Part shown: piece after piece, positions 1-64,000 of the stretch | How positions within the stretch are numbered: the stretch's first letter is position 1 | Layout of the letters: each line of letters begins with the position of its first letter | NCBI GenBank assembly: GCA_016218085.1 | Contig: JACREY010000012.1 | Location: 248,001 to 312,000 of the forward strand | DNA: 64,000 nucleotides | Source of the DNA: Ignavibacteriota bacterium | GTDB lineage: Bacteria > Bacteroidota > Ignavibacteria > Tepidaquicellales > Tepidaquicellaceae | Reading direction: 5' to 3' | Program-made: the position numbers and the translations under genes | Notes under the pieces: model-generated | What the model was told of the DNA's origin: nothing | The model's input: the letters and a program-made list of their open reading frames with translations, nothing else | The model's database searches: none

Positions 1-1
1 T

Positions 2-1606
2 ACCAATTATATATATTCGGTATTTTTTACGAATGCAAATACGGGATGGATTACCGGTTCATCCGCAACTATAAGAAAAACAACAAACGGGGGGATGAAC
101 TGGTTTTCCCAGACAACTACGTTGCCCTTCGGAGCATTTCAGGGACTCTACTTTCTGGATAATTTTTCAGGATGGATTGTCGGTGACCAGGTTTATGACA
201 GCACAATAATTCTAAGAACTGTTAATGGTGGAACTAACTGGACTCTGCAGAATACGGGAGGAGGAAAGATTCTTTACTCTTGCTTTTTTATAAATCCTCA
301 GACCGGATGGGCTGTTGGTATGTCTAACACAACTTATTCTGCATATATTATGTACACTTCAACGGGCGGAGCAAACTGGTCAGTTCAGATGAATGGCGGA
401 GCCGGCAGGTTATTCAGTTGTTACTTTCTTATGACGGGGCAGGGTTGGGCTGGCGGTGTCAATTCGTTCGTCCATACTTCGAACGGGGGTTTAAGCTGGG
501 ATACGATTACATCCGCTTATACAGTCAACGGCTTGCATTTCATCGATGCCCAAACCGGTTATATGGCTGAAAATACAGGAAGGGTAATGAAAACAACAAA
601 CGGAGGATATAACTGGTTTGTTTCTTTTCAGGGAGGATTCGGAACAATTAAAGCAGTTAAATTCACCGATGCGGCTACCGGCTGGGCGTGCGGAGTGCAG
701 GGAAAAATTCTGAAAACGACAAACGGCGGCGGAACCTGGTACCTGCAAAATACTCCAACCGGCCAGGATTTCAATTCTCTTAGTTTTGTTACACCTACAA
801 TCGGGTATGCAACCGGTTCAGGCGGGATAGTAACAAAAACCACTAACGGGGGAGAAGCTCCGAGTTCAACAGTTACAATACACAGGTATAATATAAATAA
901 ACCTATCGGTCCTTCGCAATTTACCAATGATACCGTAAATTTCAATTCTTATTTTACAAACGGCGGATATGCAAGGTATGTAAAAGTGACTCTTGATACG
1001 ATTACAAATGCAATTAATTCCAATCTGGAAATTTTTCTGATTCATCAAAATAAAACCGACACCATAGTTTACCGTGTCGGAGGAACAGGTAATAATTTCT
1101 ATAATACGGTTTTAAATGATTCCGCGCTCGTTCCGATTGAAAACGGAATACCTCCATACAACGGGCAATACCGGCCGTCGAGGCCTCTGTCACAGTTTAT
1201 TAATCTAACAACAAACGGGTTATGGATTTTAAAAATTTACGATATAGCAAAAAATCTAACCGGTGTAATAAAATCCTGGAGTATTACAATTACATATACA
1301 CCATCTGTAGGAATAAACAAAATTGAAAATACCGTTCCGGATAAATTCCTGCTGTATCAGAATTATCCCAATCCATTCAATCCGTCAACCATGATTAGAT
1401 TCGTAATACCCGGAAACTCATTTGTTAATCTAAAAGTATTTGATATGCTGGGAAGGGAAGTTGCAGTACTGATAAATGAAAACCTTAATGAGGGAATTTA
1501 CGAAACTCCTTTTAATGCTCCTGCAAACCTGTCAAGCGGTATTTATTTTTATAAAATCACAGCAGGTGATTTCTCCGAAGTGAAAAGAATGGTCTTTCTT
1601 AAATAA
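2..1606 (+). CDS. T9SS-secreted YCF48/BNR-type propeller protein with P-domain, 5' partial
   Basis: The reading frame is open from base 2, and the translation upstream of the first ATG (95) already carries a full propeller repeat, so the gene begins before the window. At least seven repeats of the form (K/R)T(T/V)NGGxNW are seen, as in YCF48/BNR-like beta-propellers. They are followed by a beta-rich domain (about nt 860-1310) with the GxWxLxIxD and xxSWxIxITY features of proprotein-convertase P-domains. The C-terminus is a type A T9SS sorting domain with NYPNPFNPST, GREV and SGIYFYKI. I infer export across the outer membrane and surface attachment or release. No catalytic motif is visible; the role is probably adhesion or carbohydrate binding. 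Confidence 0.85.
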   Translation, partial: TNYIYSVFFTNANTGWITGSSATIRKTTNGGMNWFSQTTTLPFGAFQGLYFLDNFSGWIVGDQVYDSTIILRTVNGGTNWTLQNTGGGKILYSCFFINPQTGWAVGMSNTTYSAYIMYTSTGGANWSVQMNGGAGRLFSCYFLMTGQGWAGGVNSFVHTSNGGLSWDTITSAYTVNGLHFIDAQTGYMAENTGRVMKTTNGGYNWFVSFQGGFGTIKAVKFTDAATGWACGVQGKILKTTNGGGTWYLQNTPTGQDFNSLSFVTPTIGYATGSGGIVTKTTNGGEAPSSTVTIHRYNINKPIGPSQFTNDTVNFNSYFTNGGYARYVKVTLDTITNAINSNLEIFLIHQNKTDTIVYRVGGTGNNFYNTVLNDSALVPIENGIPPYNGQYRPSRPLSQFINLTTNGLWILKIYDIAKNLTGVIKSWSITITYTPSVGINKIENTVPDKFLLYQNYPNPFNPSTMIRFVIPGNSFVNLKVFDMLGREVAVLINENLNEGIYETPFNAPANLSSGIYFYKITAGDFSEVKRMVFLK

Positions 1607-1622
1607 AATTATTCAATTTTAT

Positions 1623-1657
1623 AAAAAAGCTGCTGCTTATATACAGCAGCTTTTTTT
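1623..1657 (+). terminator. Intrinsic terminator after the propeller gene
   Basis: GCTGCTG (1629-1635) pairs with CAGCAGC (1644-1650) across an 8-nt loop and is followed by seven T residues. It starts 23 nt after the stop codon and separates the propeller gene from the efflux operon. Confidence 0.9.
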
Positions 1658-1666
1658 ATTTTCCCC

Positions 1667-1697
1667 TTGACAAAACATCAATTTCAGTGTATTTTTG
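1667..1697 (+). promoter_or_regulatory. Bacteroidota-type promoter of the efflux operon
   Basis: TTGA at 1667-1670 and TATTTTTG at 1690-1697 are separated by 19 nt, matching the -33 TTTG / -7 TAnnTTTG pattern of Bacteroidota housekeeping promoters. The predicted transcript start falls inside the inverted repeats at 1700-1737. Confidence 0.7.
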
Positions 1698-1699
1698 CA

Positions 1700-1737
1700 T
1701 TAACTATACGGTTAGTTAAGTGTGTTAGTTAAACTAA
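1700..1737 (+). promoter_or_regulatory. Two palindromic operator-like sites upstream of tetR
   Basis: TTAACTA (1700-1706) and TAGTTAA (1713-1719) form one palindrome with a 6-bp centre. TTAGTT (1725-1730) and AACTAA (1732-1737) form a second, related one with a 1-bp centre. They lie between the -7 element and the tetR start codon, the usual place for a TetR-family autorepression site. The share of the motif TTAGTTAA between the two sites supports binding by the same dimer. The assignment to this regulator is inference from position. Confidence 0.6.
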
Positions 1738-1746
1738 ATTATTAAA

Positions 1747-2370
1747 ATGGAAGAAAAGACATTGAATAAGGATATAAATACGGAAAAAAGAATTCTTGAA
1801 TCCGCGAGGAAAATTTTTCATGTGAAAGGACTTGCAGGTGCAAGGATGCAGGAAATCGCGGATGAAGCCAGGATAAATAAGGCTATGCTGAACTATTATT
1901 TCCGCAGCAAAGATAAACTCTTCGAGGCAGTATTTAAAGATGCCGCGAGGGATTTTTTCCCGAAAGTCTTCCAGATGGTAAATATGGATGTTCCGCTATT
2001 TGAAAAGATTGAAAAATTTATCGAAGGATATCTCACCTTTCTGCAGAATAACAGGTGCATTCCTGGATTCATTATCAATGAACTCTCACAGAATCCCCAG
2101 AGGCTTAAAGAATTTTTTAAGGAAAATAATATCAGGCCTCCTGAAAAATTTCTTATTGAAATAAGAGAGGCAGTCGAAAGAAAGGAAATTATTCAGATAG
2201 AACCAACAACACTTATTCTGAATATCCTGTCACTCTGCATTTTCCCGGTTGTTGCAAAGCCAATAATAGAGACGGTGTTCAACATAAGCGAGGAGCAATA
2301 CAATGATATGATAGAATCAAGGAAAAAATCCGCAGCACAATTCATCATTAACGCAATAAAAGTTAAATAA
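1747..2370 (+). CDS. TetR/AcrR-family transcriptional regulator
   Basis: A 207-aa protein with an N-terminal TetR helix-turn-helix (about residues 12-60: ILESARKIFHVKGL, then MQEIADEARINKAMLNYYFRSKDKLF) and a helical C-terminal ligand/dimer domain. The length is normal for the family. It is the first gene of the efflux operon, one base from the TolC-like gene, so it probably represses the operon through the palindromes at 1700-1737. E. coli ybhGFSR is likewise controlled by a TetR-family protein (CecR), which supports the comparison. The inducing ligand cannot be told from sequence. Confidence 0.92.
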   Translation: MEEKTLNKDINTEKRILESARKIFHVKGLAGARMQEIADEARINKAMLNYYFRSKDKLFEAVFKDAARDFFPKVFQMVNMDVPLFEKIEKFIEGYLTFLQNNRCIPGFIINELSQNPQRLKEFFKENNIRPPEKFLIEIREAVERKEIIQIEPTTLILNILSLCIFPVVAKPIIETVFNISEEQYNDMIESRKKSAAQFIINAIKVK

Positions 2371-2371
2371 T

Positions 2372-3634
2372 ATGAAACTGATAATTTTATTTTTAATGCT
2401 TTTCAACCAGAAGCAGGATACACTGAAACTGAATGACTGCTACGAAAGAGTCTATGAAAAGTATCCTAACGCCTATCAAAAGGTAATTTACGAAAATACT
2501 TCCGGACTGAGACTGAAAAACCTCGATGTGAATTACCTGCCCCAGATTTCATTTAAGGGTCAGGCAACCTACCAGTCAGAAGTTACCAAGCTGAATCTTC
2601 CTATTCCGAATGTCAAATCTCCTGACATGAGCAAGGACAGGTATCAGCTTACGCTTGACGTAAAGCAGCTTCTATGGGACGGCGGAACTACCGGCTCATT
2701 GAAGAGCGCAGAAGAAAAACAGCTTAGTTCGGATAAGCAAAAAATAGAAGTTGAACTATACGGTTTGAGGCAGAAAGTGAACGATTTGTATTTCTCCGTT
2801 TTACTGCTGCAGGAAAAAAGAAATATTAACATGCTTTACTATGATGATGTAAATTCAAAGATAAGCGAAATAAATTCCAAAATCGAAAACGGGATTATAC
2901 CGAAGAATAATCTCTACATACTTCAGGCTCAACTTCTTCAAATCGAGCAGGAACTGGAAAGCGTCGATGCGGACCGGAATGCATCATTAAAAATGCTTGC
3001 CGAACTTATGGAGAAAGACATTAATAAAAATATTGTGTTAATCCTTCCCGATCCAAAAGAAAATAATTTTGAAATAACCCCCGGCGAGAGGCCTGAATAC
3101 AGGATGTTCGAGCTTCAGAAAATTCAGTTCGATGCAATGCAGAATACAGTTGATTCGCGCATAATGCCCAAACTAAGTGCATTTGGACAGGCAGGTTACG
3201 GCAGGCCCGGTCTCAACATGCTGGATAATACTTTTCAGCCGTTCTATACTGTCGGACTTAGCATTGCCTGGAGTCCCATAAACTGGAATTCGAATAAAAA
3301 TGAAATTCAGATTTACGAGGCTAATAAAAGACTCATAGACAGACAGAAAGAAACATTTGACAAAAACCTGAAGGTAACGCTTGAAAAATTCAAGGCCGAT
3401 ATTCTGAAATATGAATCACTTCTTAAAAAAGATGAAGAGTTAATGAACATCAGACAAAAAATTGTGGATATTGCATCATCCCAGCTGGCAAACGGAACGA
3501 TTACCTCCACAGTTTACTTAACCGAGCTGGCAAATAAAAACCATGTGGCTTTATCATATAAAACCCATCTGGTTCAGCTTATACAGGCAAAAATAAATTT
3601 TTTAACCACTAAAGGAAGTAAAATTTATGAATAA
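2372..3634 (+). CDS. TolC-like outer-membrane efflux protein
   Basis: A 420-aa protein with a short hydrophobic N-terminus and two helical repeat halves of the outer membrane factor family. Visible features are LDVKQLLWDGG in the first half and LSIAWSPINWNSNKNEIQIYEANKRL in the second, with long coiled-coil stretches between. It would form the trimeric exit duct that docks with the HlyD-like adaptor. It overlaps that adaptor gene by 8 nt, indicating translational coupling. The signal peptide is unusually short, so the exact start is a little uncertain. Confidence 0.88.
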   Translation: MKLIILFLMLFNQKQDTLKLNDCYERVYEKYPNAYQKVIYENTSGLRLKNLDVNYLPQISFKGQATYQSEVTKLNLPIPNVKSPDMSKDRYQLTLDVKQLLWDGGTTGSLKSAEEKQLSSDKQKIEVELYGLRQKVNDLYFSVLLLQEKRNINMLYYDDVNSKISEINSKIENGIIPKNNLYILQAQLLQIEQELESVDADRNASLKMLAELMEKDINKNIVLILPDPKENNFEITPGERPEYRMFELQKIQFDAMQNTVDSRIMPKLSAFGQAGYGRPGLNMLDNTFQPFYTVGLSIAWSPINWNSNKNEIQIYEANKRLIDRQKETFDKNLKVTLEKFKADILKYESLLKKDEELMNIRQKIVDIASSQLANGTITSTVYLTELANKNHVALSYKTHLVQLIQAKINFLTTKGSKIYE

Positions 3635-4514
3635 AATATTTTTATATCCATCACTTTTTCTTTTAATGATTTTATCGGCATGCAGCAAAAACGATAAACG
3701 CTCCGATGCTTACGGAAACTTCGAAGCGGTCGAAACAATTGTTTCCGCAGAAGCAACGGGAAAGCTGATAGATTTTAATATCGAAGAAGGACAGCTTCTT
3801 GAAAAAGATGTTACAGTCGGCAATATAGATGCCGACCAGCTCAGCCTAAAAAAGCAGCAGCTCGAAGCGCAGAAAAACACTATCAGGACAAAATTCAAAA
3901 ACGTTTTCTCGCAGATAAATGTTTACAAGGAGCAGAAGCGTGTAAGCCAGGTTGAAAAAAACAGGATTGAAAAACTCCTGAAAGACGAAGCTGCAACCAC
4001 AAAACAGCTTGACGATATAAACGGAAACTTAAACGTTCTTGATAAGCAGATTGCAGCAATAGAATCCCAGAACTCCACAACCATGCAGGAAATCAAAAGT
4101 CTCGATGTGCAGATACAGCAGATACAGGACCAGATAAACAAGAGCGCAGTAATAAATCCCGTAAAAGGGACGGTGCTTATGAAGCTTGCAGAGCAATCTG
4201 AAATAGTGAATTACGGTAAACCTCTTTATAAAATAGCCGATATAAGCACAATGGAACTGAGAGTTTATGTCAGCGGTGAGCAGCTTCCGAATGTAAAGCT
4301 TGGACAAATAGTGCGAGTTCTGATTGATTCCGATAAAAACGGATTGAGTGAACTGGAAGGCATGGTAAGCTGGATTTCTTCTAAAGCAGAATTTACTCCG
4401 AAAATCATTCAGACTAAAGAAGAAAGAGTAAATCTTGTATATGCCGTAAAGGTGAAAGTGAAAAACGACGGCTCTCTTAAAATCGGAATGCCCGGAGAAG
4501 TTATATTCAAATAG
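3627..4514 (+). CDS. HlyD/YbhG-like periplasmic adaptor lipoprotein
   Basis: A 295-aa membrane-fusion protein. The lipobox LSAC (Cys19) predicts a lipid anchor. A lipoyl half-motif follows at about residues 35-55 (SAEATGKLIDFNIEEGQLLEK). A long coiled-coil hairpin spans about 65-170, and the second lipoyl half (VINPVKGTVLMKLAEQSEIV) leads to a beta-barrel domain. It bridges the ABC pump in the inner membrane and the TolC-like duct. It sits between those genes in the same operon, as ybhG does in E. coli. Confidence 0.9.
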   Translation: MNKIFLYPSLFLLMILSACSKNDKRSDAYGNFEAVETIVSAEATGKLIDFNIEEGQLLEKDVTVGNIDADQLSLKKQQLEAQKNTIRTKFKNVFSQINVYKEQKRVSQVEKNRIEKLLKDEAATTKQLDDINGNLNVLDKQIAAIESQNSTTMQEIKSLDVQIQQIQDQINKSAVINPVKGTVLMKLAEQSEIVNYGKPLYKIADISTMELRVYVSGEQLPNVKLGQIVRVLIDSDKNGLSELEGMVSWISSKAEFTPKIIQTKEERVNLVYAVKVKVKNDGSLKIGMPGEVIFK

Positions 4515-4549
4515 CAAATAAAAATGTTAAATGTTAAAAATATTTTTCA

Positions 4550-4611
4550 ACCCCGAAGGGGTGATAATATTATAGAAAGCATATTATTACAAGAACAAAC
4601 CCCGAAGGGGT
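4550..4611 (+). repeat. Pair of REP-like palindromes inside the efflux operon
   Basis: The palindrome ACCCCGAAGGGGT occurs twice in the same orientation, at 4550-4562 and 4599-4611, each followed by GA. It lies in the 168-nt gap between the adaptor and first ABC ATPase genes. The pattern (5-bp arms, 3-nt loop) resembles the REP elements common in Bacteroidota and the ones at 43074 and 43123. A separate A/T-rich hairpin (CTAC 4652-4655 with GTAG 4677-4680) ends just before the next start codon. These could partly terminate or stabilise the operon mRNA. Confidence 0.7.
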
Positions 4612-4682
4612 GACATTTTTGTCGCATTATAAATAAAAAAACACGAAATGACTACGATTAAAGAAATTTTTCTTTTGTAGAA

Positions 4683-5594
4683 ATGTACATAGTTGAAGTA
4701 AAAAATATCACAAAGAATTTCAAAGACACGGTTGCCGTAGATGACATTTCGTTTGAAGTCGGGCAGGGAGAGCTTTTCGGGCTGATTGGTCCGGACGGAG
4801 CAGGAAAGACTACACTCTTCAGAATGCTGACAACCCTGTTAAAGCCAATGAGCGGATATGCGAAAGTGCTCGGATTCGATATCGTAAAAGATTATAAAAA
4901 GATAAGAAAGCATGTTGGCTACATGCCCGGCAGGTTTTCCCTTTACCAGGATTTATCAGTTGAAGAAAACCTGAAATTCTTTGCAACGATTTTCGGAACA
5001 ACTATCGAAGAGAATTATGATTTGATAAAAGATATCTATATCCTGCTGGAGCCTTTTAAGAAGCGCAAAGCAGGAAAACTATCGGGAGGCATGAAGCAGA
5101 AGCTCGCGCTTTGTTGTGCCTTGATTCACAAACCCGATGTACTTTTTCTCGATGAGCCTACAACAGGGGTTGACCCTGTTTCCAGAAATGAATTCTGGGA
5201 AATGCTGCGCAAGCTTAAAGAGCAGGGAATCACGATTCTGGTTTCCACTCCGTATATGGATGAAGCATCACTCTGCGACCGCGTTGCATTAATGCAAAAA
5301 GGGAAAACACTGAGCATAGATACACCTGAAAATATAATAAGCAGATTTAAGAAACCGCTGTTTGCAATCAGTTCAGAAAACCAGTACTCACTTATGCAGA
5401 ATCTTCTGGCTTATGAAAACAGGGATACGATTTATCCGTTTGGTGATTTTCTTCATTATACGGACAAGAGAGAAAATGTAAGCACTGACGAGATAATGAA
5501 ATACATAGAATCGCTCAACTGCAAAAAAATTACAGTGAAATCCATTAAGCCGAATATAGAAGACTGCTTTATGGCGTTGATGGAGGAGAATTAA
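4683..5594 (+). CDS. ABC transporter ATP-binding protein (YbhF N-half-like)
   Basis: A 303-aa ATPase with Walker A GPDGAGKTTL, signature LSGGMKQKLAL, and Walker B VLFLDEPTTGVDP. GPDGAGKTT is typical of the first nucleotide-binding domain of the YhiH/RbbA/YbhF family. Its C-terminal extension of about 70 residues is also seen between the two domains of the fused proteins. It overlaps the next ATPase gene by one base (5594). The pair should energise the two ABC-2 permeases encoded downstream. Confidence 0.93.
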   Translation: MYIVEVKNITKNFKDTVAVDDISFEVGQGELFGLIGPDGAGKTTLFRMLTTLLKPMSGYAKVLGFDIVKDYKKIRKHVGYMPGRFSLYQDLSVEENLKFFATIFGTTIEENYDLIKDIYILLEPFKKRKAGKLSGGMKQKLALCCALIHKPDVLFLDEPTTGVDPVSRNEFWEMLRKLKEQGITILVSTPYMDEASLCDRVALMQKGKTLSIDTPENIISRFKKPLFAISSENQYSLMQNLLAYENRDTIYPFGDFLHYTDKRENVSTDEIMKYIESLNCKKITVKSIKPNIEDCFMALMEEN

Positions 5595-6319
5595 TGGAAG
5601 ACAATAAGATTATATATGCCGAAAACCTCACGAAGAAATTCGGAAACTTTACCGCTGTCAATTCAATCTCATTTTCAGTGAACAAAGGAGAAATATTCGG
5701 ATTTCTCGGAGCGAACGGGGCGGGAAAGACCACGGCAATAAGGATGCTGTGCGGACTCTCCACACCCACGTCTGGAAAAGCCACCGTTGCGGGTTTCGAC
5801 GTATTCAAGCAGACAGAAAATATCAAGAAGAATATCGGATATATGAGCCAGAAGTTTTCTTTGTATGAAGATTTAACGGTAAAAGAAAATATTGTTTTTT
5901 ATGGCGGAATCTACGGCTTATCGAATAAAGAGATTAAGGAAAAAACGGATTACCTGGTGGATATTCTGAAAATCGGTGATGCAAGGAACAAGCTGATTAA
6001 ATCCCTTCCGCTCGGATGGAAGCAGAAACTTGCATTCTCGGTTTCAATTCTTCATAATCCCAAAATAGTATTTCTCGATGAGCCGACCGGAGGAGTTGAC
6101 CCGGTGACGAGAAGGCAGTTCTGGAATATGATTTATGATGCCGCATCAAAAGGTGTCACGGTTTTTGTTACGACGCACTACATGGACGAAGCTGAATACT
6201 GTAACAGGGTTTCTATCATGGCTGACGGAGTTATTGCCGCTATGGATACTCCTTCGAAGCTTAAAGAATCTTATAATGTAAAAACAATGCACGATGTATT
6301 TGTGAAAATAGCCCGTTAA
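5594..6319 (+). CDS. ABC transporter ATP-binding protein (YbhF C-half-like)
   Basis: A 241-aa ATPase with Walker A GANGAGKTT and Walker B IVFLDEPTGGVDP. The signature is degenerate, reading LPLGWKQKLAF instead of LSGGxxQR. The same change occurs in the second nucleotide-binding domain of fused YbhF/RbbA-type proteins, so it is a family trait rather than decay. With the preceding gene it would form an asymmetric heterodimer. The 50-nt gap to the permease gene holds a short repeated motif (AATCTTAYGAATCTTA). Confidence 0.93.
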   Translation: MEDNKIIYAENLTKKFGNFTAVNSISFSVNKGEIFGFLGANGAGKTTAIRMLCGLSTPTSGKATVAGFDVFKQTENIKKNIGYMSQKFSLYEDLTVKENIVFYGGIYGLSNKEIKEKTDYLVDILKIGDARNKLIKSLPLGWKQKLAFSVSILHNPKIVFLDEPTGGVDPVTRRQFWNMIYDAASKGVTVFVTTHYMDEAEYCNRVSIMADGVIAAMDTPSKLKESYNVKTMHDVFVKIAR

Positions 6320-6321
6320 TA

Positions 6322-6366
6322 AATCAATCTTACGAATCTTATGAATCTTATTAATCTTACGAATCA
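6322..6366 (+). repeat. Short ~10-bp tandem repeat in operon spacer
   Basis: Between the second ATPase and first permease gene the word ATCTTA(C/T)GA is repeated about four times with ~10-bp spacing. Similar words occur at 19728-19750, 22411-22452 and 36108-36136, so this is one copy of a dispersed simple-repeat family. Confidence 0.6.
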
Positions 6367-6369
6367 AAA

Positions 6370-7476
6370 ATGAAACAGTTTTTAGGATTTCTGGTAAAAG
6401 AGTTTTATCACATATTCAGGGACTTCAGGACTTTGCTGATTCTCTTCGGCATGCCCGTTGCGCAGATTATGCTGTTCGGATTTGCAATTACAAATGAAGT
6501 GAAAGACGTAAAAATAGCAATACTGGATGAATCGAAAGATAATATAACAAAGGAAATCAGCAGCAAGCTGCTTTCTTCCGGATACTTTATTGCATATGAT
6601 AACCTGAAATCCGTAAAAGACATAGAGCCCGAATTCAGGAAAGGAATGATTAAGGAAGTGATAATATTCGAGCCGAACTTTTCCGGGAATCTATTAAAGC
6701 TCGGAAAGGCAAACGTGCAGCTGATTGCGGACGCATCCGAGCCGAATCTTGCAAATATGATTGTCGGATATACATCTTCCATACTGATGGATTACCAGAA
6801 AGACCTTGCCAAATCGGGAGATATACGTCCATCAATAAATACGGATGTAAAGATGCGCTACAACCCCAACCTGAAAAGCGTGTTTATGTTCGTGCCCGGA
6901 CTGATGGCAGTAATTCTGCTTCTTGTATCCGCACTGATGACTTCAATTTCAATAACAAAAGAAAAGGAAATCGGCACGATGGAGGTTTTGCTCGTATCCC
7001 CGCTCAAGCCGTTTCAGATTATAATAGGAAAAGTAATTCCATACCTGCTTCTTGCATTTGTAAATGCGTTCGTGATTCTGGGCTTAGCGCAGTTTGTATT
7101 CGGTGTTCCGATTGCCGGAAACACAGTTCTGCTTTTGCTCGAAAGCACACTGTTCGTTATCACTTCGCTTTCTCTCGGAATATTTATATCCACAATCAGC
7201 AACAGCCAGCAGACTGCAATGATGGTGTCTCTCGGCGGACTGATGCTACCTACAATTATACTATCGGGATATATTTTCCCGATTGAAAACATGCCAATAC
7301 CGTTGCAGATTATAAGCAACATTGTTCCTGCAAGATGGTTCATCACGATAGTAAAAAGCATAATGCTCAAAGGAGCGGGGTTTGAGTATATAATCAAGGA
7401 AACTTTAGTGCTTGCCGGAATGACAGTATTCCTGATAGCCCTCAGCATCAAAAAATTCAAAACAAGACTGGAATAA
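6370..7476 (+). CDS. ABC-2 type permease (YbhS-like)
   Basis: A 368-aa inner-membrane protein. One N-terminal transmembrane segment (LLILFGMPVAQIMLFGFAI) is followed by a periplasmic domain of about 130 residues and a C-terminal block of five membrane segments. The family motif KEKEIGTMEVLLVSPLKPFQIIIGK precedes that block. This is the ABC2_membrane_3 layout of YhhJ/YbhS. It pairs with the next gene to form the membrane part of the exporter. Substrates of such systems are varied cations and drugs; none can be named here. Confidence 0.92.
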   Translation: MKQFLGFLVKEFYHIFRDFRTLLILFGMPVAQIMLFGFAITNEVKDVKIAILDESKDNITKEISSKLLSSGYFIAYDNLKSVKDIEPEFRKGMIKEVIIFEPNFSGNLLKLGKANVQLIADASEPNLANMIVGYTSSILMDYQKDLAKSGDIRPSINTDVKMRYNPNLKSVFMFVPGLMAVILLLVSALMTSISITKEKEIGTMEVLLVSPLKPFQIIIGKVIPYLLLAFVNAFVILGLAQFVFGVPIAGNTVLLLLESTLFVITSLSLGIFISTISNSQQTAMMVSLGGLMLPTIILSGYIFPIENMPIPLQIISNIVPARWFITIVKSIMLKGAGFEYIIKETLVLAGMTVFLIALSIKKFKTRLE

Positions 7477-7478
7477 AT

Positions 7479-8600
7479 ATGAGGACAATACTTTTTATAT
7501 TAAGAAAAGAGTTCTTACAGATATTCAGGAACAAGGCAATGATTCCGATAATATTCTTTATGCCGGTATTCCAGCTGCTTATTTTATCCAATGCCGCTAC
7601 ATACGAAATAAAAAATATCAGGTTTTCCGTTGTTGACCTTGACCAGAGCAGGTTTTCGCGCGAACTTGTTTCAAAGTTCACTTCGACGGGATATTTTATA
7701 TTAACAGAAAATTCTTTTTCCGTTTCAGAGGCGGAAGAAGGATTCAGAAAAAACACATCAAAGCTTGTGCTGAACATTCCTCAGGACTTCGAAAAAAATT
7801 ACAGAAAAAACGGCAAGGCGGAATTGCAGGCGGTTATCAATGCGGAAGACGGTTCCGCCGCGGGGATAATCTACAATTACACCTCGAATATAATTCAGCA
7901 GTTTGCATCTGGAGTGGTAACCGAATGGACCGGACTGCCTGAAGCGGAAAAAAGCCCGGTGATAAATATAAGTTACTCAAACTGGTTCAACCCCGAGCTC
8001 GATTACAAAACGTACATGGTGCCGGGAATACTGGTTGCTCTTGTATCTATGGTTGGTGTATTCTTATCGGGAATGAACATTGTAAAGGAAAAAGAAATCG
8101 GAACAATCGAACAGCTGAATGTCACACCGATAAAGAAAGGGCAGTTCATTATCGGAAAGTTAATGCCGTTCTGGATAATAGGAATATTCGAGCTTGCTTT
8201 CGGAATGACTCTCGGATTTTTTATATTCAGCGTTCCTATGCTTGGAAGTCCTTTCCTGATTTTGATTGTTGCGGGCATTTACCTGCTTGTAATTCTGGGA
8301 ATGGGATTATTCATATCAACATTCACGAATACGCAGCAGCAGGCAATGTTCATTGCGTGGTTTTTCTTTGTAATCTTTATGCTGATGGGTGGAATATTTA
8401 CTCCTATCGAGAGTATGCCCGACTGGGCTCAAACGATGACTCTTTTCAATCCCATTGCGCACTTCAGCAGGGCAATGCGGATGATAATGCTCAAAGGCAG
8501 CGGACTACAGGATATTCTGAAAACTCTTTACATACTCGGCGCATACGCAGTTGTAATGCTCACGTTTGCTGTAATCAGGTACAGGAAGGTGGAAGGATAA
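7479..8600 (+). CDS. ABC-2 type permease (YbhR-like)
   Basis: A 373-aa paralogue of the preceding permease with the same layout: an N-terminal transmembrane helix, a periplasmic domain, the motif KEKEIGTIEQLNVTPIKKGQFIIGK, and five C-terminal helices ending near IRYRK. It starts two bases after the previous stop codon. It is the last gene of the TetR-TolC-HlyD-ABC-ABC-permease-permease operon. Two distinct permeases and two ATPases match the heteromeric YbhFSR architecture. Confidence 0.92.
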   Translation: MRTILFILRKEFLQIFRNKAMIPIIFFMPVFQLLILSNAATYEIKNIRFSVVDLDQSRFSRELVSKFTSTGYFILTENSFSVSEAEEGFRKNTSKLVLNIPQDFEKNYRKNGKAELQAVINAEDGSAAGIIYNYTSNIIQQFASGVVTEWTGLPEAEKSPVINISYSNWFNPELDYKTYMVPGILVALVSMVGVFLSGMNIVKEKEIGTIEQLNVTPIKKGQFIIGKLMPFWIIGIFELAFGMTLGFFIFSVPMLGSPFLILIVAGIYLLVILGMGLFISTFTNTQQQAMFIAWFFFVIFMLMGGIFTPIESMPDWAQTMTLFNPIAHFSRAMRMIMLKGSGLQDILKTLYILGAYAVVMLTFAVIRYRKVEG

Positions 8601-8692
8601 AATGCAAATGTTAAATTGAAGAGTGTGTATATCGCTTTTAAATGTTGCTGAGAAATTTTAAAAAGAAATTTAATAAACCAAATAAAAATAAT

Positions 8693-9076
8693 ATGGAATA
8701 CGGAATTACAAAAACAATCGATTTGCCTTATGAACAGGCAATAGAAAAAGTAACGGAAGAGCTGAAGAAGGAAGGATTCGGAGTTCTAACCACGATAGAT
8801 GTTAAGGATACATTAAAGAAAAAGCTGGATGTTGATTTCAGAAAATACATCATACTCGGCGCATGCAACCCGCCTTTTGCATACGAAGCACTTCAGGCAG
8901 AGGAAATGGTCGGTCTGCTGATGCCGTGCAATGTGGTAATATTCGAGAAAGACGGAAAGACAGTGGTATCGGCTTTTAATCCGCAGATAATCGGTGCAGT
9001 ATCCGATAATAAAAAACTCGGTGAGCTCTCCATCATGCTGAACGGAAAAATCAGCAAGGTGATGCAAAATATTTAA
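8693..9076 (+). CDS. DUF302 domain protein
   Basis: I start this gene at 8693 (MEYGITKTI), which gives a 127-aa protein. The in-frame ATG at 8642 would add a Lys/Asn-rich leader not seen in the family. The sequence shows the DUF302 pattern: an N-terminal strand and helix (PYEQAIEKVTEELKKEGFGVLTTIDV), the middle motif ILGACNPPFAYEAL, and LLPC-like LLMPCNVVIFE. DUF302 is a small cytoplasmic alpha/beta fold of uncertain function. It follows the efflux operon by 92 nt and could be a separate unit. Confidence 0.88.
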   Translation: MEYGITKTIDLPYEQAIEKVTEELKKEGFGVLTTIDVKDTLKKKLDVDFRKYIILGACNPPFAYEALQAEEMVGLLMPCNVVIFEKDGKTVVSAFNPQIIGAVSDNKKLGELSIMLNGKISKVMQNI

Positions 9077-9083
9077 TCGCTAT

Positions 9084-9240
9084 CACTGATTTTTTTTATT
9101 ACGCTGATTTCGCTGAGCATAAACAGAATATTTTTAATGAAGAACCGAGTTTAGTTTAATCATTGATAGAGCGATTGCAAGTAATTATATTTGACTGGAA
9201 AACAGTAATCAGTGAAATCAAAGTAATCATTTAATCAGTG
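9084..9240. repeat. Imperfect ~31-bp inverted repeat abutting the sir2 start
   Basis: The arm at 9084-9115 (begins CACTGATTTT) and the arm at 9210-9240 (ends TTTAATCAGTG) are reverse complements with a few mismatches, separated by about 95 nt. The right arm ends on the base before the sir2 ATG at 9241. It could fold as a long stem over the translation start or be a decayed mobile repeat. Confidence 0.55.
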
Positions 9241-9942
9241 ATGGATAAACCCAACATAGTAATACTTACAGGCGCGGGAGTAAGCGCGGAGAGCGGGATT
9301 TCGACGTTCCGCGATTCGGGAGGGCTCTGGGAAAATTACGACATAATGGAAGTTGCCTCGATAGAGGGGTGGTATAAAAACAAAAAACTCGTTTTAGATT
9401 TTTACAATCAAAGGAGAAGGCAGTTAAAAGAAGTCGAGCCGAATGCGGCGCATTACGCTATTGCAAAACTGGAAGAGCATTTCGATGTAACCCTGATTAC
9501 TCAAAATGTGGACAACCTGCACGAGTGCGCAGGCTCGAAAAATATTATCCATCTGCACGGACAGCTGACACAGGCAAAAAGCACCGCTCATCCGGGATTT
9601 GTTTATGAAATTGGTTATGATGATATTAACCTTGGAGATAAATGCGAAAAGGGCTCGCAGTTAAGGCCGAACATAGTCTGGTTCGGCGAAGCCGTGCCGA
9701 TGATGTACGATGCGGGACAGGCTGTAGCAAAGGCAGATATTTTTATAGTGGTAGGCACATCGCTTGTGGTTTATCCTGCCGCAGGATTGATAAACTCCGT
9801 GAAACCGTCTGCATATAAATATATTATTGACCCAATAAAGCCGCAGGTTTACGATTCGATTAGAAATATTGAATTCATAGAAGAGATAGCTTCGGCAGGT
9901 ACTCCGAAACTTGCCGATATGCTGATTGAAAAATATAAATAA
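9241..9942 (+). CDS. cobB: Sir2-family NAD-dependent protein deacylase, zinc-less type
   Basis: A 233-aa cytoplasmic sirtuin. It has the NAD-binding motif GAGVSAESGI, then TFRDSGGLW, TQNVDNLHECAG and the catalytic HLHG (His106). Tyr55 and Arg58 (YNQR) match the Tyr-x-x-Arg pair that lets class III sirtuins remove succinyl and malonyl groups. The two CxxC zinc pairs of E. coli CobB are missing; only one Cys lies in that region (DKCEKGSQLRPN). Similar zinc-less sirtuins occur in Bacteroidota, so this is not a broken gene. I prefer ATG 9241 over GTG 9238. Confidence 0.93.
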   Translation: MDKPNIVILTGAGVSAESGISTFRDSGGLWENYDIMEVASIEGWYKNKKLVLDFYNQRRRQLKEVEPNAAHYAIAKLEEHFDVTLITQNVDNLHECAGSKNIIHLHGQLTQAKSTAHPGFVYEIGYDDINLGDKCEKGSQLRPNIVWFGEAVPMMYDAGQAVAKADIFIVVGTSLVVYPAAGLINSVKPSAYKYIIDPIKPQVYDSIRNIEFIEEIASAGTPKLADMLIEKYK

Positions 9943-9972
9943 ATATATACCGAATAAAATTATTAAAATCGG

Positions 9973-11412
9973 TTGAAAAAATTTTTATACATACTGCTGG
10001 TGATTTTTTTTCCGGTTGTTTCCTTTTCACAGTGGCAGTCCGATGTAAGACTTACGAATGCACAGGGTGACAGTTTTGTGTCGCTTAACAATTCAAGATG
10101 CCTGGCTGCTTTTCAGAATTTATTATATGCAGTCTGGGCAGACGAGCGGGACGGCAACAGGGAAATATATTACAAAAAGTCTTTGGATAACGGACAGACC
10201 TGGGGTTCGGATGTCAATTTATCAAACAATTCCTACACTTCCTGGCGACCGTGTATTGCCAACTATACAGGATATTTGCATATCGTGTGGTGTGATAACC
10301 GCGACGGAAATTTTGAAATTTATTACAGGCGCTCTTATGACGGAGGAGTGAACTTTCAGCCGGAAACCCGGCTTACGAATACTTCCGATATTTCCTGGGC
10401 ACCTTCTCTTGCTGTAAATCAGGCGGTTATGCATCTTGTATGGGAGGAATTAATCAGCGGGAACGAAGAAATTTATTATAAAAAATCGACGAATAACGGT
10501 GAAACCTGGAGCAATGATTTAAGACTTACAAACGACCCCTTCGGCTCGTTTTACCCGTCTGTAGCGGTTTCCGAAAATAATGTCCACGTTACCTGGTATG
10601 ATTTCCGTTCCGGTCACCGTGCGGTTTTTTACAAGCGCTCCACCGATGCAGGGGAAACCTGGGAAAGCGACACGCAGCTGACCTTTTCAACGGGGGAATC
10701 TTACAATTCCGGCATAGCCGTTAACGGTCAGACGGTTCATATATCATTTCACGATACCCGTACAGGAAACGAGGATATCTATTATCTCCGTTCATCAGAT
10801 AACGGGATGAACTGGACGGAGACTGCCATAACAAATACTCCGGGTATTTCGTGGTATCCATCCATATCTGTTTCCGGAAGCAATGTTCATCTTGCCTGGT
10901 ATGATACCACTTCGGGAAATTATGAAATTTATTATGCACATTCCACGGATGCGGGATTAAGCTGGCTGCCAAATGAACGCCTGACTTACGATACTGCACG
11001 CTCATACCGTCCAAGTATTCTGGCTTCGGATACAAATCTGCATATAATATGGAACGACGGTCGGGACGGAAACCTCGAAGTATATTACAAGCGCAATCCG
11101 CACGGTAATACAATTGCGGTGAATAATATCTCTTCTGAAATTCCGGAATATTTTTATCTGAGCCAGAATTATCCTAATCCTTTTAACCCCGTTACCACTA
11201 TTGAATATCACTGCTCGAAAAAAAGCAATGTTGAAATCAGGATATTTGATATTACCGGCAAGCAAATAGCACAGCCGGTAAACAGGATTCACACCCCCGG
11301 AAAGTATTCGGTAAGATGGAATGCGGGCGGAATGGAAAGCGGAGTTTATTTATATACAATGTACTTAGATGGGATTCCCACCGAAACCCGTAAAATGCTG
11401 TATATTAAATAA
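9973..11412 (+). CDS. T9SS-secreted Asp-box (BNR/sialidase-like) propeller protein
   Basis: A 479-aa secreted protein with a TTG start and signal peptide (KKFLYILLVIFFPVVSFS). It carries at least six Asp-box motifs (S-x-D-x-G-x-T-W), for example SLDNGQTW, STNNGETW, STDAGETW and STDAGLSW. Each sits in a blade with a VWxDxRDGNxEIYYK-type sequence. The C-terminus (NYPNPFNPVTTIEY through ETRKMLYIK) is a type A T9SS sorting domain. Asp-boxes also occur in non-enzymatic propellers, and I see no sialidase Arg triad or nucleophile, so binding rather than hydrolysis is likely. Confidence 0.88.
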   Translation: MKKFLYILLVIFFPVVSFSQWQSDVRLTNAQGDSFVSLNNSRCLAAFQNLLYAVWADERDGNREIYYKKSLDNGQTWGSDVNLSNNSYTSWRPCIANYTGYLHIVWCDNRDGNFEIYYRRSYDGGVNFQPETRLTNTSDISWAPSLAVNQAVMHLVWEELISGNEEIYYKKSTNNGETWSNDLRLTNDPFGSFYPSVAVSENNVHVTWYDFRSGHRAVFYKRSTDAGETWESDTQLTFSTGESYNSGIAVNGQTVHISFHDTRTGNEDIYYLRSSDNGMNWTETAITNTPGISWYPSISVSGSNVHLAWYDTTSGNYEIYYAHSTDAGLSWLPNERLTYDTARSYRPSILASDTNLHIIWNDGRDGNLEVYYKRNPHGNTIAVNNISSEIPEYFYLSQNYPNPFNPVTTIEYHCSKKSNVEIRIFDITGKQIAQPVNRIHTPGKYSVRWNAGGMESGVYLYTMYLDGIPTETRKMLYIK

Positions 11413-11535
11413 AATATTGAATTAACTGCATTTAAAAATCAAATATGCAAACCTGTCGGTGCCTTTATTTCTATAATAATAGGTATTTAAAGTAAAATGA
11501 CCGTTTCCGGTTGAACTTACAGAATTCTTTTTACA

Positions 11536-11566
11536 TTGAAAATACTTGCATAAAAATGTAAATTTG
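11536..11566 (+). promoter_or_regulatory. Bacteroidota-type promoter of glgA
   Basis: TTGA at 11536-11539 and TAAATTTG at 11559-11566 are exactly 19 nt apart, a full match to the TTTG/TAnnTTTG pattern. The element ends 18 nt before the glgA start, giving a very short leader. Confidence 0.8.
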
Positions 11567-11584
11567 TAAAAAATTTTATCTTAA

Positions 11585-13063
11585 ATGACAAAAGGATATA
11601 ATGTTCTCTTCGTTACCAGTGAAGTTTTCCCCTATTCAAAAACTGGCGGTTTGGCAGATATTTCGAATTCTCTCCCACAGGCTTTAAATTCTCTTGGAAA
11701 TGAAGTAAGGATTATTTCCCCGAAGTACGGGCAGCTTGATGAAAGAAGGCTGCAAATCCATGAAATAAAGAGATTAAAGGATTTAAAAATGGATGTTGCC
11801 GGAAAATCAACAAAATTCAGCATTAAATCCTCTTTTATTCATGGAAAAAATACGAAAGCGCAGATATACCTTTTGGAAAATCAGGATTATTTCAAGAATA
11901 AAGGAATTTACCAGAATATAAAAACCAAGGAAGATTTTTCCAATAACGATGAAAGATTTTTATTCTTCAGCAAATGCGTTCTCGAAATCCTCGAAATCCT
12001 TCAATGGAAACCCGACGTTATCCACTGCAATGACTGGCAGACAGCACTGATACCCGCTCTTCTGAGAAAGGTTTATCATAAAAATCCGCATATAAAGGAT
12101 ATTAAAACGGTATTTACGGTTCATAACCTTGCATATCAGGGTGATTTTCCGAAATCCGCATTTGAAAAGACCGGCTTGCCCGATTCAGTATGGAATGAAG
12201 TCGGCGGATATCAGAAAGGCAGATTTAATTTCCTCAGAACAGGACTTCACTATGCGGATAAAATAACGACTGTAAGCGAAAAGTATGCAGAGGAAATAAG
12301 AAAGGATAAATCTTTAAGCTGCGGAATGGGTGATGTTCTGGAAAAAAGAAAAAGGGACATTTCGGGAATATTAAACGGTATAGATTACAACGTGTGGAAT
12401 CCCAGCGTGGATAAAGTAATAACATACAGGTACACTTATCAGGAAATACCTCTTAAATACGAAAACAAGAGGGAGCTGCTCAGCAAGTTCAATCTACCGT
12501 ACAAGGAAAATACACCGCTAATAGGAATGGTATCCAGACTGGTTGAATCAAAAGGTATGGATATAATGGTAAAGGCATTGCCAGAGCTTTTGAAAGAAGA
12601 TATTCAGATGATAATACTGGGAACCGGCGAAGAAGAATACCAAAAGTTCCTGATGAACATGAAAAAGAAATACCCGAACAAGCTAATAGTCCAGATTGCA
12701 TTTGATGAAAACCTTGCTCATCACATAGAAGCAGGCGCAGATATGATACTGATGCCATCAAAATACGAGCCGTGCGGACTTACCCAGATGTACAGTCTTA
12801 AATACGGTACGGTGCCGATAGTCCGCAATACAGGCGGATTATCCGATACGGTGATCGATTACAAGAAGGCAGACGGAAACGGATTCCTGTTCAATAAATT
12901 CGATGCAAAAGAATTTTTAGCCACGGTAAAAAATGCAGTTTCGATTTACAGGAAGAACAAGCAGAAATGGTACACGATAATCAGGAACGGAATGGCACTT
13001 GATTATTCCTGGAAAGTTTCGGCCGCAAAATATATGAACCTTTACAAAAAATTAACTTCTTAA
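11585..13063 (+). CDS. glgA: Glycogen synthase (ADP-glucose starch/glycogen synthase)
   Basis: A 492-aa GT5-family enzyme, near the usual 480-500 residues. The N-terminal domain has the ADP-glucose-binding motif KTGGLADI (Lys19) and VIHCNDWQTALIP. The C-terminal Rossmann domain has MVSRLVESKGMD and KYEPCGLTQMYSLKYGTVPIVRNTGGLSDTV, which holds the catalytic Glu and nucleotide-binding residues. It elongates alpha-1,4-glucan from ADP-glucose in the cytoplasm. No glgB or glgC is nearby. The next gene follows by 26 nt and may be cotranscribed. Confidence 0.96.
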   Translation: MTKGYNVLFVTSEVFPYSKTGGLADISNSLPQALNSLGNEVRIISPKYGQLDERRLQIHEIKRLKDLKMDVAGKSTKFSIKSSFIHGKNTKAQIYLLENQDYFKNKGIYQNIKTKEDFSNNDERFLFFSKCVLEILEILQWKPDVIHCNDWQTALIPALLRKVYHKNPHIKDIKTVFTVHNLAYQGDFPKSAFEKTGLPDSVWNEVGGYQKGRFNFLRTGLHYADKITTVSEKYAEEIRKDKSLSCGMGDVLEKRKRDISGILNGIDYNVWNPSVDKVITYRYTYQEIPLKYENKRELLSKFNLPYKENTPLIGMVSRLVESKGMDIMVKALPELLKEDIQMIILGTGEEEYQKFLMNMKKKYPNKLIVQIAFDENLAHHIEAGADMILMPSKYEPCGLTQMYSLKYGTVPIVRNTGGLSDTVIDYKKADGNGFLFNKFDAKEFLATVKNAVSIYRKNKQKWYTIIRNGMALDYSWKVSAAKYMNLYKKLTS

Positions 13064-13089
13064 ATTAAATATTTCGCTTCAGAACACTT

Positions 13090-13665
13090 TTGAACAAAGC
13101 AATATTTTTAGACAGGGACGGAACATTAAACAAGGAAGTTGATTTTCTTACTAAGATTGACCGGATATCCATAATTAAAGGCGCCGGGCAGGCTCTGAAA
13201 ATTTTCAGGGAACTTGGATTTTTAAACATAGTAATTACAAACCAATCCGGAATCGAGCGCGGCTATCTAACTGAAAAACAGCTTACCGGAATCCACAGAA
13301 AATTCTCCGAAGTTTTAAGACATAATTCAAAAACTCTAATCGACGATTTTATTCACTGTCCTTATTACAAAGGCGGCAGTATGAAAAAATACAAACGGGA
13401 AAACTTTTTCCGAAAACCGAATCCCGGTATGATAGTTAAAGCCGCAGTTAAACATAATATTGATTTAAGTAAATCTTTTTTAATCGGAGACTCGTACAGG
13501 GATATGAAAAGTGCTGATACGGCAGGGGTAAAAAAAATTCTTGTACTGACCGGATACGGGCAGGAAGCACTTTTAAAATGCACGAAGGAGAAAATCAGGC
13601 TGGATTGCGTTGCAGACAGCATTTTAGAAGCTTCAAAATTTATAAAAAAGTATTTAGAATATTAA
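13090..13665 (+). CDS. gmhB: HAD-family phosphatase, GmhB/histidinol-phosphatase-like
   Basis: A 191-aa HAD-IIIA hydrolase with a TTG start. It has FLDRDGTLN (Asp8 nucleophile, Asp10 acid/base), VITNQSGIERGYLT, FRKPNPGM, and IGDSYRDMKSADTAG. This is the layout of D-glycero-D-manno-heptose 1,7-bisphosphate 7-phosphatase. The zinc site of GmhB (Cys-x-His ... Cys-x-Cys) is not kept: the loop reads CPYY and later ENFF. Loss of this site makes the substrate uncertain, and the name is given at family level only. It directly follows glgA. Confidence 0.75.
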   Translation: MNKAIFLDRDGTLNKEVDFLTKIDRISIIKGAGQALKIFRELGFLNIVITNQSGIERGYLTEKQLTGIHRKFSEVLRHNSKTLIDDFIHCPYYKGGSMKKYKRENFFRKPNPGMIVKAAVKHNIDLSKSFLIGDSYRDMKSADTAGVKKILVLTGYGQEALLKCTKEKIRLDCVADSILEASKFIKKYLEY

Positions 13666-13715
13666 GTTATATTATATTATATTAATAGTTATTTGAAAAC
13701 AAAATTCTGAACAGA

Positions 13716-14909
13716 TTGATAAAAAATTTAAATAAAATATTGCTGATTTTGGCGGTTTTAAGCTTCCCGTTTCTGAACGGATGCCAGAATAACCTGACCG
13801 ACCAGGGTATAGAATTCATATCGAGTGATACTCTCGGCACCCTGCTTCTGGATTCGCAGATTGACTCGCTTAATATCACATCAAATAGCTTTGTTAAATA
13901 CATTAACACCGCATCTTCAAAAAGCATGTTCATTGGGAAATACGGAAATTACGAATCGAAAGTGCTGCTCAAGTTTACAAGTGTACCTTCGAATTATAGC
14001 CCTGATTCATCAACGATATTGTCTGCAAAGTTAAACTTAAGGTACAATAAAACTTTTTATGAGGATTCTACGGGCTTTATTTCTTTTAATGTTTACAAGA
14101 TTTTGAATTCGTATGATCTGAAAACCGTAACGTATGACAAGTTTAACGCCTCGCATATTGGTACTGATGTTATCGGGACATTTTCAGGAGCACTGACTGA
14201 TACAAACAGATTTTCAGTAACGCTTGATAACCAGACGATAAAAGATTGGTTCAAATATGCTTATGACACGAATTATACAAATAAAAATTACGGTATAGCC
14301 CTTGTCGCAAACAGCAGTTCTACTACAATTAAGGGTCTGTACTCTGCAAATCATTCGGATTCGCTTCTGGTTCCTGTTGTTACAGTTGTATTTATGAATA
14401 ATCCATCAGGAAGAATTGACACTATTAACCTTAATTATACGGATTTCACAACATTGAGCTATATTCCAACTGTAAGTACTATACCGGGCAGAATGGTGAT
14501 ACAGAACGGTGTTGCAATTAAAGATATAATGCATTTCGATATTTCAAAGCTTCCCGGCAAGGTGGTAATAAATCAGGCGACTCTTGAACTTAAAATAGAC
14601 TATGCAAATTCTTTTATCTCGAAAGGCGTGGATAAGAGATATGCCGCTTTTATGCTTACCTCCGATTCACTCACAAATGACGGTAGCACATATTACTCAT
14701 ATGTTAAAGACGGCGATACAAGCGCATATACGGTTTACCTGACATACGCGCTGCAGAAATGGAATTACGGACTTTCTACGAACTTCGGGATACAGATTCA
14801 GAATTCTGCGGAATATCTTAATCTTGACAGGTATGTATTCTACGGACCTGATTATTCCGATGTATCGAAAAGACCGAGATTAAGAATCAGATATTCAATC
14901 AGAAGATAG
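13716..14909 (+). CDS. Surface lipoprotein with DNRLRE-like repeats
   Basis: A 397-aa lipoprotein with a TTG start and lipobox LNGC (Cys23). Two repeated segments resemble the DNRLRE fold: SKSMFIGKYGNYESKVLLKF with LSAKLNLRYNKTF, and later IKDIMHFDISKLPGKVVINQATLELKI. It ends in RYVFYGPDYSDVSKRPRLRIRYS. DNRLRE domains are beta-sandwiches found on surface and spore-appendage proteins. It lies 10 nt upstream of an outer-membrane barrel gene, so both may act at the cell surface. The function is unknown. Confidence 0.75.
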   Translation: MIKNLNKILLILAVLSFPFLNGCQNNLTDQGIEFISSDTLGTLLLDSQIDSLNITSNSFVKYINTASSKSMFIGKYGNYESKVLLKFTSVPSNYSPDSSTILSAKLNLRYNKTFYEDSTGFISFNVYKILNSYDLKTVTYDKFNASHIGTDVIGTFSGALTDTNRFSVTLDNQTIKDWFKYAYDTNYTNKNYGIALVANSSSTTIKGLYSANHSDSLLVPVVTVVFMNNPSGRIDTINLNYTDFTTLSYIPTVSTIPGRMVIQNGVAIKDIMHFDISKLPGKVVINQATLELKIDYANSFISKGVDKRYAAFMLTSDSLTNDGSTYYSYVKDGDTSAYTVYLTYALQKWNYGLSTNFGIQIQNSAEYLNLDRYVFYGPDYSDVSKRPRLRIRYSIRR

Positions 14910-14919
14910 GGGAATTTAA

Positions 14920-16182
14920 ATGATAATATCAAATAATAATAAAAAATTGTTCATAAGAATTTTAACTGCCGTACTGCTTTTTGCATCGGTAACTTTTTCT
15001 CAGGATGAGTTTCCGCTAGGTTCACCTTATTCATCTTTCGGACTTGGTGACCTGCAGTATCTTACCAGCACGAGAACAGATGCTATGGGAATACTGGGAA
15101 TCGGACTGACGGGAAATTACATAAATAATCTCAATCCGGCGGCAAACGGAGAACTGAGGCTGACAAATGTTTCTTTTTCCATGAACTATGGATTTCTCGG
15201 GCTTCCGAAATCCGAGATTTCGGACGGGAACATAAATGGAATTAATTTAGGTGTTCCGCTCAGCAGGGAAATGGGTATGACTCTAACTATGGGTTTTAAT
15301 TCCATGATTCGCTCTAACTATAAAGTTTACAGCAGGGTTACAACTCCGGATATTTCTTACAACCAGACGTACGCAGGCAACGGCGGACTATCCAGGGTGA
15401 ATTTCGGTCTGTCTTATAAAATTCCACTCGGAATTTATATCGGTGCCGAATACAATTACGCATTCGGAAACCAGACAAAGCTGACATATCTTGATTTCGG
15501 AAATTCTTTTGTTCAGAATACATATATCAGAAAAGAAAATAACCTGACAGGTTCATTTGTAAAAGGCGGACTGGTTTTTGACATAAAAAGCCTTTTGAAA
15601 TCTGATAAGATGAGTGATTTTACAATCGGTTTTGTTTACCAGTCAAAACTGAACCTCAGCTCCGGCGAAGATGCAATTTACGGCAGCATAACAGGCAATG
15701 ATACCCTGAGAAATACATATTCGGATATTCAGGTCCCTCAGGCATTCGGATTCGGCATAACAAAACAGATTGGAAAGCAGGTGATTTTATCGGGTGATGT
15801 TCTGATGCAGGAATGGAGCAAATATATTTCGAGGAACACGTCAAACACTGTTTACACAAATTCATACAGATACGGACTCGGTGCGGAAATCCTGCCTGCG
15901 CTTAAATCCGACAGATCATTCTGGGAAAACCTTACATACAGGATGGGTGTCTTTTATGATAACACGTATTTCACGGTGAACGGAGAAAAGATTAACAGGT
16001 ACGGATTCGGACTTGGAATAGGAATACCTGTAGGGAATTCAAATTCCCTTGATTTCGGAATCAGCTATTCAATCAGGGGCAAAAACGAAAACGGGTTAAT
16101 AAAGGAAAACTACCTGAAACTTACAGCAGGTCTGAATTTCGGTGAACTCTGGTTTCTCAGACCTAAAGATGAAGACAGGTAA
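14920..16182 (+). CDS. Outer-membrane beta-barrel protein
   Basis: A 420-aa protein with signal peptide (FIRILTAVLLFASVTFSQ) and a sequence of alternating amphipathic strands ending in LKLTAGLNFGELWFLR. The N-terminal segment SPYSSFGLGDLQYLTSTRTDAMG, followed by LNPAANGEL, is shared by FadL/PorV-like barrels in Bacteroidota. A purine-rich sequence (AGGGGAATTT) precedes the ATG. It follows the DNRLRE-like lipoprotein by 10 nt and may export or anchor it, which is inference. The barrel fold is secure; the cargo is unknown. Confidence 0.78.
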   Translation: MIISNNNKKLFIRILTAVLLFASVTFSQDEFPLGSPYSSFGLGDLQYLTSTRTDAMGILGIGLTGNYINNLNPAANGELRLTNVSFSMNYGFLGLPKSEISDGNINGINLGVPLSREMGMTLTMGFNSMIRSNYKVYSRVTTPDISYNQTYAGNGGLSRVNFGLSYKIPLGIYIGAEYNYAFGNQTKLTYLDFGNSFVQNTYIRKENNLTGSFVKGGLVFDIKSLLKSDKMSDFTIGFVYQSKLNLSSGEDAIYGSITGNDTLRNTYSDIQVPQAFGFGITKQIGKQVILSGDVLMQEWSKYISRNTSNTVYTNSYRYGLGAEILPALKSDRSFWENLTYRMGVFYDNTYFTVNGEKINRYGFGLGIGIPVGNSNSLDFGISYSIRGKNENGLIKENYLKLTAGLNFGELWFLRPKDEDR

Positions 16183-16202
16183 AAATTATTTTAACAGCAC
16201 AA

Positions 16203-16637
16203 ATGAAAATCGCATTAGGTTCAGACCACAGGGGATTTGGTCTTAAAGAAAAACTCAAAGTTTATCTAAAAAATAAAAATCACGCAATACTAGACTTCGG
16301 AACGGATTCCGATGCAAGTGTCGACTATCCTGACTTTTCAAAGAAAGTCGGTGAAAGCGTTGCAACGGGGGAATCTAAGTTCGGCATAGTTATTTGCGGC
16401 AGCGGAATAGGTGTCAGCATAGCCGCAAATAAAGTGAAAGGCATCAGAGCCGTTAACGCAACAAATAAAGATATGGCTGAAATGTCACGAAGACATAATA
16501 ATGCAAATGTAATTTGTTTCGGTTCCGATTTTATAGATTTTGATACCGCCTTAAAATACTGGGAGATATTTGCTGCAACCGAATTCGAAGGCGGAGAAAG
16601 ACACGAAAGAAGAATTAATAAAATTAATAATATATAA
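16203..16637 (+). CDS. rpiB: Ribose-5-phosphate isomerase B
   Basis: A 144-aa RpiB/LacAB-family enzyme that interconverts ribose 5-phosphate and ribulose 5-phosphate. Seen motifs are GSDHRGFGLKEKLK at the N-terminus, DFGTDSDASVDYPD, the catalytic Cys loop GIVICGSGIGVSIAANKVKGIRA, and RRHNNANVICFGS with the phosphate-binding residues. The length is typical. It starts an operon with glyA, tatC and a prenyl synthase; gaps are under 20 nt. Confidence 0.96.
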   Translation: MKIALGSDHRGFGLKEKLKVYLKNKNHAILDFGTDSDASVDYPDFSKKVGESVATGESKFGIVICGSGIGVSIAANKVKGIRAVNATNKDMAEMSRRHNNANVICFGSDFIDFDTALKYWEIFAATEFEGGERHERRINKINNI

Positions 16638-16655
16638 ATATAAAATTTTTATTAT

Positions 16656-17951
16656 ATGGGTACACATCTTGAATTAACGGACAAGGAAATTTTTGACGTA
16701 ATAGGAAAAGAAACCGAGCGTCAGGCCGACAAACTCGAGCTTATTGCTTCTGAAAATTTTGTATCGCCCGCAGTAATGGAAGCGCAGGGCTCAACACTTA
16801 CAAATAAATATGCCGAAGGCTATCCCGCGAAAAGATATTACGGCGGATGCGAATGGGTTGACGTTGCGGAAAATCTCGCACGCGACAGGGCAAAGGAACT
16901 CTTCGGTGCCGAATATACAAACGTACAGCCTCATTCCGGCAGCCAGGCAAATATGGCAGTTTATATGTCATTCATAAAACCCGGCTATAAAGTGATGGGT
17001 ATGAACCTCGCGCACGGAGGACACCTTACACACGGCTCTCCCGTGAACTTTTCAGGACAGCTTTATAAATTCGTTGCTTACGGAGTAAATGCAGAAACAG
17101 GTTATATAGATTACCAGAACGTGGAAGATGTTGCGATGGCGGAAAAACCGAAGATGATTACAGTCGGTGCAAGCGCATATTCGAGAAATATTGATTATAA
17201 AAAATTCAGGGAAATTGCGGATAGAATCGGTGCATTTCTTTTTGCTGATATTGCTCATCCCGCAGGCCTGATTGCGAAGAAATTATTAAATGACCCGCTT
17301 CCGCACTGCCACGTCGTGGCAACTACTACTCACAAGACCTTGAGAGGTCCCAGAGGCGGAATGATTCTGATGGGTAAAGATTTCGAAAATCCGTTCGGAA
17401 TAAAAGCTCCGAAATCCGGAAGAGTAAAGATGATGAGTGAACTTATTGATTCTATGGTAATGCCCGGAGTGCAGGGCGGACCGCTTATGCACGTGATATC
17501 AGCAAAGGCAGTTGCATTTAAGGAAGCGCTTCTGCCTTCATTCGAAGTTTACGCAAAGCAGGTTATCAGCAATGCAAAGGCATTTGCCGCAAAACTTATT
17601 TCGATGGATTACAAGATTATTTCAGGCGGCACGGATAATCATCTGATGCTTGTTGATTTAAGAAATAAAAATATCACAGGAAAAGCCGCACAGGAAGCTC
17701 TCGACGAAGTCGGCATCACCTGCAACAAAAACGGAGTGCCCTTTGACGATAAGAGCCCGATGATTACAAGCGGAATAAGACTTGGAACACCTGCCCTGAC
17801 TACAAGGGGAATGCGGGAAGCTGAATTCGAATTGATTGCGGAATTCATTAATAAAGTTGTTACAAACCCGGCTGACGATAAAGTGAAAGCCGAAGTCAGG
17901 GAAGCCGTAAAAAAATTAACTTCCGGATTTACGATGTATGGAAAACGATGA
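16656..17951 (+). CDS. glyA: Serine hydroxymethyltransferase
   Basis: A 431-aa PLP enzyme that converts serine and tetrahydrofolate to glycine and methylene-tetrahydrofolate. It has [38 protein letters not shown], the PLP-lysine motif [16 protein letters not shown], and [11 protein letters not shown]. The length matches bacterial GlyA. Its end overlaps the tatC start by 14 nt, which argues for translational coupling. Confidence 0.97.
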
Positions 17952-18693
17952 GAAAGATATGTCTTTTCTCGACCACCTGGAAGAGTTCAGATGGCGCGTA
18001 ATCAAATCTCTGGCAGGTGTTGTAATTGGGAGCGCAGCAGTCGGTTTTTTCATAGACTGGATTATAAATTATGTTTTGTTTGCTCCCGCAAAGAATACTG
18101 TTCCCCCGCTTTCGATAATAAATATGAAACCGTACGGGCAGTTTTTGCTGTATATGGAAGTGATTTTGATAGGCGGCGTGATTGTAAGCTTGCCGAATGT
18201 AATTTACCAGTTCTGGAAATTCATTGAGCCTGCTTTAAAGCCTAACGAAAGAAAATACATTACTCTTATAGTGTTCTTTACTACAATATGCTTTCTTGGC
18301 GGAGTTGTTTTCTCATATTTTCTGATGCTGCCTGCCGCACTGGGATTCTTTGCGACCTTTGGTACTGAAATAATAGAAAACAAGATTGCCGCCAATGAAT
18401 ACCTTAGTTTTGTAATATCACTGGTTCTTGCATCAGGACTGGTTTTCGAGCTACCGATGGCGTCTTTCTTTTTATCAAAAATCGGAATTCTTAAACCCTC
18501 TTTGATGAGGAAATACAGGAAGCACGCAGTGATTGCCATTTTATTGATTGCGGGAATAGTTACACCCGGACCGGATATCACAAGCCAGGTAATGCTTGCA
18601 GTGCCTCTGCTGATATTATACGAGATAAGCATATTAATCTGCAAGTATTCGCAGAAGAAACAAAAACCGGAAGATCCCGGAATTACGAATTAA
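17938..18693 (+). CDS. tatC: Twin-arginine translocase subunit TatC
   Basis: A 251-aa inner-membrane protein with six predicted helices. It has the N-terminal [18 protein letters not shown] motif that helps recognise the twin-arginine signal, plus [32 protein letters not shown] and the late motif [25 protein letters not shown]. It forms the receptor for folded Tat substrates. No tatA/B gene is adjacent. It sits between glyA (14-nt overlap) and a prenyl synthase gene (8-nt gap). Confidence 0.96.
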
Positions 18694-18701
18694 AAATGTA
18701 A

Positions 18702-19670
18702 ATGAATTTAAAAGAAATTATATCACCGATAGATAAAGAACTTGAAGAGTTTCAGAAGCAGTTTTCGGGCTCGATGAAATCAAAAGTTGCCCTAATTGAT
18801 TTAATAACCAAATATATTTTAAAGCAAAAAGGAAAAAAAGTCAGACCTGTACTCGTGCTTCTGAGCGCCAAGCTTTGCGGTTCGATTAACCAGAGAACTT
18901 ATATCGCGGCGAACCTGGTCGAGCTGTTGCACACTGCTACTCTTGTTCACGATGATGTTGTTGACGATGCCAAGAAAAGGCGCGGACTCGCTTCAATCAA
19001 CGCTGTGTGGAAAAATAAAGCCGCTGTTTTAATAGGTGATTTTCTTCTTTCGAAAGGACTTTTGGTTTCGCTCGATAACGGTGAATTCGAATTTCTGCAG
19101 ACGACTTCCGAAGCTGTCAGGAGAATGAGTGAAGGAGAGCTTCTGCAGATTCAGAAAGCAAGAAACTTCGATGCTACGGAAGAAACTTATTTCAGGGTAA
19201 TTTCCGATAAAACCGCATCACTTATAAAAACCTGCTGCAAGCTCGGGGCATTAAGCTCCACGAAGGATGCGGATAAAATCGAAGCTCTATCCGTTTACGG
19301 CGAAAATCTCGGCATTGCATTCCAGCTGCGCGACGACCTGCTCGACTACGTAGGCAGAAAGAAATTACTTGGAAAATCAACAGGCAATGACGTGAAGGAA
19401 AAAAAATTCACATTACCCCTTATATATTCACTCGATAATGCTCCGAAAAAAAAATCGGCTGAAATAATGAAACTCATCAAAAGTGACTCAATTAAAAAAT
19501 TCGAATCTGTATATTATTTCGTGGAAGAATACGGCGGGATAGAATATTCAATGAAGAAGACCGAGCACTACGGGAAAAAAGCCGCTGATGCAATTAAGGA
19601 TTTCAAAGATTCGGATGCTAAAACCTCTCTGCTGGAACTTGTGAACTTCGTAACGAAACGCGAATATTAG
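18702..19670 (+). CDS. Trans-isoprenyl diphosphate synthase
   Basis: A 322-aa polyprenyl synthetase with both Asp-rich motifs, LVHDDVVDDAKKRRG (first) and FQLRDDLLDY (second), and the GKKVRPVL allyl-diphosphate-binding region. The length and the small residues before the first motif fit a long-chain enzyme (octaprenyl or similar, as needed for menaquinone) better than farnesyl synthase, but chain length cannot be fixed by eye. It is last in the rpiB-glyA-tatC operon and is followed by a large hairpin at 19671-19782. Confidence 0.9.
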   Translation: MNLKEIISPIDKELEEFQKQFSGSMKSKVALIDLITKYILKQKGKKVRPVLVLLSAKLCGSINQRTYIAANLVELLHTATLVHDDVVDDAKKRRGLASINAVWKNKAAVLIGDFLLSKGLLVSLDNGEFEFLQTTSEAVRRMSEGELLQIQKARNFDATEETYFRVISDKTASLIKTCCKLGALSSTKDADKIEALSVYGENLGIAFQLRDDLLDYVGRKKLLGKSTGNDVKEKKFTLPLIYSLDNAPKKKSAEIMKLIKSDSIKKFESVYYFVEEYGGIEYSMKKTEHYGKKAADAIKDFKDSDAKTSLLELVNFVTKREY

Positions 19671-19782
19671 TTTATCAAGTTTGTAAAGTTTATCAAGTTC
19701 ATAAAGTATAAGCTTTTAAATCTTATGAATCTTACGAATCTTATGAATTTTATAACTTTATAAACTTTACAAACTTGATAAA
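19671..19782. terminator. Long inverted repeat between convergent genes
   Basis: A perfect 23-bp inverted repeat (arms 19671-19693 and 19760-19782, built on AAGTTTGTAAAGTTTAT) spans almost the whole gap between the prenyl synthase (+) and SPOUT methylase (-) genes. The 66-nt loop holds further ~10-bp repeats (ATCTTAYGA). It probably acts as a bidirectional terminator or mRNA end-protecting stem, though it lacks the GC-rich core of a classic one. Confidence 0.65.
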
Positions 19783-19784
19783 CT

Positions 19785-20318
19785 TTATAACTTAAAAGCG
19801 CGAAGGATTTCGTAAATAGCTATTCCGTATGCCACAGAAACATTCAGCGACTGCTTCATTCCGTACATAGGAATTTCCGCTGAAAAATCCGCAAGGTCAA
19901 TAATTTCTTTCGACACTCCCGTGATTTCATTTCCTGCCACGAGGCAGAGCGGGAAGTCGGCTTTTTTAAAATCCCATATAGTTCGCTTCTGGTCTGTGAT
20001 TTCAAGCACGCAGATTTTTATTCCTTCAGATTTAAGTTTCCTTATAACTTCGATTGGGTCTTTATGATATTCCCACGGCACGCTTAGCGTGGAGCCGAGT
20101 GCAACTTTTTCAATTTCCTTTCTCGGCGGATAGGGCGTGTATCCGGTCAGGTAAAGCTTTTCGATGAATGCGCCGTCGGAAGTGCGGAATATTGCGCCTA
20201 CATTATATATGCTGCGGATGTTATCGCACAGCCCGTATATAGGATGCCTCTCGAAATTATTTATTTCAGTTAATTCTTTACGTGTTGACTTTATTTCTGC
20301 GTGACTTAGTTTTTTCAT
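19785..20318 (-). CDS. SPOUT-class RNA 2'-O-methyltransferase (TrmH family)
   Basis: A 177-aa SpoU/TrmH-type protein. It shows the three family motifs: NIRSIYNVGAIFRTSDGAFIEKLYLTG (motif 1), PLCLVAGNEITGVSKEI (motif 2) and EIPMYGMKQSLNVSVAYGIAIYE (motif 3), which form the trefoil-knot SAM site. It methylates a ribose in tRNA or rRNA. The short form without an N-terminal L30-like domain resembles TrmH or TrmL, but the target is not clear. It is divergent from the helicase gene. Confidence 0.9.
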   Translation of the reverse strand: MKKLSHAEIKSTRKELTEINNFERHPIYGLCDNIRSIYNVGAIFRTSDGAFIEKLYLTGYTPYPPRKEIEKVALGSTLSVPWEYHKDPIEVIRKLKSEGIKICVLEITDQKRTIWDFKKADFPLCLVAGNEITGVSKEIIDLADFSAEIPMYGMKQSLNVSVAYGIAIYEILRAFKL

Positions 20319-20350
20319 AACGTAAATTACAAATTATTTGAATCGCATTC

Positions 20351-20388
20351 AGTGGAAAAATATGATGATATACTTCATTTTTTCCACT
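20351..20388. promoter_or_regulatory. 10-bp inverted repeat in divergent promoter region
   Basis: AGTGGAAAAA (20351-20360) and TTTTTCCACT (20379-20388) face each other across 18 nt between the SPOUT methylase and the helicase gene. It could be an operator for the divergent pair. No regulator is known. Confidence 0.4.
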
Positions 20389-20421
20389 TAAAAAAACATA
20401 AATCTTGATTAACTTGATAAA

Positions 20422-22410
20422 GTGGATATAAAACAAAAAATAATTGATTTCTTTTCCGAAAATGGCGTACTTTCGGATAAGTTTGAATTATATGAATTCA
20501 GGCAATCCCAACTGGATATGGCAATGCAGGTATATGATACGCTGGAAGGGAAGTCGCACGTTTTTATCGAAGCGCCAACGGGGATAGGGAAGAGTTTTGC
20601 ATACCTTGTCCCTGCGATTCTTTATGCAAAGGCAAATAAGAAGAAAGCAATTATTTCCACACATACGATAAATCTTCAGGAACAGTTAATCGGAAAAGAC
20701 ATTCCTTTCTTAAAAGAAAATCTCGGAATAGATTTCAAAGCCGCCTTAATAAAAGGTAAAAATAATTATGTATGTCCGAAGCGGTTAAGAGCAGCAATGG
20801 AGAATGCGTATTCGCTTTTCGAAAATGATGAAATTAAACTTGTAGATAAAATTTACGGCTGGTCAAAAAACACAAAAGACGGAACGCTCTCCGATATTGA
20901 GTTTCCCGTGCTTCCAAATGTCTGGAACAATGTCTGCGCCGAGCGTGGAATCTGCACTAACAAAACCTGCGGAGGGCACGAAGATACTGAATGCTTTTAC
21001 CAGAAAGCGAAATATGAAATCTCGGTTTCTGATTTAGTTGTAGTGAATCATCACCTGTTTTTCACGCTTTTCGACGGTGTTAAGGATGTTGACAAAGAAG
21101 GTTATCTTTACAAAAATGATTTTGTGATTTTCGACGAAGCTCATACGCTCGAAGCAATCGCTTCAGAACATATTGTTCCTGCGCTATCGCGAGAAATGAT
21201 TAAATATCATCTTCTCCGTCTGTATAACGACAGGAAGAAAAAAGGCTTCCTGCTTTCATTTCCGTCACTGCATATTTTTCCGGTCGTTCAGAATCTGCTC
21301 GAAGTGAACCAGTATTTCTTTCAGGAAATCAAACGCGAGCTTTTTCATTACAGGAATAAAGACGAAAAGAAACTTGCTCTTCGCGTAACGGAGAAAAATA
21401 TTGTAAAGAATATACTTAATGAAGAAATTGAAATCCTGCTGAAAAAACTCAGAGAGCTCCGGCAGTACTGCAAAAGCGATTTACAGGAAAACGAATTGCA
21501 GGATTATATTTTACGCTTCGGCGAATTCAACCGCCTTATAAATGAATTTCTTCAGCTTAAAGACGAAGACAGGGATTATGTTTACTGGGTTGAGCTTTCT
21601 TCACAAAAGGAAGATGCAAATATTTCGCTCTGCGTTTCGCCGGTAGATATTTCGGATTATTTCAGGGAAAATATTTTCAGGGGAAATAATACTGCAATTC
21701 TTACAAGCGCCACGCTAACGGTCAGTAATAATTTCGGATACTTCAAAAAGAGATTCGGTGCGGAAGCGGCAGAAGATCTTCAGCTTCCAACGCAGTTTGA
21801 TTTTTACAGGCAGGTAAAGCTGTACATTCCGAAGGACATACCCGAGCCGCTAAAAGAAAACAACATATTGTATAATAACAAGCTGAAAGAATGGATAAAT
21901 TATTTTGTACAGATGACAGAAGGAAAGGCCCTCGTGCTTTTTACTAATGCAAATCTTTTAAGAAAAATTGGTGCAGAACTTCGCAGCGAACTCAGTGAAT
22001 ATAATATCGAAGTTATGATGCAGGGGGAGGGGATTTCGAGGAGGAATCTTTTAAAGAATTTTAAAGATAACACAAACTCAATATTACTCGGATTGGACAG
22101 CTTCTGGCTTGGTGTGGATGTGCCCGGTGAATCGTTGAGCAATTTAATTATTACGCGACTTCCTTTTCTCGTGCCAGACCATCCTCTGGTAAAGGCAAAG
22201 CTGGAGTATATTGACCTGCACGGAGGGAACAGTTTTATGGATTTTTCTTTGCCTGAAGCAATTCTCAAATTCAGGCAGGGTATAGGCCGACTTATCCGAC
22301 ATAAAACAGACGAAGGAATAATCGCCGTACTGGACCCCAGGATACTCACAAAGTCATACGGCAGGCATTTCTTAAGCTCGATAGACGAGTGTCCGGTAGA
22401 GATTCTGTAA
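20422..22410 (+). CDS. dinG: DinG/XPD-like ATP-dependent DNA helicase
   Basis: A 662-aa superfamily 2 helicase with a GTG start. It has FRQSQLDMA (Q-like motif), Walker A APTGIGKS (residues 51-58), the iron-sulfur cysteines (VCPKR, then CAERGICTNKTC and TECF), FDEAHTLE (DEAH), ILTSATL, and FRQGIGRLIRH as motif VI. The 4Fe-4S cluster domain is characteristic of the XPD/DinG family. It unwinds 5'-tailed DNA and may resolve R-loops or replication blocks. It is slightly shorter than E. coli DinG (716 aa). A ~10-bp repeat follows the stop. Confidence 0.92.
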   Translation: MDIKQKIIDFFSENGVLSDKFELYEFRQSQLDMAMQVYDTLEGKSHVFIEAPTGIGKSFAYLVPAILYAKANKKKAIISTHTINLQEQLIGKDIPFLKENLGIDFKAALIKGKNNYVCPKRLRAAMENAYSLFENDEIKLVDKIYGWSKNTKDGTLSDIEFPVLPNVWNNVCAERGICTNKTCGGHEDTECFYQKAKYEISVSDLVVVNHHLFFTLFDGVKDVDKEGYLYKNDFVIFDEAHTLEAIASEHIVPALSREMIKYHLLRLYNDRKKKGFLLSFPSLHIFPVVQNLLEVNQYFFQEIKRELFHYRNKDEKKLALRVTEKNIVKNILNEEIEILLKKLRELRQYCKSDLQENELQDYILRFGEFNRLINEFLQLKDEDRDYVYWVELSSQKEDANISLCVSPVDISDYFRENIFRGNNTAILTSATLTVSNNFGYFKKRFGAEAAEDLQLPTQFDFYRQVKLYIPKDIPEPLKENNILYNNKLKEWINYFVQMTEGKALVLFTNANLLRKIGAELRSELSEYNIEVMMQGEGISRRNLLKNFKDNTNSILLGLDSFWLGVDVPGESLSNLIITRLPFLVPDHPLVKAKLEYIDLHGGNSFMDFSLPEAILKFRQGIGRLIRHKTDEGIIAVLDPRILTKSYGRHFLSSIDECPVEIL

Positions 22411-22452
22411 GATTCATAAGATTTATAAGATTCATAAGATTTATAATCTGAT
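22411..22452 (+). repeat. ~10-bp phased repeat after the helicase gene
   Basis: Immediately after the stop codon the word AAGATT(C/T)ATA is repeated four times at ~10-bp spacing. It belongs to the same dispersed family as those at 6322, 19728 and 36108 (there often in the other orientation). Confidence 0.6.
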
Positions 22453-22491
22453 TTGGTAGAGTTTCAGTTGGAAACGTATCTCCCCCCTCCT

Positions 22492-22517
22492 CGTTACCAA
22501 GCTCCAGCTTGGTAACG
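22492..22517. repeat. Perfect 26-bp palindrome, REP-like
   Basis: CGTTACCAAGCT (22492-22503), a 2-nt CC loop, and AGCTTGGTAACG (22506-22517) make a perfect 12-bp stem. Palindromes with the core CCAAGCTCCAGCTTGG are widespread REP-type elements mobilised by RAYT transposases in other bacteria. It lies upstream of rsmB and is one of several palindrome families in the window. Confidence 0.8.
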
Positions 22518-22589
22518 CAAAATACTGGAAGTCCTTTTTTCGTATCAAATTCCATTTATTATGTTCTGACAATTCGGTATTTTAATATT

Positions 22590-24101
22590 ATGGAAAATAA
22601 TGAACTAAATTCAGAAAAAAAATCAAATGGGCCGGCTGAAAAAGCTGTGAGTGAACAGCAGGATAATAACGGGAATCAGGAATTAAGAAAAGTAATACCT
22701 TCGGTTTCAGAATCAGAAAAATGTGTAATAGACGTGAATAAATCAATATATTCAAATGCACGCGCCTGTGCGGTAAAAATACTTGTAAGATGCGAACGGT
22801 CTGATGCTTATCTGGATAAGCTTATCGATGCCGAAATGAGAAATTCGCTTCTCAATGATTTTGATAAATCACTCTTAAATGAACTTACACACGGCGTAAT
22901 AAGGTGGATGAGGAGGCTTGACTGGTTTCTAAACGGTTTCTACCGCGGACAATACGAAAAATGCCTTTCCGATGTTAAGAATGCAATGCGCGTAGCACTT
23001 TATCAGATTCTCTTCCTGAATAAAATCCCTTACTCTGCCGCAGTGAACGAAGCGGTTGAGTTTGTAAAAAAAATAAGAGGGGACAAGTTAGCGGGAGTTG
23101 TTAACGGACTGCTGAGAACGATAATAAGAACACTCGATGCACTCGTATGGCCTACAAGGGAAATAGACGAAGTAAACTATCTCGGAATAATCCAGTCACA
23201 TCCGAACTGGATAGTAAGGCGCTGGATAACAAGATTCGGATTTGATGATGCGCAAAAGCTTTGTGAAGCAAATAACAAACGACCGTTCCTTACATTAAGA
23301 ATAAACAGGACAAAAATTAAATCCGAGGATTTCTTTGCACATATGCAGGAAATAAACACCCCTTTCTCACAGTGCTGTTTCCTTGATTATTTTTATACTA
23401 CGAAAATGATTTCGAAGATTTATGATGACGAGTTTTTCAAAAAAGGGTATTTCACTGTTCAGGATGAAAGCGCGGGACTTGTTTCGCACCTTGTTGCCCC
23501 AAAAGAAGGCGACCTGATACTGGATGTATGTGCCGCTCCCGGAGGAAAATCTTCCCACATATCCGAGCTTGCAAACAACAAGTGCAAGATAATTGCAATC
23601 GATAAATATCTTTCCAGGGCGGATACAATGAAAAAAACTTTCGAAAGACTTGAAATGTCGAATGTACTGGCTTTCCACGAAGATATAGCAAATCCCAGAA
23701 CAGACCTGATGAAAACAAAAATTATCGGAAAGGTAGACAAAGTACTTGTCGATGCTCCCTGCTCGGGTCTCGGTGTGCTTTCAAAAAAACCGGACATAAA
23801 ATGGAAACGCGAACCGAAAGATATTTACGAGCTCCAGACGCTTCAGCTCGAGCTTCTTGATTTGGCATCTGAATATGTAAAACCGGGAGGAGTGCTTGTT
23901 TACAGCACCTGCACAATTGAGAAAGATGAAAATATCGATGTAGTTAAGAAATTTATGTGTAAGCACCCGGAATACAGTCTGGATGATGCAAAAAAATACC
24001 TGCCTGCTGAAGTTGTAGGCAAGGAAGGCTGCATGGAGCTTTTCCCGCACATTCACAATACCGACGGTGCGTTCGGTGCACGGCTTATCAGAAATAATTA
24101 A
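22590..24101 (+). CDS. rsmB: 16S rRNA m5C967 methyltransferase RsmB-like
   Basis: A 503-aa protein from ATG 22590 (MENNELNSEKK); an in-frame upstream start at 22509 would overlap the palindrome and is unlikely. After a polar leader of about 50 residues comes a NusB-like RNA-binding domain (ARACAVKILVRCERSDAYLD to VKKIRGDKLAGVVNGLLR). The SAM methyltransferase domain has LDVCAAPGGKSSHI, VDAPCSGLGVLSKKPDIKW (catalytic PC) and YSTCTIEKDEN (second Cys). It should methylate C967 of 16S rRNA. The polar N-terminal extension is unusual. Confidence 0.94.
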   Translation: MENNELNSEKKSNGPAEKAVSEQQDNNGNQELRKVIPSVSESEKCVIDVNKSIYSNARACAVKILVRCERSDAYLDKLIDAEMRNSLLNDFDKSLLNELTHGVIRWMRRLDWFLNGFYRGQYEKCLSDVKNAMRVALYQILFLNKIPYSAAVNEAVEFVKKIRGDKLAGVVNGLLRTIIRTLDALVWPTREIDEVNYLGIIQSHPNWIVRRWITRFGFDDAQKLCEANNKRPFLTLRINRTKIKSEDFFAHMQEINTPFSQCCFLDYFYTTKMISKIYDDEFFKKGYFTVQDESAGLVSHLVAPKEGDLILDVCAAPGGKSSHISELANNKCKIIAIDKYLSRADTMKKTFERLEMSNVLAFHEDIANPRTDLMKTKIIGKVDKVLVDAPCSGLGVLSKKPDIKWKREPKDIYELQTLQLELLDLASEYVKPGGVLVYSTCTIEKDENIDVVKKFMCKHPEYSLDDAKKYLPAEVVGKEGCMELFPHIHNTDGAFGARLIRNN

Positions 24102-24120
24102 GATTATACAATATTGCACA

Positions 24121-24152
24121 AAAAAAAAGCCCGCTTTTGCGGGCTTTGTATT
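24121..24152. terminator. Bidirectional intrinsic terminator
   Basis: AAAGCCCGC (24126-24134), loop TTTT, GCGGGCTTT (24139-24147), with A-run on the left and T-rich sequence on the right. It sits between convergent rsmB (+) and the LysM gene (-) and can serve both. Confidence 0.92.
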
Positions 24153-24165
24153 GTTAAATAATTAC

Positions 24166-25086
24166 TTATTTTTTAATCTTAATCTTGTCGTCTTTTTTCA
24201 CTTCTTTCTTAACGTCGCCTTTATTCTTTGTTTTATCTACTTTCTTTATATCCTTCGTTTTATATTTCTTCTTCTTCTGGCTTTGATTCTTTTTCTTGTC
24301 GCCTTCAAGTTCTTTAATCTTCCTGACGTTTTTCATAATGTATGTATTGTCAACAAGCTTCTTGAGGTCTTCGTTTGTCAAAGTCGGAATTCTGATTACC
24401 TGACCCGGATAAATAAGATTCGGATTGGTTATTTTCTTTGGTGTATGTGCAGGAGCAGATATCACTCCGTCTTCGTTTGCCTCCCAGATCTTCGGCCAGT
24501 ATTTCGGATTGCTGTAAATCTCTTTCTTGCCGGCTATCTTCCAGAGGCAGTCACCTTTAACAACCGTGTACTTGTCTTCCTTCACGGCAATCAGGCTCTC
24601 TTTTTCCCACTGCTCAAGCTTCTGCTTCATTGTCACATACCTTTGCCAGTATTCAGGCAGGCATTTTGCTTTTGAAGCAGCTATTTCATCAAAATAATAT
24701 TTTCTTGCATCAGCGGGTGTTCCGGTTCTGTTCAGAATTTTCTTTTCCGTTTCGCTGAATTTCCTCTTGAAGTCTTCAAGACCCGCCTTTGTAGTTCCGA
24801 GCGCAAGATATAATTCATTCTCGGCTGTCCCTGCATCGCCGGTCTTTTTACTCAACAGCGCTTTTAGATCCTGTATATCATCGCCGTAAGTTTTTAGATT
24901 ATCTTCAAGTCCCTTTTTCCTTGCAGTCAATTCTTCTATCTGCTGCTGCCATTCGGCATCAGTCAACTCCCCTTCTTTTCCGTACTTATCATCTTCCTCA
25001 CAGCAGTCTTCATCCTGTGCAAAACCAACAGGCTGCAAAACCAGTGTAAAAATGATAAGTAAAATGAAATAAAAGGTTTTTCCCAT
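24166..25086 (-). CDS. Secreted LysM protein with coiled coil and Lys-rich tail
   Basis: A 306-aa periplasmic protein. It has a signal peptide (to about Gln24), a Cys/Glu-rich segment (EDCCEEDD), a predicted coiled coil (about 40-165), a LysM domain (about 172-235; YTVVKGDCLWKIA to NPNLIYPGQVIRIP), and a strongly basic tail of about 45 residues. LysM binds peptidoglycan. The LysM contains an insertion seen also in YgaU-type proteins. It is about the same length and layout as the LysM protein at 29954-30862, a clear paralogue. It is last in the minus-strand run behind the outer-membrane protein gene. Confidence 0.88.
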   Translation of the reverse strand: MGKTFYFILLIIFTLVLQPVGFAQDEDCCEEDDKYGKEGELTDAEWQQQIEELTARKKGLEDNLKTYGDDIQDLKALLSKKTGDAGTAENELYLALGTTKAGLEDFKRKFSETEKKILNRTGTPADARKYYFDEIAASKAKCLPEYWQRYVTMKQKLEQWEKESLIAVKEDKYTVVKGDCLWKIAGKKEIYSNPKYWPKIWEANEDGVISAPAHTPKKITNPNLIYPGQVIRIPTLTNEDLKKLVDNTYIMKNVRKIKELEGDKKKNQSQKKKKYKTKDIKKVDKTKNKGDVKKEVKKDDKIKIKK

Positions 25087-25098
25087 TATGATATTTTT

Positions 25099-26535
25099 TT
25101 ATTTATAAGTGTCATCAAAGAAGTCACCGATCTTCAATCTGGCGTTAATAAGAATAGTAACGGCGCCCATTGAACCCGATGGCGATTTTGTCAATCTTAC
25201 CGAAGGTCCTATTGCAAATGAACTCAGCGAGAAACCTTCACCGATGCTTGAGATATATGCTTCGAGCAACAGCTGGAAATTTCTCTTTGCGCTTCCCATG
25301 GTTGCGTTTATTCTGACGTCGAAAATTGAATTTGCTAATGTTAACTCTCTGCCTACGAAACCGGCATGAAATTCACCAAGATACTGAGCTATGTAAATTT
25401 TTGACCTTGTTGATCTGAAAACTCTCAGAGGATATCTGAATTCCCAGTTGAAAAAGCTCTGTGAAGAAATCACGTTGTTCGGCATATATCTGTAAGTTGA
25501 ACTGCTGTCGGGTGAGTCATTTTTTACCAATAGCGGCGGATCGTAATCACCGCTGTCTATTGAAGTATAGTAACCGACCTGCAGGAAGTTACCGAACGGA
25601 ATCACATAGTTAACTTCAAGACCGAGTTTCGGAGTGAAGATGTTGTTGTAATTCGAAAACTTGCTTTCTTTTTCGTCTTTTGTTGCTCCGCCGGAGTGTT
25701 TGCGGACAAATTCCTTAATACGGGTTGTTACACCGATTGAAGCACCTAGCATATGGAAGTTTGCCTCAATCATATCTGTTTCCAATGGTCCGGAATATGG
25801 CGTACCCATCCTGAACGAAAATCCGAATCCTCTTTTAATTGGAATTCCGAGAGGGTCACCGCCGAAGAAGTTCAGGTACTGGTTGATGTATGCAACTGTA
25901 TTGACGATTTCAAGCTCTCTTTTCGGAGGTGCAAGAAATTCTGCAAGTCTGACTTTCTTGATTGCCTCTATAAACACTGACGCATAATTGTATCCGATTT
26001 TTGAAAGGTTGACTTTATTGATTCCCCTCCACTGCACCATGAACATCAGAATTGAGTCAGGTACCTGTGATGCAGGATACTGCTTTGCAGTCGGGTCATT
26101 TTCATCACCTATCGTTACCATCTGCAGTTTCGGATCAGTCAGGTTAAACGATAATGTAATGGTTCCCAATGGAGGTTCAATACCAAGGACAGACTGAATT
26201 TCCCTGAATTTCTTGTCGTCTTCCGTTTTACCGTCGATTCTGAAATGGCTCCAGGAGGAAGGATCTTTTTCATCTTCCTTGAATAAGTACTTGAATGCCC
26301 TGGTCGACTCAGTTGAAGTCGTTGTAAATCCGAGTGTAGTATCAATACTAACCGGGGTTGAGTCTCTTGTAATTATCGGCGTTTCCGTAGTAGTAGTTGG
26401 CTCTTCAATAAGTAAGCTTGGTGTAGTGGTCGTGTCAACAATCACTTCCTGTGCGGATAATCTTGCATTTGAAAAAAGTAAGATTAGCGCCAGGCTGAAG
26501 AAAACTAACACCGCTTTTGTAATTGTATTTTTCAT
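25099..26535 (-). CDS. Outer-membrane beta-barrel protein of the envelope cluster
   Basis: A 478-aa protein with a signal peptide (ITKAVLVFFSLALILLFSNARLSAQ), a Thr/Pro-rich linker (about 30-75), a mixed domain (about 80-200), and a C-terminal half with barrel-like strands (RGFGFSFRMGTPYSG, TPKLGLEVNYVIPFGNFLQVGYYTS, RNFQLLLEAYISS, AVTILINARLKIGDFF). I do not recognise a named family. It lies 12 nt upstream of the LysM gene and downstream of the GldM-like gene, so it may be the outer-membrane part of a trans-envelope assembly. That role is inferred from context. Confidence 0.7.
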   Translation of the reverse strand: MKNTITKAVLVFFSLALILLFSNARLSAQEVIVDTTTTPSLLIEEPTTTTETPIITRDSTPVSIDTTLGFTTTSTESTRAFKYLFKEDEKDPSSWSHFRIDGKTEDDKKFREIQSVLGIEPPLGTITLSFNLTDPKLQMVTIGDENDPTAKQYPASQVPDSILMFMVQWRGINKVNLSKIGYNYASVFIEAIKKVRLAEFLAPPKRELEIVNTVAYINQYLNFFGGDPLGIPIKRGFGFSFRMGTPYSGPLETDMIEANFHMLGASIGVTTRIKEFVRKHSGGATKDEKESKFSNYNNIFTPKLGLEVNYVIPFGNFLQVGYYTSIDSGDYDPPLLVKNDSPDSSSTYRYMPNNVISSQSFFNWEFRYPLRVFRSTRSKIYIAQYLGEFHAGFVGRELTLANSIFDVRINATMGSAKRNFQLLLEAYISSIGEGFSLSSFAIGPSVRLTKSPSGSMGAVTILINARLKIGDFFDDTYK

Positions 26536-26600
26536 TTTATTAATAATAATTAATTAACAACCTATTTTGAACTTATTAATTATTTTTGCATCCGGAAATT

Positions 26601-27506
26601 TTACCACTTTCCGAATGAAAACACTCCCATTTGCGAAATCGAGAATTTGGGATTATATTTGTCTTTAACTGAAACCGTGAAACTTGCTCTGTATGGCTCT
26701 TCTTTTCCTTTTGACCACGCATCAAATGCCGTTTGCGAACCTAAAAGAGTCAGCGTCACATCAAAAACAGTTGCACTGACTTGTTTTGTGGATACCGGTC
26801 CGCTTATTTTCACGTCAAGGTCTCCGGGGTTGCTTGATACTATGGTCACCCTGAATCCGACAGAACCCTGCACTGACCTGAGTGATGCGTCCGGTCCGCC
26901 GGGTCCTACTTTCTGAATGTCGATTTTCGGTGCCTGTTTCTGCTTTGTTGGTTTAGTATCAGTTGCGTCACCGACTCTGAATGTCACCGAGCTTTCCCCG
27001 CCGAGCGTTATCGATGCAGTCCCCTGAGGAGGTATGGATGCAAGTGTTCTGCCATCAGCGGTTAAAATGAGTGTCTCCGAATAAGGATTCTTAATCTTTG
27101 ACACCGAGTACTGCATCAACTCCACACCCTGTACGGTCGCTTTTTTGATTTTTTCCGGTTCTTTGATATCCGGTTTTATTGTTTCAGTTTTAATTCTAAT
27201 CGGATCTTGTTGAACAATCGGAGGAGGCATGTCTTTCTTAAGCTGATTAAGTTCAGCCATAAGTTTTTCCATATCATCCGCGGTATATTTCATATTAGTG
27301 TCTATATTAATGCTGGGTATAAGACCGAGCGCCAAAATAGAGTCAATATATTTTTTAAGTGAATCTGCGTAGGTCTTTTTAACCACCTGCTTGGCATCCA
27401 ACACTTCTTCAAGGTTGATGTCTGCACCTTTAAGTGCGATAACGCAGATTACGAATATATACAGTACCTGATATATAATGAATTTTACATCTCTGCCTTT
27501 TTTCAT
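26601..27506 (-). CDS. Single-pass periplasmic protein, GldM/PorM-like N-terminus
   Basis: A 301-aa protein with one N-terminal membrane helix and a beta-rich periplasmic region. The start (IIYQVLYIFVICVIALKGA, then EEVLDAKQVVKK) resembles the GldM/PorM N-terminus, whose pattern is MINLMYxVLxAMLALNVSxEVLxAF. A Pro/Lys linker (about 90-125) leads to two Ig-like segments, the last ending in FSISQMGVFSFGKW. GldM is about 500 aa, so this is shorter and very diverged. It lies 43 nt downstream of the four-helix membrane protein gene, as gldM follows gldL. Homology is plausible but unproven. Confidence 0.5.
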   Translation of the reverse strand: MKKGRDVKFIIYQVLYIFVICVIALKGADINLEEVLDAKQVVKKTYADSLKKYIDSILALGLIPSINIDTNMKYTADDMEKLMAELNQLKKDMPPPIVQQDPIRIKTETIKPDIKEPEKIKKATVQGVELMQYSVSKIKNPYSETLILTADGRTLASIPPQGTASITLGGESSVTFRVGDATDTKPTKQKQAPKIDIQKVGPGGPDASLRSVQGSVGFRVTIVSSNPGDLDVKISGPVSTKQVSATVFDVTLTLLGSQTAFDAWSKGKEEPYRASFTVSVKDKYNPKFSISQMGVFSFGKW

Positions 27507-27549
27507 ATCCTTATGTTAATTTTTTTTGAAAAAAGATTAATTAAAAGTT

Positions 27550-28767
27550 TTAACGTTTGCCCGCCAGGTAAACAAGGTTTTCAAGGCTCTTTAGTGCATT
27601 TGTATCTTTAAGGCTGTTCACCGTTTCTACTAACATTTGAGATGTTTTTTGCAATTCCGATAATACTTTTTCGTCAGGTAATTTTATGCTGTTGATTTCG
27701 GAACCAATCTTATGAATTGCTTCCATGTTATTTTTCAATGTGGCAGAATATTCCGATGTCTTGCTTATGAGCGATGCAACATTTGTCAATGTATTCAAAG
27801 AGTCGCTTATCTGTTTTACGAGATCCGGGCTGAATACCTTTATATTGCTTAGTTCCGCAATTGTTGTCTTCAGGGTAACTATGCTCTTTACAAACTGGTC
27901 ATTAACTCCCTGCGAGAACTTGATGATATTGAGAATCTGTTCTGCGTCTTCCTTGGAAATCTGCTTCACGCCGCCTGTTGTTGCCATTGTGGTAATGAGG
28001 TCCCTGTTGGCTTCCTTCATTCCTTCGAGCAGTAATTCCTGGTTTGCGCTCTGGTTATAGAAATCGTATTCCGTTTTGAATTTATTCACTTCCTCTGTTA
28101 TAGCCTGGAACTGGAGTCCCTGAACTTCGAATACAGAACCGAACAGCTTTCCGATTGCAAGTATTAAAATTGACTTAACTTCAAACGGTACCGAGAAACC
28201 TAAGAATATTGTCGGTCCTTCTTTGATTGAGATAAGAAGAATTGCAGCACCGAGCAGAGGGAGTGCAGTTGCTATTGCGTCAACAAGACCGCTGTAACTT
28301 TCTATGATTCTTGCAATAATGTCTTCTGCAGGTCCTTTTGTTGCGATTTGTTTTTTAAGACTCCTGTTTGACAGGTATGCAAACAGTATGAATAGTATAT
28401 ACGAAGCAAATGGCAGCCACCAGAACTTTACCGGCTCTACAGACTGATTAGTCATCTGTGCGCCCGGGAAAAGGTAACTGGCAAAATTATTTGCCACACG
28501 ACCAAGGAACGGTACATATGACACATCAACGACCAGTGAAATCAATAAAAGCAAAAATGATGGTAATGCAGATCTTAAAACGTCAATTGAACCCTCGCGG
28601 TCAATCTGTTTCAAATGCTGTTTAACAATATACGAATTAACTTGGATTAACTCGGAGTGATTTTCCTTGACGGTTTTTATCTTACCCTGTATCTCCTCAT
28701 CACTCATTTGTCTTACATTATCAGTAATGGTTTTACTGAAAGATTTAAATGTTGATTTTTCTGCCAT
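27550..28767 (-). CDS. Four-helix inner-membrane protein with long cytoplasmic helical tail
   Basis: A 405-aa protein of no family I can name. Hydrophobic segments lie near residues 66-88, 114-133, 161-182 and 187-212, and a soluble helical region with coiled-coil character runs from about 215 to the end. The third segment, VDAIATALPLLGAAILLIS, has a faint resemblance to the pore helix of TolQ/ExbB/MotA proteins. GldL of the T9SS motor also combines membrane helices with a large cytoplasmic helical domain. The next gene downstream is GldM-like. I infer an inner-membrane motor or scaffold component. Confidence 0.55.
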   Translation of the reverse strand: MAEKSTFKSFSKTITDNVRQMSDEEIQGKIKTVKENHSELIQVNSYIVKQHLKQIDREGSIDVLRSALPSFLLLLISLVVDVSYVPFLGRVANNFASYLFPGAQMTNQSVEPVKFWWLPFASYILFILFAYLSNRSLKKQIATKGPAEDIIARIIESYSGLVDAIATALPLLGAAILLISIKEGPTIFLGFSVPFEVKSILILAIGKLFGSVFEVQGLQFQAITEEVNKFKTEYDFYNQSANQELLLEGMKEANRDLITTMATTGGVKQISKEDAEQILNIIKFSQGVNDQFVKSIVTLKTTIAELSNIKVFSPDLVKQISDSLNTLTNVASLISKTSEYSATLKNNMEAIHKIGSEINSIKLPDEKVLSELQKTSQMLVETVNSLKDTNALKSLENLVYLAGKR

Positions 28768-28880
28768 ATTTGTTGTATTTAAAATTTGTTAATAGTTTAA
28801 AATACTACACTTTAAGTAAATTTATTCAAAGTAAAGCAATAAGTCAATCTAATAAATTATTTATTAAAAAAAACTATAAA

Positions 28881-29810
28881 TTATATTCCATTATATCTTT
28901 CGTAGGCATCTATAATGTCTTTAACAAGTTTGTGTCTTACGACATCACTTTTGTTAAAATATACAAATTCAATATCAGGAATTCCTTTTAGAACGCTTTG
29001 TATCTGAACAAGCCCCGAATGTTCTTTTCCCGGAAGGTCAATCTGGGTTATGTCTCCCGTTATTATTGCCTTTGAGTTCGGTCCAAGCCTTGTGAGAAAC
29101 ATCTTCATCTGAACATTTGTTGCATTTTGTGCCTCATCGAGAATTACAAAAGAATTATTTAGAGTCCTTCCCCTCATATATGCGAGCGGTACTATTTCAA
29201 TAGTGTTTTTTTCGAGATAAGATTTAAGCTTTTCAATCGGAATCATATCTTCCAGCGCATCGTAAAGAGGTTTTAAATACGGGTCGATTTTTTCGGAGAG
29301 GTCACCTGGCAGGAATCCGAGGCTTTCACCTGCCTCCACTGCGGGACGCGATAAAACAATCCTGCTTATCTGCTTGCTTTTAAGTGCTGATACTGCGAAA
29401 GCCACAGCCAGGTACGTCTTTCCCGTTCCGGCAGGCCCTATTGCGAATACTATGTCATTGTCCAGAACTTTTTTCATGTATTCGGTTTGAGTCGCAGTCC
29501 TGGGCTTTATAAAATCGTTTTTCCTGTAAAGGATTATATTGTCAATTTCCGATGCGTTCACACCGAAGTTATTTTTAAAATTGTTTCCTCCGTTGTCGCC
29601 CGTAAGCTCAAGAACGAGCCTTATGTCGTCTCTGGCAATTTTTCCCTGCCTGCTCTGAAGAAAAACAAGCTCCTTGAAAATTTTCTCAAGTGTCAAAACT
29701 TCTTTTTCTTCACCTTTCAGAATTACGGATTCTCCCCTGACAACTATTGTGCTGTTAAAATGACTGCGAAGCTCGTTAATGTTTTCCTCGTTGACTCCTG
29801 TCAGATTCAA
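28881..29810 (-). CDS. phoH: PhoH-like ATPase
   Basis: A 309-aa cytoplasmic protein with Walker A GPAGTGKTYLAVA, Walker B FVILDEAQN, and the family motifs SRPAVEAGESLGFLPGDLSEK and MRGRTLNNSFVILDEAQNAT. It may take part in RNA metabolism, as PhoH is linked to YbeY in many bacteria. The start is uncertain. TTG at 29810 is given, but the family's N-terminal strand seems to continue upstream in frame (IQIQSTDLLNLTGVNE), which would need an ATT start near 29834. It begins 144 nt from the upstream LysM gene. Confidence 0.93.
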   Translation of the reverse strand: MNLTGVNEENINELRSHFNSTIVVRGESVILKGEEKEVLTLEKIFKELVFLQSRQGKIARDDIRLVLELTGDNGGNNFKNNFGVNASEIDNIILYRKNDFIKPRTATQTEYMKKVLDNDIVFAIGPAGTGKTYLAVAFAVSALKSKQISRIVLSRPAVEAGESLGFLPGDLSEKIDPYLKPLYDALEDMIPIEKLKSYLEKNTIEIVPLAYMRGRTLNNSFVILDEAQNATNVQMKMFLTRLGPNSKAIITGDITQIDLPGKEHSGLVQIQSVLKGIPDIEFVYFNKSDVVRHKLVKDIIDAYERYNGI

Positions 29811-29877
29811 AAGGTCGGTGCTTTGTATTTGAATTGTCTTTTCCGTGGCTTATTTAATAATTTTTTTTAAACGACAA

Positions 29878-29903
29878 AGCCCTTATACTTTCGTATAAAG
29901 GCT
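29878..29903. terminator. Hairpin between the LysM gene and phoH
   Basis: AGCC-C-TTATAC (29878-29888) pairs with GTATAA-A-GGCT (29893-29903) around TTTC, with one internal mismatch. It lies 50 nt past the LysM gene stop on the minus strand. The T-run expected right after it is weak, so it may be a terminator or just an mRNA-stabilising stem. Confidence 0.6.
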
Positions 29904-29953
29904 CTGTTCGTAAACTAATATTTAATTCTAGATTTCCAAGAATCAAAGATTAC

Positions 29954-30862
29954 TTATTTTTTCTTTTCATCTTTCTTGGGTTCTTCTTTTTTTACGTCTT
30001 TTTTAACGTCTTTCTTTTCGTCTTTCTTTACTTCTTTCTTTACGTCTTTCTTTTCATCTTTCTTTACTTCTTTCTTTTCGTCTTTCTTTACGTCTTTCTT
30101 TACGTCACCTTCTTCTTTTTTGACGACTTTTTTGTGCCATCTTTTCCATTTTTTGGCTTTATCTAAGGCTGATTTTTCAAGGTCTTTTGTTAAAGCCGGG
30201 ACTTTTAATACCTGTCCGGGATAGATTAAATTGGGGTTCTTTATGGTTTTTGCAACTTTAGGAGGTGCTGAAACAACGCCTTTTTCGTTTGCTTCCCAAA
30301 GAACGGGCCACATCTTAGGATTGTTGTAGATTTCTTTCTTGGCTGCTATTTTGTATAAGCAATCGCCTTTTACTACAGTGTATCCGGTGGGCTGTACGAC
30401 AACCGGACCCCATTTGTTAATATCTTCGCCTAATTTTTTGTATCTTGCTGCAAAATCCGGATGGCATCTTAAGTTTGATTTGCCTAATTCTGCATACATT
30501 TTTTCTGCATCTTCTTTCTTACCTTCTTTATTCTTTACGATTGTTTCTAATTTGCCTAAGTTTGATTTGAAGGCATCATATTTATCTTTGCCACCGCAAG
30601 CTGCCCAGTATTCATCTTCGGCTTTCTTTACGTCGGCTTTCTTTGTTTCTAATGTCTTTGCAAGAGCGTCTTTGTCTTTCTGAAGCTCTGCTACTTTGCC
30701 TGTTAATTCGTTCTTCTTAGCAGTGTAATCATCAATTTGCTTCTGCCATTCTTCCATAGTCATTTCTTCCTGTGGAGTTTCTTCGTCCTGCGCGAATGCA
30801 AATTTGCTTCCAATTGCCAAGGAGAGAACAAGCAAAACTAATAATAATTTTTGGAATTTCAT
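29954..30862 (-). CDS. Secreted LysM protein with coiled coil and KKDVKKDE-type tail
   Basis: A 302-aa protein with a signal peptide (to about Gln25), a Glu/Lys coiled coil (about 38-125), a LysM domain (about 160-223) and a tail from about 240 made almost only of Lys, Glu, Asp and Val. The tail is a degenerate 4-8 residue repeat such as KKDEKKEV, and its DNA is a matching tandem repeat (about 30000-30115). The tail could bind acidic polymers or peptidoglycan, or simply vary in length by slippage. It is a paralogue of the LysM protein at 24166-25086 and lies 51 nt behind a small lipoprotein gene. Confidence 0.9.
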   Translation of the reverse strand: MKFQKLLLVLLVLSLAIGSKFAFAQDEETPQEEMTMEEWQKQIDDYTAKKNELTGKVAELQKDKDALAKTLETKKADVKKAEDEYWAACGGKDKYDAFKSNLGKLETIVKNKEGKKEDAEKMYAELGKSNLRCHPDFAARYKKLGEDINKWGPVVVQPTGYTVVKGDCLYKIAAKKEIYNNPKMWPVLWEANEKGVVSAPPKVAKTIKNPNLIYPGQVLKVPALTKDLEKSALDKAKKWKRWHKKVVKKEEGDVKKDVKKDEKKEVKKDEKKDVKKEVKKDEKKDVKKDVKKEEPKKDEKKK

Positions 30863-30913
30863 TTATTAAATTCTCCTTTAATTTTTTAATTTTAAAATTT
30901 GTTTTGAAACTTA

Positions 30914-31168
30914 TTATTTGCAGTTCTTTACTGCATCAGTCAATTTATTGAAGTTCTTAATTGACTCGTCTTGCTTTGCAATTTGTTTTTGCAAATCAGC
31001 TTTTTCGCTTTCTAATTTGCTTACATCGCTTTGAAGTTTTTCAACTTCTGCCTTTAAATCAGCTAACTGTTTTAACTGTTCTTCATCCGGACCACCGCCG
31101 CAGCCTACTAAGCCGCCGAAAAATGCAACGGTCAAAAGAATCATGAACATTTTTTTTAATTTTGCCAT
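30914..31168 (-). CDS. Small coiled-coil lipoprotein, Lpp-like
   Basis: An 84-aa protein with a signal peptide and lipobox LVGC (Cys23). The mature part is one long helix with leucine heptads (LADLKAEVEKLQSDVSKLESEKADL) and it ends in Lys84. This layout is that of Braun's lipoprotein, whose C-terminal Lys is linked to peptidoglycan. Sequence homology is not evident, so it is an analogue at best. It has a good Bacteroidota promoter at 31226-31256 and precedes a peptidoglycan-binding LysM gene, consistent with a role in tying the outer membrane to the wall. Confidence 0.85.
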   Translation of the reverse strand: MAKLKKMFMILLTVAFFGGLVGCGGGPDEEQLKQLADLKAEVEKLQSDVSKLESEKADLQKQIAKQDESIKNFNKLTDAVKNCK

Positions 31169-31225
31169 TTAATACCTCCTGTATTTTTATTGGCGTTGTT
31201 TGAAAATAGTTTATTTAATACGCTA

Positions 31226-31256
31226 CAAATATATATCAATCTTTCTTTCTTGTCAA
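31226..31256 (-). promoter_or_regulatory. Bacteroidota-type promoter of the small lipoprotein gene
   Basis: On the minus strand TTGA (31256-31253), 19 nt, TATATTTG (31233-31226): a full match to the TTTG/TAnnTTTG pattern. It lies about 58 nt upstream of the lipoprotein start. Abundant lipoproteins usually have strong promoters, which fits. Confidence 0.8.
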
Positions 31257-31629
31257 GTCATAATTCTAAAAAAGTGGACAGTTATTTCTTTGGTTTTTTG
31301 AGAAAAAAGGGGGTTTTTGAGGAGTGTTCTAAAAAAATAGAATGGAGGGTTTTAAAATTCTGAATTATGAATGCAATGCAGAAGTTGAAGAAGTTAAAGA
31401 AGTTGAAGGAAAAAAGAATATCATAAAAACACAAAATTGAGCCTGAAAATATTTTTGTGTTTATAGGGTTGTACTAAAAAATTATTTCCTGATAAGTTAT
31501 TTATAAAAAATCTACTTTAATATTAATCGACTTCCGGCTTATTGTTCTCTACTTAACTTCTTACCTCCCTAACTTCTTCTCTTCTGCTCTTAATTGTACA
31601 TTGTACATTGTACATTGTACATTGAAAAG
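31257..31629. repeat. Intergenic region with simple repeats, no gene seen
   Basis: No coding region is credible here. It holds a purine-rich stretch with repeated GAAGTT words (31381-31412), a weak inverted repeat AAACACAAAA/TTTTGTGTTT (31427-31436 and 31453-31462), pyrimidine-rich CTTCTT words (31550-31590), and four tandem copies of TTGTACA (31594-31621) just past the guaA stop. The inverted repeat could end the guaA transcript on the minus strand. Confidence 0.6.
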
Positions 31630-33195
31630 TCATTCCCATTCTATAGTAGCGGGTGGCTTCGAGCTTATATCATAGACCACCCTGTTAACTCCTTTTACAC
31701 TATTAATAATCTTATTTGATATGTAAGTAAGAAATTCTTTTTCGAATTGATAGAAGTCCGCTGTCATTCCGTCAACCGATGTAACTGCACGGAGAGCTAT
31801 TGCATTTTCATAACTTCTTTCGTCACCCATAACACCTACGCTCTGTACCGGAAGCAGTACGGCAAATGCCTGCCAGATTTTATTATATAGTCCAAAATCC
31901 TTTAATCCTTTTATAAAAATATCATCCACATCTTTAAGAAGAGAAGTTTTATCTTTTGTAATATCGCTCAGAATCCTTACGGCAAGCCCCGGTCCCGGGA
32001 AGGGATGCCTGTTGATAAAGTAATCCGGAAGTCCGAGTTTTTTCCCGATTATCCTTACTTCATCTTTGAAGAGTTCCCTTAGCGGCTCGATTAACTTCAA
32101 ATTCATCTTTTCGGGAAGCCCGCCCACATTGTGGTGGGACTTGATTGTTACCGAAGGTCCTTTAAATGAAACTGACTCAATCACGTCAGGATATAGCGTA
32201 CCCTGCACAAGGTATTTTACTCCTTCTATTTTCTTTGCTTCTTTTTCGAATATTTCTATGAAAGTTCTGCCGATTATTTTTCTCTTCTGCTCCGGGTCTA
32301 TCACTTTTTTTAATCTCTTCAGAAAAATATCCGACGCATCGACAAACTTTAAATTAAATTTAAAATTCTTTCTGAATAATTTTACAACGCTTTCGCTCTC
32401 GTTTTTTCTCATCAATCCGTTGTCTATGTGAATGCACACGAGCTTATTGCCGATAGCTTTTTTCATCAGCATAGCCGCTACCGATGAATCCACGCCGCCG
32501 CTGAGTGCGCATATCACCGTGCTTTTCCCTGCTTTTTCCCTTATTTCTTTTATCTTTGTATCAATAAAAGATTTTGCCTCGAAAAGGTTTTTAACTTCGC
32601 ATATTCTGAATGCAAAATTGTCGAGTATTTTTTTCCCGCATTCGGTATGATGAACTTCGGGGTGATACTGAAGTCCGTACAATTTCATTTTCGGGTTTTC
32701 AAAACTGCTGATTATTCCGTTTTTACTTTTTGCCGTCACGCAAAAATTTTCGGGAAGCCTGTCTATCGAATCCCCGTGACTCATCCAAACCTTCAAATCT
32801 TTCTTTATTCCCGGGTAAAGCTTCGAACTACCCGATACTTTGATTATTGTGTGCCCGTATTCCCTGTGCTTTGCTTTGTGAATCACGCCCCCGAAATTTT
32901 TTGCAAGAAGATGAAAACCGTAGCACAATCCGAGTACAGGAATGCCCCTGCTCTTTATAAAATTAAGGTTCTTTTCTGAAAGGGCTGGGGAATCCTTCCC
33001 AAGCACGCTAGCCGGTCCTCCCGATAAGATTATTCCCCGCAGGTTTACGCTGCTGTTTCCACTTATCAGATTCTCTATGTCCTGATGAAACGGGTGTATT
33101 TCGCAATACACACTGCTCTCGCGCAGTTTTCTTGCAATAAGCTGTGTGTATTGCGAGCCGAAATCAAGTATTAATATGTAATCGAATTTTTTCAA
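31630..33195 (-). CDS. guaA: GMP synthase (glutamine-hydrolysing)
   Basis: A 521-aa two-domain enzyme making GMP from XMP. The N-terminal class I glutaminase has LSGGPAS, the nucleophile loop LGLCYGFH (Cys91; usually CYGMQ) and QYHPEVHHTE. The C-terminal ATP-pyrophosphatase has ALSGGVDSSVAAML and the dimerisation domain with RHPFPGPGLAVRI and SKPPATIEWE. The length is normal. It overlaps the upstream kinase gene by 4 nt, so the two are cotranscribed. The region before the start is Lys-rich and the gene is more AT-rich than average. Confidence 0.97.
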   Translation of the reverse strand: MKKFDYILILDFGSQYTQLIARKLRESSVYCEIHPFHQDIENLISGNSSVNLRGIILSGGPASVLGKDSPALSEKNLNFIKSRGIPVLGLCYGFHLLAKNFGGVIHKAKHREYGHTIIKVSGSSKLYPGIKKDLKVWMSHGDSIDRLPENFCVTAKSKNGIISSFENPKMKLYGLQYHPEVHHTECGKKILDNFAFRICEVKNLFEAKSFIDTKIKEIREKAGKSTVICALSGGVDSSVAAMLMKKAIGNKLVCIHIDNGLMRKNESESVVKLFRKNFKFNLKFVDASDIFLKRLKKVIDPEQKRKIIGRTFIEIFEKEAKKIEGVKYLVQGTLYPDVIESVSFKGPSVTIKSHHNVGGLPEKMNLKLIEPLRELFKDEVRIIGKKLGLPDYFINRHPFPGPGLAVRILSDITKDKTSLLKDVDDIFIKGLKDFGLYNKIWQAFAVLLPVQSVGVMGDERSYENAIALRAVTSVDGMTADFYQFEKEFLTYISNKIINSVKGVNRVVYDISSKPPATIEWE

Positions 33196-34109
33196 CTTTT
33201 TTGAAATTTATGTTTAGCCAAAAGCACAGCGCCTTCTGCGGGCGTGTGGATTTTATTTATTAAATTTATTTTGCTTCCGAAAGATTTTTTTATTCGTGAC
33301 CTGAGCAGACGTGAAAGTATATTGTCATTTTCTATTATACTGCCTGTAAGCGCAAGGTCTGTTTTTCTTTTTTTTGAAATTGAACTGAAAATCTCAATAT
33401 GCATTAAAAGATTATCGGCTGTCTCTTTTATAATCCGCATCGAATCCCTGTCTCCGGATTCAGCAAGCTTCAAAACAAGCGGAGCAAGGGACTGCAGTTC
33501 GAAATTTTTCCTGTAAATGTGATTAAGTAAATTTTTTCTGTTGATTGAAAATCTCTTTTCAATCTCCCGTGTCAGTTTTCCCGGTTTTTTATTCCTGTCA
33601 TACTCGCTTGCAGCGTGCCTTATGGCAGCTTTTCCGATTTCATATCCGCTTCCGTGGTCGCCGATAATCCTTCCCCAGCCGCCAATCCTTATTGGAATTT
33701 TATTGTGAAGTCCGAATAAAATTGAACCTGTTCCGCAAATCAATATCAATCCGTCCCTTCCTTTGAAAGCGCCGTAAAGAGCCGCTGCAGAATCTGATTC
33801 TACAATAATATTCCTTATTCCTAATAATGAAAAAAGTTTTTTCTTTAAAGCGGTTTTATCGGAAGTATATCTTGCGCCTGCATACCCGATGCAAATACCT
33901 TTGCAGTCTTTTAAATCCAGTTTATATTCTCTTAACCCTGACCTTACAACTTTTGCCGTGCAAGATGCAGTTTTAATCATACCGTCTGCAGAGTAATGTA
34001 ACGGCTTGTATATTTTTCTCAGTAATATCTTACCGGAAGTTTCGGAAACGAGCATTTCTCCCTTTGTTCCTCCGGAATCAATACCTATGAAAAATTTGTT
34101 TTTATCCAT
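33192..34109 (-). CDS. N-acetylglucosamine kinase-like protein (BadF/BadG/BcrA ATPase family)
   Basis: A 305-aa sugar kinase-fold protein. It has the N-terminal phosphate loop IGIDSGGTKGEMLVSE, a central segment GRDGLILICGTGSILFG, RIGGWGRIIGDHGSGYEIGKAAIRHA (typical of eukaryote-type GlcNAc kinases and the bacterial BadF/BadG family), and LALTGSIIEND. It likely phosphorylates an amino sugar such as GlcNAc released in wall recycling. It is followed by guaA with a 4-nt overlap. The substrate is inferred. Confidence 0.87.
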   Translation of the reverse strand: MDKNKFFIGIDSGGTKGEMLVSETSGKILLRKIYKPLHYSADGMIKTASCTAKVVRSGLREYKLDLKDCKGICIGYAGARYTSDKTALKKKLFSLLGIRNIIVESDSAAALYGAFKGRDGLILICGTGSILFGLHNKIPIRIGGWGRIIGDHGSGYEIGKAAIRHAASEYDRNKKPGKLTREIEKRFSINRKNLLNHIYRKNFELQSLAPLVLKLAESGDRDSMRIIKETADNLLMHIEIFSSISKKRKTDLALTGSIIENDNILSRLLRSRIKKSFGSKINLINKIHTPAEGAVLLAKHKFQKS

Positions 34110-34233
34110 TTAAAAAATTAATCAATTTAAGTGAAACTAAAAACTTATTTTGCAGTAAGAAAAGCACAAAAGGGAAAAATGGAATTTGATTGAAAATTAA
34201 CGGTTTTTTTAAGCGCATTTTTTAAAAAATAAC

Positions 34234-34264
34234 TTGCAATTTTTATCCATTGCATTTATATTTA
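34234..34264 (+). promoter_or_regulatory. Probable promoter of the small secreted protein gene
   Basis: TTGC (34234-34237), 19 nt, TATATTTA (34257-34264), one base off TAnnTTTG. A 10-bp direct repeat (TTTATCCATT at 34242 and 34261) overlaps it and could be a regulatory site. Confidence 0.5.
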
Positions 34265-34284
34265 TCCATTAGAAATTGATTATT

Positions 34285-34695
34285 ATGAAAAAAACTGTAC
34301 TGTTTGCCAATATCTTAATTATTTTATTTGCTTTTACGGGAATGCTCCTTGCGGGACTTACACTTCAATACTTTACCGCAAAGACCAATTCTGATGGTAT
34401 TTTCATTGAATGGAAAACTGCTGATGAAGGAGGTACCACCAGGTTTGAAATTGAAAGGAGCGCTTCAAATCCCGATAATTTCATTTTTATAAAAAATATC
34501 AGTGCAACGGGTAACAATTCCTATTATTCTTATCTCGACAACACCGTGAACAAGATGCAGGGTAACTCCATTTACTATTACAGGCTGAAATGCATACAGC
34601 CGGGCGGTTACACTTATTCCAACACGATTTCGGTTGTTCAGTCGATTTCAGGAATCAAAAATACCTGGGGCAGTATAAAAGCTATTTTCAGATAA
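34285..34695 (+). CDS. Small secreted protein with fibronectin-III-like domain
   Basis: A 136-aa protein from ATG 34285 (a TTG start at 34276 is also possible). It has a signal peptide (MKKTVLFANILIILFAFTGMLLA) and one beta-sandwich domain: FTAKTNSDGIFIEWKTADEGGTTRFEIERS through SIYYYRLKCIQPGGYTYSNTISV. This pattern is common in T9SS-secreted Bacteroidota proteins, where it precedes the sorting domain, but here no sorting domain follows. It may be an independent periplasmic or surface protein, or a remnant of a larger one. A hairpin terminator follows. Confidence 0.75.
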   Translation: MKKTVLFANILIILFAFTGMLLAGLTLQYFTAKTNSDGIFIEWKTADEGGTTRFEIERSASNPDNFIFIKNISATGNNSYYSYLDNTVNKMQGNSIYYYRLKCIQPGGYTYSNTISVVQSISGIKNTWGSIKAIFR

Positions 34696-34724
34696 AAGCA
34701 AAATAAAATCTTTTATTATTTGAG

Positions 34725-34786
34725 AACTTCTGAAAACTGTTACTTCCCGAAGAAAGTCGAGATGTATTTATTTTCAGAAGTTTTTA
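34725..34786 (+). terminator. Hairpin with T-run downstream of the small secreted protein gene
   Basis: AACTTCTGAAAA (34725-34736) and TTTTCAGAAGTT (34771-34782) are perfect complements across a 34-nt loop, followed by TTT. It could terminate the upstream gene or regulate the membrane protein gene at 34812, whose start lies 30 nt further on. Confidence 0.55.
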
Positions 34787-34811
34787 ATTAAATCAGAAGG
34801 GAAAAATTAGT

Positions 34812-35186
34812 ATGGCAGAAAGTACAAGAGTAATCAATATCCCGCCCGAAGAAATCGAAGCCGGAAAAACAATGGCATTCGTTTCATATCTAAGCGTTAT
34901 CGTAGGTTTGCCCCTTTTCATCATTCCGCTGGTAGTGGAAGATATGAAAAAGAACAAGTTTACGATGTATCATACCGAACAGGCAATAGTTCTCTATATT
35001 GTTTCTTTAATAGGATGGGTTGCCGGCACAATCGGCTCAGTTGTATGCATCGGTGCAGTGTTGTATTTGCTGGTTCTTCTAGCATGGATTTTCGGAATCA
35101 TCGGAATTATTAATTCATTCGGCGGTAAAGTAACGCCAATTCCGCTCTTCGGACAGTTCGGAGAGAAATTCAACCTGGTCAAGTAA
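34812..35186 (+). CDS. DUF4870 membrane protein
   Basis: A 124-aa protein with about three membrane segments. The DUF4870 (Tic20-like) pattern is clear: AFVSYLSVIVGLPLFIIPLVVEDMKKNKFTMYHTEQAIVLYI, then a Gly-rich helix pair (GTIGSVVCIGAVLYLLVLLAWIFGIIGIINSFGGK) and PIPLFGQFGEKF. The biochemical role of the family is unknown. It is the first of three short membrane-protein genes, followed at 59 nt by a DUF5684 gene. Confidence 0.88.
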   Translation: MAESTRVINIPPEEIEAGKTMAFVSYLSVIVGLPLFIIPLVVEDMKKNKFTMYHTEQAIVLYIVSLIGWVAGTIGSVVCIGAVLYLLVLLAWIFGIIGIINSFGGKVTPIPLFGQFGEKFNLVK

Positions 35187-35245
35187 TAAAATTTTAAAGA
35201 TCTAAATTTAAATTTATTTATTAAACTAAAAAAGCAGGAGAGAAA

Positions 35246-35674
35246 ATGACATTATCAATTTTATCCTTTTTGTTCTTGTTCCAGCGCGATGAAGAAATCA
35301 GCGGCGGCGCAGCTGCAGCTGTTGGCATAATAATGTTCCTGATTTATTTTGCCATTATAATCGTTATGATTGCCAGTATGTGGAAAATCTTCACAAAAGC
35401 AGGAAAACCCGGATGGGCAGCAATTATTCCGATTTATAACATAATAGTATTGCTCGAAATCGTCGGAAGACCGATGTGGTGGATTTTAATTTACCTTGTC
35501 TGCGCACCTATCGCTGCAATTATTATTTCACTTGATCTTGCTAAATCATTTGGAAAAGAAATCGGTTTCGGAATTGGACTTATAATACTCCCGATAGTAT
35601 TTATGCCGATGCTCGGATTCGGTTCTGCAACATACGTAGGACCTTCTGCTGCACAAAATAAACCACAAGCATAA
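35246..35674 (+). CDS. DUF5684-type membrane protein
   Basis: A 142-aa protein with about four membrane segments. The motif WKIFTKAGKPGWAAIIPIYNIIVLLEIVGRPMWW followed by SLDLAKSFGKEIGFGIGLIILPIVFMPMLGFG is the DUF5684 signature, often annotated as signal peptidase I-like although it lacks the catalytic residues. The function is unknown. One base separates it from the DUF2752 gene, so they are coupled. Confidence 0.85.
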   Translation: MTLSILSFLFLFQRDEEISGGAAAAVGIIMFLIYFAIIIVMIASMWKIFTKAGKPGWAAIIPIYNIIVLLEIVGRPMWWILIYLVCAPIAAIIISLDLAKSFGKEIGFGIGLIILPIVFMPMLGFGSATYVGPSAAQNKPQA

Positions 35675-35675
35675 T

Positions 35676-36068
35676 TTGGGTTTTAAAAAGATTTTTAAAA
35701 ACAGAAGAATTCAAGCGGCTGCAGTTTTATTTACTGCAGCCGTTTCTGTTTTAACTATTTACCTTCTCAATCCCGCAGAATATACTTACTACCCTACGTG
35801 TTATCTGTATCTTATTACCGGAAAGCTTTGTCCCGGATGCGGAGGTATGCGCGGAATGCACCAGCTGCTGCACGGGAATTTGTTGGAAGCTCTGAAATAT
35901 AATTTGCTCCTTGTTGCTGTGATTCCTATTGGCGGTTACTATCTTTTATCGGAAGTCTCAGTTCTTCTTATTAATAAACCCTTTCCCCACCTTCCTCACT
36001 CAAAACCTGTGTTCTATTTTGTAATAAGCTTAGTTACACTTTACTGGATATTAAGAAATGTGCTTTGA
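35676..36068 (+). CDS. DUF2752 membrane protein
   Basis: A 130-aa protein with a TTG start and three membrane segments. The DUF2752 core is visible: YYPTCYLYLITGKLCPGCGGMRGMHQLLHGNLLEALKYNLLL. The CPGCGGMR cysteines are invariant in the family and may bind a metal or act in redox, but no function is established. It closes the trio of small membrane proteins. Its stop codon overlaps the first base of the left arm of the inverted repeat flanking prfA. Confidence 0.88.
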   Translation: MGFKKIFKNRRIQAAAVLFTAAVSVLTIYLLNPAEYTYYPTCYLYLITGKLCPGCGGMRGMHQLLHGNLLEALKYNLLLVAVIPIGGYYLLSEVSVLLINKPFPHLPHSKPVFYFVISLVTLYWILRNVL

Positions 36069-36106
36069 TTCATAATCCGCCACGGCGGACACAAAAAGCG
36101 TGGATT
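36068..36106 (+). repeat. Left arm of 39-bp inverted repeat flanking prfA
   Basis: These 39 bases are the exact reverse complement of 37500-37538. The element contains the internal hairpin TCCGCC-AC-GGCGGA and a GCGTGGATT end, so each arm is itself a REP-like palindromic unit. It begins on the last base of the DUF2752 stop codon. Outside the core, further partial matches (TAAGATT) extend the similarity. Confidence 0.9.
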
Positions 36107-36144
36107 TTTAAGATTCGTAAGATTTATAAGATTTACTATTCAAG

Positions 36145-36283
36145 ATAAGCGGTTTTTTTTTGCTCTTCTACTATCTACCCAATATGAGCGGTTTTGCTTT
36201 TGCTCTTCTACTATCTACCCAATATAAGCGGTTTTGTTTTTGCTCTTCTACTATCTACTAACTACTATCTACTAACTACTTTT
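36145..36283 (+). repeat. 39-40 bp tandem repeat, three copies, upstream of prfA
   Basis: Units start at 36145, 36184 and 36224, each reading AAGCGGTTTT (second GAGCGG), a T-rich run, then GCTCTTCTACTATCTAC. The third copy ends in a smaller CTACTAACTACTAT repeat. The block ends about 70 nt before prfA. Part of its end is repeated at 43684-43718. Confidence 0.85.
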
Positions 36284-36355
36284 TATTTAGTCCCCAAATT
36301 TTAAATATAATCTAAGTTTCATATTCGCTAAATTGCACTTAATTAAAACGAAATT

Positions 36356-37429
36356 ATGTTTGAAAAACTCGAAAAGGTAAAACAGAGGTATCACGAAATA
36401 GCTGAACTGCTGGCGAAGCCGGAAACCATCAATGACCAGAAGGAATTCAGAAAGCTTTCAAAGGAATATTCCGATTTAACCGATATTGTAGAATCATACA
36501 ATCAATATCTCGAAACAGAAAAAAACATCGAGGAAAACAAGAAACTTCTTTACGACAGTACCGATGCTGAAATGAAAGAGCTTGCAAAGGAAGAGCTTGA
36601 AGAGCTTGAAAAAAAACGGGAAGAGCTTGAATCAAAAATTAAAGAACTCCTCGTCCCTAAAGACCCCAACGACGATAAAAATGCAATACTCGAAGTCCGC
36701 GCCGGCACGGGCGGTGACGAAGCTTCGCTTTTTGCAGCCGAACTTTTCAGAATGTACAGCCGTTACTTCGAAACCAAGGGATGGAAGATTGAGCTGATTG
36801 ATTACAATGAATCCGCAATACCGGGCGGTCTGAAAGAAGCCGTGATAAACGTGGTTACAAAGGGAGCATACGGCGAACTGAAATACGAAAGCGGCGTCCA
36901 CCGCGTCCAGCGCGTTCCCAAAACCGAAGCAAACGGCAGGGTGCATACATCCGCCGCATCGGTTGCCGTGCTGCCCGAAGCTGAAGATTTTGATGTCGAA
37001 ATAAATGAGAACGATTTGAAAATAGATGTTTTCCGCTCAGGCGGTGCAGGTGGTCAAAACGTTAATAAAGTTGAAACTGCAATCCGTATAACGCACATTC
37101 CCACCGGACTCGTTGTCCAGTGTCAGGATGAACGCTCTCAGTTGAAAAATAAACTGAAAGCAATGAAGGTGCTTCGCTCACGTCTATATGAACTCGAACT
37201 CGAAAAACGTGATAAGGAAACCTCAGACAAGAGAAAACAAATGGTGAAATCCGGCGACCGCAGTGATAAAATCAGGACTTATAATTTCCCCCAAAACCGC
37301 CTTACAGACCACAGAATCGGACTGACGCTCTATAACCTCTCCGATGTTATGGAAGGCGATATTGACGAAATTATAGATAAACTGAAAACGGCAGACCGCG
37401 CCGCACGGCTGGCAGATGCACAGAATTAA
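36356..37429 (+). CDS. prfA: Peptide chain release factor 1
   Basis: A 357-aa class I release factor for UAA and UAG. An N-terminal coiled-coil domain is followed by PCRF domain EVRAGTGGDEASLFAAELFRMY. The codon-recognition motif is diverged but lies near GVHRVQRVPKTEANGRVHTSAASVAVLPE, and the GGQ loop (SGGAGGQNVNKVETAIR, around residue 230) triggers peptide release. The length is normal. It is alone between inverted copies of a 39-bp element at 36068-36106 and 37500-37538, an unusual setting for an essential gene. Confidence 0.97.
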   Translation: MFEKLEKVKQRYHEIAELLAKPETINDQKEFRKLSKEYSDLTDIVESYNQYLETEKNIEENKKLLYDSTDAEMKELAKEELEELEKKREELESKIKELLVPKDPNDDKNAILEVRAGTGGDEASLFAAELFRMYSRYFETKGWKIELIDYNESAIPGGLKEAVINVVTKGAYGELKYESGVHRVQRVPKTEANGRVHTSAASVAVLPEAEDFDVEINENDLKIDVFRSGGAGGQNVNKVETAIRITHIPTGLVVQCQDERSQLKNKLKAMKVLRSRLYELELEKRDKETSDKRKQMVKSGDRSDKIRTYNFPQNRLTDHRIGLTLYNLSDVMEGDIDEIIDKLKTADRAARLADAQN

Positions 37430-37460
37430 CAAATAGCAAATAACAAATAGCAAATAAAGA
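37430..37460 (+). repeat. Short ~9-bp tandem repeat after prfA
   Basis: The word (C)AAATA(G/A)CAAATAAC is repeated several times right after the prfA stop codon. It resembles the AGTAAATAGTAAA repeats seen at other gene ends. Confidence 0.5.
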
Positions 37461-37499
37461 ACAGATAATAAATTACAATATTAGCTCTTCAATCTTATG

Positions 37500-37538
37500 A
37501 ATCCACGCTTTTTGTGTCCGCCGTGGCGGATTATGAAT
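37500..37538 (-). repeat. Right arm of 39-bp inverted repeat flanking prfA
   Basis: Exact reverse complement of 36068-36106, with the same internal GGCGGA hairpin. It sits 60 nt upstream of the next gene and could also act as a terminator for prfA. Confidence 0.9.
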
Positions 37539-37597
37539 TTTAAAAATCTTACGATCAAATTGTAACTTTTTTGTACTTTTTTTCGTCTTATAAATTG

Positions 37598-39886
37598 ATG
37601 AGAATAATTCTACCGATAATAATATTTTTTCTGCACTTCAGTACGGTCTTTTCCCAGAGTGCCGATACATCATCTTTTAAGGTTAATACAGACCTTGAAA
37701 TCAAAATAAAAAAATTCGATAATCCGGATATTAAAATTGACGGTGTGCTCGATGAAGCCCCCTGGCTTAAATCCCCTCGATTCGGAAATTTCTGTGAAAT
37801 AGAGCCGCACGAAAAAACAAAGCCATCCGAAAACACGGAAGTTGTGATGTTTTATGATGAGGATAATCTTTATATTGGCATAATATGCTACGACAGCGAT
37901 ATGACTAAGGTCAGGAAAACTCTCACCGACAGGGACAGGATTTTCTCAGACGACTGGGCGGGAATTATTCTCGATTCCTACAGCGAAAGCAAGCAGGCGT
38001 ATGAACTTTTCGTAAATCCGCTTGGAATTCAGGGAGACCTGATGTGGACCGCTCCAGGAAACGAAGACACAAACTTCGATGCAATATGGTATTCCGACGC
38101 AAAACTTTATAAAGACAGGTGGACAATCGAAATTGCGATCCCGTTCAAGTCTATCAGGTTTCCGAATAAAAAAATTCAGGACTGGCGTTTGCATATACTC
38201 CGCACGCGCCCGCGCGAAAACCGCGAACAGTATTCCTGGGTGCCGGTTTCCAGGGACGATGCTACACTGTTTACCCGCTATGCTTCTTTGAAAGGAATAG
38301 AAAATGTTAAAGCAGGAAATAACCTTGAAATTCTTCCCTATACGCTCGGCTCGCAGGCGGGCAGAATTTCCGATTTCGAAAACTCCGATTCGAAATTCGA
38401 AAATGAAGATATAAAAGGGCAGGTCGGCGTGAACGTGAAATACGGAATAACATCGAATCTTACATCTGATTTTACCGTCAATCCCGACTTCTCACAAATC
38501 GAATCAGACGCAGGACAGATAGATGTGAATAATCCCTATGCGCTTTATTATAATGAAAAACGCCCTTTCTTTATCGAAGGCAGCAGCATCTTCAATACTC
38601 CTTTTAATATTGTATATACAAGGGCAATAAATAATCCGCTCGCCGCTTTTAAAATGACAGGGAAAATAGGGAAGTATGATATCGGCTACATCTCAGCATA
38701 CGACAGGAATTCACCGTTTGTGATTCCCCACGAAGAGGGAAGTGACTTCCTGCTTACGGACAGGAAATCACTATCGAATATTTTGAGATTGAAACGCAGC
38801 ATAAATTCAGACGATTCATATATCGGATTTTTGCTGACCGACAGGCAGGTGAATAAGCAGGGTGATAAATTTCTGGATGTGGACGGATACAACCGCGTTT
38901 TCGGAATAGACGGAAATTACCGCTTCCTTGAAAATTATTCAGTCACTTTCCAGATTGTTAAATATATTACAAAGGAAATAAATTATACCGAATACGACAA
39001 TACAAGTACATTCAGCGGCGGAAAACACACGATGGCTCTGGATGGAGAGGAATTCTCCGGATTTGGAAATTACATTGCATTAAACAGAAGCGCGCGTCAC
39101 TGGAATTTTACAGTGGATTATTACGATGCATCAGCAAATGCAAGACGAGATAACGGCTTTATGAATGCAAATGATTTCAGGAAATTAGAAACCAGCCAGA
39201 ACTATGTCTTCTATCCGGAAACAAAACTTTTTAACAGGATTTCTCCCGGCTTCTATGCAATGGTAAGGCATAACACAGAAGGCAAACTTAGAGAGGAATT
39301 TTTTGCTCCCTCGGTTAATTTAAATTTTGCAAAACAGATTTATCTTTATCTGCAGTTCTTTGCCGTTAACAACGAGCAGTTTAACGGTGTATACCACCAG
39401 GGTGCGAGAAGGTTCAGTCTGAATCTTAACGTAAATACTTACAACAATCTCACCTGGGGTGCCTGGCTCTCGATGGGGAAATATATAGTCCGCAGCAGCG
39501 ACCCGTATATCGGATGGGGATATAATCTTGAACTCTGGCAGACTATAAAACCTATTGACAGACTCACGATTGAAAATGACTGGAACTACTTCGAGATTGC
39601 AAAAAATTTCGGAGGGGAAAAACTATTCGTCGGTTATATTGTCAGGAATAAATCATCACTGCAGATTGATAAAAACTTTGCGCTCCGCCTGATTACCCAG
39701 TACGACTCGTTTTCAGGCAATTTCAACTTCAATCCGCTCTTCAGCTTTAAGTTGAATCCTTTTTCAATATTCTATGTTGGCTCCACGTTTAACTACGACG
39801 ACATCACAAACTCAAACGGCGTTCCGCGCTATACACTCTCCGGCCGCCAGTACTTCCTTAAATTCCAGTACCTCTGGAGAATGTAA
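37598..39886 (+). CDS. DUF5916 outer-membrane protein with CBM9-like domain
   Basis: I start at ATG 37598 (signal peptide MRIILPIIIFFLHFSTVFSQ), giving 762 aa. An N-terminal CBM9-like carbohydrate-binding module (about 25-215) has IKIDGVLDEAPWLKSPR, EVVMFYDEDNLYIGI and ELFVNPLGIQGD. The rest is the DUF5916 barrel: LTSDFTVNPDFSQIESDAGQIDVNNPYALYYNEKRPFFIEGSSIF, then alternating strands ending in LKFQYLWRM. It probably sits in the outer membrane and may bind sugars or help secretion. No partner gene is adjacent. A convergent small lipoprotein gene lies downstream. Confidence 0.88.
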   Translation: MRIILPIIIFFLHFSTVFSQSADTSSFKVNTDLEIKIKKFDNPDIKIDGVLDEAPWLKSPRFGNFCEIEPHEKTKPSENTEVVMFYDEDNLYIGIICYDSDMTKVRKTLTDRDRIFSDDWAGIILDSYSESKQAYELFVNPLGIQGDLMWTAPGNEDTNFDAIWYSDAKLYKDRWTIEIAIPFKSIRFPNKKIQDWRLHILRTRPRENREQYSWVPVSRDDATLFTRYASLKGIENVKAGNNLEILPYTLGSQAGRISDFENSDSKFENEDIKGQVGVNVKYGITSNLTSDFTVNPDFSQIESDAGQIDVNNPYALYYNEKRPFFIEGSSIFNTPFNIVYTRAINNPLAAFKMTGKIGKYDIGYISAYDRNSPFVIPHEEGSDFLLTDRKSLSNILRLKRSINSDDSYIGFLLTDRQVNKQGDKFLDVDGYNRVFGIDGNYRFLENYSVTFQIVKYITKEINYTEYDNTSTFSGGKHTMALDGEEFSGFGNYIALNRSARHWNFTVDYYDASANARRDNGFMNANDFRKLETSQNYVFYPETKLFNRISPGFYAMVRHNTEGKLREEFFAPSVNLNFAKQIYLYLQFFAVNNEQFNGVYHQGARRFSLNLNVNTYNNLTWGAWLSMGKYIVRSSDPYIGWGYNLELWQTIKPIDRLTIENDWNYFEIAKNFGGEKLFVGYIVRNKSSLQIDKNFALRLITQYDSFSGNFNFNPLFSFKLNPFSIFYVGSTFNYDDITNSNGVPRYTLSGRQYFLKFQYLWRM

Positions 39887-39889
39887 AGA

Positions 39890-40022
39890 GCAGTAAAAAG
39901 TAAATTGTAAAAAGTAAAAAGAAAAAAACTCTACAGGTATTATCAGTCCTCCGTTTGCAATATACTTTTTGCAAATCTCGTTTTGCAGTTTCGATTTACT
40001 ATTTACATTTTACTATTTACGT
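39890..40022. terminator. Imperfect inverted repeat between convergent genes
   Basis: GTAAAAAGTAAATTGTAAAAAG-type sequence (about 39896-39920) faces its approximate complement (about 39993-40022, TTTACTATTTACATTTTAC) across the gap between DUF5916 (+) and a small lipoprotein (-). A further TTTGCAA/TTGCAAA hairpin lies between. Likely a bidirectional transcript end. Confidence 0.5.
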
Positions 40023-40029
40023 TCTTTCA

Positions 40030-40344
40030 TTATTCCTTGCTCTTTATCCCTGCCTTTTCGTCGCACTCTTTTATCATATCCTTAAATTCCTCTTTTGTTT
40101 TTCCGAATGTGTGCCTGTAATTCGGATATTTTTTCATTATCTTTTCCATCATACACTCGCAGTAAATTTTTACTTGCTCATCCGTTATATCAGGGTGATG
40201 ATCAGGATTGGTGCAGTCTTTCATGAATTCCTTCTTGTCCTCCTCGTACCATTCGCTTGGACTCAGCTTCTGCTTTTGCGCGCAAGCAAATACTATCAGT
40301 ACTAATAAAATAACAGATGTAACAAATGAAGTTAAATTTTTCAT
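40030..40344 (-). CDS. Small Cys-containing lipoprotein, unknown function
   Basis: A 104-aa protein with a signal peptide and lipobox-like VFAC (Cys21). The mature part is helical and polar with three more cysteines (DCTNPDHH, YCECMMEKI, KECDEKAG), which could form disulfides or bind metal. Spacing of Cys with helices recalls four-Cys helical hairpins. I do not recognise a family. It is a single gene with its own unit. Confidence 0.7.
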   Translation of the reverse strand: MKNLTSFVTSVILLVLIVFACAQKQKLSPSEWYEEDKKEFMKDCTNPDHHPDITDEQVKIYCECMMEKIMKKYPNYRHTFGKTKEEFKDMIKECDEKAGIKSKE

Positions 40345-40720
40345 AACATAAAATTTTTTTTGAAAATGAAAAACCGGTAAATCGAATCAATTAAAACCGC
40401 TTGCAGGAATATTCATAATTTATTAATAAAAAATATTTATTGCAATTAATCACTCAGTGCCTTTCTGTGCTATGCTCGAAGCTCTTATTCTGAATTCTGA
40501 CTCCTGACTTCTATCTTCTAAATTCTGACTTCTTCTGATTTAAATCATTTTTCTAAAAAGGCCTCCCAAAATCGCCCTAAAAAATATTTTCTCAAATTCA
40601 AAAAAATAACTTGCATATTATATTAATAGTTATTAAGTTTGTTTAAATTAAATTATAACTTATATAGTTTAATTACATTATATATAGTATAATTTATATT
40701 ATTAATTAAAACAAACTACA
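40345..40720. other. Intergenic region with promoter, no gene seen
   Basis: 376 nt of very AT-rich sequence. It contains pyrimidine-rich CTGACTTCT / TCTGAATTCTGAC words (about 40480-40540), similar to those at 31550 and 41868, and the promoter of the TPR gene at 40611-40641. The last 80 nt before the TPR gene are almost only A and T. Confidence 0.6.
40611..40641 (+). promoter_or_regulatory. Bacteroidota-type promoter of the TPR gene
   Basis: TTGC (40611-40614), 19 nt, TAAGTTTG (40634-40641): full match to the -7 TAnnTTTG. The leader to the TPR start is about 75 nt. Confidence 0.75.
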
Positions 40721-41785
40721 ATGAAACGAGCTAACTTATATGTTTTTATAGTAGTAATGGTTTTTTCCCTCTCTGAAGTATCTTGGGGGCAGAAGGGTAT
40801 TTTCTTTCTTGAAGTCGGAAACCGTAAAGTAATGGACTACAAGTTCGATGAAGCTGTGATGAACTTTAATAAGGCAATCGAATTAAATCCTGAATTTACA
40901 GAAGCTTATTTCAACAGAGGTTGTGCCTATCTTGAGCTTGGTTACTACGGTTACGCCATTCAGGACTTCTCAAAAGCTATCGAACTTGATCCCGAGGATG
41001 CATCTGCCTATGTGAATCGGGGAAATGCCTATATTGAAATGTGCGATTTCAAAAGCGCACTAACAGATTTTAACCGCGCTATTGACCTTCAGCCGGATGA
41101 TGCAGACGCGCTTTACAACCGCGGACTTGCTTACGACGGAATGAAGCAGTACAATTTCGCAATTGATGATTTTAAAAAGGTCTTAAAGCTCAATCCCGAC
41201 TACGCTTCGGCGTATTCCGGACTGGCTGAAATTTACGGAAAAACAGGCAAATTCGACCTTGCCATTTCGAATATGACTAAATCCATAAGTCTGAATCCTG
41301 AAGATGCGGATTCGTATATAAAGCGCGCTGGGTATTACAGGGAAGTGAAAAAATCCGCCGGCTCCCTGCAGGATTTCAACGAAGCTATTAAATTCAACCC
41401 GGAAAATCCAAATGCGTACCTTGGCAGGGCAACCGTTTATAATGAGCTTGGAATGTATGATAAAGCAGTCGAGGACCTTGATTTTGCTCTCGGCCTGAAT
41501 CCCGAACTGGCAGCCGCCTTCTGCGAAAGGGGATATTCGTTTTTCTATATGAAGCAGTACGAAAAATCCCTTGCAGACCTTAACAGGTATATCGAGCTAA
41601 ACACGAAAAGTCCCGTTGCATATAAATACCGCGGACTGATTTATTATAATGCAGGGCAGTTCCAGGAAGCCGTAACCGACCTGCGCAAGGCTGTATATCT
41701 CAGCCCTACGCTCAGCTTCGAGCTCGGCTCAAAAATTACAGCGGCAAACGAGAAGCTCGTCCTGGTAGCAGCAAGTAAGAAATAA
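40721..41785 (+). CDS. Secreted tetratricopeptide repeat protein
   Basis: A 354-aa protein with a signal peptide (YVFIVVMVFSLSEVSWGQ) followed by about nine TPR units of 34 residues over nearly its whole length, for example AVMNFNKAIELNPEFTEAYFNRGCAYLELGYYGYAIQDFSKAIELDPEDASAY. TPR solenoids bind other proteins. It should act in the periplasm. No catalytic domain is present. It has its own promoter and a terminator at 41926. Confidence 0.93.
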   Translation: MKRANLYVFIVVMVFSLSEVSWGQKGIFFLEVGNRKVMDYKFDEAVMNFNKAIELNPEFTEAYFNRGCAYLELGYYGYAIQDFSKAIELDPEDASAYVNRGNAYIEMCDFKSALTDFNRAIDLQPDDADALYNRGLAYDGMKQYNFAIDDFKKVLKLNPDYASAYSGLAEIYGKTGKFDLAISNMTKSISLNPEDADSYIKRAGYYREVKKSAGSLQDFNEAIKFNPENPNAYLGRATVYNELGMYDKAVEDLDFALGLNPELAAAFCERGYSFFYMKQYEKSLADLNRYIELNTKSPVAYKYRGLIYYNAGQFQEAVTDLRKAVYLSPTLSFELGSKITAANEKLVLVAASKK

Positions 41786-41845
41786 GTTTGTAAAGTTTGA
41801 AAAGTTTGTAAAGTTTATAAAGTTTGTAAAGTTCATAAAGATTAA
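41786..41845 (+). repeat. ~10-bp phased repeat after the TPR gene
   Basis: Right after the stop codon the word GT(T/A)TGTAAAG / GTTTATAAAG is repeated six times at ~10-bp spacing. The same words make the arms of the 19671-19782 inverted repeat. Confidence 0.7.
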
Positions 41846-41925
41846 AGTTTTTGTTTTTCATTAAGAATTCAGAATTCATAATTCAGAATTAGCAAAGGTT
41901 TTTCATAATAAGATACATACCCAAC

Positions 41926-41967
41926 AATCCCGTGTGTTTTTGAAGAGTTCACACGGGATTTGTTTTT
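41926..41967 (+). terminator. Intrinsic terminator downstream of the TPR gene
   Basis: AATCCCGTGTG (41926-41936) pairs with CACACGGGATT (41950-41960) around a 13-nt loop and is followed by TGTTTTTTG. It lies 141 nt after the TPR stop. Confidence 0.88.
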
Positions 41968-42077
41968 TGTGCTTTTTAAATCGGCAGTGGTAGTAAACTT
42001 GTCGTTGTGGATAGTCTCTTTCTTTCCTTCACTTTTCTTTTCATTTTTTATATTTTCATTTTAAAGTATATTGTTTC

Positions 42078-42662
42078 ATGCCGAATTTATACCTCATATC
42101 CGGTTGTAATGGTGCAGGAAAAACCACTGCATCTTTGACTGTTTTGCCGGAATTATTGAATTGTAAAGAGTTTGTGAATGCGGATTCCATTGCATCCGGA
42201 CTTTCACCTTTAAACCCGGATTCAGTTTCTTTTCAAGCAGGCAAGTTAATGCTTGAGCGCATAAATGAACTTAAAAACCTAAATGTGGATTTTGCAATCG
42301 AAACAACCCTCACAACCCTAAGCTATAAAAACTTAATTTTGGATTGTAAAAAAACAGGATACGAAATTACGATAGTTTTTTTCTGGCTTAAAGAACTCTC
42401 TATTGCAATCAATAGAATAAACGATAGGGTAAAAAAAGGCGGGCATTTTGTTGATACCGAAATTGTTAAAAGAAGATATTTAAAAGGTATAAAAAATTTA
42501 TTTGATATTTTCATTCCGATTTCCGATAATTGGTTTGTATATGATAATTCAGATAAATACCCGGTTTTGGTCGCATCGGGAAAAGGATTTGAAATTTTAA
42601 GAATTTTCAAAAAAGAAATATGGGAACACTTATATATAAAAATAAACGGGACAAAAAATTAG
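42078..42662 (+). CDS. Zeta-toxin-like P-loop kinase
   Basis: A 194-aa protein with Walker A GCNGAGKTT (residues 9-17), followed by FVNADSIASGLSPLNPDSVSFQAGKLMLERI and DFAIETTLTTLSYKNLI. This is the zeta-toxin/AAA_33 pattern, in which the Asp after the beta2 strand and the Thr-rich strand handle the substrate. Zeta kinases phosphorylate UDP-N-acetyl sugars and block wall synthesis, but many chromosomal relatives have no proven toxicity. No epsilon-type antitoxin lies upstream. A 65-aa gene overlaps its 3' end and may be the partner. It lies in a repeat-rich accessory stretch. Confidence 0.85.
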   Translation: MPNLYLISGCNGAGKTTASLTVLPELLNCKEFVNADSIASGLSPLNPDSVSFQAGKLMLERINELKNLNVDFAIETTLTTLSYKNLILDCKKTGYEITIVFFWLKELSIAINRINDRVKKGGHFVDTEIVKRRYLKGIKNLFDIFIPISDNWFVYDNSDKYPVLVASGKGFEILRIFKKEIWEHLYIKINGTKN

Positions 42663-42817
42663 ACATTCTAAGTGATAAGATTACTAAAGGTGTAAAACTT
42701 GCACATAAGCGACTCGTTGCCGAACGTATAAAAAATGACGATTATATGATTATTTACGAAAAAGGAAAAGTCGTCCGAAAAAAAGCCCGTGAAATATATA
42801 AAAAAGTAAAAAGTTAA
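42620..42817 (+). CDS. Small basic protein overlapping the zeta-like gene
   Basis: A 65-aa protein (ATG 42620) that overlaps the zeta-like gene by 43 nt in a different frame. It reads KLDILSDKITKGVKLAHKRLVAERIKNDDYMIIYEKGKVVRKKA. One amphipathic helix is followed by a short beta hairpin and a basic tail. Small proteins of this type often sit directly downstream of zeta-like ATPases in Bacteroidota, so it could be an antitoxin or accessory factor. That is inference; no known antitoxin motif is visible. The overlap implies coupled translation. Confidence 0.65.
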   Translation: MGTLIYKNKRDKKLDILSDKITKGVKLAHKRLVAERIKNDDYMIIYEKGKVVRKKAREIYKKVKS

Positions 42818-42845
42818 AAGTTATTTAGTTAAAAACTTTTATTAT

Positions 42846-42954
42846 CGGGGAGTCTCCACTTCTTGGAATCTTCTCTGTTTCTGCGAGTCTCCGCCTGCTT
42901 TAGCAGGGACTCCCTTCCTGTGTCGGGGAGTCTCCGTTCTTTGGACTCCCGACA
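42846..42954 (+). repeat. REP cluster, GAGTCTCC family
   Basis: Three related palindromic units lie in a row. 42846-42871 is a decayed copy (GGGGAGTCTCC with its closing arm changed). 42885-42912 is a GAGTC ... CCTGC-TTTA-GCAGG-GACTC hairpin. 42920-42957 is a full unit, GTGTCGGG(G)AGTC ... GACTCCCGACAC, whose 38 bases recur exactly at 43221-43258. Confidence 0.85.
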
Positions 42955-43010
42955 CAAAGCTCCTACGATTTACGTTTTACTATTTACCTTTTACTACTCT
43001 CCTTTCAGCC

Positions 43011-43052
43011 GTTGCTGGTGATTAGTCTGCTTTAGCATACGTCACCGACAAC
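43011..43052 (+). repeat. Palindromic element with CTGCTTTAGCA core
   Basis: GTTGCTGGTGA (43011-43021) and TCACCGACAAC (43042-43052) are complements with two mismatches. The inner sequence CTGCTTTAGCA is shared with the hairpin at 42896-42907, linking the two families. Confidence 0.7.
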
Positions 43053-43073
43053 AAGCAAAATAGTTCTAAAGGG

Positions 43074-43139
43074 CAACCCCTATGGGGTTGTGTCTTCTTA
43101 GGTTTCCTCTGCTATTAACGGGCAATCCCTACGGGATTG
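43074..43139 (+). repeat. Two REP-like palindromes, GGGCAAYCCCTAYGGGRTTG family
   Basis: CAACCCC-TAT-GGGGTTG (43074-43090) and CAATCCC-TAC-GGGATTG (43123-43139) are variants with compensating changes in both arms, each preceded by GGG. Such paired changes suggest the hairpin itself is under selection. The element resembles the ACCCCGAAGGGGT pair at 4550-4611. Confidence 0.85.
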
Positions 43140-43220
43140 GTACATTAAAATAATAAAATTACATTTCATATCATAAATTTTCATATTAAATCAGCGTCAA
43201 ATACTTTGCGTTCCCTTCTC

Positions 43221-43258
43221 GTGTCGGGGAGTCTCCGTTCTTTGGACTCCCGACACAA
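43221..43258 (+). repeat. Second exact copy of the 38-bp GAGTCTCC palindrome
   Basis: Identical to 42920-42957 and in the same orientation, 264 nt further on. Imperfect 12-bp stem with one bulge and an 11-nt loop. Confidence 0.9.
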
Positions 43259-43683
43259 AATGACTCTTACCTTTTACTATTTACCTTTTACATTTTACCA
43301 TATCTTCCCCCTTGACTCTAAATATATTTTACCATATATTAATATGGGTATTTCCGTTCTTTAAAATATGCTATTCTGTGCGCTCTACGGCAGAGCAACA
43401 CCGGCAACATTCCGACAACACGCCGGCAACGCCTGTTTCCGTCGTAATTTGTATATAAATAAGAGGGTTATGGCAACAGAGCAACACGTTTCCTCCACCC
43501 CCCCCTCCCCCCTGTTTTTTCGGTAAACGCTTGTTTTTTCAATCATATTACCTGAAAAATCGCACTTTTTTTGCACAAAAAACAGTTTTTGTCACGCAAA
43601 AGCTATTGCTTTGTATCGTTTTTCTACTTTATAAACCTTATGAACTTTACAAACTTGAGTCGCTCTTTGATGCTCTTATGCTG

Positions 43684-43718
43684 TCTACTAACTACTATCT
43701 ACTAACTACTTTTTATTT
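43684..43718 (+). repeat. 35-bp repeat shared with the prfA upstream region
   Basis: These 35 bases (TCTACTAACTAC twice around AT, then a T-rich end) are identical to 36254-36288. Both copies lie in the same orientation and about 40-70 nt upstream of a gene start (glycyl radical enzyme; prfA). Confidence 0.88.
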
Positions 43719-43732
43719 TAAGTATATTTGCA

Positions 43733-43740
43733 TATAATTA
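43733..43740 (+). promoter_or_regulatory. Candidate -7 promoter element of the glycyl radical enzyme operon
   Basis: TATATTTG fits TAnnTTTG and lies 18 nt before the ATG. No TTG lies at the expected upstream distance; that position falls in the 35-bp repeat. Confidence 0.5.
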
Positions 43741-43758
43741 TCACCATATTTTAGAGAC

Positions 43759-46239
43759 ATGCAGAAAACCAGAGAAATCAAATCAATTCCTTCTACAGAC
43801 AGAGTAAAATTAATCCGCGACAGGTATCTGAGCGAGCCGCTTTTTATTGATTCGGAATATATAAAATATTACACCGAAGCCCACGCAAAGACAGATGGCT
43901 TCAACGTATTCGAGCGCCGGGCAGAGTGCCATTCGTTCGCTCTCGAAAATCTTACACCCTTTATCCGTGAAGGAGAACTCTTTGCAGGCAGCAAGACGCG
44001 CTACGTACGCGGTGCAATCCCTTACTGCAATTACGCCAGCCGCTACATTCTCCGCGAATTTAAAAATGAAGAAGCAGAAGCGCAGGATGCCGTCACCGAT
44101 ATAGGCGAAGGCGGCGGAATTGCAAAGGCAAAACAGATTGCCGAAAAAAGCGACTTTGAATTTTTCTGCAAGAAATATTTAATCTCGAAAGAAGACAAGC
44201 AGGCATTAAAAGATTCTGCCGAATACTTCCTCGGTAAAAGTATGCAGGATGTCGGCGATTCGCTGTGGAGGAATATCTTCGAACAGGCGGAATATATCGA
44301 TAAGGGCTGGCAGGCAGGACTCTATACCGCTCCCCACGACCCCGCGCCCGAAGGCAGGTATGTACTGGATTTTGAGACTGCGCTTACGCAGGGATTCAAC
44401 GGAATTATTGCACGGCTAAAAGATAAAATTAAAAATACCGAAGTCACCGATTTTAAATCTGCAGAAAAAATTTATTTCTGGCGCGCAGGCATCAGGACTC
44501 TCGAAGCTACAATCAAATGGGCAGGCAACTATGCCGCAAAAGCCGAAGAGATGGCAAAGACCGAAAAAGATGTGAAGAGAAAAAAAGAATTGCTGGAGAT
44601 TGCTAAGCGTTGCAAATATGTTCCTGCAAATACTCCCCGGAATTTCCGCGATGCGGTTCAGATGTTCTGGTTCATCTATCTCGCCGGACATATAGAAGGC
44701 GCGCACCTCGGCTATTCACCGGGTAGATTCGACCGCTATATGTATCCGTTTTTCAAAATGGATAAGGATGCGGGCACCATCACAGACGGCGAAGCTCTCG
44801 AGCTTCTCGAAATCCTCCGCGTGAAGATGACTGAGATAGAATATGTTGCTTCATTTTCCTGGGCGGGACTCGGCTCTGGAAATCTTTTCCAGAATATGAT
44901 TCTCGGCGGACTGGATGAAAAAGGCCACCGCGGCGATAATGCACTCTCGCTTCTCGTGCTTCAGTCTGCTATCAACTGCCAGACCACACAGCCGACTCTT
45001 TCCGTCTGGTATGACGATTCCCTCAGCGAGGAATTTTTACTTAAAGCTATAGACTGCGTAAAAACAGGCTGCGGATTCCCCGCGTGGTTTAATATGAAGG
45101 TTTACATTCAGCACGAGCTTCAGAAATCAAATCTTCCTGTACCCCTTATCCGCAAATACGCCGCAATGGGCGGCTGTACCGAGCCGACTATGGAAGGGAT
45201 GAGCTACGGAGTTGTGCAGGCAGGATTCATAAATCACGGAAAGATTTTCGAACTTGCTATGAACGGCGGCAAAGACCCGCGCACGGGAATACAATTCGAT
45301 GAAACACCCGTGCCTCAGAATTACAATGAGCTTTACGAAGCATATAAATTCCATATGCGCAATTCAATCCGCAACTGGCAGCGCTACTGGAATATGGTTA
45401 TGTCCGCTCACAGGCAGACGTGCAATTTGATTTTCTCTTCCGTGCTCGTGCGTGACTGCATTGAGCGTGGATTATCTCTCGACGACGGCGGAGCAGTCTG
45501 CAACGGCACTCCGACTACTCTTTCCAGCGGAATGGTGAATATTGTAAACTCACTTTCCGTTGTAAAAAAACTTGTCGAGGAGGAAAAGTTTATTTCTATG
45601 GATGAGCTCCGCACTGCGATGAATAAAAACTGGGAAGGATATGAAAAGCTGAGAAGCAAAGCTATCGCCGCTCCGAAGTGGGGAAACAACGATGACTTTG
45701 CAGACAGCATCTATGAGGATTTATTCGACACATACTGCGGTTATGTTTCCGGGCAGAAAAATTATCTCGGCGAGCCGTACGACCCCTCAATGCTGGCTAT
45801 CAGCACTCACGCGCCTTTCGGAAAAGTCTGCGGCGCAACTCCCGACGGCAGATATGCCACTGAAACTCTCTGCGACGGCGTGACTTCGCCTTTCCCGGGC
45901 ACCGATACGCACGGTCCTCTTGCAGTCCTTCATTCAGCGGGAAAGATAGACCACTCGCGCATTCGAGGCGGATTGCATAATATGAAGTTTCATCCGTCAA
46001 CTTTAAGAGGAATACAGGGCTCGAAGAAATTATTAAGCTTAATAAAAACTTATTTCGATACGCTCGGATTCCAGATACAGTTTAATGTGGTTGACAGCGA
46101 AATGCTCCGCGACGCTCAGCAGCATCCCGAAAATTACAGGGATTTGATTGTCAGGGTTGCGGGTTTCAGCGCATTCTTCGTCGAGCTTGGCAAGACGATA
46201 CAGGACGAGATAATCAGACGAACTGAACATGATATATAA
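43759..46239 (+). CDS. Glycyl radical enzyme of the dehydratase/decarboxylase type, substrate unknown
   Basis: An 826-aa PFL-like enzyme. The active-site loop reads YAAMGGCTEP with Cys473 and Glu475; the Cys-x-Glu pair is typical of glycerol, diol and hydroxyproline dehydratases and arylacetate decarboxylases, whereas pyruvate formate-lyase has Cys-Cys. The C-terminal glycyl loop is RVAGFSAFF with Gly802. PFL and GRE domains are both complete. The reaction is radical chemistry on an alcohol, amine or arylacetate and needs no oxygen. The activase gene starts one base before the stop. GCTEP is not a pattern I can tie to a known substrate, so the activity stays open. Confidence 0.92.
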   Translation: MQKTREIKSIPSTDRVKLIRDRYLSEPLFIDSEYIKYYTEAHAKTDGFNVFERRAECHSFALENLTPFIREGELFAGSKTRYVRGAIPYCNYASRYILREFKNEEAEAQDAVTDIGEGGGIAKAKQIAEKSDFEFFCKKYLISKEDKQALKDSAEYFLGKSMQDVGDSLWRNIFEQAEYIDKGWQAGLYTAPHDPAPEGRYVLDFETALTQGFNGIIARLKDKIKNTEVTDFKSAEKIYFWRAGIRTLEATIKWAGNYAAKAEEMAKTEKDVKRKKELLEIAKRCKYVPANTPRNFRDAVQMFWFIYLAGHIEGAHLGYSPGRFDRYMYPFFKMDKDAGTITDGEALELLEILRVKMTEIEYVASFSWAGLGSGNLFQNMILGGLDEKGHRGDNALSLLVLQSAINCQTTQPTLSVWYDDSLSEEFLLKAIDCVKTGCGFPAWFNMKVYIQHELQKSNLPVPLIRKYAAMGGCTEPTMEGMSYGVVQAGFINHGKIFELAMNGGKDPRTGIQFDETPVPQNYNELYEAYKFHMRNSIRNWQRYWNMVMSAHRQTCNLIFSSVLVRDCIERGLSLDDGGAVCNGTPTTLSSGMVNIVNSLSVVKKLVEEEKFISMDELRTAMNKNWEGYEKLRSKAIAAPKWGNNDDFADSIYEDLFDTYCGYVSGQKNYLGEPYDPSMLAISTHAPFGKVCGATPDGRYATETLCDGVTSPFPGTDTHGPLAVLHSAGKIDHSRIRGGLHNMKFHPSTLRGIQGSKKLLSLIKTYFDTLGFQIQFNVVDSEMLRDAQQHPENYRDLIVRVAGFSAFFVELGKTIQDEIIRRTEHDI

Positions 46240-47156
46240 TGCAAACACAAGCTCTCATATTTGATATTCAGGATTTGTCGGTTCAGGACGGACCGGGCAT
46301 CCGCACGACTGTCTTTATGAAAGGCTGTCCGCTGAAATGCAGATGGTGCTCCAATCCTGAAGGACAGCTTCCTTATCCCGAGCTTATGCATCTTAATGTA
46401 CTGTGCAACAGAACACATAATTGCATTTTAGCTTGCCCGAATAAGGCGGTAAAAAGTGATGACGAATACGGCGCCCCTGTTTTCGACCGGTCAATCTGCA
46501 GAAACTGTGAAACCCTCGACTGTATTGAATCCTGCCCGACTTTTGCCCTGAAGGTTTCCGGGAAATACATAACTCTGGAAGAACTGATAAAAAAAGTTAA
46601 ACCCAACATGCCGTATTACAAAAATTCAGGCGGCGGAGTGACTTTCTCAGGCGGGGAGCCATTCCTTCAGGCAGAATTTATAAGGAAATTTATGGATGAA
46701 ACCTCGCGCTTCGGATTATCTGTAGGCGTGGAAACCTGCGGCATGTTTGATATGGATGATGTCTCCGGCATTACTGAAAAGCTTGATTTTATTTATTTCG
46801 ATCTTAAATGCATGGATGATGAAATCCACCGCGAAGTTACAGGGAGCTCTAATAAAATTATTCTCTCGAACCTGAAACACCTTGCCGAAAAATTTTCTTC
46901 AAAGATAATTATCAGCGTGCCTGTTGTTCCGGGAGTAAATGATTTTGCCGAACAGATAAAACCGATTGCTGAATACTGCAGGAAACTCGGTATTTATAAA
47001 ATCCGTTTGCTTCCTTACCACTCAATGGGTGAAGGAAAGTATTACGACCTCGGAAGGGAATATAAAATGGATAAAAATCTTTCCGTGCCGGTCAAACAGC
47101 TGGCGGTATTCAAGAACCTGATTGAGTCTTCCGGCATTACCTGCTGGCTGGAATAA
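46239..47156 (+). CDS. Glycyl radical enzyme activase (radical SAM)
   Basis: A 305-aa radical SAM protein. The SAM cluster motif is GCPLKCRWC (Cys30, 34, 37; CxxxCxxC). An inserted ferredoxin-like region (about 56-106) has one full four-Cys set (CRNCETLDCIESCP) and a second shorter one (CNRTHNCILACP). This insert is found in activases of glycerol dehydratase-type enzymes and not in PFL activase. GGGVTFSGGEP follows. It would form the Gly802 radical of the upstream enzyme. The start overlaps the upstream stop by one base. A hairpin lies past the end. Confidence 0.95.
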   Translation: MQTQALIFDIQDLSVQDGPGIRTTVFMKGCPLKCRWCSNPEGQLPYPELMHLNVLCNRTHNCILACPNKAVKSDDEYGAPVFDRSICRNCETLDCIESCPTFALKVSGKYITLEELIKKVKPNMPYYKNSGGGVTFSGGEPFLQAEFIRKFMDETSRFGLSVGVETCGMFDMDDVSGITEKLDFIYFDLKCMDDEIHREVTGSSNKIILSNLKHLAEKFSSKIIISVPVVPGVNDFAEQIKPIAEYCRKLGIYKIRLLPYHSMGEGKYYDLGREYKMDKNLSVPVKQLAVFKNLIESSGITCWLE

Positions 47157-47159
47157 GAG

Positions 47160-47236
47160 CTGTAAAAAGTAAATAGTAAAATATAATAAGAGGTTCTTGG
47201 TTTTTACATTTTACTATTTACGTTTTACGATTTACA
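47160..47236. terminator. Imperfect inverted repeat between convergent genes
   Basis: GTAAAAAGTAAATAGTAAAAT (from about 47162) and its near complement (about 47207-47228, ATTTTACTATTTACG) are separated by about 25 nt, between the activase (+) and the ABC-like gene (-). GTAAATAGTAAAAT is matched over 14 bases. Probable bidirectional transcript end of the AGTAAATAGTAAA type. Confidence 0.6.
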
Positions 47237-47241
47237 AAAAA

Positions 47242-48309
47242 TCATACTTCCATTTTTAATCTATTTGAAATGTCCTTAAGCGAAGTCCAGCTTTCCATAA
47301 GCTCGGGCAGGTATTCCGTGGAAGTTACAAACGTCCACAGGTATGCCACTATGGAATAAAGTTCTCCTGCCGTGAATTCATCAAGGTCTATTGCAATATA
47401 AAGAACTACGAGGAAGATGCCCATAAGGGTAACTCTCATCATTCCGAAATTTAAAGCTCCCCAATCTGCAATTTTCTTTTGCGGTTTTGCAAGTTTTTGG
47501 TAATACTCTTTAACATAATCAGGGTCCTGTTTCGAAAACACGTCATAAATATCTTCATAACTGTCATGAAATTCCTTTTGAAGAACGAGCACTTTCTTGC
47601 TGTAAAGCTTGTTTGCCAGGTAAACCGGTACAACTATGCACAGGCAGGTAACGGATATTTTCCAGTCAAAAAAGTAAAGGGCAATAATCGCGCCGCCTAT
47701 GGAAACTATATTTTCAAGAACTTCCGGAATCCTGTACTGAAGAAATCCGGTATATTCGTGTGAAAGCTGTGCCCGGGTTGCAGTTTTTGAAACACTGAGT
47801 TTATTCATTATGGCATTCTCACTGACTTCGGTCGCTATTTTCGTATAAATGTTCAGGAATATCTTCGGGTCAACTGAGCGTCTCAATACTCCAAGACCCG
47901 AATTTATTGCGAAAACCAGAAGCCATATCATCAGCGGATAAATATAGGAATATGATTCGCCCTTATATTGAAGCAGTGAAGTATCTTTAATGGAAGCTGT
48001 ATCATTGTAATCTGAACTGTCATCAAAATTAAAAGGCGAATGAATAGATGCAGTATCTTCCGGATTATATTCCGCAGAGTCTGATTGAATAGAATCAGAC
48101 TTTTTATCCGTATATAATTTCAAAAGGTTCTGTTTCATAACGGCAAGCGAATCTCTCTCATAATTTTCATACTGCACATCAATTACAGCATCGATAACCT
48201 TTCCGAAAACAGTCGGCTCGATTATCCAGGCGACATTCTCGATTATTACCAGACTGAATGCTATTATTATACCAGTCCTGAACCTGCGAAATAAATCGAT
48301 TAAAAGCAT
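47242..48309 (-). CDS. ABC exporter-type transmembrane domain without ATPase
   Basis: A 355-aa protein matching only the six-helix membrane domain of ABC exporters: an N-terminal LFRRFRTGIIIAFSLVIIENVAWIIEP, then YTKIATEVSENAI, ENIVSIGGAIIALYFFDWKISV, and TAGELYSIVAYLWTFVTSTEYLPELMESWTSLKDISNRL. The open reading frame ends where a nucleotide-binding domain would begin, and no ATPase gene is adjacent. About 60 residues of polar, Asp/Ser-rich sequence (near 65-115) are inserted after the first helix. It may pair with an ATPase elsewhere or have another role. Confidence 0.82.
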   Translation of the reverse strand: MLLIDLFRRFRTGIIIAFSLVIIENVAWIIEPTVFGKVIDAVIDVQYENYERDSLAVMKQNLLKLYTDKKSDSIQSDSAEYNPEDTASIHSPFNFDDSSDYNDTASIKDTSLLQYKGESYSYIYPLMIWLLVFAINSGLGVLRRSVDPKIFLNIYTKIATEVSENAIMNKLSVSKTATRAQLSHEYTGFLQYRIPEVLENIVSIGGAIIALYFFDWKISVTCLCIVVPVYLANKLYSKKVLVLQKEFHDSYEDIYDVFSKQDPDYVKEYYQKLAKPQKKIADWGALNFGMMRVTLMGIFLVVLYIAIDLDEFTAGELYSIVAYLWTFVTSTEYLPELMESWTSLKDISNRLKMEV

Positions 48310-48421
48310 TTAGGTGAAAATGAATGAATAAACTTATATTTAAAATATTATAAATTCTATGTATAAAAGGATATAACAGGAATTATACAGGTGATTTAGG
48401 TGTTATTATACGATAGTATTA

Positions 48422-48461
48422 CAAGAGGTTAACGGCAAGTAGCCGGAATAAATTCCTCTTG
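48422..48461 (+). promoter_or_regulatory. Nested hairpin upstream of the lipoprotein/metzincin operon
   Basis: CAAGAGG (48422-48428) pairs with CCTCTTG (48455-48461), enclosing CGGC-AAGTA-GCCG (48433-48445). It ends directly at the candidate promoter (48464), so it may be a protein-binding site or the terminator-like end of an upstream transcript. Confidence 0.5.
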
Positions 48462-48463
48462 AG

Positions 48464-48494
48464 TTGTTTCATATTTCATAAATCACTATTTTTA
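48464..48494 (+). promoter_or_regulatory. Candidate promoter of the metzincin cluster
   Basis: TTGT (48464-48467), 19 nt, TATTTTTA (48487-48494), one base off the -7 consensus. It lies 12 nt before the first start codon. Confidence 0.5.
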
Positions 48495-48505
48495 GACAAA
48501 AATAA

Positions 48506-48901
48506 ATGCATATGGGTTTAAAATACAAAGTTTTAAAATTATTCGTTATATCCGCAATTTTATGCTTTCCCCTCCTTGGTACAGAGTGCAGTAAACTTCT
48601 TGACAGTACCCCAACAACGGTAACAGGTTCCTGGGATCTTGTTAAAATGCTTGGCAACGCTCAGGATGTATGCCTTGGAGAAAGAGCGGTTTTTGACGGA
48701 AACGGCATTGCGACATTGACCTGTCCGAATTCCTCACCTGTGACAAGAGCCTATACATATACAGATGATGTTTTGACATATACATCTAATAATTTAAGCT
48801 ACACGGTGACTTTCTCGAATGTTAACTCCGTACAGAAGATGACACTTACAGGAAGAAACGGGGTTGACAGGGAATTAACTTACGATTTAATTTCAAAATA
48901 A
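48506..48901 (+). CDS. Secreted lipocalin-like small protein
   Basis: A 131-aa protein with a signal peptide (LKYKVLKLFVISAILCFPLLG) ending near Cys29. The mature part resembles the lipocalin-like beta-barrel of small Bacteroidota lipoproteins: TVTGSWDLVKMLGN, FDGNGIATLTC, YTYTDDVLTYTSNNLSYTVTF, and a final strand ELTYDLIS. The lipobox is poor (GTEC), so lipid attachment is uncertain. It starts the four-gene run with the metzincin, 14 nt upstream of it. Function unknown. Confidence 0.65.
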   Translation: MHMGLKYKVLKLFVISAILCFPLLGTECSKLLDSTPTTVTGSWDLVKMLGNAQDVCLGERAVFDGNGIATLTCPNSSPVTRAYTYTDDVLTYTSNNLSYTVTFSNVNSVQKMTLTGRNGVDRELTYDLISK

Positions 48902-48915
48902 AAAATTTTAAAAAG

Positions 48916-50622
48916 ATGAAAATAAATTTTTCTCCTTTCATAATTATAATTTTAATAACAGCATTTGCAATACTGGGGAATACTTACATTAAAAGCGGTA
49001 AGGAATCCATAACAGATGTTCGCTATCCTAAACCTGTGAAAAGTATTAAAGAAGTAATCACAGAAAAAAAATCTTCGGTCAGCTTCGACAAAGTAGAACT
49101 TTTTAATTTTATTGGTTCGGATGTTAAGGCATCCGGTCTTGATAAATATACAAAAGCCTGTACACAGCTTAATCTGGATAAAGAAGGACTTAAAAATCTG
49201 ATTAGCATGAAGAGGGAAAATATGGAATTTTCCATTCCTGTTTCTGGAAATAAATCTGTTACTTTGGAACTTACCAGGGTAAAAATACTTTCCGATAATT
49301 TCGGGGTAAACGTAATTACGGAAAACGGCACCCTTCCGTTCGAATACACACCCGGCGAGTACTATAACGGAATAATAAAAGGAAATGAAAACTCTCATGC
49401 TTCCATAAGCATATTCGGAAATTCTATATCGGGAATTGTTTCCGATGAGACAGGGAATTACAATTTAGGTCCTGTGGATACCGATAACCCTTCAGTCAAA
49501 TACGTATATTTTAAGGAATCCGATTTGAAAGCCGGAAATAATTTCAAATGCGGAGTGGATGATTTCGGGAAAATGAGAAAGGATAATCACGGCAGGTCAG
49601 GAAGCAGTAATAATGATTTTACAAGCACCCGCCAGCCAGTAAAAGTATATTTTGTTGCTGATTACCAGATGTATCTGGATAAGGGCGGAGTATCAAATGT
49701 TTCGAATTATATTACCTCATTATTCAACGAGGTTGCTGCAATATACCAGAACGAATTTCTGCCGGTACAGATTTCAACTATAAGTGTTTACAATACACCC
49801 GATCCGTACAGAAATCTTAATTCATCTGATGATATTTTATTTGCATTTGGTGATAACATAAAAGATAATTTTAACGGAGACCTGGCTCATCTTTTATCTA
49901 CAAGGAATGAGAATTTTGGTGGAATTTCCTGGATTAATTCTCTTTGTTCAAGTTACGATCCCACATCGCACTTCGGCAGATTTTCGTTCAGCGGGATAGA
50001 CAATACATTCAGTCCGTTTCCGACTTATTCATGGACTGTTACAGTTGTAACTCACGAAATGGGACACAGCTTCGGTTCTATGCACACGCATGCCTGCTGG
50101 TGGCCTATAACATCATCAAGAATCGGACAGATTGATTCATGTTATACTTCAGAAGGAGGATGTGTAAGCGGCACATTTCAGAATGATAACGGAACAATAA
50201 TGAGTTACTGCCATCTAAACGGCGGAATAAATTTTTCACTTGGTTTCGGTTCAATGCCGGGAGATACAATGAGATTAAGGTACAATCAGGGTTCCTGTTT
50301 CGGAACAACAGTAAATTCATCCGAGCTACCGACCAAGTTTGACCTTAGCCAAAACCGTCCAAATCCTTTTAATCCGTCAACAACTATCGGATTTGCGGTG
50401 CCGGAAGATGCATTTATTACAATAAAAGTGTATGATATATCAGGAAGAGAAATTGCAGTACTTTTAAATAACAGATATTATTCAAGAGGTTATCAAAGTG
50501 TTGTTTTCAATTCATCGCTTTATAATCTTTCAAGCGGTATTTATTTTTACAGGTTATCTGCAACAAACTCTGTTTCGGGTAACATTTTTAACCAGGTTAA
50601 AAAAATGATTTTATTAAAATGA
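48916..50622 (+). CDS. T9SS-secreted metzincin metalloprotease (M12-like)
   Basis: A 568-aa secreted protease. After the signal anchor-like N-terminus (about 1-25) comes a pro-domain-like region to about 210, then a reprolysin-like catalytic domain (about 230-440). The zinc motif is HEMGHSFGSMH (His380, Glu381, His384, His390), and the Met-turn is GTIMSYCH. Cysteine-rich loops surround them. The C-terminus is a T9SS sorting domain with NRPNPFNPST (Arg in place of Tyr), GREI and SGIYFYRL. It should cleave peptides outside the cell. It is upstream of two small lipoproteins, one with a VWA domain. Confidence 0.92.
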   Translation: MKINFSPFIIIILITAFAILGNTYIKSGKESITDVRYPKPVKSIKEVITEKKSSVSFDKVELFNFIGSDVKASGLDKYTKACTQLNLDKEGLKNLISMKRENMEFSIPVSGNKSVTLELTRVKILSDNFGVNVITENGTLPFEYTPGEYYNGIIKGNENSHASISIFGNSISGIVSDETGNYNLGPVDTDNPSVKYVYFKESDLKAGNNFKCGVDDFGKMRKDNHGRSGSSNNDFTSTRQPVKVYFVADYQMYLDKGGVSNVSNYITSLFNEVAAIYQNEFLPVQISTISVYNTPDPYRNLNSSDDILFAFGDNIKDNFNGDLAHLLSTRNENFGGISWINSLCSSYDPTSHFGRFSFSGIDNTFSPFPTYSWTVTVVTHEMGHSFGSMHTHACWWPITSSRIGQIDSCYTSEGGCVSGTFQNDNGTIMSYCHLNGGINFSLGFGSMPGDTMRLRYNQGSCFGTTVNSSELPTKFDLSQNRPNPFNPSTTIGFAVPEDAFITIKVYDISGREIAVLLNNRYYSRGYQSVVFNSSLYNLSSGIYFYRLSATNSVSGNIFNQVKKMILLK

Positions 50623-50635
50623 TTAATTTTTTAAT

Positions 50636-51088
50636 ATGAAAAAACTCTATTTACTTTTATTATTACCTTTTGTAATTTATTACGGATGTACGGGTGGATG
50701 TACAACTTCCTGTACTCTTGAGTCTTGCTCAGACCTAATTTCGGGAAAGTATAATTATACTATGACAGACACTTCAGGCACGAAATTAGTTGAAGGTATT
50801 ATTTATATAAAAGATTACGATAACGAAAAAATCAGCGGAACTTATACAAAGGACAAAGTTTACACCGAAAATTTCGCCGGTTTTTCATCTATGAAAGGTT
50901 CTTTCAGCGGGAATGTTGAAATAAAAGAGAAGAAGGCATTTTTAAATCTTAATCCGAAACTGGCTGATAACAATATTTTTATTAATATTGAAATCAAGAA
51001 AGATTCATTAAACGGAAAATGGACATTTTCCAATATGAGGGGAGCGGTTTCTACTGGCCATTTTAATGCGGCTAAAGTAAAAAAATAA
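50636..51088 (+). CDS. Small Cys-rich lipoprotein, unknown function
   Basis: A 150-aa protein with signal peptide and lipobox-like IYYGC (Cys18), followed by a Cys-rich segment (CTGGCTTSCTLESC) and a beta-rich body (ISGKYNYTMTDT, GIIYIKDYDNEKISGTYT, GSFSGNVEIKEKKAFLNLNP, GKWTFSNMRGAVSTGHF). The strands suggest a small barrel or lipocalin-like fold similar to the 48506 protein. It lies 13 nt after the protease gene and 34 nt before the VWA gene. I do not recognise it. Confidence 0.7.
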   Translation: MKKLYLLLLLPFVIYYGCTGGCTTSCTLESCSDLISGKYNYTMTDTSGTKLVEGIIYIKDYDNEKISGTYTKDKVYTENFAGFSSMKGSFSGNVEIKEKKAFLNLNPKLADNNIFINIEIKKDSLNGKWTFSNMRGAVSTGHFNAAKVKK

Positions 51089-51122
51089 TAAAAAATTTTT
51101 ATTAACCAAAAATTTAAAAAAT

Positions 51123-52103
51123 ATGAAAAAGCATTTTATTCCTTTGTTATCGTTAATTCTTGTAAGTATGTTTGCATATTTTTACGGGTGCAGCAACGAA
51201 ACCACACCTGTATCAACCGGAACAACAGTTTCAAGAATTATTTCAAATGGTTCTATAGTTCCAACAAACCACACACAGGCATCGGGTAGTATGTTTGTTA
51301 CGGACCAGGACGGTAATCCGATAAGCGGATTAACATCTTCTAATGTAACGGCGCAATTAAAATGGGGAGCAGATATGATTAAGGATTCCACCATCGGAAC
51401 AGTTACTGTTACCTCAAATTCCTCGCAGGGTTCGAATGTAGCAGGTGCAATCACAATGGATTACAGCGGAAGCATGGGCACACAGCAGTTGGACTGCATG
51501 GAAAACGGAGTTCTTGCATACATTAACGCAATGAAAAGCGGTGACCTTACAGAGATTATCAAATTTTCAACTTCAGTAGCAGTTGTTCAGTCATTTACAA
51601 GCGATAAAAACCTTTTGAGAGTTGCAGATACTTCATACTGGTCAGGCACAGGCGGTACTACTGCATTATATCAGTCCATTTATCAGGGAACAAACGACGC
51701 AAAAATTCAGTCATCGAGTTTTGTAAGAGCAGTTGTTGCTTTTACGGACGGCGGGGAAAATGCATCATCTGTAACTAGACCTACAATGATTTCAAATGCA
51801 TTGACGAGCGGAATTCCCGTGTATACTGTATTTTTATACAGCGATACATCAAATTCTTATTACAGGGATATGAAAAACATTGCAGATACAACCGGCGGAT
51901 TTAATTTCTGGGTAAAACCCGACAGCTGTTCTAACCTTGCACAGATTTATAACAAAATCAGCGGACAGCTTGTAGGTTCTTATTCGATAGTTATTAACTG
52001 GCAGGGAAATCTTCCTCCCGCAGGAACAACAGTGAACGCTACCATAACCACTACTTATAACGGCATGGTAAGCTCATTTACAAAATCGTTTATAATGCTG
52101 TAA
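51123..52103 (+). CDS. VWA-domain lipoprotein
   Basis: A 326-aa protein with a signal peptide and lipobox YFYGC (Cys23). After a short beta domain comes a von Willebrand A domain (about 112-285). The metal site MIDAS reads DYSGS, with a Thr at GTGGTTALY and Asp at VAFTDGGENASS, as required. A final Ig-like segment (SYSIVINWQGNLPPAGTTV) ends it. VWA domains bind proteins with Mg2+. As the last gene in the metzincin cluster it may present or bind partner proteins at the outer membrane. Confidence 0.88.
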   Translation: MKKHFIPLLSLILVSMFAYFYGCSNETTPVSTGTTVSRIISNGSIVPTNHTQASGSMFVTDQDGNPISGLTSSNVTAQLKWGADMIKDSTIGTVTVTSNSSQGSNVAGAITMDYSGSMGTQQLDCMENGVLAYINAMKSGDLTEIIKFSTSVAVVQSFTSDKNLLRVADTSYWSGTGGTTALYQSIYQGTNDAKIQSSSFVRAVVAFTDGGENASSVTRPTMISNALTSGIPVYTVFLYSDTSNSYYRDMKNIADTTGGFNFWVKPDSCSNLAQIYNKISGQLVGSYSIVINWQGNLPPAGTTVNATITTTYNGMVSSFTKSFIML

Positions 52104-52120
52104 GATTTTAATTTAAAGTA

Positions 52121-52159
52121 AAAAAAATCCTCTCACTTTTTAAGTGAGAGGATTTTTTT
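52121..52159. terminator. Strong bidirectional terminator
   Basis: Perfect 18-bp stem: 52121-52138 (AAAAAAATCCTCTCACTT) with 52142-52159, loop TTT. It has A-run and T-run at the ends, so it serves both the VWA gene (+) and glyQS (-). Confidence 0.93.
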
Positions 52160-52177
52160 TATTCCTGATTCTTCATT

Positions 52178-53533
52178 TTATATTTTCTCTTTTAAAAACT
52201 GTATGGTTTTTTCTATGTGTATCCTTTCCTGAACCATTGAATCCCTGTCCCTGATTGTAACCGTATTGTCATTAAGGGTATCGGAGTCAACTGTAATGCA
52301 GAAGGGTGTTCCGCATTCATCCTGTCTTCTGTACCTTCTACCGACAGCACCTGAATCGTCGAAGAATACCTTGAAATCTTTTCTTAAATCTTCCGTGAGC
52401 TTGTGTGCAATTTCCGGCATTCCGTCTCTGTTTACGAGCGGGAATATTGCCGCTTTTATCGGTGCCAGTGCGGGATGAAGCCTTAAAACAGTTCTTGCTT
52501 CATTAGCAGCTTTCGAACCGTCGAGGTTTTCGCGTGCAATTTGCTCTTCTTCGTATGCATTCAGCAAAAATGCCATAAAACTCCTCGATGCGCCTGCAGA
52601 AGTTTCAATTACAAAAGGAATATATCTTTCTTTTGTCTGGTCATCGAAGTATTCGATTTTTTTCCCCGAGAATTCGCTGTGTCTTTTCAAGTCAAAATCT
52701 GTTCTGTTGTGAATGCCTTCGATTTCGCCCCAGCCGAAAGGAAATGCGAATTCTATATCCACGGCGGCTTTAGCATAATGTGCAAGCTTCTCGTGAACGT
52801 GGATGTTAAGTTTATCCCTGTTGATTCCGTATTTAACAAACCAGTTTATCCTGTTTTCTTTCCAGTATTCGAACCATTTTTCGTCTTCGTTTGGATTGAT
52901 GAAGAACTGCATTTCCATCTGCTCGAATTCACGTGTGCGGAAAAGGAAATTCTTAGTATTTATTTCGTTTCTGAATGCTTTTCCTATCTGTGCTATTCCG
53001 AAAGGTAGTTTTTGTCTTGAACTTTCTTTGACGTTCAGGAAGTTTACGTAAATTCCCTGTGCCGTTTCAGGTCTTAGATAAACAATGGCATCTTTATCTT
53101 CAAGAGCTCCAAGATATGTCTTGAACATTAAATTAAAATTTCTGGCTTCTGTGAATTTGCCTTCCTTCCGGCATTTGCCGGCTTTGCGGCCTTTGTATGC
53201 CTTATTGCCGCACTCTGCTTCCTCAAGCGTATCCTCCCTGAATCTCGCTTTGCATTCCTTGCAGTCGACCATCGGGTCAGTGAAATTCTCCACGTGACCT
53301 GATGCTTCCCACACTTTGGGATGCATAAGAATCGAAGCATCAATGCCTTCAATATTTTCGCGGAAGGTCATTTCCTTCCACCAGGCTTCCTTGACGTTTT
53401 TAAGAAGTTCAACACCAAGCGGACCGTAATCCCAGCAACCGTTCAGGCCACCATAAATTTCAGAAGACTGAAAAACAAATCCTCTTCTTTTTGCAAGAGA
53501 AACTACTTTTTCTGTTATATCAATTTTAGCCAA
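52178..53533 (-). CDS. glyQS: Glycyl-tRNA synthetase (single-chain class II)
   Basis: A 451-aa class II synthetase of the eukaryote/Gram-positive alpha2 type. It has RRGFVFQSSEIYGGLNGCWDYGPLGVELLKNVK, a Cys-rich insertion (CKECKARF ... CGNKAYKGRKAGKC), the motif 2 region GKAFRNEINTKNFLFRTREFEQMEMQFF, and motif 3 ETSAGASRSFMAFLLNAYEEE. It charges tRNA-Gly. The C-terminal anticodon-binding domain is present (APIKAAIFPLVNRDGMPEIA). Length is normal for the type. The two-subunit alpha2beta2 type is not encoded here. Confidence 0.97.
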   Translation of the reverse strand: MAKIDITEKVVSLAKRRGFVFQSSEIYGGLNGCWDYGPLGVELLKNVKEAWWKEMTFRENIEGIDASILMHPKVWEASGHVENFTDPMVDCKECKARFREDTLEEAECGNKAYKGRKAGKCRKEGKFTEARNFNLMFKTYLGALEDKDAIVYLRPETAQGIYVNFLNVKESSRQKLPFGIAQIGKAFRNEINTKNFLFRTREFEQMEMQFFINPNEDEKWFEYWKENRINWFVKYGINRDKLNIHVHEKLAHYAKAAVDIEFAFPFGWGEIEGIHNRTDFDLKRHSEFSGKKIEYFDDQTKERYIPFVIETSAGASRSFMAFLLNAYEEEQIARENLDGSKAANEARTVLRLHPALAPIKAAIFPLVNRDGMPEIAHKLTEDLRKDFKVFFDDSGAVGRRYRRQDECGTPFCITVDSDTLNDNTVTIRDRDSMVQERIHIEKTIQFLKEKI

Positions 53534-53669
53534 TTTATTTCAATTTAATTTATAATTACAAAAAGGTAATTTACAAAACTCAATTTTAATTATTAATGCA
53601 AATAGTTAAGATTTTTCAGTATAGCATCTTTTTTTTCTGTTTTGCGTATGGAAAAATAAAGAAATTAAT

Positions 53670-54386
53670 ATGAAAAAATGCATAGTTATCGGAGCAACAT
53701 CCGGAATCGGCAGGGAACTCTCCCGGTTATATGTATCTAAAGGTTATATGACCGGTATTACCGGCAGGAGGGAAAATCTGCTAAGAGAGCTTGGATCCGA
53801 GAATCCCGCTTCATACAAAATAAAATCTTTCGATATATCAAAGCCGGATACGAATTTCAGGAATCTTGAAGAGCTTTCATCGGAGTTAGGCGGACTTGAT
53901 TTGATAATTATAAACTCAGGCACAGGAAACGGAAATGATGAGCTAAAATTCGAAATTGAAAAAGATACTGTACTGACAAATGTTCTTGGCTCTACTGAAA
54001 TTGCAGGTTGGGCATTTAATTATTTCAGAAAGCAAGGATACGGGCAGATAGCAATTGTGACTTCAATTGCCGGAATGCGCGGCGGGCGCTTTGCTCCGGC
54101 ATATTCGGCGTCGAAGGCATATCTGATTAATTACGCAGAAGGTCTGCGGCAGAAAGCAAAAAAATTAAAGCTTAATGTTTCTGTGACCGATATCCGTCCC
54201 GGGTTTGTCGATACAGCTATGGCAAAATCGGATAATAAATTCTGGGTGGCAACTCCGAAAAAGGCTGCAGAGCAAATATATTCAGCGTTGATTAGAAAAA
54301 AGAAGATAGCTTACATTACAAGGCGATGGATTATAATTGCTTATATCTTAAAATTACTCCCTAAATGGATTTTTGATAAAATATAA
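53670..54386 (+). CDS. Short-chain dehydrogenase/reductase
   Basis: A 238-aa classical SDR. The cofactor motif is GATSGIGRELS, followed by NSGTGNG (the NAG region), the Ser in VTSIAGMRGG, and catalytic YSASK. It uses NAD(P)H on an unknown carbonyl substrate. C-terminal KLLPKWIFDKI is like those of membrane-associated SDR7-type enzymes. It is divergent from glyQS and followed by an AlkD-like gene, with which a functional link is not apparent. Confidence 0.92.
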   Translation: MKKCIVIGATSGIGRELSRLYVSKGYMTGITGRRENLLRELGSENPASYKIKSFDISKPDTNFRNLEELSSELGGLDLIIINSGTGNGNDELKFEIEKDTVLTNVLGSTEIAGWAFNYFRKQGYGQIAIVTSIAGMRGGRFAPAYSASKAYLINYAEGLRQKAKKLKLNVSVTDIRPGFVDTAMAKSDNKFWVATPKKAAEQIYSALIRKKKIAYITRRWIIIAYILKLLPKWIFDKI

Positions 54387-54434
54387 AAACGTGAAACATC
54401 AAACGTGAAACGAAATCTAAAAACCTATTATTAT

Positions 54435-55148
54435 ATGAAAACAAAAACCGAATTTAAAAACGAGATAGAGAAAATAAAAAAATATCTGGAGCTGAAAGGC
54501 AGCGAGAAGAATCTACTCGGTATGCAAAGGTTTGGCATAAGGTTTAATAAAGCTTACGGCGTGAACATTCCTGTATTAAGAAAACTTGCAAAGGATTTCC
54601 GGAAAAATCATGAATTTGCTCTTGAACTCTGGGAGACAAAGATTCACGAACTGATGCTACTCGCGATTTTTATCGATGATTACAGGAAGGTGACAAAAGC
54701 GCAGATGAACAAGTGGGTAAAGGATTTTAATTCCTGGGATATATGCGACCAGTGCTGCAGCAATTTATTCGAAAAAACTCCTTATGCTTACGAGAAGATT
54801 TTCGAATGGAGCAAATCGAAAGATGAATTTGTAAAGCGGGCTGCATTCACTATGATAGCCGTTATAGCAGTTCATCACAAAAAGACCGAAGACATAGAAC
54901 TATTTGATTTCTTTCCTTTGATAGAAAGGGAAGCTTGGGACGAAAGAAATTTTGTAAAGAAAGCAGTCAACTGGGCTCTGCGGCAGCTCGGAAAGAGGAG
55001 CAGCCTTCTCTTCAATGAGGCAGTGGAAGTTGCGAAAAGGATTGCTTTGCAGGATTCAAAGTCCGCTAAATGGATAGCAAAAGATGCACTGCGTGAATTC
55101 AGTATCAAAGAAGATATTTATTTGAGAAAAAGGAGTCTTCTAAAATAA
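54435..55148 (+). CDS. AlkD-like DNA alkylation repair protein
   Basis: A 237-aa protein from ATG 54435 (MKTKTEFKNEI); an earlier start at 54405 is possible. It is a helical HEAT-repeat protein: MQRFGIRFNKAYGVNIPVLRKLAKDF, WETKIHELMLLAIFIDDYRKV, FNSWDICDQCCSNLF, and DERNFVKKAVNWALRQLGKRS. These are AlkD/DNA alkylation repair signatures. AlkD removes alkylated purines by a stacking mechanism. The stop codon is directly next to the stop of the convergent gene at 55149. Confidence 0.92.
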   Translation: MKTKTEFKNEIEKIKKYLELKGSEKNLLGMQRFGIRFNKAYGVNIPVLRKLAKDFRKNHEFALELWETKIHELMLLAIFIDDYRKVTKAQMNKWVKDFNSWDICDQCCSNLFEKTPYAYEKIFEWSKSKDEFVKRAAFTMIAVIAVHHKKTEDIELFDFFPLIEREAWDERNFVKKAVNWALRQLGKRSSLLFNEAVEVAKRIALQDSKSAKWIAKDALREFSIKEDIYLRKRSLLK

Positions 55149-56084
55149 TTAAATATCGTAATTAAAGTCGGCTTTAAGCACATCCTTCAGTCCCTGCTCA
55201 AACTTTCTGGGTTTATACTCGGGCATTAAAGAAAGCAGGTAAGAAATGTCCGTTTTCTTTTCGTACATGCCGTCCGGTTTTGAAAAATCCCATTTGATTT
55301 CGCCTACAAAGCCTATAAGTTTTTGTGCAATTTCCACGTACTCCCTTATTGAATTATCGAAACCTGTTCCGATATTTACAATTTCAGGTTTGTTGTAATT
55401 ATTCATTAAGTATATTAAAGCGTCGGCGCAATCGTCAACGTACATCGCTTCACGGCGCGGTTTGCCCGTGCCCCAGAATGTCGGTGATTCACCGGTTTTT
55501 TTTGCATTAAGCATTTTAATAACAAGTGCTCCAATGAAATGTCCTGTTTCCACATTATAGTTGTCATTTGGTCCGTACATATTTGTCGGCATTGCTGCAA
55601 TTGCGTTTATTCCGTACTGCGCCCTGTAAAGCTGGCATCCGATAATTCCCATACCTTTTGCTACAGCATAACCTTTATTTGTCTCTTCCAGCGGTCCCAT
55701 CATAAACCTGTTCTCATTAATCGGTTGAGGATTTTCTCTTGGATATATGCAAGTCGAACCTGTGAAAAGCAATTTTGTATTTGGTGAATTATTTTTAAGC
55801 GCTTCGAGAACGTGCAAAATCATCATAGCATTTTGGTATAGAAAATCCGCCTGTCTCGTATTGTTTGCCTGTATTCCGCCTACAAGTCCCGCTACCATGA
55901 ATGCATAATCAGGTTTTTCGGCTTTAAAAAATTCATTTACCCTGTCCTGATTTAACAAATCGCACCTGTCACCCTTAGAAACTGTTATGATATTGTTTAA
56001 ATTCTGTGTCTGAAGTCTTCTCACAACTGAACTTCCGAGCATACCGTTTCCGCCGAAAACGACTATTTTATCGTCTTTTTTCAT
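55149..56084 (-). CDS. fcl: GDP-L-fucose synthase-like NAD(P)-dependent epimerase
   Basis: A 311-aa extended SDR. The cofactor motif is GGNGMLGSSVV; VAGLVGGIQANNTRQADFLYQN and the catalytic site TGSTCIYP with YAVAKG (Ser, Tyr, Lys) are as in GDP-4-keto-6-deoxymannose epimerase-reductase. MYGPNDNYN and TGKPRREAMYVDDCADALIYL also match the family. It would make GDP-L-fucose or a related sugar for glycans. The neighbouring gmd gene is not present in the window. It begins downstream of an aldehyde dehydrogenase gene. Confidence 0.92.
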   Translation of the reverse strand: MKKDDKIVVFGGNGMLGSSVVRRLQTQNLNNIITVSKGDRCDLLNQDRVNEFFKAEKPDYAFMVAGLVGGIQANNTRQADFLYQNAMMILHVLEALKNNSPNTKLLFTGSTCIYPRENPQPINENRFMMGPLEETNKGYAVAKGMGIIGCQLYRAQYGINAIAAMPTNMYGPNDNYNVETGHFIGALVIKMLNAKKTGESPTFWGTGKPRREAMYVDDCADALIYLMNNYNKPEIVNIGTGFDNSIREYVEIAQKLIGFVGEIKWDFSKPDGMYEKKTDISYLLSLMPEYKPRKFEQGLKDVLKADFNYDI

Positions 56085-56244
56085 TTTAATAAATATATTT
56101 GTACAAATATAAACTTTTTAGTTTATTAGTAAAAAGGTTAAAAGTTAATAAAGTTCATAAGGTTATAAAGTTTATAAAGTATATTCTGTAAATAATTTAC
56201 GGGAAATAGTTCCAAATTTAATAACTTTAGGAACCTTATAAACT
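56085..56244. repeat. Intergenic ~10-bp repeats with inverted pair
   Basis: Words of the TTTATAAAGTT family (about 56146-56181, AAGTTCATAAGGTTATAAAGTTTATAAAGT in pieces) face a TTATAAACTTTAC copy at about 56233-56248. The inverted pair could form a terminator-like stem past the aldehyde dehydrogenase stop. Confidence 0.55.
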
Positions 56245-57660
56245 TTACAATACAAGTATTTTTCTTTCTGTCATTTCTTCTATTGCGTATTTAATTCCTT
56301 CTTTTCCAATTCCGGATTTCTTTGCTCCTCCGTAAGGCATTGAATCCATTCGGAATGTTGCAACATCGTTTACAATCACTCCACCCGCTTCAATGTTTTC
56401 AAATGCATACAAAGCATTTTGCAGGTTATTTGTGAATATGCCTGCCTGCAGTCCGAATTCAGAATCATCAACTTCCTCAACAGCTTTTTGAAAGTCATCA
56501 AATTTATTAATCGTCATCAGGGGAGCAAAAACTTCTTTTGCGTTAATATCACAATTCTTTCCTGCTCCTGAAACTATTGTCGGCTCGAAAATCGCACCAT
56601 TCCTTTTTCCTCCCGTTAAAATTTTTCCGTCAGATTCCTTCAGCCATTGCTCAACTCTCTTCGCCTCGCCTTCGTTAATCATGGGTCCGACGAGAGTGTC
56701 TTCTTCAAACGGATTTCCGAATTTAATTTTCTTTGTTTCTTCAAGTAATAATTTTTCGAATTCACTGTAAATATTCTTATGTACAAAAACTCTCTGTACA
56801 GAAATACAGCTTTGACCTGCGTTTGCAAATGCCCCCGCTGCAATTTTTAGCGCTGAAGCTTTAATGTCAGCCGTTTCATCCACTATTACACCCGCATTTC
56901 CGCCAAGTTCAAGCGATATTTTCTGCATATCGAGTTTCCTTTTCATCGGCCATCCGACCGCCGGACTTCCCGTAAAACTCACCATCTTTATTCTGCTGTC
57001 ATTGATGAATTTTTCAATCTCGCTTCCCGATGATGTAACTACATTTACAGGACAATAATCAAGCCCCGCTTCTTCTGAAGCTTCCTTTATGATTTTTACT
57101 ATTTCTATTCCGCAGCAGAGTGATGCAGATGCGGGCTTAAGCAGAACTACATTTCCCGATGCAAGTGCAGGTGATAATTTATGAGCAACAAGGTTCACGG
57201 GAAAATTCCAGGGAGTAATTGCAAGTATAACTCCAGTTGGAAATCGTTTAATAATTCCTGTCTTTCCCTCTGCACCTCTCAACTGGTCAATCCGGATGAC
57301 TTCACCGTCAATTCTTCTTGCTTCCTCTGCTCCAGTCTGGAAAGTAAAAATTGCCCTGTCGATTTCCACCCTTGATAACTTTATTGGCTTGCCTGTTTCC
57401 AGAGTAAGCAGTTGTGCCAGTTCTTCTTTTTTCTGCCTGATTTTTGAAGTAACTATTTGCAGCAATTCGGATTTTAAATAAGCCGGAGTTTTTCTGTATT
57501 TTTGGAATACGGATACCAGATAATCCAATGACTGTTGTATGTGAGTATCTTCAGCTTTACAAACTTTTTTAACCGCTTTTCCTGAAAAGGGATTTACGAT
57601 TTCTATTGTGCTATCAGCCGAAATAAAATCATTCTTTATTATGAATTTTATTTTATCCAT
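56245..57660 (-). CDS. NAD(P)-dependent aldehyde dehydrogenase
   Basis: A 471-aa ALDH superfamily enzyme. It has ITPWNFPVNL (Asn152), NVVLLKPASA (Lys175), the Rossmann GSPAVGW, general base ELGGN (Glu251), and catalytic AGQSC (Cys285). Terminal motifs DSMPYGGAKKSGIGKEG and YAIEEMTERKI are normal. The best guess is an enzyme acting on phosphorylated or simple aldehydes such as lactaldehyde/glyceraldehyde-3-phosphate, but specificity is not certain. It lies upstream of the fucose gene on the same strand; 160 nt with repeats separate them. Confidence 0.95.
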   Translation of the reverse strand: MDKIKFIIKNDFISADSTIEIVNPFSGKAVKKVCKAEDTHIQQSLDYLVSVFQKYRKTPAYLKSELLQIVTSKIRQKKEELAQLLTLETGKPIKLSRVEIDRAIFTFQTGAEEARRIDGEVIRIDQLRGAEGKTGIIKRFPTGVILAITPWNFPVNLVAHKLSPALASGNVVLLKPASASLCCGIEIVKIIKEASEEAGLDYCPVNVVTSSGSEIEKFINDSRIKMVSFTGSPAVGWPMKRKLDMQKISLELGGNAGVIVDETADIKASALKIAAGAFANAGQSCISVQRVFVHKNIYSEFEKLLLEETKKIKFGNPFEEDTLVGPMINEGEAKRVEQWLKESDGKILTGGKRNGAIFEPTIVSGAGKNCDINAKEVFAPLMTINKFDDFQKAVEEVDDSEFGLQAGIFTNNLQNALYAFENIEAGGVIVNDVATFRMDSMPYGGAKKSGIGKEGIKYAIEEMTERKILVL

Positions 57661-57814
57661 AAACTTAAATTATTTAGTTTAAATTAACAATTTATGGAAA
57701 TTAATTCCGTGTAATTATGAATATATCAGACAAATTGAATCCTGTTAAAAAATGGGTTCTTCCTTGCTTATTTTTTCAATATTTGTAATTTTATAATTAA
57801 ATTAAAGAAGAAAA

Positions 57815-60382
57815 ATGAAAAAGCATATATCCATTGTCACCTCTTCCATCCTTGTGTTAGTTACTTTTTGTTTAATGTTTTTGAAAAGTCCCGGAACACA
57901 ATCGGAGAATGAGAAGATATTCGAAAATAAAATGAGACCCAGTGAATGGTTTCATTATCAAAGAGCATATCCATATGCTGAAATTGATTACAGCAAATAT
58001 TTTACGGCTATGGATAATAAATCTAAAAATGAACAAACAGATAATACAAATACAGCATCCTGGCAGCCAGTTGGACCTTATAATATCGGCGGAAGGATCA
58101 CCGCGTTAGCGGTTGACCCTGCAAATCCAAATATTATTATTATTGGGGGAGCGGCCGGTGGAATTCTCAAGTCAACAAACAACGGAGTTAACTGGGTATC
58201 GAAGTCTGACAACTGGGCAGGACAGTCAATTGGGGCTCTGGCTATGGATCCGAATAATTCCAGTATCATTTACTGCGGAACAGGTGAAGCGAACGGAGCT
58301 ATAGATAATTATCCGGGATTCGGCATTATGAAATCCACTGATAAAGGTGATACATGGTTTTATCTCGGACTTGAAAGTGCTTTGCATATCGGAGCGATAG
58401 ATGTATCGAAACAGAATTCAAGCGTGATATATGCGGCAGTAATGGGGTACAGGTCATTTAGTCCTAATAAGGGAATTTATAAATCAACTAACTCAGGTGT
58501 TAACTGGCAAAAAGTATTATTTGTATCCGATTCGACTTCCGGAATCGATGTAAAGGTTAATCCAAACAATCAGAATATTGTTTTTGCCGCTATGTATGAG
58601 AGAGTAAGGACTCCACCTTCAATATCGAAAACAGGTGGAATTACCAGCGGACTGTACCGTTCATCAAATGCCGGCGTAAACTGGACATTGCTTGGAACAG
58701 CTAACGGCATGCCAGCTCCTTTAGCCACAACAGGTCGAATTAGTATTGCTATTTCAAAATCGAATCCATCTATCGTTTATTCAATTTACAAAACCACTGT
58801 TGGAAACAATATTTCAGCAGTATATAAATCAACAAATGATGGATTAAACTGGACTTCAATGAGTATGAGCGGAGTTGAGTCCTCGGGATTTGACTGGTAT
58901 TTCGGACTTATTGAAGTACATCCTACCAATCCTGATATTTTGTTTATTGGAATCATTGACTTGTTTAAATATTCTTCAGGTGTCTGGACAAATCTGACAA
59001 ATTCATATTCGGGTACATTCGACCAGCAGCATCCGGACCAGCATACATTATGGATAAATCCTGCAAATCCGAATAATATTATTAACGGAAATGACGGAGG
59101 TGTTTTTATTACTACTAACGGTGGAACTAACTGGGTAAAGAGATATGATTTGCCGTTAACGCAGTTTTATGCATCTACAATCGATTATTTACAGCCAGTC
59201 AGAAAAGCAGGCGGCTCACAGGATAACGGTACGGAAATTACTTACGACGGAATACCTTCAAACTGGACATTTATTTATGGCGGTGACGGGTTTGTAACTC
59301 AAATTGATAATACAAATTCAAATATTATTTATTGTGAATCACAAAACGGGGGATTGGCGAGAAGCACTGATAACGGAGTAAATTTCTGGAGCATTACAAG
59401 CGGATTAAGCGGAAGGTTTAACTGGTGTACGCCATTTATGCTGGATATTCAGAATCCAAATACGATTTATGTCGGCAGTAATATTCTTTTCCGTTCAACA
59501 AACAGGGGCGACATCTGGAATGCAATCAGCGGTGATTTAACGCGTGGTCAAAACGGCAGGTTAGGAACAATTACCTGTATATCATCTGCCGTACTGCCTA
59601 ATTCACAGCGAGTGTTATATGTTGGTACCGATGATGCGAAAATTTCCGTTTCAACAAACAGCGGAACTAACTGGACAGATGTTACGGGTTCCCTGCCTCA
59701 AAGGTATGTTACGGATATATTGTGTGACAAGAGAAATCCTTCTGTTGCTTATGTCACACTTAGCGGTTTTAATATCGACGAAAGAAATTTCAGAGTATTC
59801 AGAACAACCAATTACGGTACGACTTGGACAAATATTTCAGGCAACCTTTTAAACGTTCCTGCAAATTCTATTATAATTGATTATAACAGGGATTCGGTAT
59901 TGTATGTTGGATGTGACGCAGGTGTGTATTATACAAAAACACTTGGTGTAAACTGGTACAATTTAGGTTCCGGTCTTCCAAATTCTCCTGTTTCGGATAT
60001 CAATTTTCATCAGCCTTCAAAGAAACTTACAGCCGCGACTCACGGAAGATCAATGTATGAAATCAGCGTGGAAACATTACCTATCGGTATTATAAATAAC
60101 AGTCAAACTGCAAATAATTTCAAACTGGAGCAAAATTATCCGAATCCTTTTAATCCTTCTACTATTATTAAGTATACTTTAAACAAAAATTCTTTCGTAG
60201 AACTTAAGATCTTTAATATTCTTGGCTCAGAAATAGCAACTCTTGTAAGCGAAAGTCAAAAAGCAGGGGAATATGAAGTGAGTTTTTCGGCATCAGAAAA
60301 ATATTTGGCCAGCGGTTTATATTATTACAGACTGAAAGCAGGCGGTTATACTGAAAGCAGAAAAATGATGTTAATAAAATAA
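57815..60382 (+). CDS. T9SS-secreted VPS10/BNR-like propeller protein
   Basis: An 855-aa protein with a signal peptide (about 1-27) and a segment MRPSEWFHYQRAYPY that often starts the mature part of this family. About ten propeller repeats have (K/R)STNxGVNW, such as KSTNNGVNW, KSTDKGDTW and RSTDNGVNF, each with an I-x-x-D-P-x-N-P-N-x-I strand (AVDPANPNIIIIGG). It ends with a T9SS sorting domain (NYPNPFNPST, GSEIATL, SGLYYYRLKAGGYTESRKMMLIK). It resembles sortilin-VPS10 type propellers. It likely binds polymers or proteins at the surface; no catalytic residues are seen. Confidence 0.9.
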   Translation: MKKHISIVTSSILVLVTFCLMFLKSPGTQSENEKIFENKMRPSEWFHYQRAYPYAEIDYSKYFTAMDNKSKNEQTDNTNTASWQPVGPYNIGGRITALAVDPANPNIIIIGGAAGGILKSTNNGVNWVSKSDNWAGQSIGALAMDPNNSSIIYCGTGEANGAIDNYPGFGIMKSTDKGDTWFYLGLESALHIGAIDVSKQNSSVIYAAVMGYRSFSPNKGIYKSTNSGVNWQKVLFVSDSTSGIDVKVNPNNQNIVFAAMYERVRTPPSISKTGGITSGLYRSSNAGVNWTLLGTANGMPAPLATTGRISIAISKSNPSIVYSIYKTTVGNNISAVYKSTNDGLNWTSMSMSGVESSGFDWYFGLIEVHPTNPDILFIGIIDLFKYSSGVWTNLTNSYSGTFDQQHPDQHTLWINPANPNNIINGNDGGVFITTNGGTNWVKRYDLPLTQFYASTIDYLQPVRKAGGSQDNGTEITYDGIPSNWTFIYGGDGFVTQIDNTNSNIIYCESQNGGLARSTDNGVNFWSITSGLSGRFNWCTPFMLDIQNPNTIYVGSNILFRSTNRGDIWNAISGDLTRGQNGRLGTITCISSAVLPNSQRVLYVGTDDAKISVSTNSGTNWTDVTGSLPQRYVTDILCDKRNPSVAYVTLSGFNIDERNFRVFRTTNYGTTWTNISGNLLNVPANSIIIDYNRDSVLYVGCDAGVYYTKTLGVNWYNLGSGLPNSPVSDINFHQPSKKLTAATHGRSMYEISVETLPIGIINNSQTANNFKLEQNYPNPFNPSTIIKYTLNKNSFVELKIFNILGSEIATLVSESQKAGEYEVSFSASEKYLASGLYYYRLKAGGYTESRKMMLIK

Positions 60383-60517
60383 TTTCCGAAAATATGCTGG
60401 TAATTGCCCAAAATCGGCTTATATTGATCAATAAACTGATAAAATAAGGCTTAAAATATTAATATTTACCTTGTTATGACTTGAATTTGAAGTATTTGAA
60501 GAGTATTTTCACAAACT

Positions 60518-60895
60518 ATGGTGACATTTTTTATTATAATATTGATTATAGTCTGTGTACTTTTGATGGCAGTAGTATTAATGCAGGCCTCAAAAGGCGG
60601 TGGACTATCGGGTTTGGTTGGTGGTTCAGGCGTATCCACTATGTTCGGTGCAAGAAGGACTTCTGATTTCTTATCGAAATCTACAATTGTCCTTGCTGTC
60701 ATTTTCCTGTTAGCATCATTGTTGCTAAATATTTACATAAGTAAAAGCAGCAGTGAAGTCGAAAGTATAATTCAGAAAAACAGTGGTAATCAGCAGATGC
60801 CTCAAAGGACACCTGTTACTCCGCCGACACAGCAAACACCCGGCAATGAGCAGAATAACCAGGGAAATACAGGAGAAAATAATCAACAAAAATAA
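60518..60895 (+). CDS. secG: Protein translocase subunit SecG
   Basis: A 125-aa protein with two membrane segments (TFFIIILIIVCVLLMAVVLMQ and SKSTIVLAVIFLLASLLLNIYI) and the SecG signature MQASKGGGLSGLVGGSGVSTMFG and ARRTSDFLSK between them. The last 35 residues are a Gln/Asn/Pro/Thr-rich tail not found in E. coli SecG. It helps SecYE in protein export. It starts a run with DUF5683, asnS, NYN and HD genes. Confidence 0.96.
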   Translation: MVTFFIIILIIVCVLLMAVVLMQASKGGGLSGLVGGSGVSTMFGARRTSDFLSKSTIVLAVIFLLASLLLNIYISKSSSEVESIIQKNSGNQQMPQRTPVTPPTQQTPGNEQNNQGNTGENNQQK

Positions 60896-60909
60896 GACTC
60901 CAGATTAAT

Positions 60910-61572
60910 GTGAAATTCCCGGATAAGTTTTCAAAACTGAAAAACAGCATCTTGTTAATACGGGATGCTTTTTTTATTTGTCTTATGTTGTTTTTCGCTT
61001 TTAACCCTTTTTTATCGGGAGAAGCGGGTGCGCAAAGCTTTTTTCAAAATACAGATTCGTCATTTGTTAATATGGATTCTGTCAAATCGGGCAGGAAAGA
61101 TAACATTCGGGATAGTCTTCTGAACAAAACAGGCACAGATACGAAAAAGAAAAGCAATGTAAAGTTTGAGATGAAGAAATCCCCGTGGAAGGCTGTTGTG
61201 TTATCGGCAATTTTACCCGGACTGGGACAGGCTTATAATGAATCATACTGGAAGCTTCCAATAGTGGCGCTTGCAAGCGGAACACTTGGGTATTATATTT
61301 TTTATAATAACGGAAAGTACATTGATTACAGGGATAAATATGCCTCCACACAGACTGAAACGAATCCTAACGGGGATGAAAAGTATAAACGGTTAAGAGA
61401 GTCTTACCGCGATTTAAGAGATACTTATCTTTTATATTTTGCGATCTTTTACCTGATAAACCTTGCGGATGCATATGTGGATGCGCATTTGTACGACTTT
61501 AGCGTGTCGGAAAAAATTAAAGTAGGATTGCTTCGGAATGGCAGTCTTGCAAATTTTAAAATTATTTTTTAA
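60910..61572 (+). CDS. DUF5683 membrane protein
   Basis: A 220-aa protein with a GTG start and a signal-like helix near residues 12-35, then a polar linker and the DUF5683 core: KKSPWKAVVLSAILPGLGQAYNESYWKLPIVALASGTLGYYIFYNNGKYIDYRDKY and a final helix LLYFAIFYLINLADAYVDAHLYDFSVSEKI. The family occurs in Bacteroidota and has no known function. It may be an inner- or outer-membrane protein. It follows secG by 14 nt. Confidence 0.87.
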   Translation: MKFPDKFSKLKNSILLIRDAFFICLMLFFAFNPFLSGEAGAQSFFQNTDSSFVNMDSVKSGRKDNIRDSLLNKTGTDTKKKSNVKFEMKKSPWKAVVLSAILPGLGQAYNESYWKLPIVALASGTLGYYIFYNNGKYIDYRDKYASTQTETNPNGDEKYKRLRESYRDLRDTYLLYFAIFYLINLADAYVDAHLYDFSVSEKIKVGLLRNGSLANFKIIF

Positions 61573-61609
61573 ATATAAAGTTTTTATTAATTACTAATTT
61601 ATAATTATT

Positions 61610-62944
61610 ATGTGGGTTTACATAGAAAAAATATCGGAATATGTTGAAAAGGAAGTTACAATAAAAGGCTGGCTTTACAACATCCGCTCTGCAGGAAAAC
61701 TTATGTTTCCTATATTAAGGGACGGTACCGGTATGATACAGGGTGTGGTATCGAAAAAAGACGTAACCGAAAAAGTCTGGGAATCTTTCGGAAAACTTAC
61801 ACAGGAATCATCTGTGATAGTTACCGGAAAAGTTTCGAAACATCCGAAAAAGGAAAATGTCTATGAGCTTCAGATTAGTGATATGGAGATAGTAAGTATT
61901 TCCGAGCCTTATCCCATAACTCCTAAAGAGCACGGAATAGATTTTCTGGCGGATAAAAGACACCTTTGGATACGTTCCCCAAGGCAGGCTGCAATTCTCA
62001 GGGTGAGAAACGAAATTATTCAGTCTATCCGTGAGTACATGTACAATAATGGATTTATTTTATTTGATACTCCGATTTTTACACCGAATGCTTGCGAAGG
62101 CACATCTACGCTTTTTTCAACGGATTATTTCGACCTTGGAAAAGCATATCTGTCACAGTCAGGACAACTTTATGCTGAATCTGGCGCCATGGCACTGGGA
62201 AAAGTATATACGCTCGGACCGACTTTCAGAGCTGAAAATTCAATGACAAGAAGGCATATAACGGAATTCTGGATGATGGAACCCGAGATGGCTTACTTCG
62301 ACCTTGATGACGATATGAACATGATTGAGGATTTTCTCGAATATGTTGTACAGCGTGTGATTAAAAATAAAAGAGCCGAACTTGAAATTCTTGAACGCGA
62401 TGTCACAAAACTCGAAAAGGTTAAAAAACCTTTCCCGAGAATTACATATAATGAAGCTGTTGAAATATTACGGCAGAAAGATGTACCGCTAATAAAGAAA
62501 ACAGCAAACGGCGAAGAGCAAATCCGGCCATTCCCTTGGGGTGAGGATTTTGGAGCGCCGCATGAAGAAGCAATCGTTGAGAACTACGATAAGCCCGTTA
62601 TGGTACACCGCTGGCCTGCACACGCGAAGGCATTTTACATGAAGCGCGACCCTGAAAATCCGGATATAGCTCTTGGAGTTGACGTGCTTGCACCGGAAGG
62701 TTTCGGTGAAATAATCGGGGGCTCGCAGAGAGAGGATAACCTTGATTACCTGCTCGAAAGAATAAAAGAGCACGAACTTCCTGAATCTGAATTTCAGTGG
62801 TATCTTGATTTGAGAAGATACGGCAGCGTACCTCATTCAGGGTTCGGACTTGGTATTGAAAGGCTTGTAAGCTGGATCTGCAACCTTGAGCATATCAGAG
62901 AAGCAATTCCGTATGCAAGAAGACCAAACAGGATTCGTCCGTAG
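61610..62944 (+). CDS. asnS: Asparaginyl-tRNA synthetase
   Basis: A 444-aa class IIb synthetase. An OB-fold anticodon domain ([24 protein letters not shown]) leads to the class II core: [37 protein letters not shown], motif 2 [22 protein letters not shown], and motif 3 [40 protein letters not shown] ends fit AsnRS rather than AspRS. It is two bases upstream of the NYN gene. Confidence 0.96.
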
Positions 62945-62946
62945 GA

Positions 62947-63411
62947 ATGAAAATTGTAATAATTGACTCTAATAACCTGATTCACAAGGTGCCGGATTTC
63001 AGGAAGATGTTTAACGAAAACCCGGAATCTGCACAACTTGCTTTGGTTGAATCCGTAAAGACCAAAGTAAACAGAAACTACAGACTGATATTCGTTTTCG
63101 ACGGATTCGGAAGAGTAAAGAAAAACTGTGTCGAATATTCAGGAAACAAGAAAGCTGATGATGTAATTAGAAAGTATATTGAGGATAACTACATGACCAA
63201 AACCCTTTGCATAGTTTCATCGGATGCGGAAATAAAGCGTTTGGCAAAGATTTGCGGCTGTGAAGTGATGAATTCCGAAGCATTCTGGAAGGAAATAAAC
63301 CCATCTTCTCTGAAAAATAAAAATATAAATCAGCTTCTATATAAAGACGGGGAAAAACCCGACAGGATAAGCAAAAAAGAACTGGACGAATTTAAAAAAT
63401 ATTTTACGTAA
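62947..63411 (+). CDS. NYN/PIN-like (YacP-type) nuclease
   Basis: A 154-aa protein. The acidic residues of the NYN/PIN nuclease site are seen: IIIDSNNLIH (Asp7), KADDVIRKYIED and VSSDAEIKRLA. This pattern, with LIFVFDGFG, matches YacP/Rae1-type ribosome-associated RNases. It may cut RNA in the cytoplasm. It starts two bases after asnS and is followed by an HD-domain gene. Confidence 0.88.
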   Translation: MKIVIIDSNNLIHKVPDFRKMFNENPESAQLALVESVKTKVNRNYRLIFVFDGFGRVKKNCVEYSGNKKADDVIRKYIEDNYMTKTLCIVSSDAEIKRLAKICGCEVMNSEAFWKEINPSSLKNKNINQLLYKDGEKPDRISKKELDEFKKYFT

Positions 63412-63429
63412 TTTATTCAAAATAATGTT

Positions 63430-63975
63430 ATGGAAAATATAATCAAAAAATCCAACGAACTGCTTAACAGATATATTCAGAATATAAACCTTCGCAAGCA
63501 CTGCTATGCGGTTGAATCCTGTATGAGGTTTTACGCAAAAAAATACGGTGAAAGAGAAGATTTCTGGGCAGCAGCGGGGCTCCTGCACGATCTTGACTGG
63601 GAAATGTATCCCGACACTCATCCGAATACCGCAGTGCCGATTCTGAGAGAAGCAGGTTTTAACGATGAATTTGTAAATATTGTTTTAAGCCACGCATATC
63701 CTGACAGGACTGATGTTCCGAGAGATTCGCTAATAAGGAAATATCTTTTTGCCTGCGATGAAATCACAGGATTTGTAACAGCGTACGGATACATGAAACC
63801 GGGCGGACTGAACGATGTTGAACCGAAAGGAGTTTTAAAGAAAATGAAGGACAAGGCATTTGCAAGAAGCGTAAACCGGGATGATATTAAAAAGGGCGCG
63901 GATGAAATTGGTGTCGATTTATCCGTGCACATTCAAAATGTAATAGACGCAATGAAAGTTGATTCAAGATTATAA
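63430..63975 (+). CDS. HD-domain phosphohydrolase
   Basis: A 181-aa protein with the HD-domain metal residues: His in LRKHCYAVESCM, His-Asp in AAGLLHDLDWEMYPDTHP, and SHAYPD. It resembles bacterial HDIG-type hydrolases that act on nucleotides or phosphate esters. The substrate is unknown. It is complete and ends 25 nt before the window end. It follows the NYN gene by 18 nt. Confidence 0.9.
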   Translation: MENIIKKSNELLNRYIQNINLRKHCYAVESCMRFYAKKYGEREDFWAAAGLLHDLDWEMYPDTHPNTAVPILREAGFNDEFVNIVLSHAYPDRTDVPRDSLIRKYLFACDEITGFVTAYGYMKPGGLNDVEPKGVLKKMKDKAFARSVNRDDIKKGADEIGVDLSVHIQNVIDAMKVDSRL

Positions 63976-64000
63976 AAGTAAATTAATTATTAAATAAATT

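Follow-up and report, generated by a model that had tools for sequence, protein, structure and literature searches.

Three adjacent minus-strand genes, termed A, B and C, form a co-directional operon that is conserved in about 70 Ignavibacteria loci with varying flanks. They were identified in a 64,000-nucleotide stretch of an Ignavibacteriota genome (the window). We read A-B-C as a candidate for an undescribed ion-driven trans-envelope motor system, with a probability of roughly 45%. Anatomy and conservation, rather than homology, underlie this reading. Its observed basis comprises the gene set and order, the membrane layout, the invariant membrane residues, the conservation of B paralogues that is biased towards the transmembrane (TM) segment and a gene-conversion signature. 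The initial annotation had proposed a trans-envelope machine of four genes related to the PorLM motor of type IX secretion (T9SS). The machine is retained insofar as the inner-membrane pair of A and B looks motor-like by anatomy and conservation, but the kinship to PorLM is not.

A conserved operon with family-specific flanks

Four minus-strand ORFs in the order A-B-C-LysM had been described with small gaps between them, and the coordinates bore this out (intergenic gaps of 43, 65 and 12 bp). Gene A (27550..28767) encodes a 405 aa inner-membrane protein with four TM helices and a long helical cytoplasmic tail, which we propose as the ring (stator) subunit. Gene B (26601..27506) encodes a 301 aa protein in which one TM helix and a helical stretch are combined with a pair of beta-sandwich domains in the periplasm; it is the proposed axle and arm. 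The product of gene C (25099..26535) is a secreted protein of 478 aa with an N-terminal periplasmic domain and a predicted outer-membrane beta barrel. The fourth gene (24166..25086; 306 aa) is a neighbour outside the conserved core; its product bears a LysM match, as annotated, and is the only one of the four with a convincing family match. A strong, terminator-like hairpin lies 3' of this gene on the same strand (24126..24147), and at the present locus the LysM gene is probably co-transcribed with A-B-C.

Relatives of A were sought in the class and in a wider genome collection, giving 79 named Ignavibacteria-type loci. Nine of these end at A, and the remaining 70 were used for next-gene counts. 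B was found next to A on the same strand in 68/70 loci and C then followed in 56, with median gaps in the relatives' operons of 13 bp (A-B) and 20 bp (B-C). Pairwise distances computed for the three genes are correlated (0.94–0.95), indicating that A, B and C travel together. A was found in 27/29 genomes of family f1 and 14/15 of family f2; both f1 genomes without it are incomplete assemblies. Some lineages have B divided between a TM stub and secreted proteins encoded separately, and the C-terminal tail of A is absent in some.

The surroundings of the operon are family-specific. In f1 it is flanked by PhoH, GuaA-like, LysM and lipoprotein genes, in f2 by different ones (C being followed there by histidine kinase and regulator genes) and in f22 by another set again, unlike either. 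Because the flanks vary by family, the LysM gene is best described as a family-level neighbour. It follows C only in f1, and its absence next to A-B-C in f2 and f22 rules it out as a core member; the view of the four genes as a single unit therefore stands for A-B-C and not for LysM.

These neighbours are relevant to another explanation, in which A-B-C would be a passive envelope tether or sensor that connects with two-component signalling, and in f1 also with wall proteins of the LysM and Lpp-like kinds. It would account for the LysM and lipoprotein genes after C in f1, the kinase and regulator genes after C in f2 and the second B genes that adjoin such signalling genes in both families (see below). 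However, neighbours of this kind vary by family where A-B-C is constant, and the strongest conservation lies in the membrane, not in wall-facing parts. We consider a tether or sensor quite improbable.

Other genes near the operon were also recorded. The window contains a second LysM protein, whose long tail is of the KKDEKKDVKK type, and an Lpp-like lipoprotein gene (29954-30862 and 30914-31168); this gene pair changes place around A-B-C across family f1. A gene for a Peripla_BP_6 (LivJ/LpoA-like) protein is located directly 5' of A in several f1 genomes (L213:5110-6438, L210:4173-5498 and others), and three near-identical tandem ORFs of ~115 aa each occur in a complete f22 genome (L042:2605-3589).

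Membrane anatomy and conservation of A and B

In agreement with its annotation as a four-helix membrane protein with a helical tail, A showed four hydrophobic segments and, at its C-terminus, a long helical tail, and loop charges place the N-terminus and the tail inside. The AlphaFold model, in which only the TM core reaches high confidence, has long helices at residues 117-144, 148-183 and 185-263, the last two of which extend TM3 and TM4 into the cytoplasm. In an alignment of 70 sequences, all 15 invariant columns of A fall within TM3-TM4, from P170 to V212 (hairpin at residues 161-215; 28123..28287). Glu196, found in 70/70 sequences, and Lys198 are both invariant and lie within the membrane in TM4.

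A had no match in Pfam or NCBIfam, and a deep-profile search of PDB sequences returned chance matches only. PF01618 was absent both from the matches of A itself and from the 25 families that were matched by most of the 70 A sequences. Most of the 50 best Foldseek matches of the A model were ExbB, TolQ or MotA chains, with motor E-values >0.1, and VIA-align gave Z scores of 8.0–8.3 for TolQ, ExbB and ZorA, a level that AcrB and other unrelated helical proteins reached as well. The scores of both searches lie where noise from helical proteins is expected, and these model-based comparisons weakly back a motor-like reading of A. GldL does not appear in the VIA-align rows for A, an absence that proves nothing. 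Homology of A to ExbB was also sought by profile and nothing was found (hhalign against the ExbB of the source genome's own order, 0.2%); GldL fails the same test, so the test is powerless at such distance.

B proved to be the single-pass periplasmic protein that had been annotated, with one N-terminal TM segment and a periplasmic part. Its model shows the TM segment at residues 7-25, then a helical part of low confidence and two beta-sandwich domains. Ten of the 12 invariant columns of B are at residues 6-32 (27411..27491), in or beside the TM segment, which, in contrast to MotB, TolR and ExbD, has no acidic residue in mid-membrane. Taken together with the invariant columns in TM3-TM4 of A, this suggests that the best-kept parts of the two proteins would be those touching in the membrane. 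No Pfam or NCBIfam family matched B, and a deep-profile search of the PDB gave chance matches only. A fold search with the B model was led by cadherin and Ig folds, GldM being one of many Ig-like folds at rank 30; such matches say little about the nature of B.

Nearly every genome searched had one full-length A locus, yet often more than one B gene. The source genome has one extra B gene (G000:C3:388587-389489) and a further genome, G127, has four that are full-length. Copies within a genome share 61–95% identity in the first 39 residues versus 26–56% beyond, the TM segment being the part kept among these paralogues. In three f2 genomes the operon and second B copies are 91–99% identical at the DNA level, versus 84–89% between orthologues of different genomes, a sign of gene conversion. 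Both the TM-biased identity and the gene-conversion signature fit B copies having to dock into the same A. One A with several B proteins, which share a TM segment and differ in their periplasmic part, is as would be expected for one motor driving exchangeable arms.

The second B of the source genome (L046:8585-9490, equivalent to G000:C3:388587-389489) stands alone and encodes a periplasmic part of its own; a HisKA_3 kinase and a LuxR-type regulator are encoded nearby. Second B copies adjoin HisKA_3 kinase and response regulator genes in both f1 and f2. Gene conversion between B copies (L033, L036 and L037 with L052-L054) probably accounts for the many f2 metagenome contigs that end immediately after A.

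Protein C, surface polysaccharides and the unrecognised type IX motor

C had been annotated as an outer-membrane barrel, and this is upheld as a prediction. Sequence features that fit a predicted barrel are a signal-peptide-like start, the lack of any further TM helix, a strong period-2 signal in hydropathy and an aromatic content of 16% in the C-terminal half. The 55 C sequences gave no convincing Pfam, NCBIfam or PDB match. Assignment of C to PorP/SprF or another known outer-membrane family was rejected, there being no family match. The N-terminal domain (approximately residues 85-200; 25936..26283) also occurs elsewhere in the genomes on its own, as small lipoproteins. One of these, a 119-aa lipoprotein adjoining a BatA-like gene, is in the source genome (L207:7707-8066; G000:C12:77694-78053), and similar lone copies were seen in genome G016.

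Additional copies of C were found in some genomes, and in 4/4 f22 genomes examined they stood beside Wzz/BY-kinase, Poly_export/SLBB or flippase genes; the link between C and polysaccharide export thus concerns four genomes of one family. A-B-C might accordingly be pictured as a scaffold for the making, export or anchoring of surface polysaccharide, in which A and B would bridge the envelope without acting as a motor. The second C copies within Wzx/Wzz/SLBB clusters in the four f22 genomes point in this direction. We nevertheless judge the scaffold unlikely, as most A-B-C loci have no adjoining sugar genes, the extra C copy in G016 lies outside any polysaccharide-export cluster and a scaffold would not account for the charged, invariant positions inside the membrane.

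The T9SS setting was analysed for SprA, GldM and GldN over ~150–300 genomes. SprA was matched in 148/149 genomes of the class. The GldM family TIGR03517 was matched in 0/149 class genomes; PF12081 was matched in 70/296 genomes of the phylum and GldN in 48/198 genomes, none of them in the class. The source genome contains SprA and at least 150 type A T9SS cargo tails with no recognisable GldM or GldN, a setting that fits the diverged motor of the initial annotation. Melioribacter and Ignavibacterium have likewise been described with PorV, SprA and Plug and no other T9SS protein (PMC11705866). With SprA near-universal and GldM and GldN not recognisable, a real gap is left where a motor would be expected: the sampled class has a T9SS translocon without a recognisable one.

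A-B-C could be the T9SS motor itself, driving cargo through SprA and either replacing GldLM and the GldKN ring or being extremely diverged from them. The inventories of the source genome and of Melioribacter and Ignavibacterium are consistent with this, as are the occurrence of A in almost all f1 and f2 genomes and the position of its conserved acid, which sits in the ring subunit and not in the axle, as does GldL E49 (PMC8986121). However, the whole class is without GldM and most of its SprA-positive members are without A too (including the f22 genomes G135 and G140). A does not fill the motor gap for the class as a whole, and the genes adjoining the operon include none recognised as encoding a T9SS translocon component. 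The absence of the cluster from many related SprA-positive genomes counts against the proposed PorLM-type motor; a standard gldM or gldN in the source genome, which would also speak against it, was not found.

Sequence comparison did not favour this explanation either. The comparison set was drawn from the same phylum and comprised 20 canonical gldKLMN loci, from which 19 GldL and 20 GldM were aligned. Profile comparison with hhalign gave probabilities of 4% for A against GldL and 7.7% for B against GldM, and B matched neither TIGR03517 nor PF12081. The score of the A TM hairpin against GldL was equalled by 49/150 column-shuffled controls and that of the B TM segment against GldM by 18/150. 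The resemblance of the B N-terminus to GldM/PorM, from which the proposed kinship had started, is thus at chance level, and in the fold search with B, GldM ranks behind cadherins. A by-eye alignment of GldL GA...E...FEPV with A GAA...E...FEPV, and of GldM Y17 with B Y16, failed the column-shuffle control. As GldL and ExbB profiles fail to find each other, a very old relation would be compatible with the negative profile result; the stated basis of the kinship claim is nonetheless gone, and GldLM kinship is not supported at the sequence level. Overall, we hold it unlikely that A-B-C is the T9SS motor.

A proposed mechanism and its relation to known motors

The best reading of A-B-C as an ion-driven motor is that it works like the 5:2 motors. 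Several A subunits would form a ring in the inner membrane, with two B helices inside it and in contact with A. Ion passage at Glu196/Lys198 of TM4 would turn or shift B, and the periplasmic beta domains of B would relay this motion across the periplasm to C, or to the C N-terminal domain, at the outer membrane. A single A would work with several B arms. In some genomes it would also have several outer-membrane partners of the C type, some of which are encoded among polysaccharide-export genes. More tentatively, A-B-C may constitute a motor lineage separate from MotAB, ExbBD, TolQR and GldLM, to none of which it has a detectable sequence relation. In such a lineage a single ring protein would work with several interchangeable periplasmic arms and outer-membrane partners, and the motor might drive type IX secretion or the movement of surface polymers in bacteria without GldKLMN.

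As an unnamed conserved operon reaching from the inner to the outer membrane in some SprA-positive lineages, A-B-C is a concrete motor candidate. If it is a motor, it adds a further type to the few known ion-driven trans-envelope motors and provides a clear case of one engine with several arms.

GldLM/PorLM resembles A-B in its adjacent genes, in a one-TM partner with a strongly conserved N-terminal TM segment and Ig-like periplasmic domains, in a strictly conserved Glu in the last TM helix of the ring subunit (Glu196 in TM4 of A) and in its presence in Bacteroidota with SprA. It differs in having no detectable sequence relation to A or B, in the two TM helices of GldL compared to four in A and in the four periplasmic domains (D1-D4) of GldM compared to two beta domains in B. 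Furthermore, A-B lacks GldK/GldN neighbours and is followed by a barrel gene instead.

In the Zorya ZorAB system, too, the ring subunit carries a long helical tail in the cytoplasm, and ZorA scored Z 8.1 for A in VIA-align. However, no sequence relation was found, the tail of A is missing in some lineages, no defence genes were noticed beside A-B-C and no wall-binding domain was recognised in B.

Among the 5:2 motors, MotA/TolQ/ExbB with MotB/TolR/ExbD, the layout of A is as in MotA, with four TM helices, the N-terminus inside and long TM3/TM4 helices reaching into the cytoplasm. Its fold matches to ExbB, TolQ and MotA are weak but consistent, and the ring-subunit gene is followed by that of a one-TM partner, as A is by B. 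In contrast, A has no PF01618 match and no sequence similarity to any motor family, B has no mid-membrane Asp and no ExbD- or OmpA-like domain match, and the source genome has a separate ExbB with an ExbD-like gene adjoining. By analogy only, A-B-C also resembles AglRQS of Myxococcus, a single motor that works with Glt/Nfs as alternative envelope partners, one branch being tied to surface polysaccharide (PMC3858216): in both, an engine would be common to alternative envelope partners, one of which handles a surface polymer.
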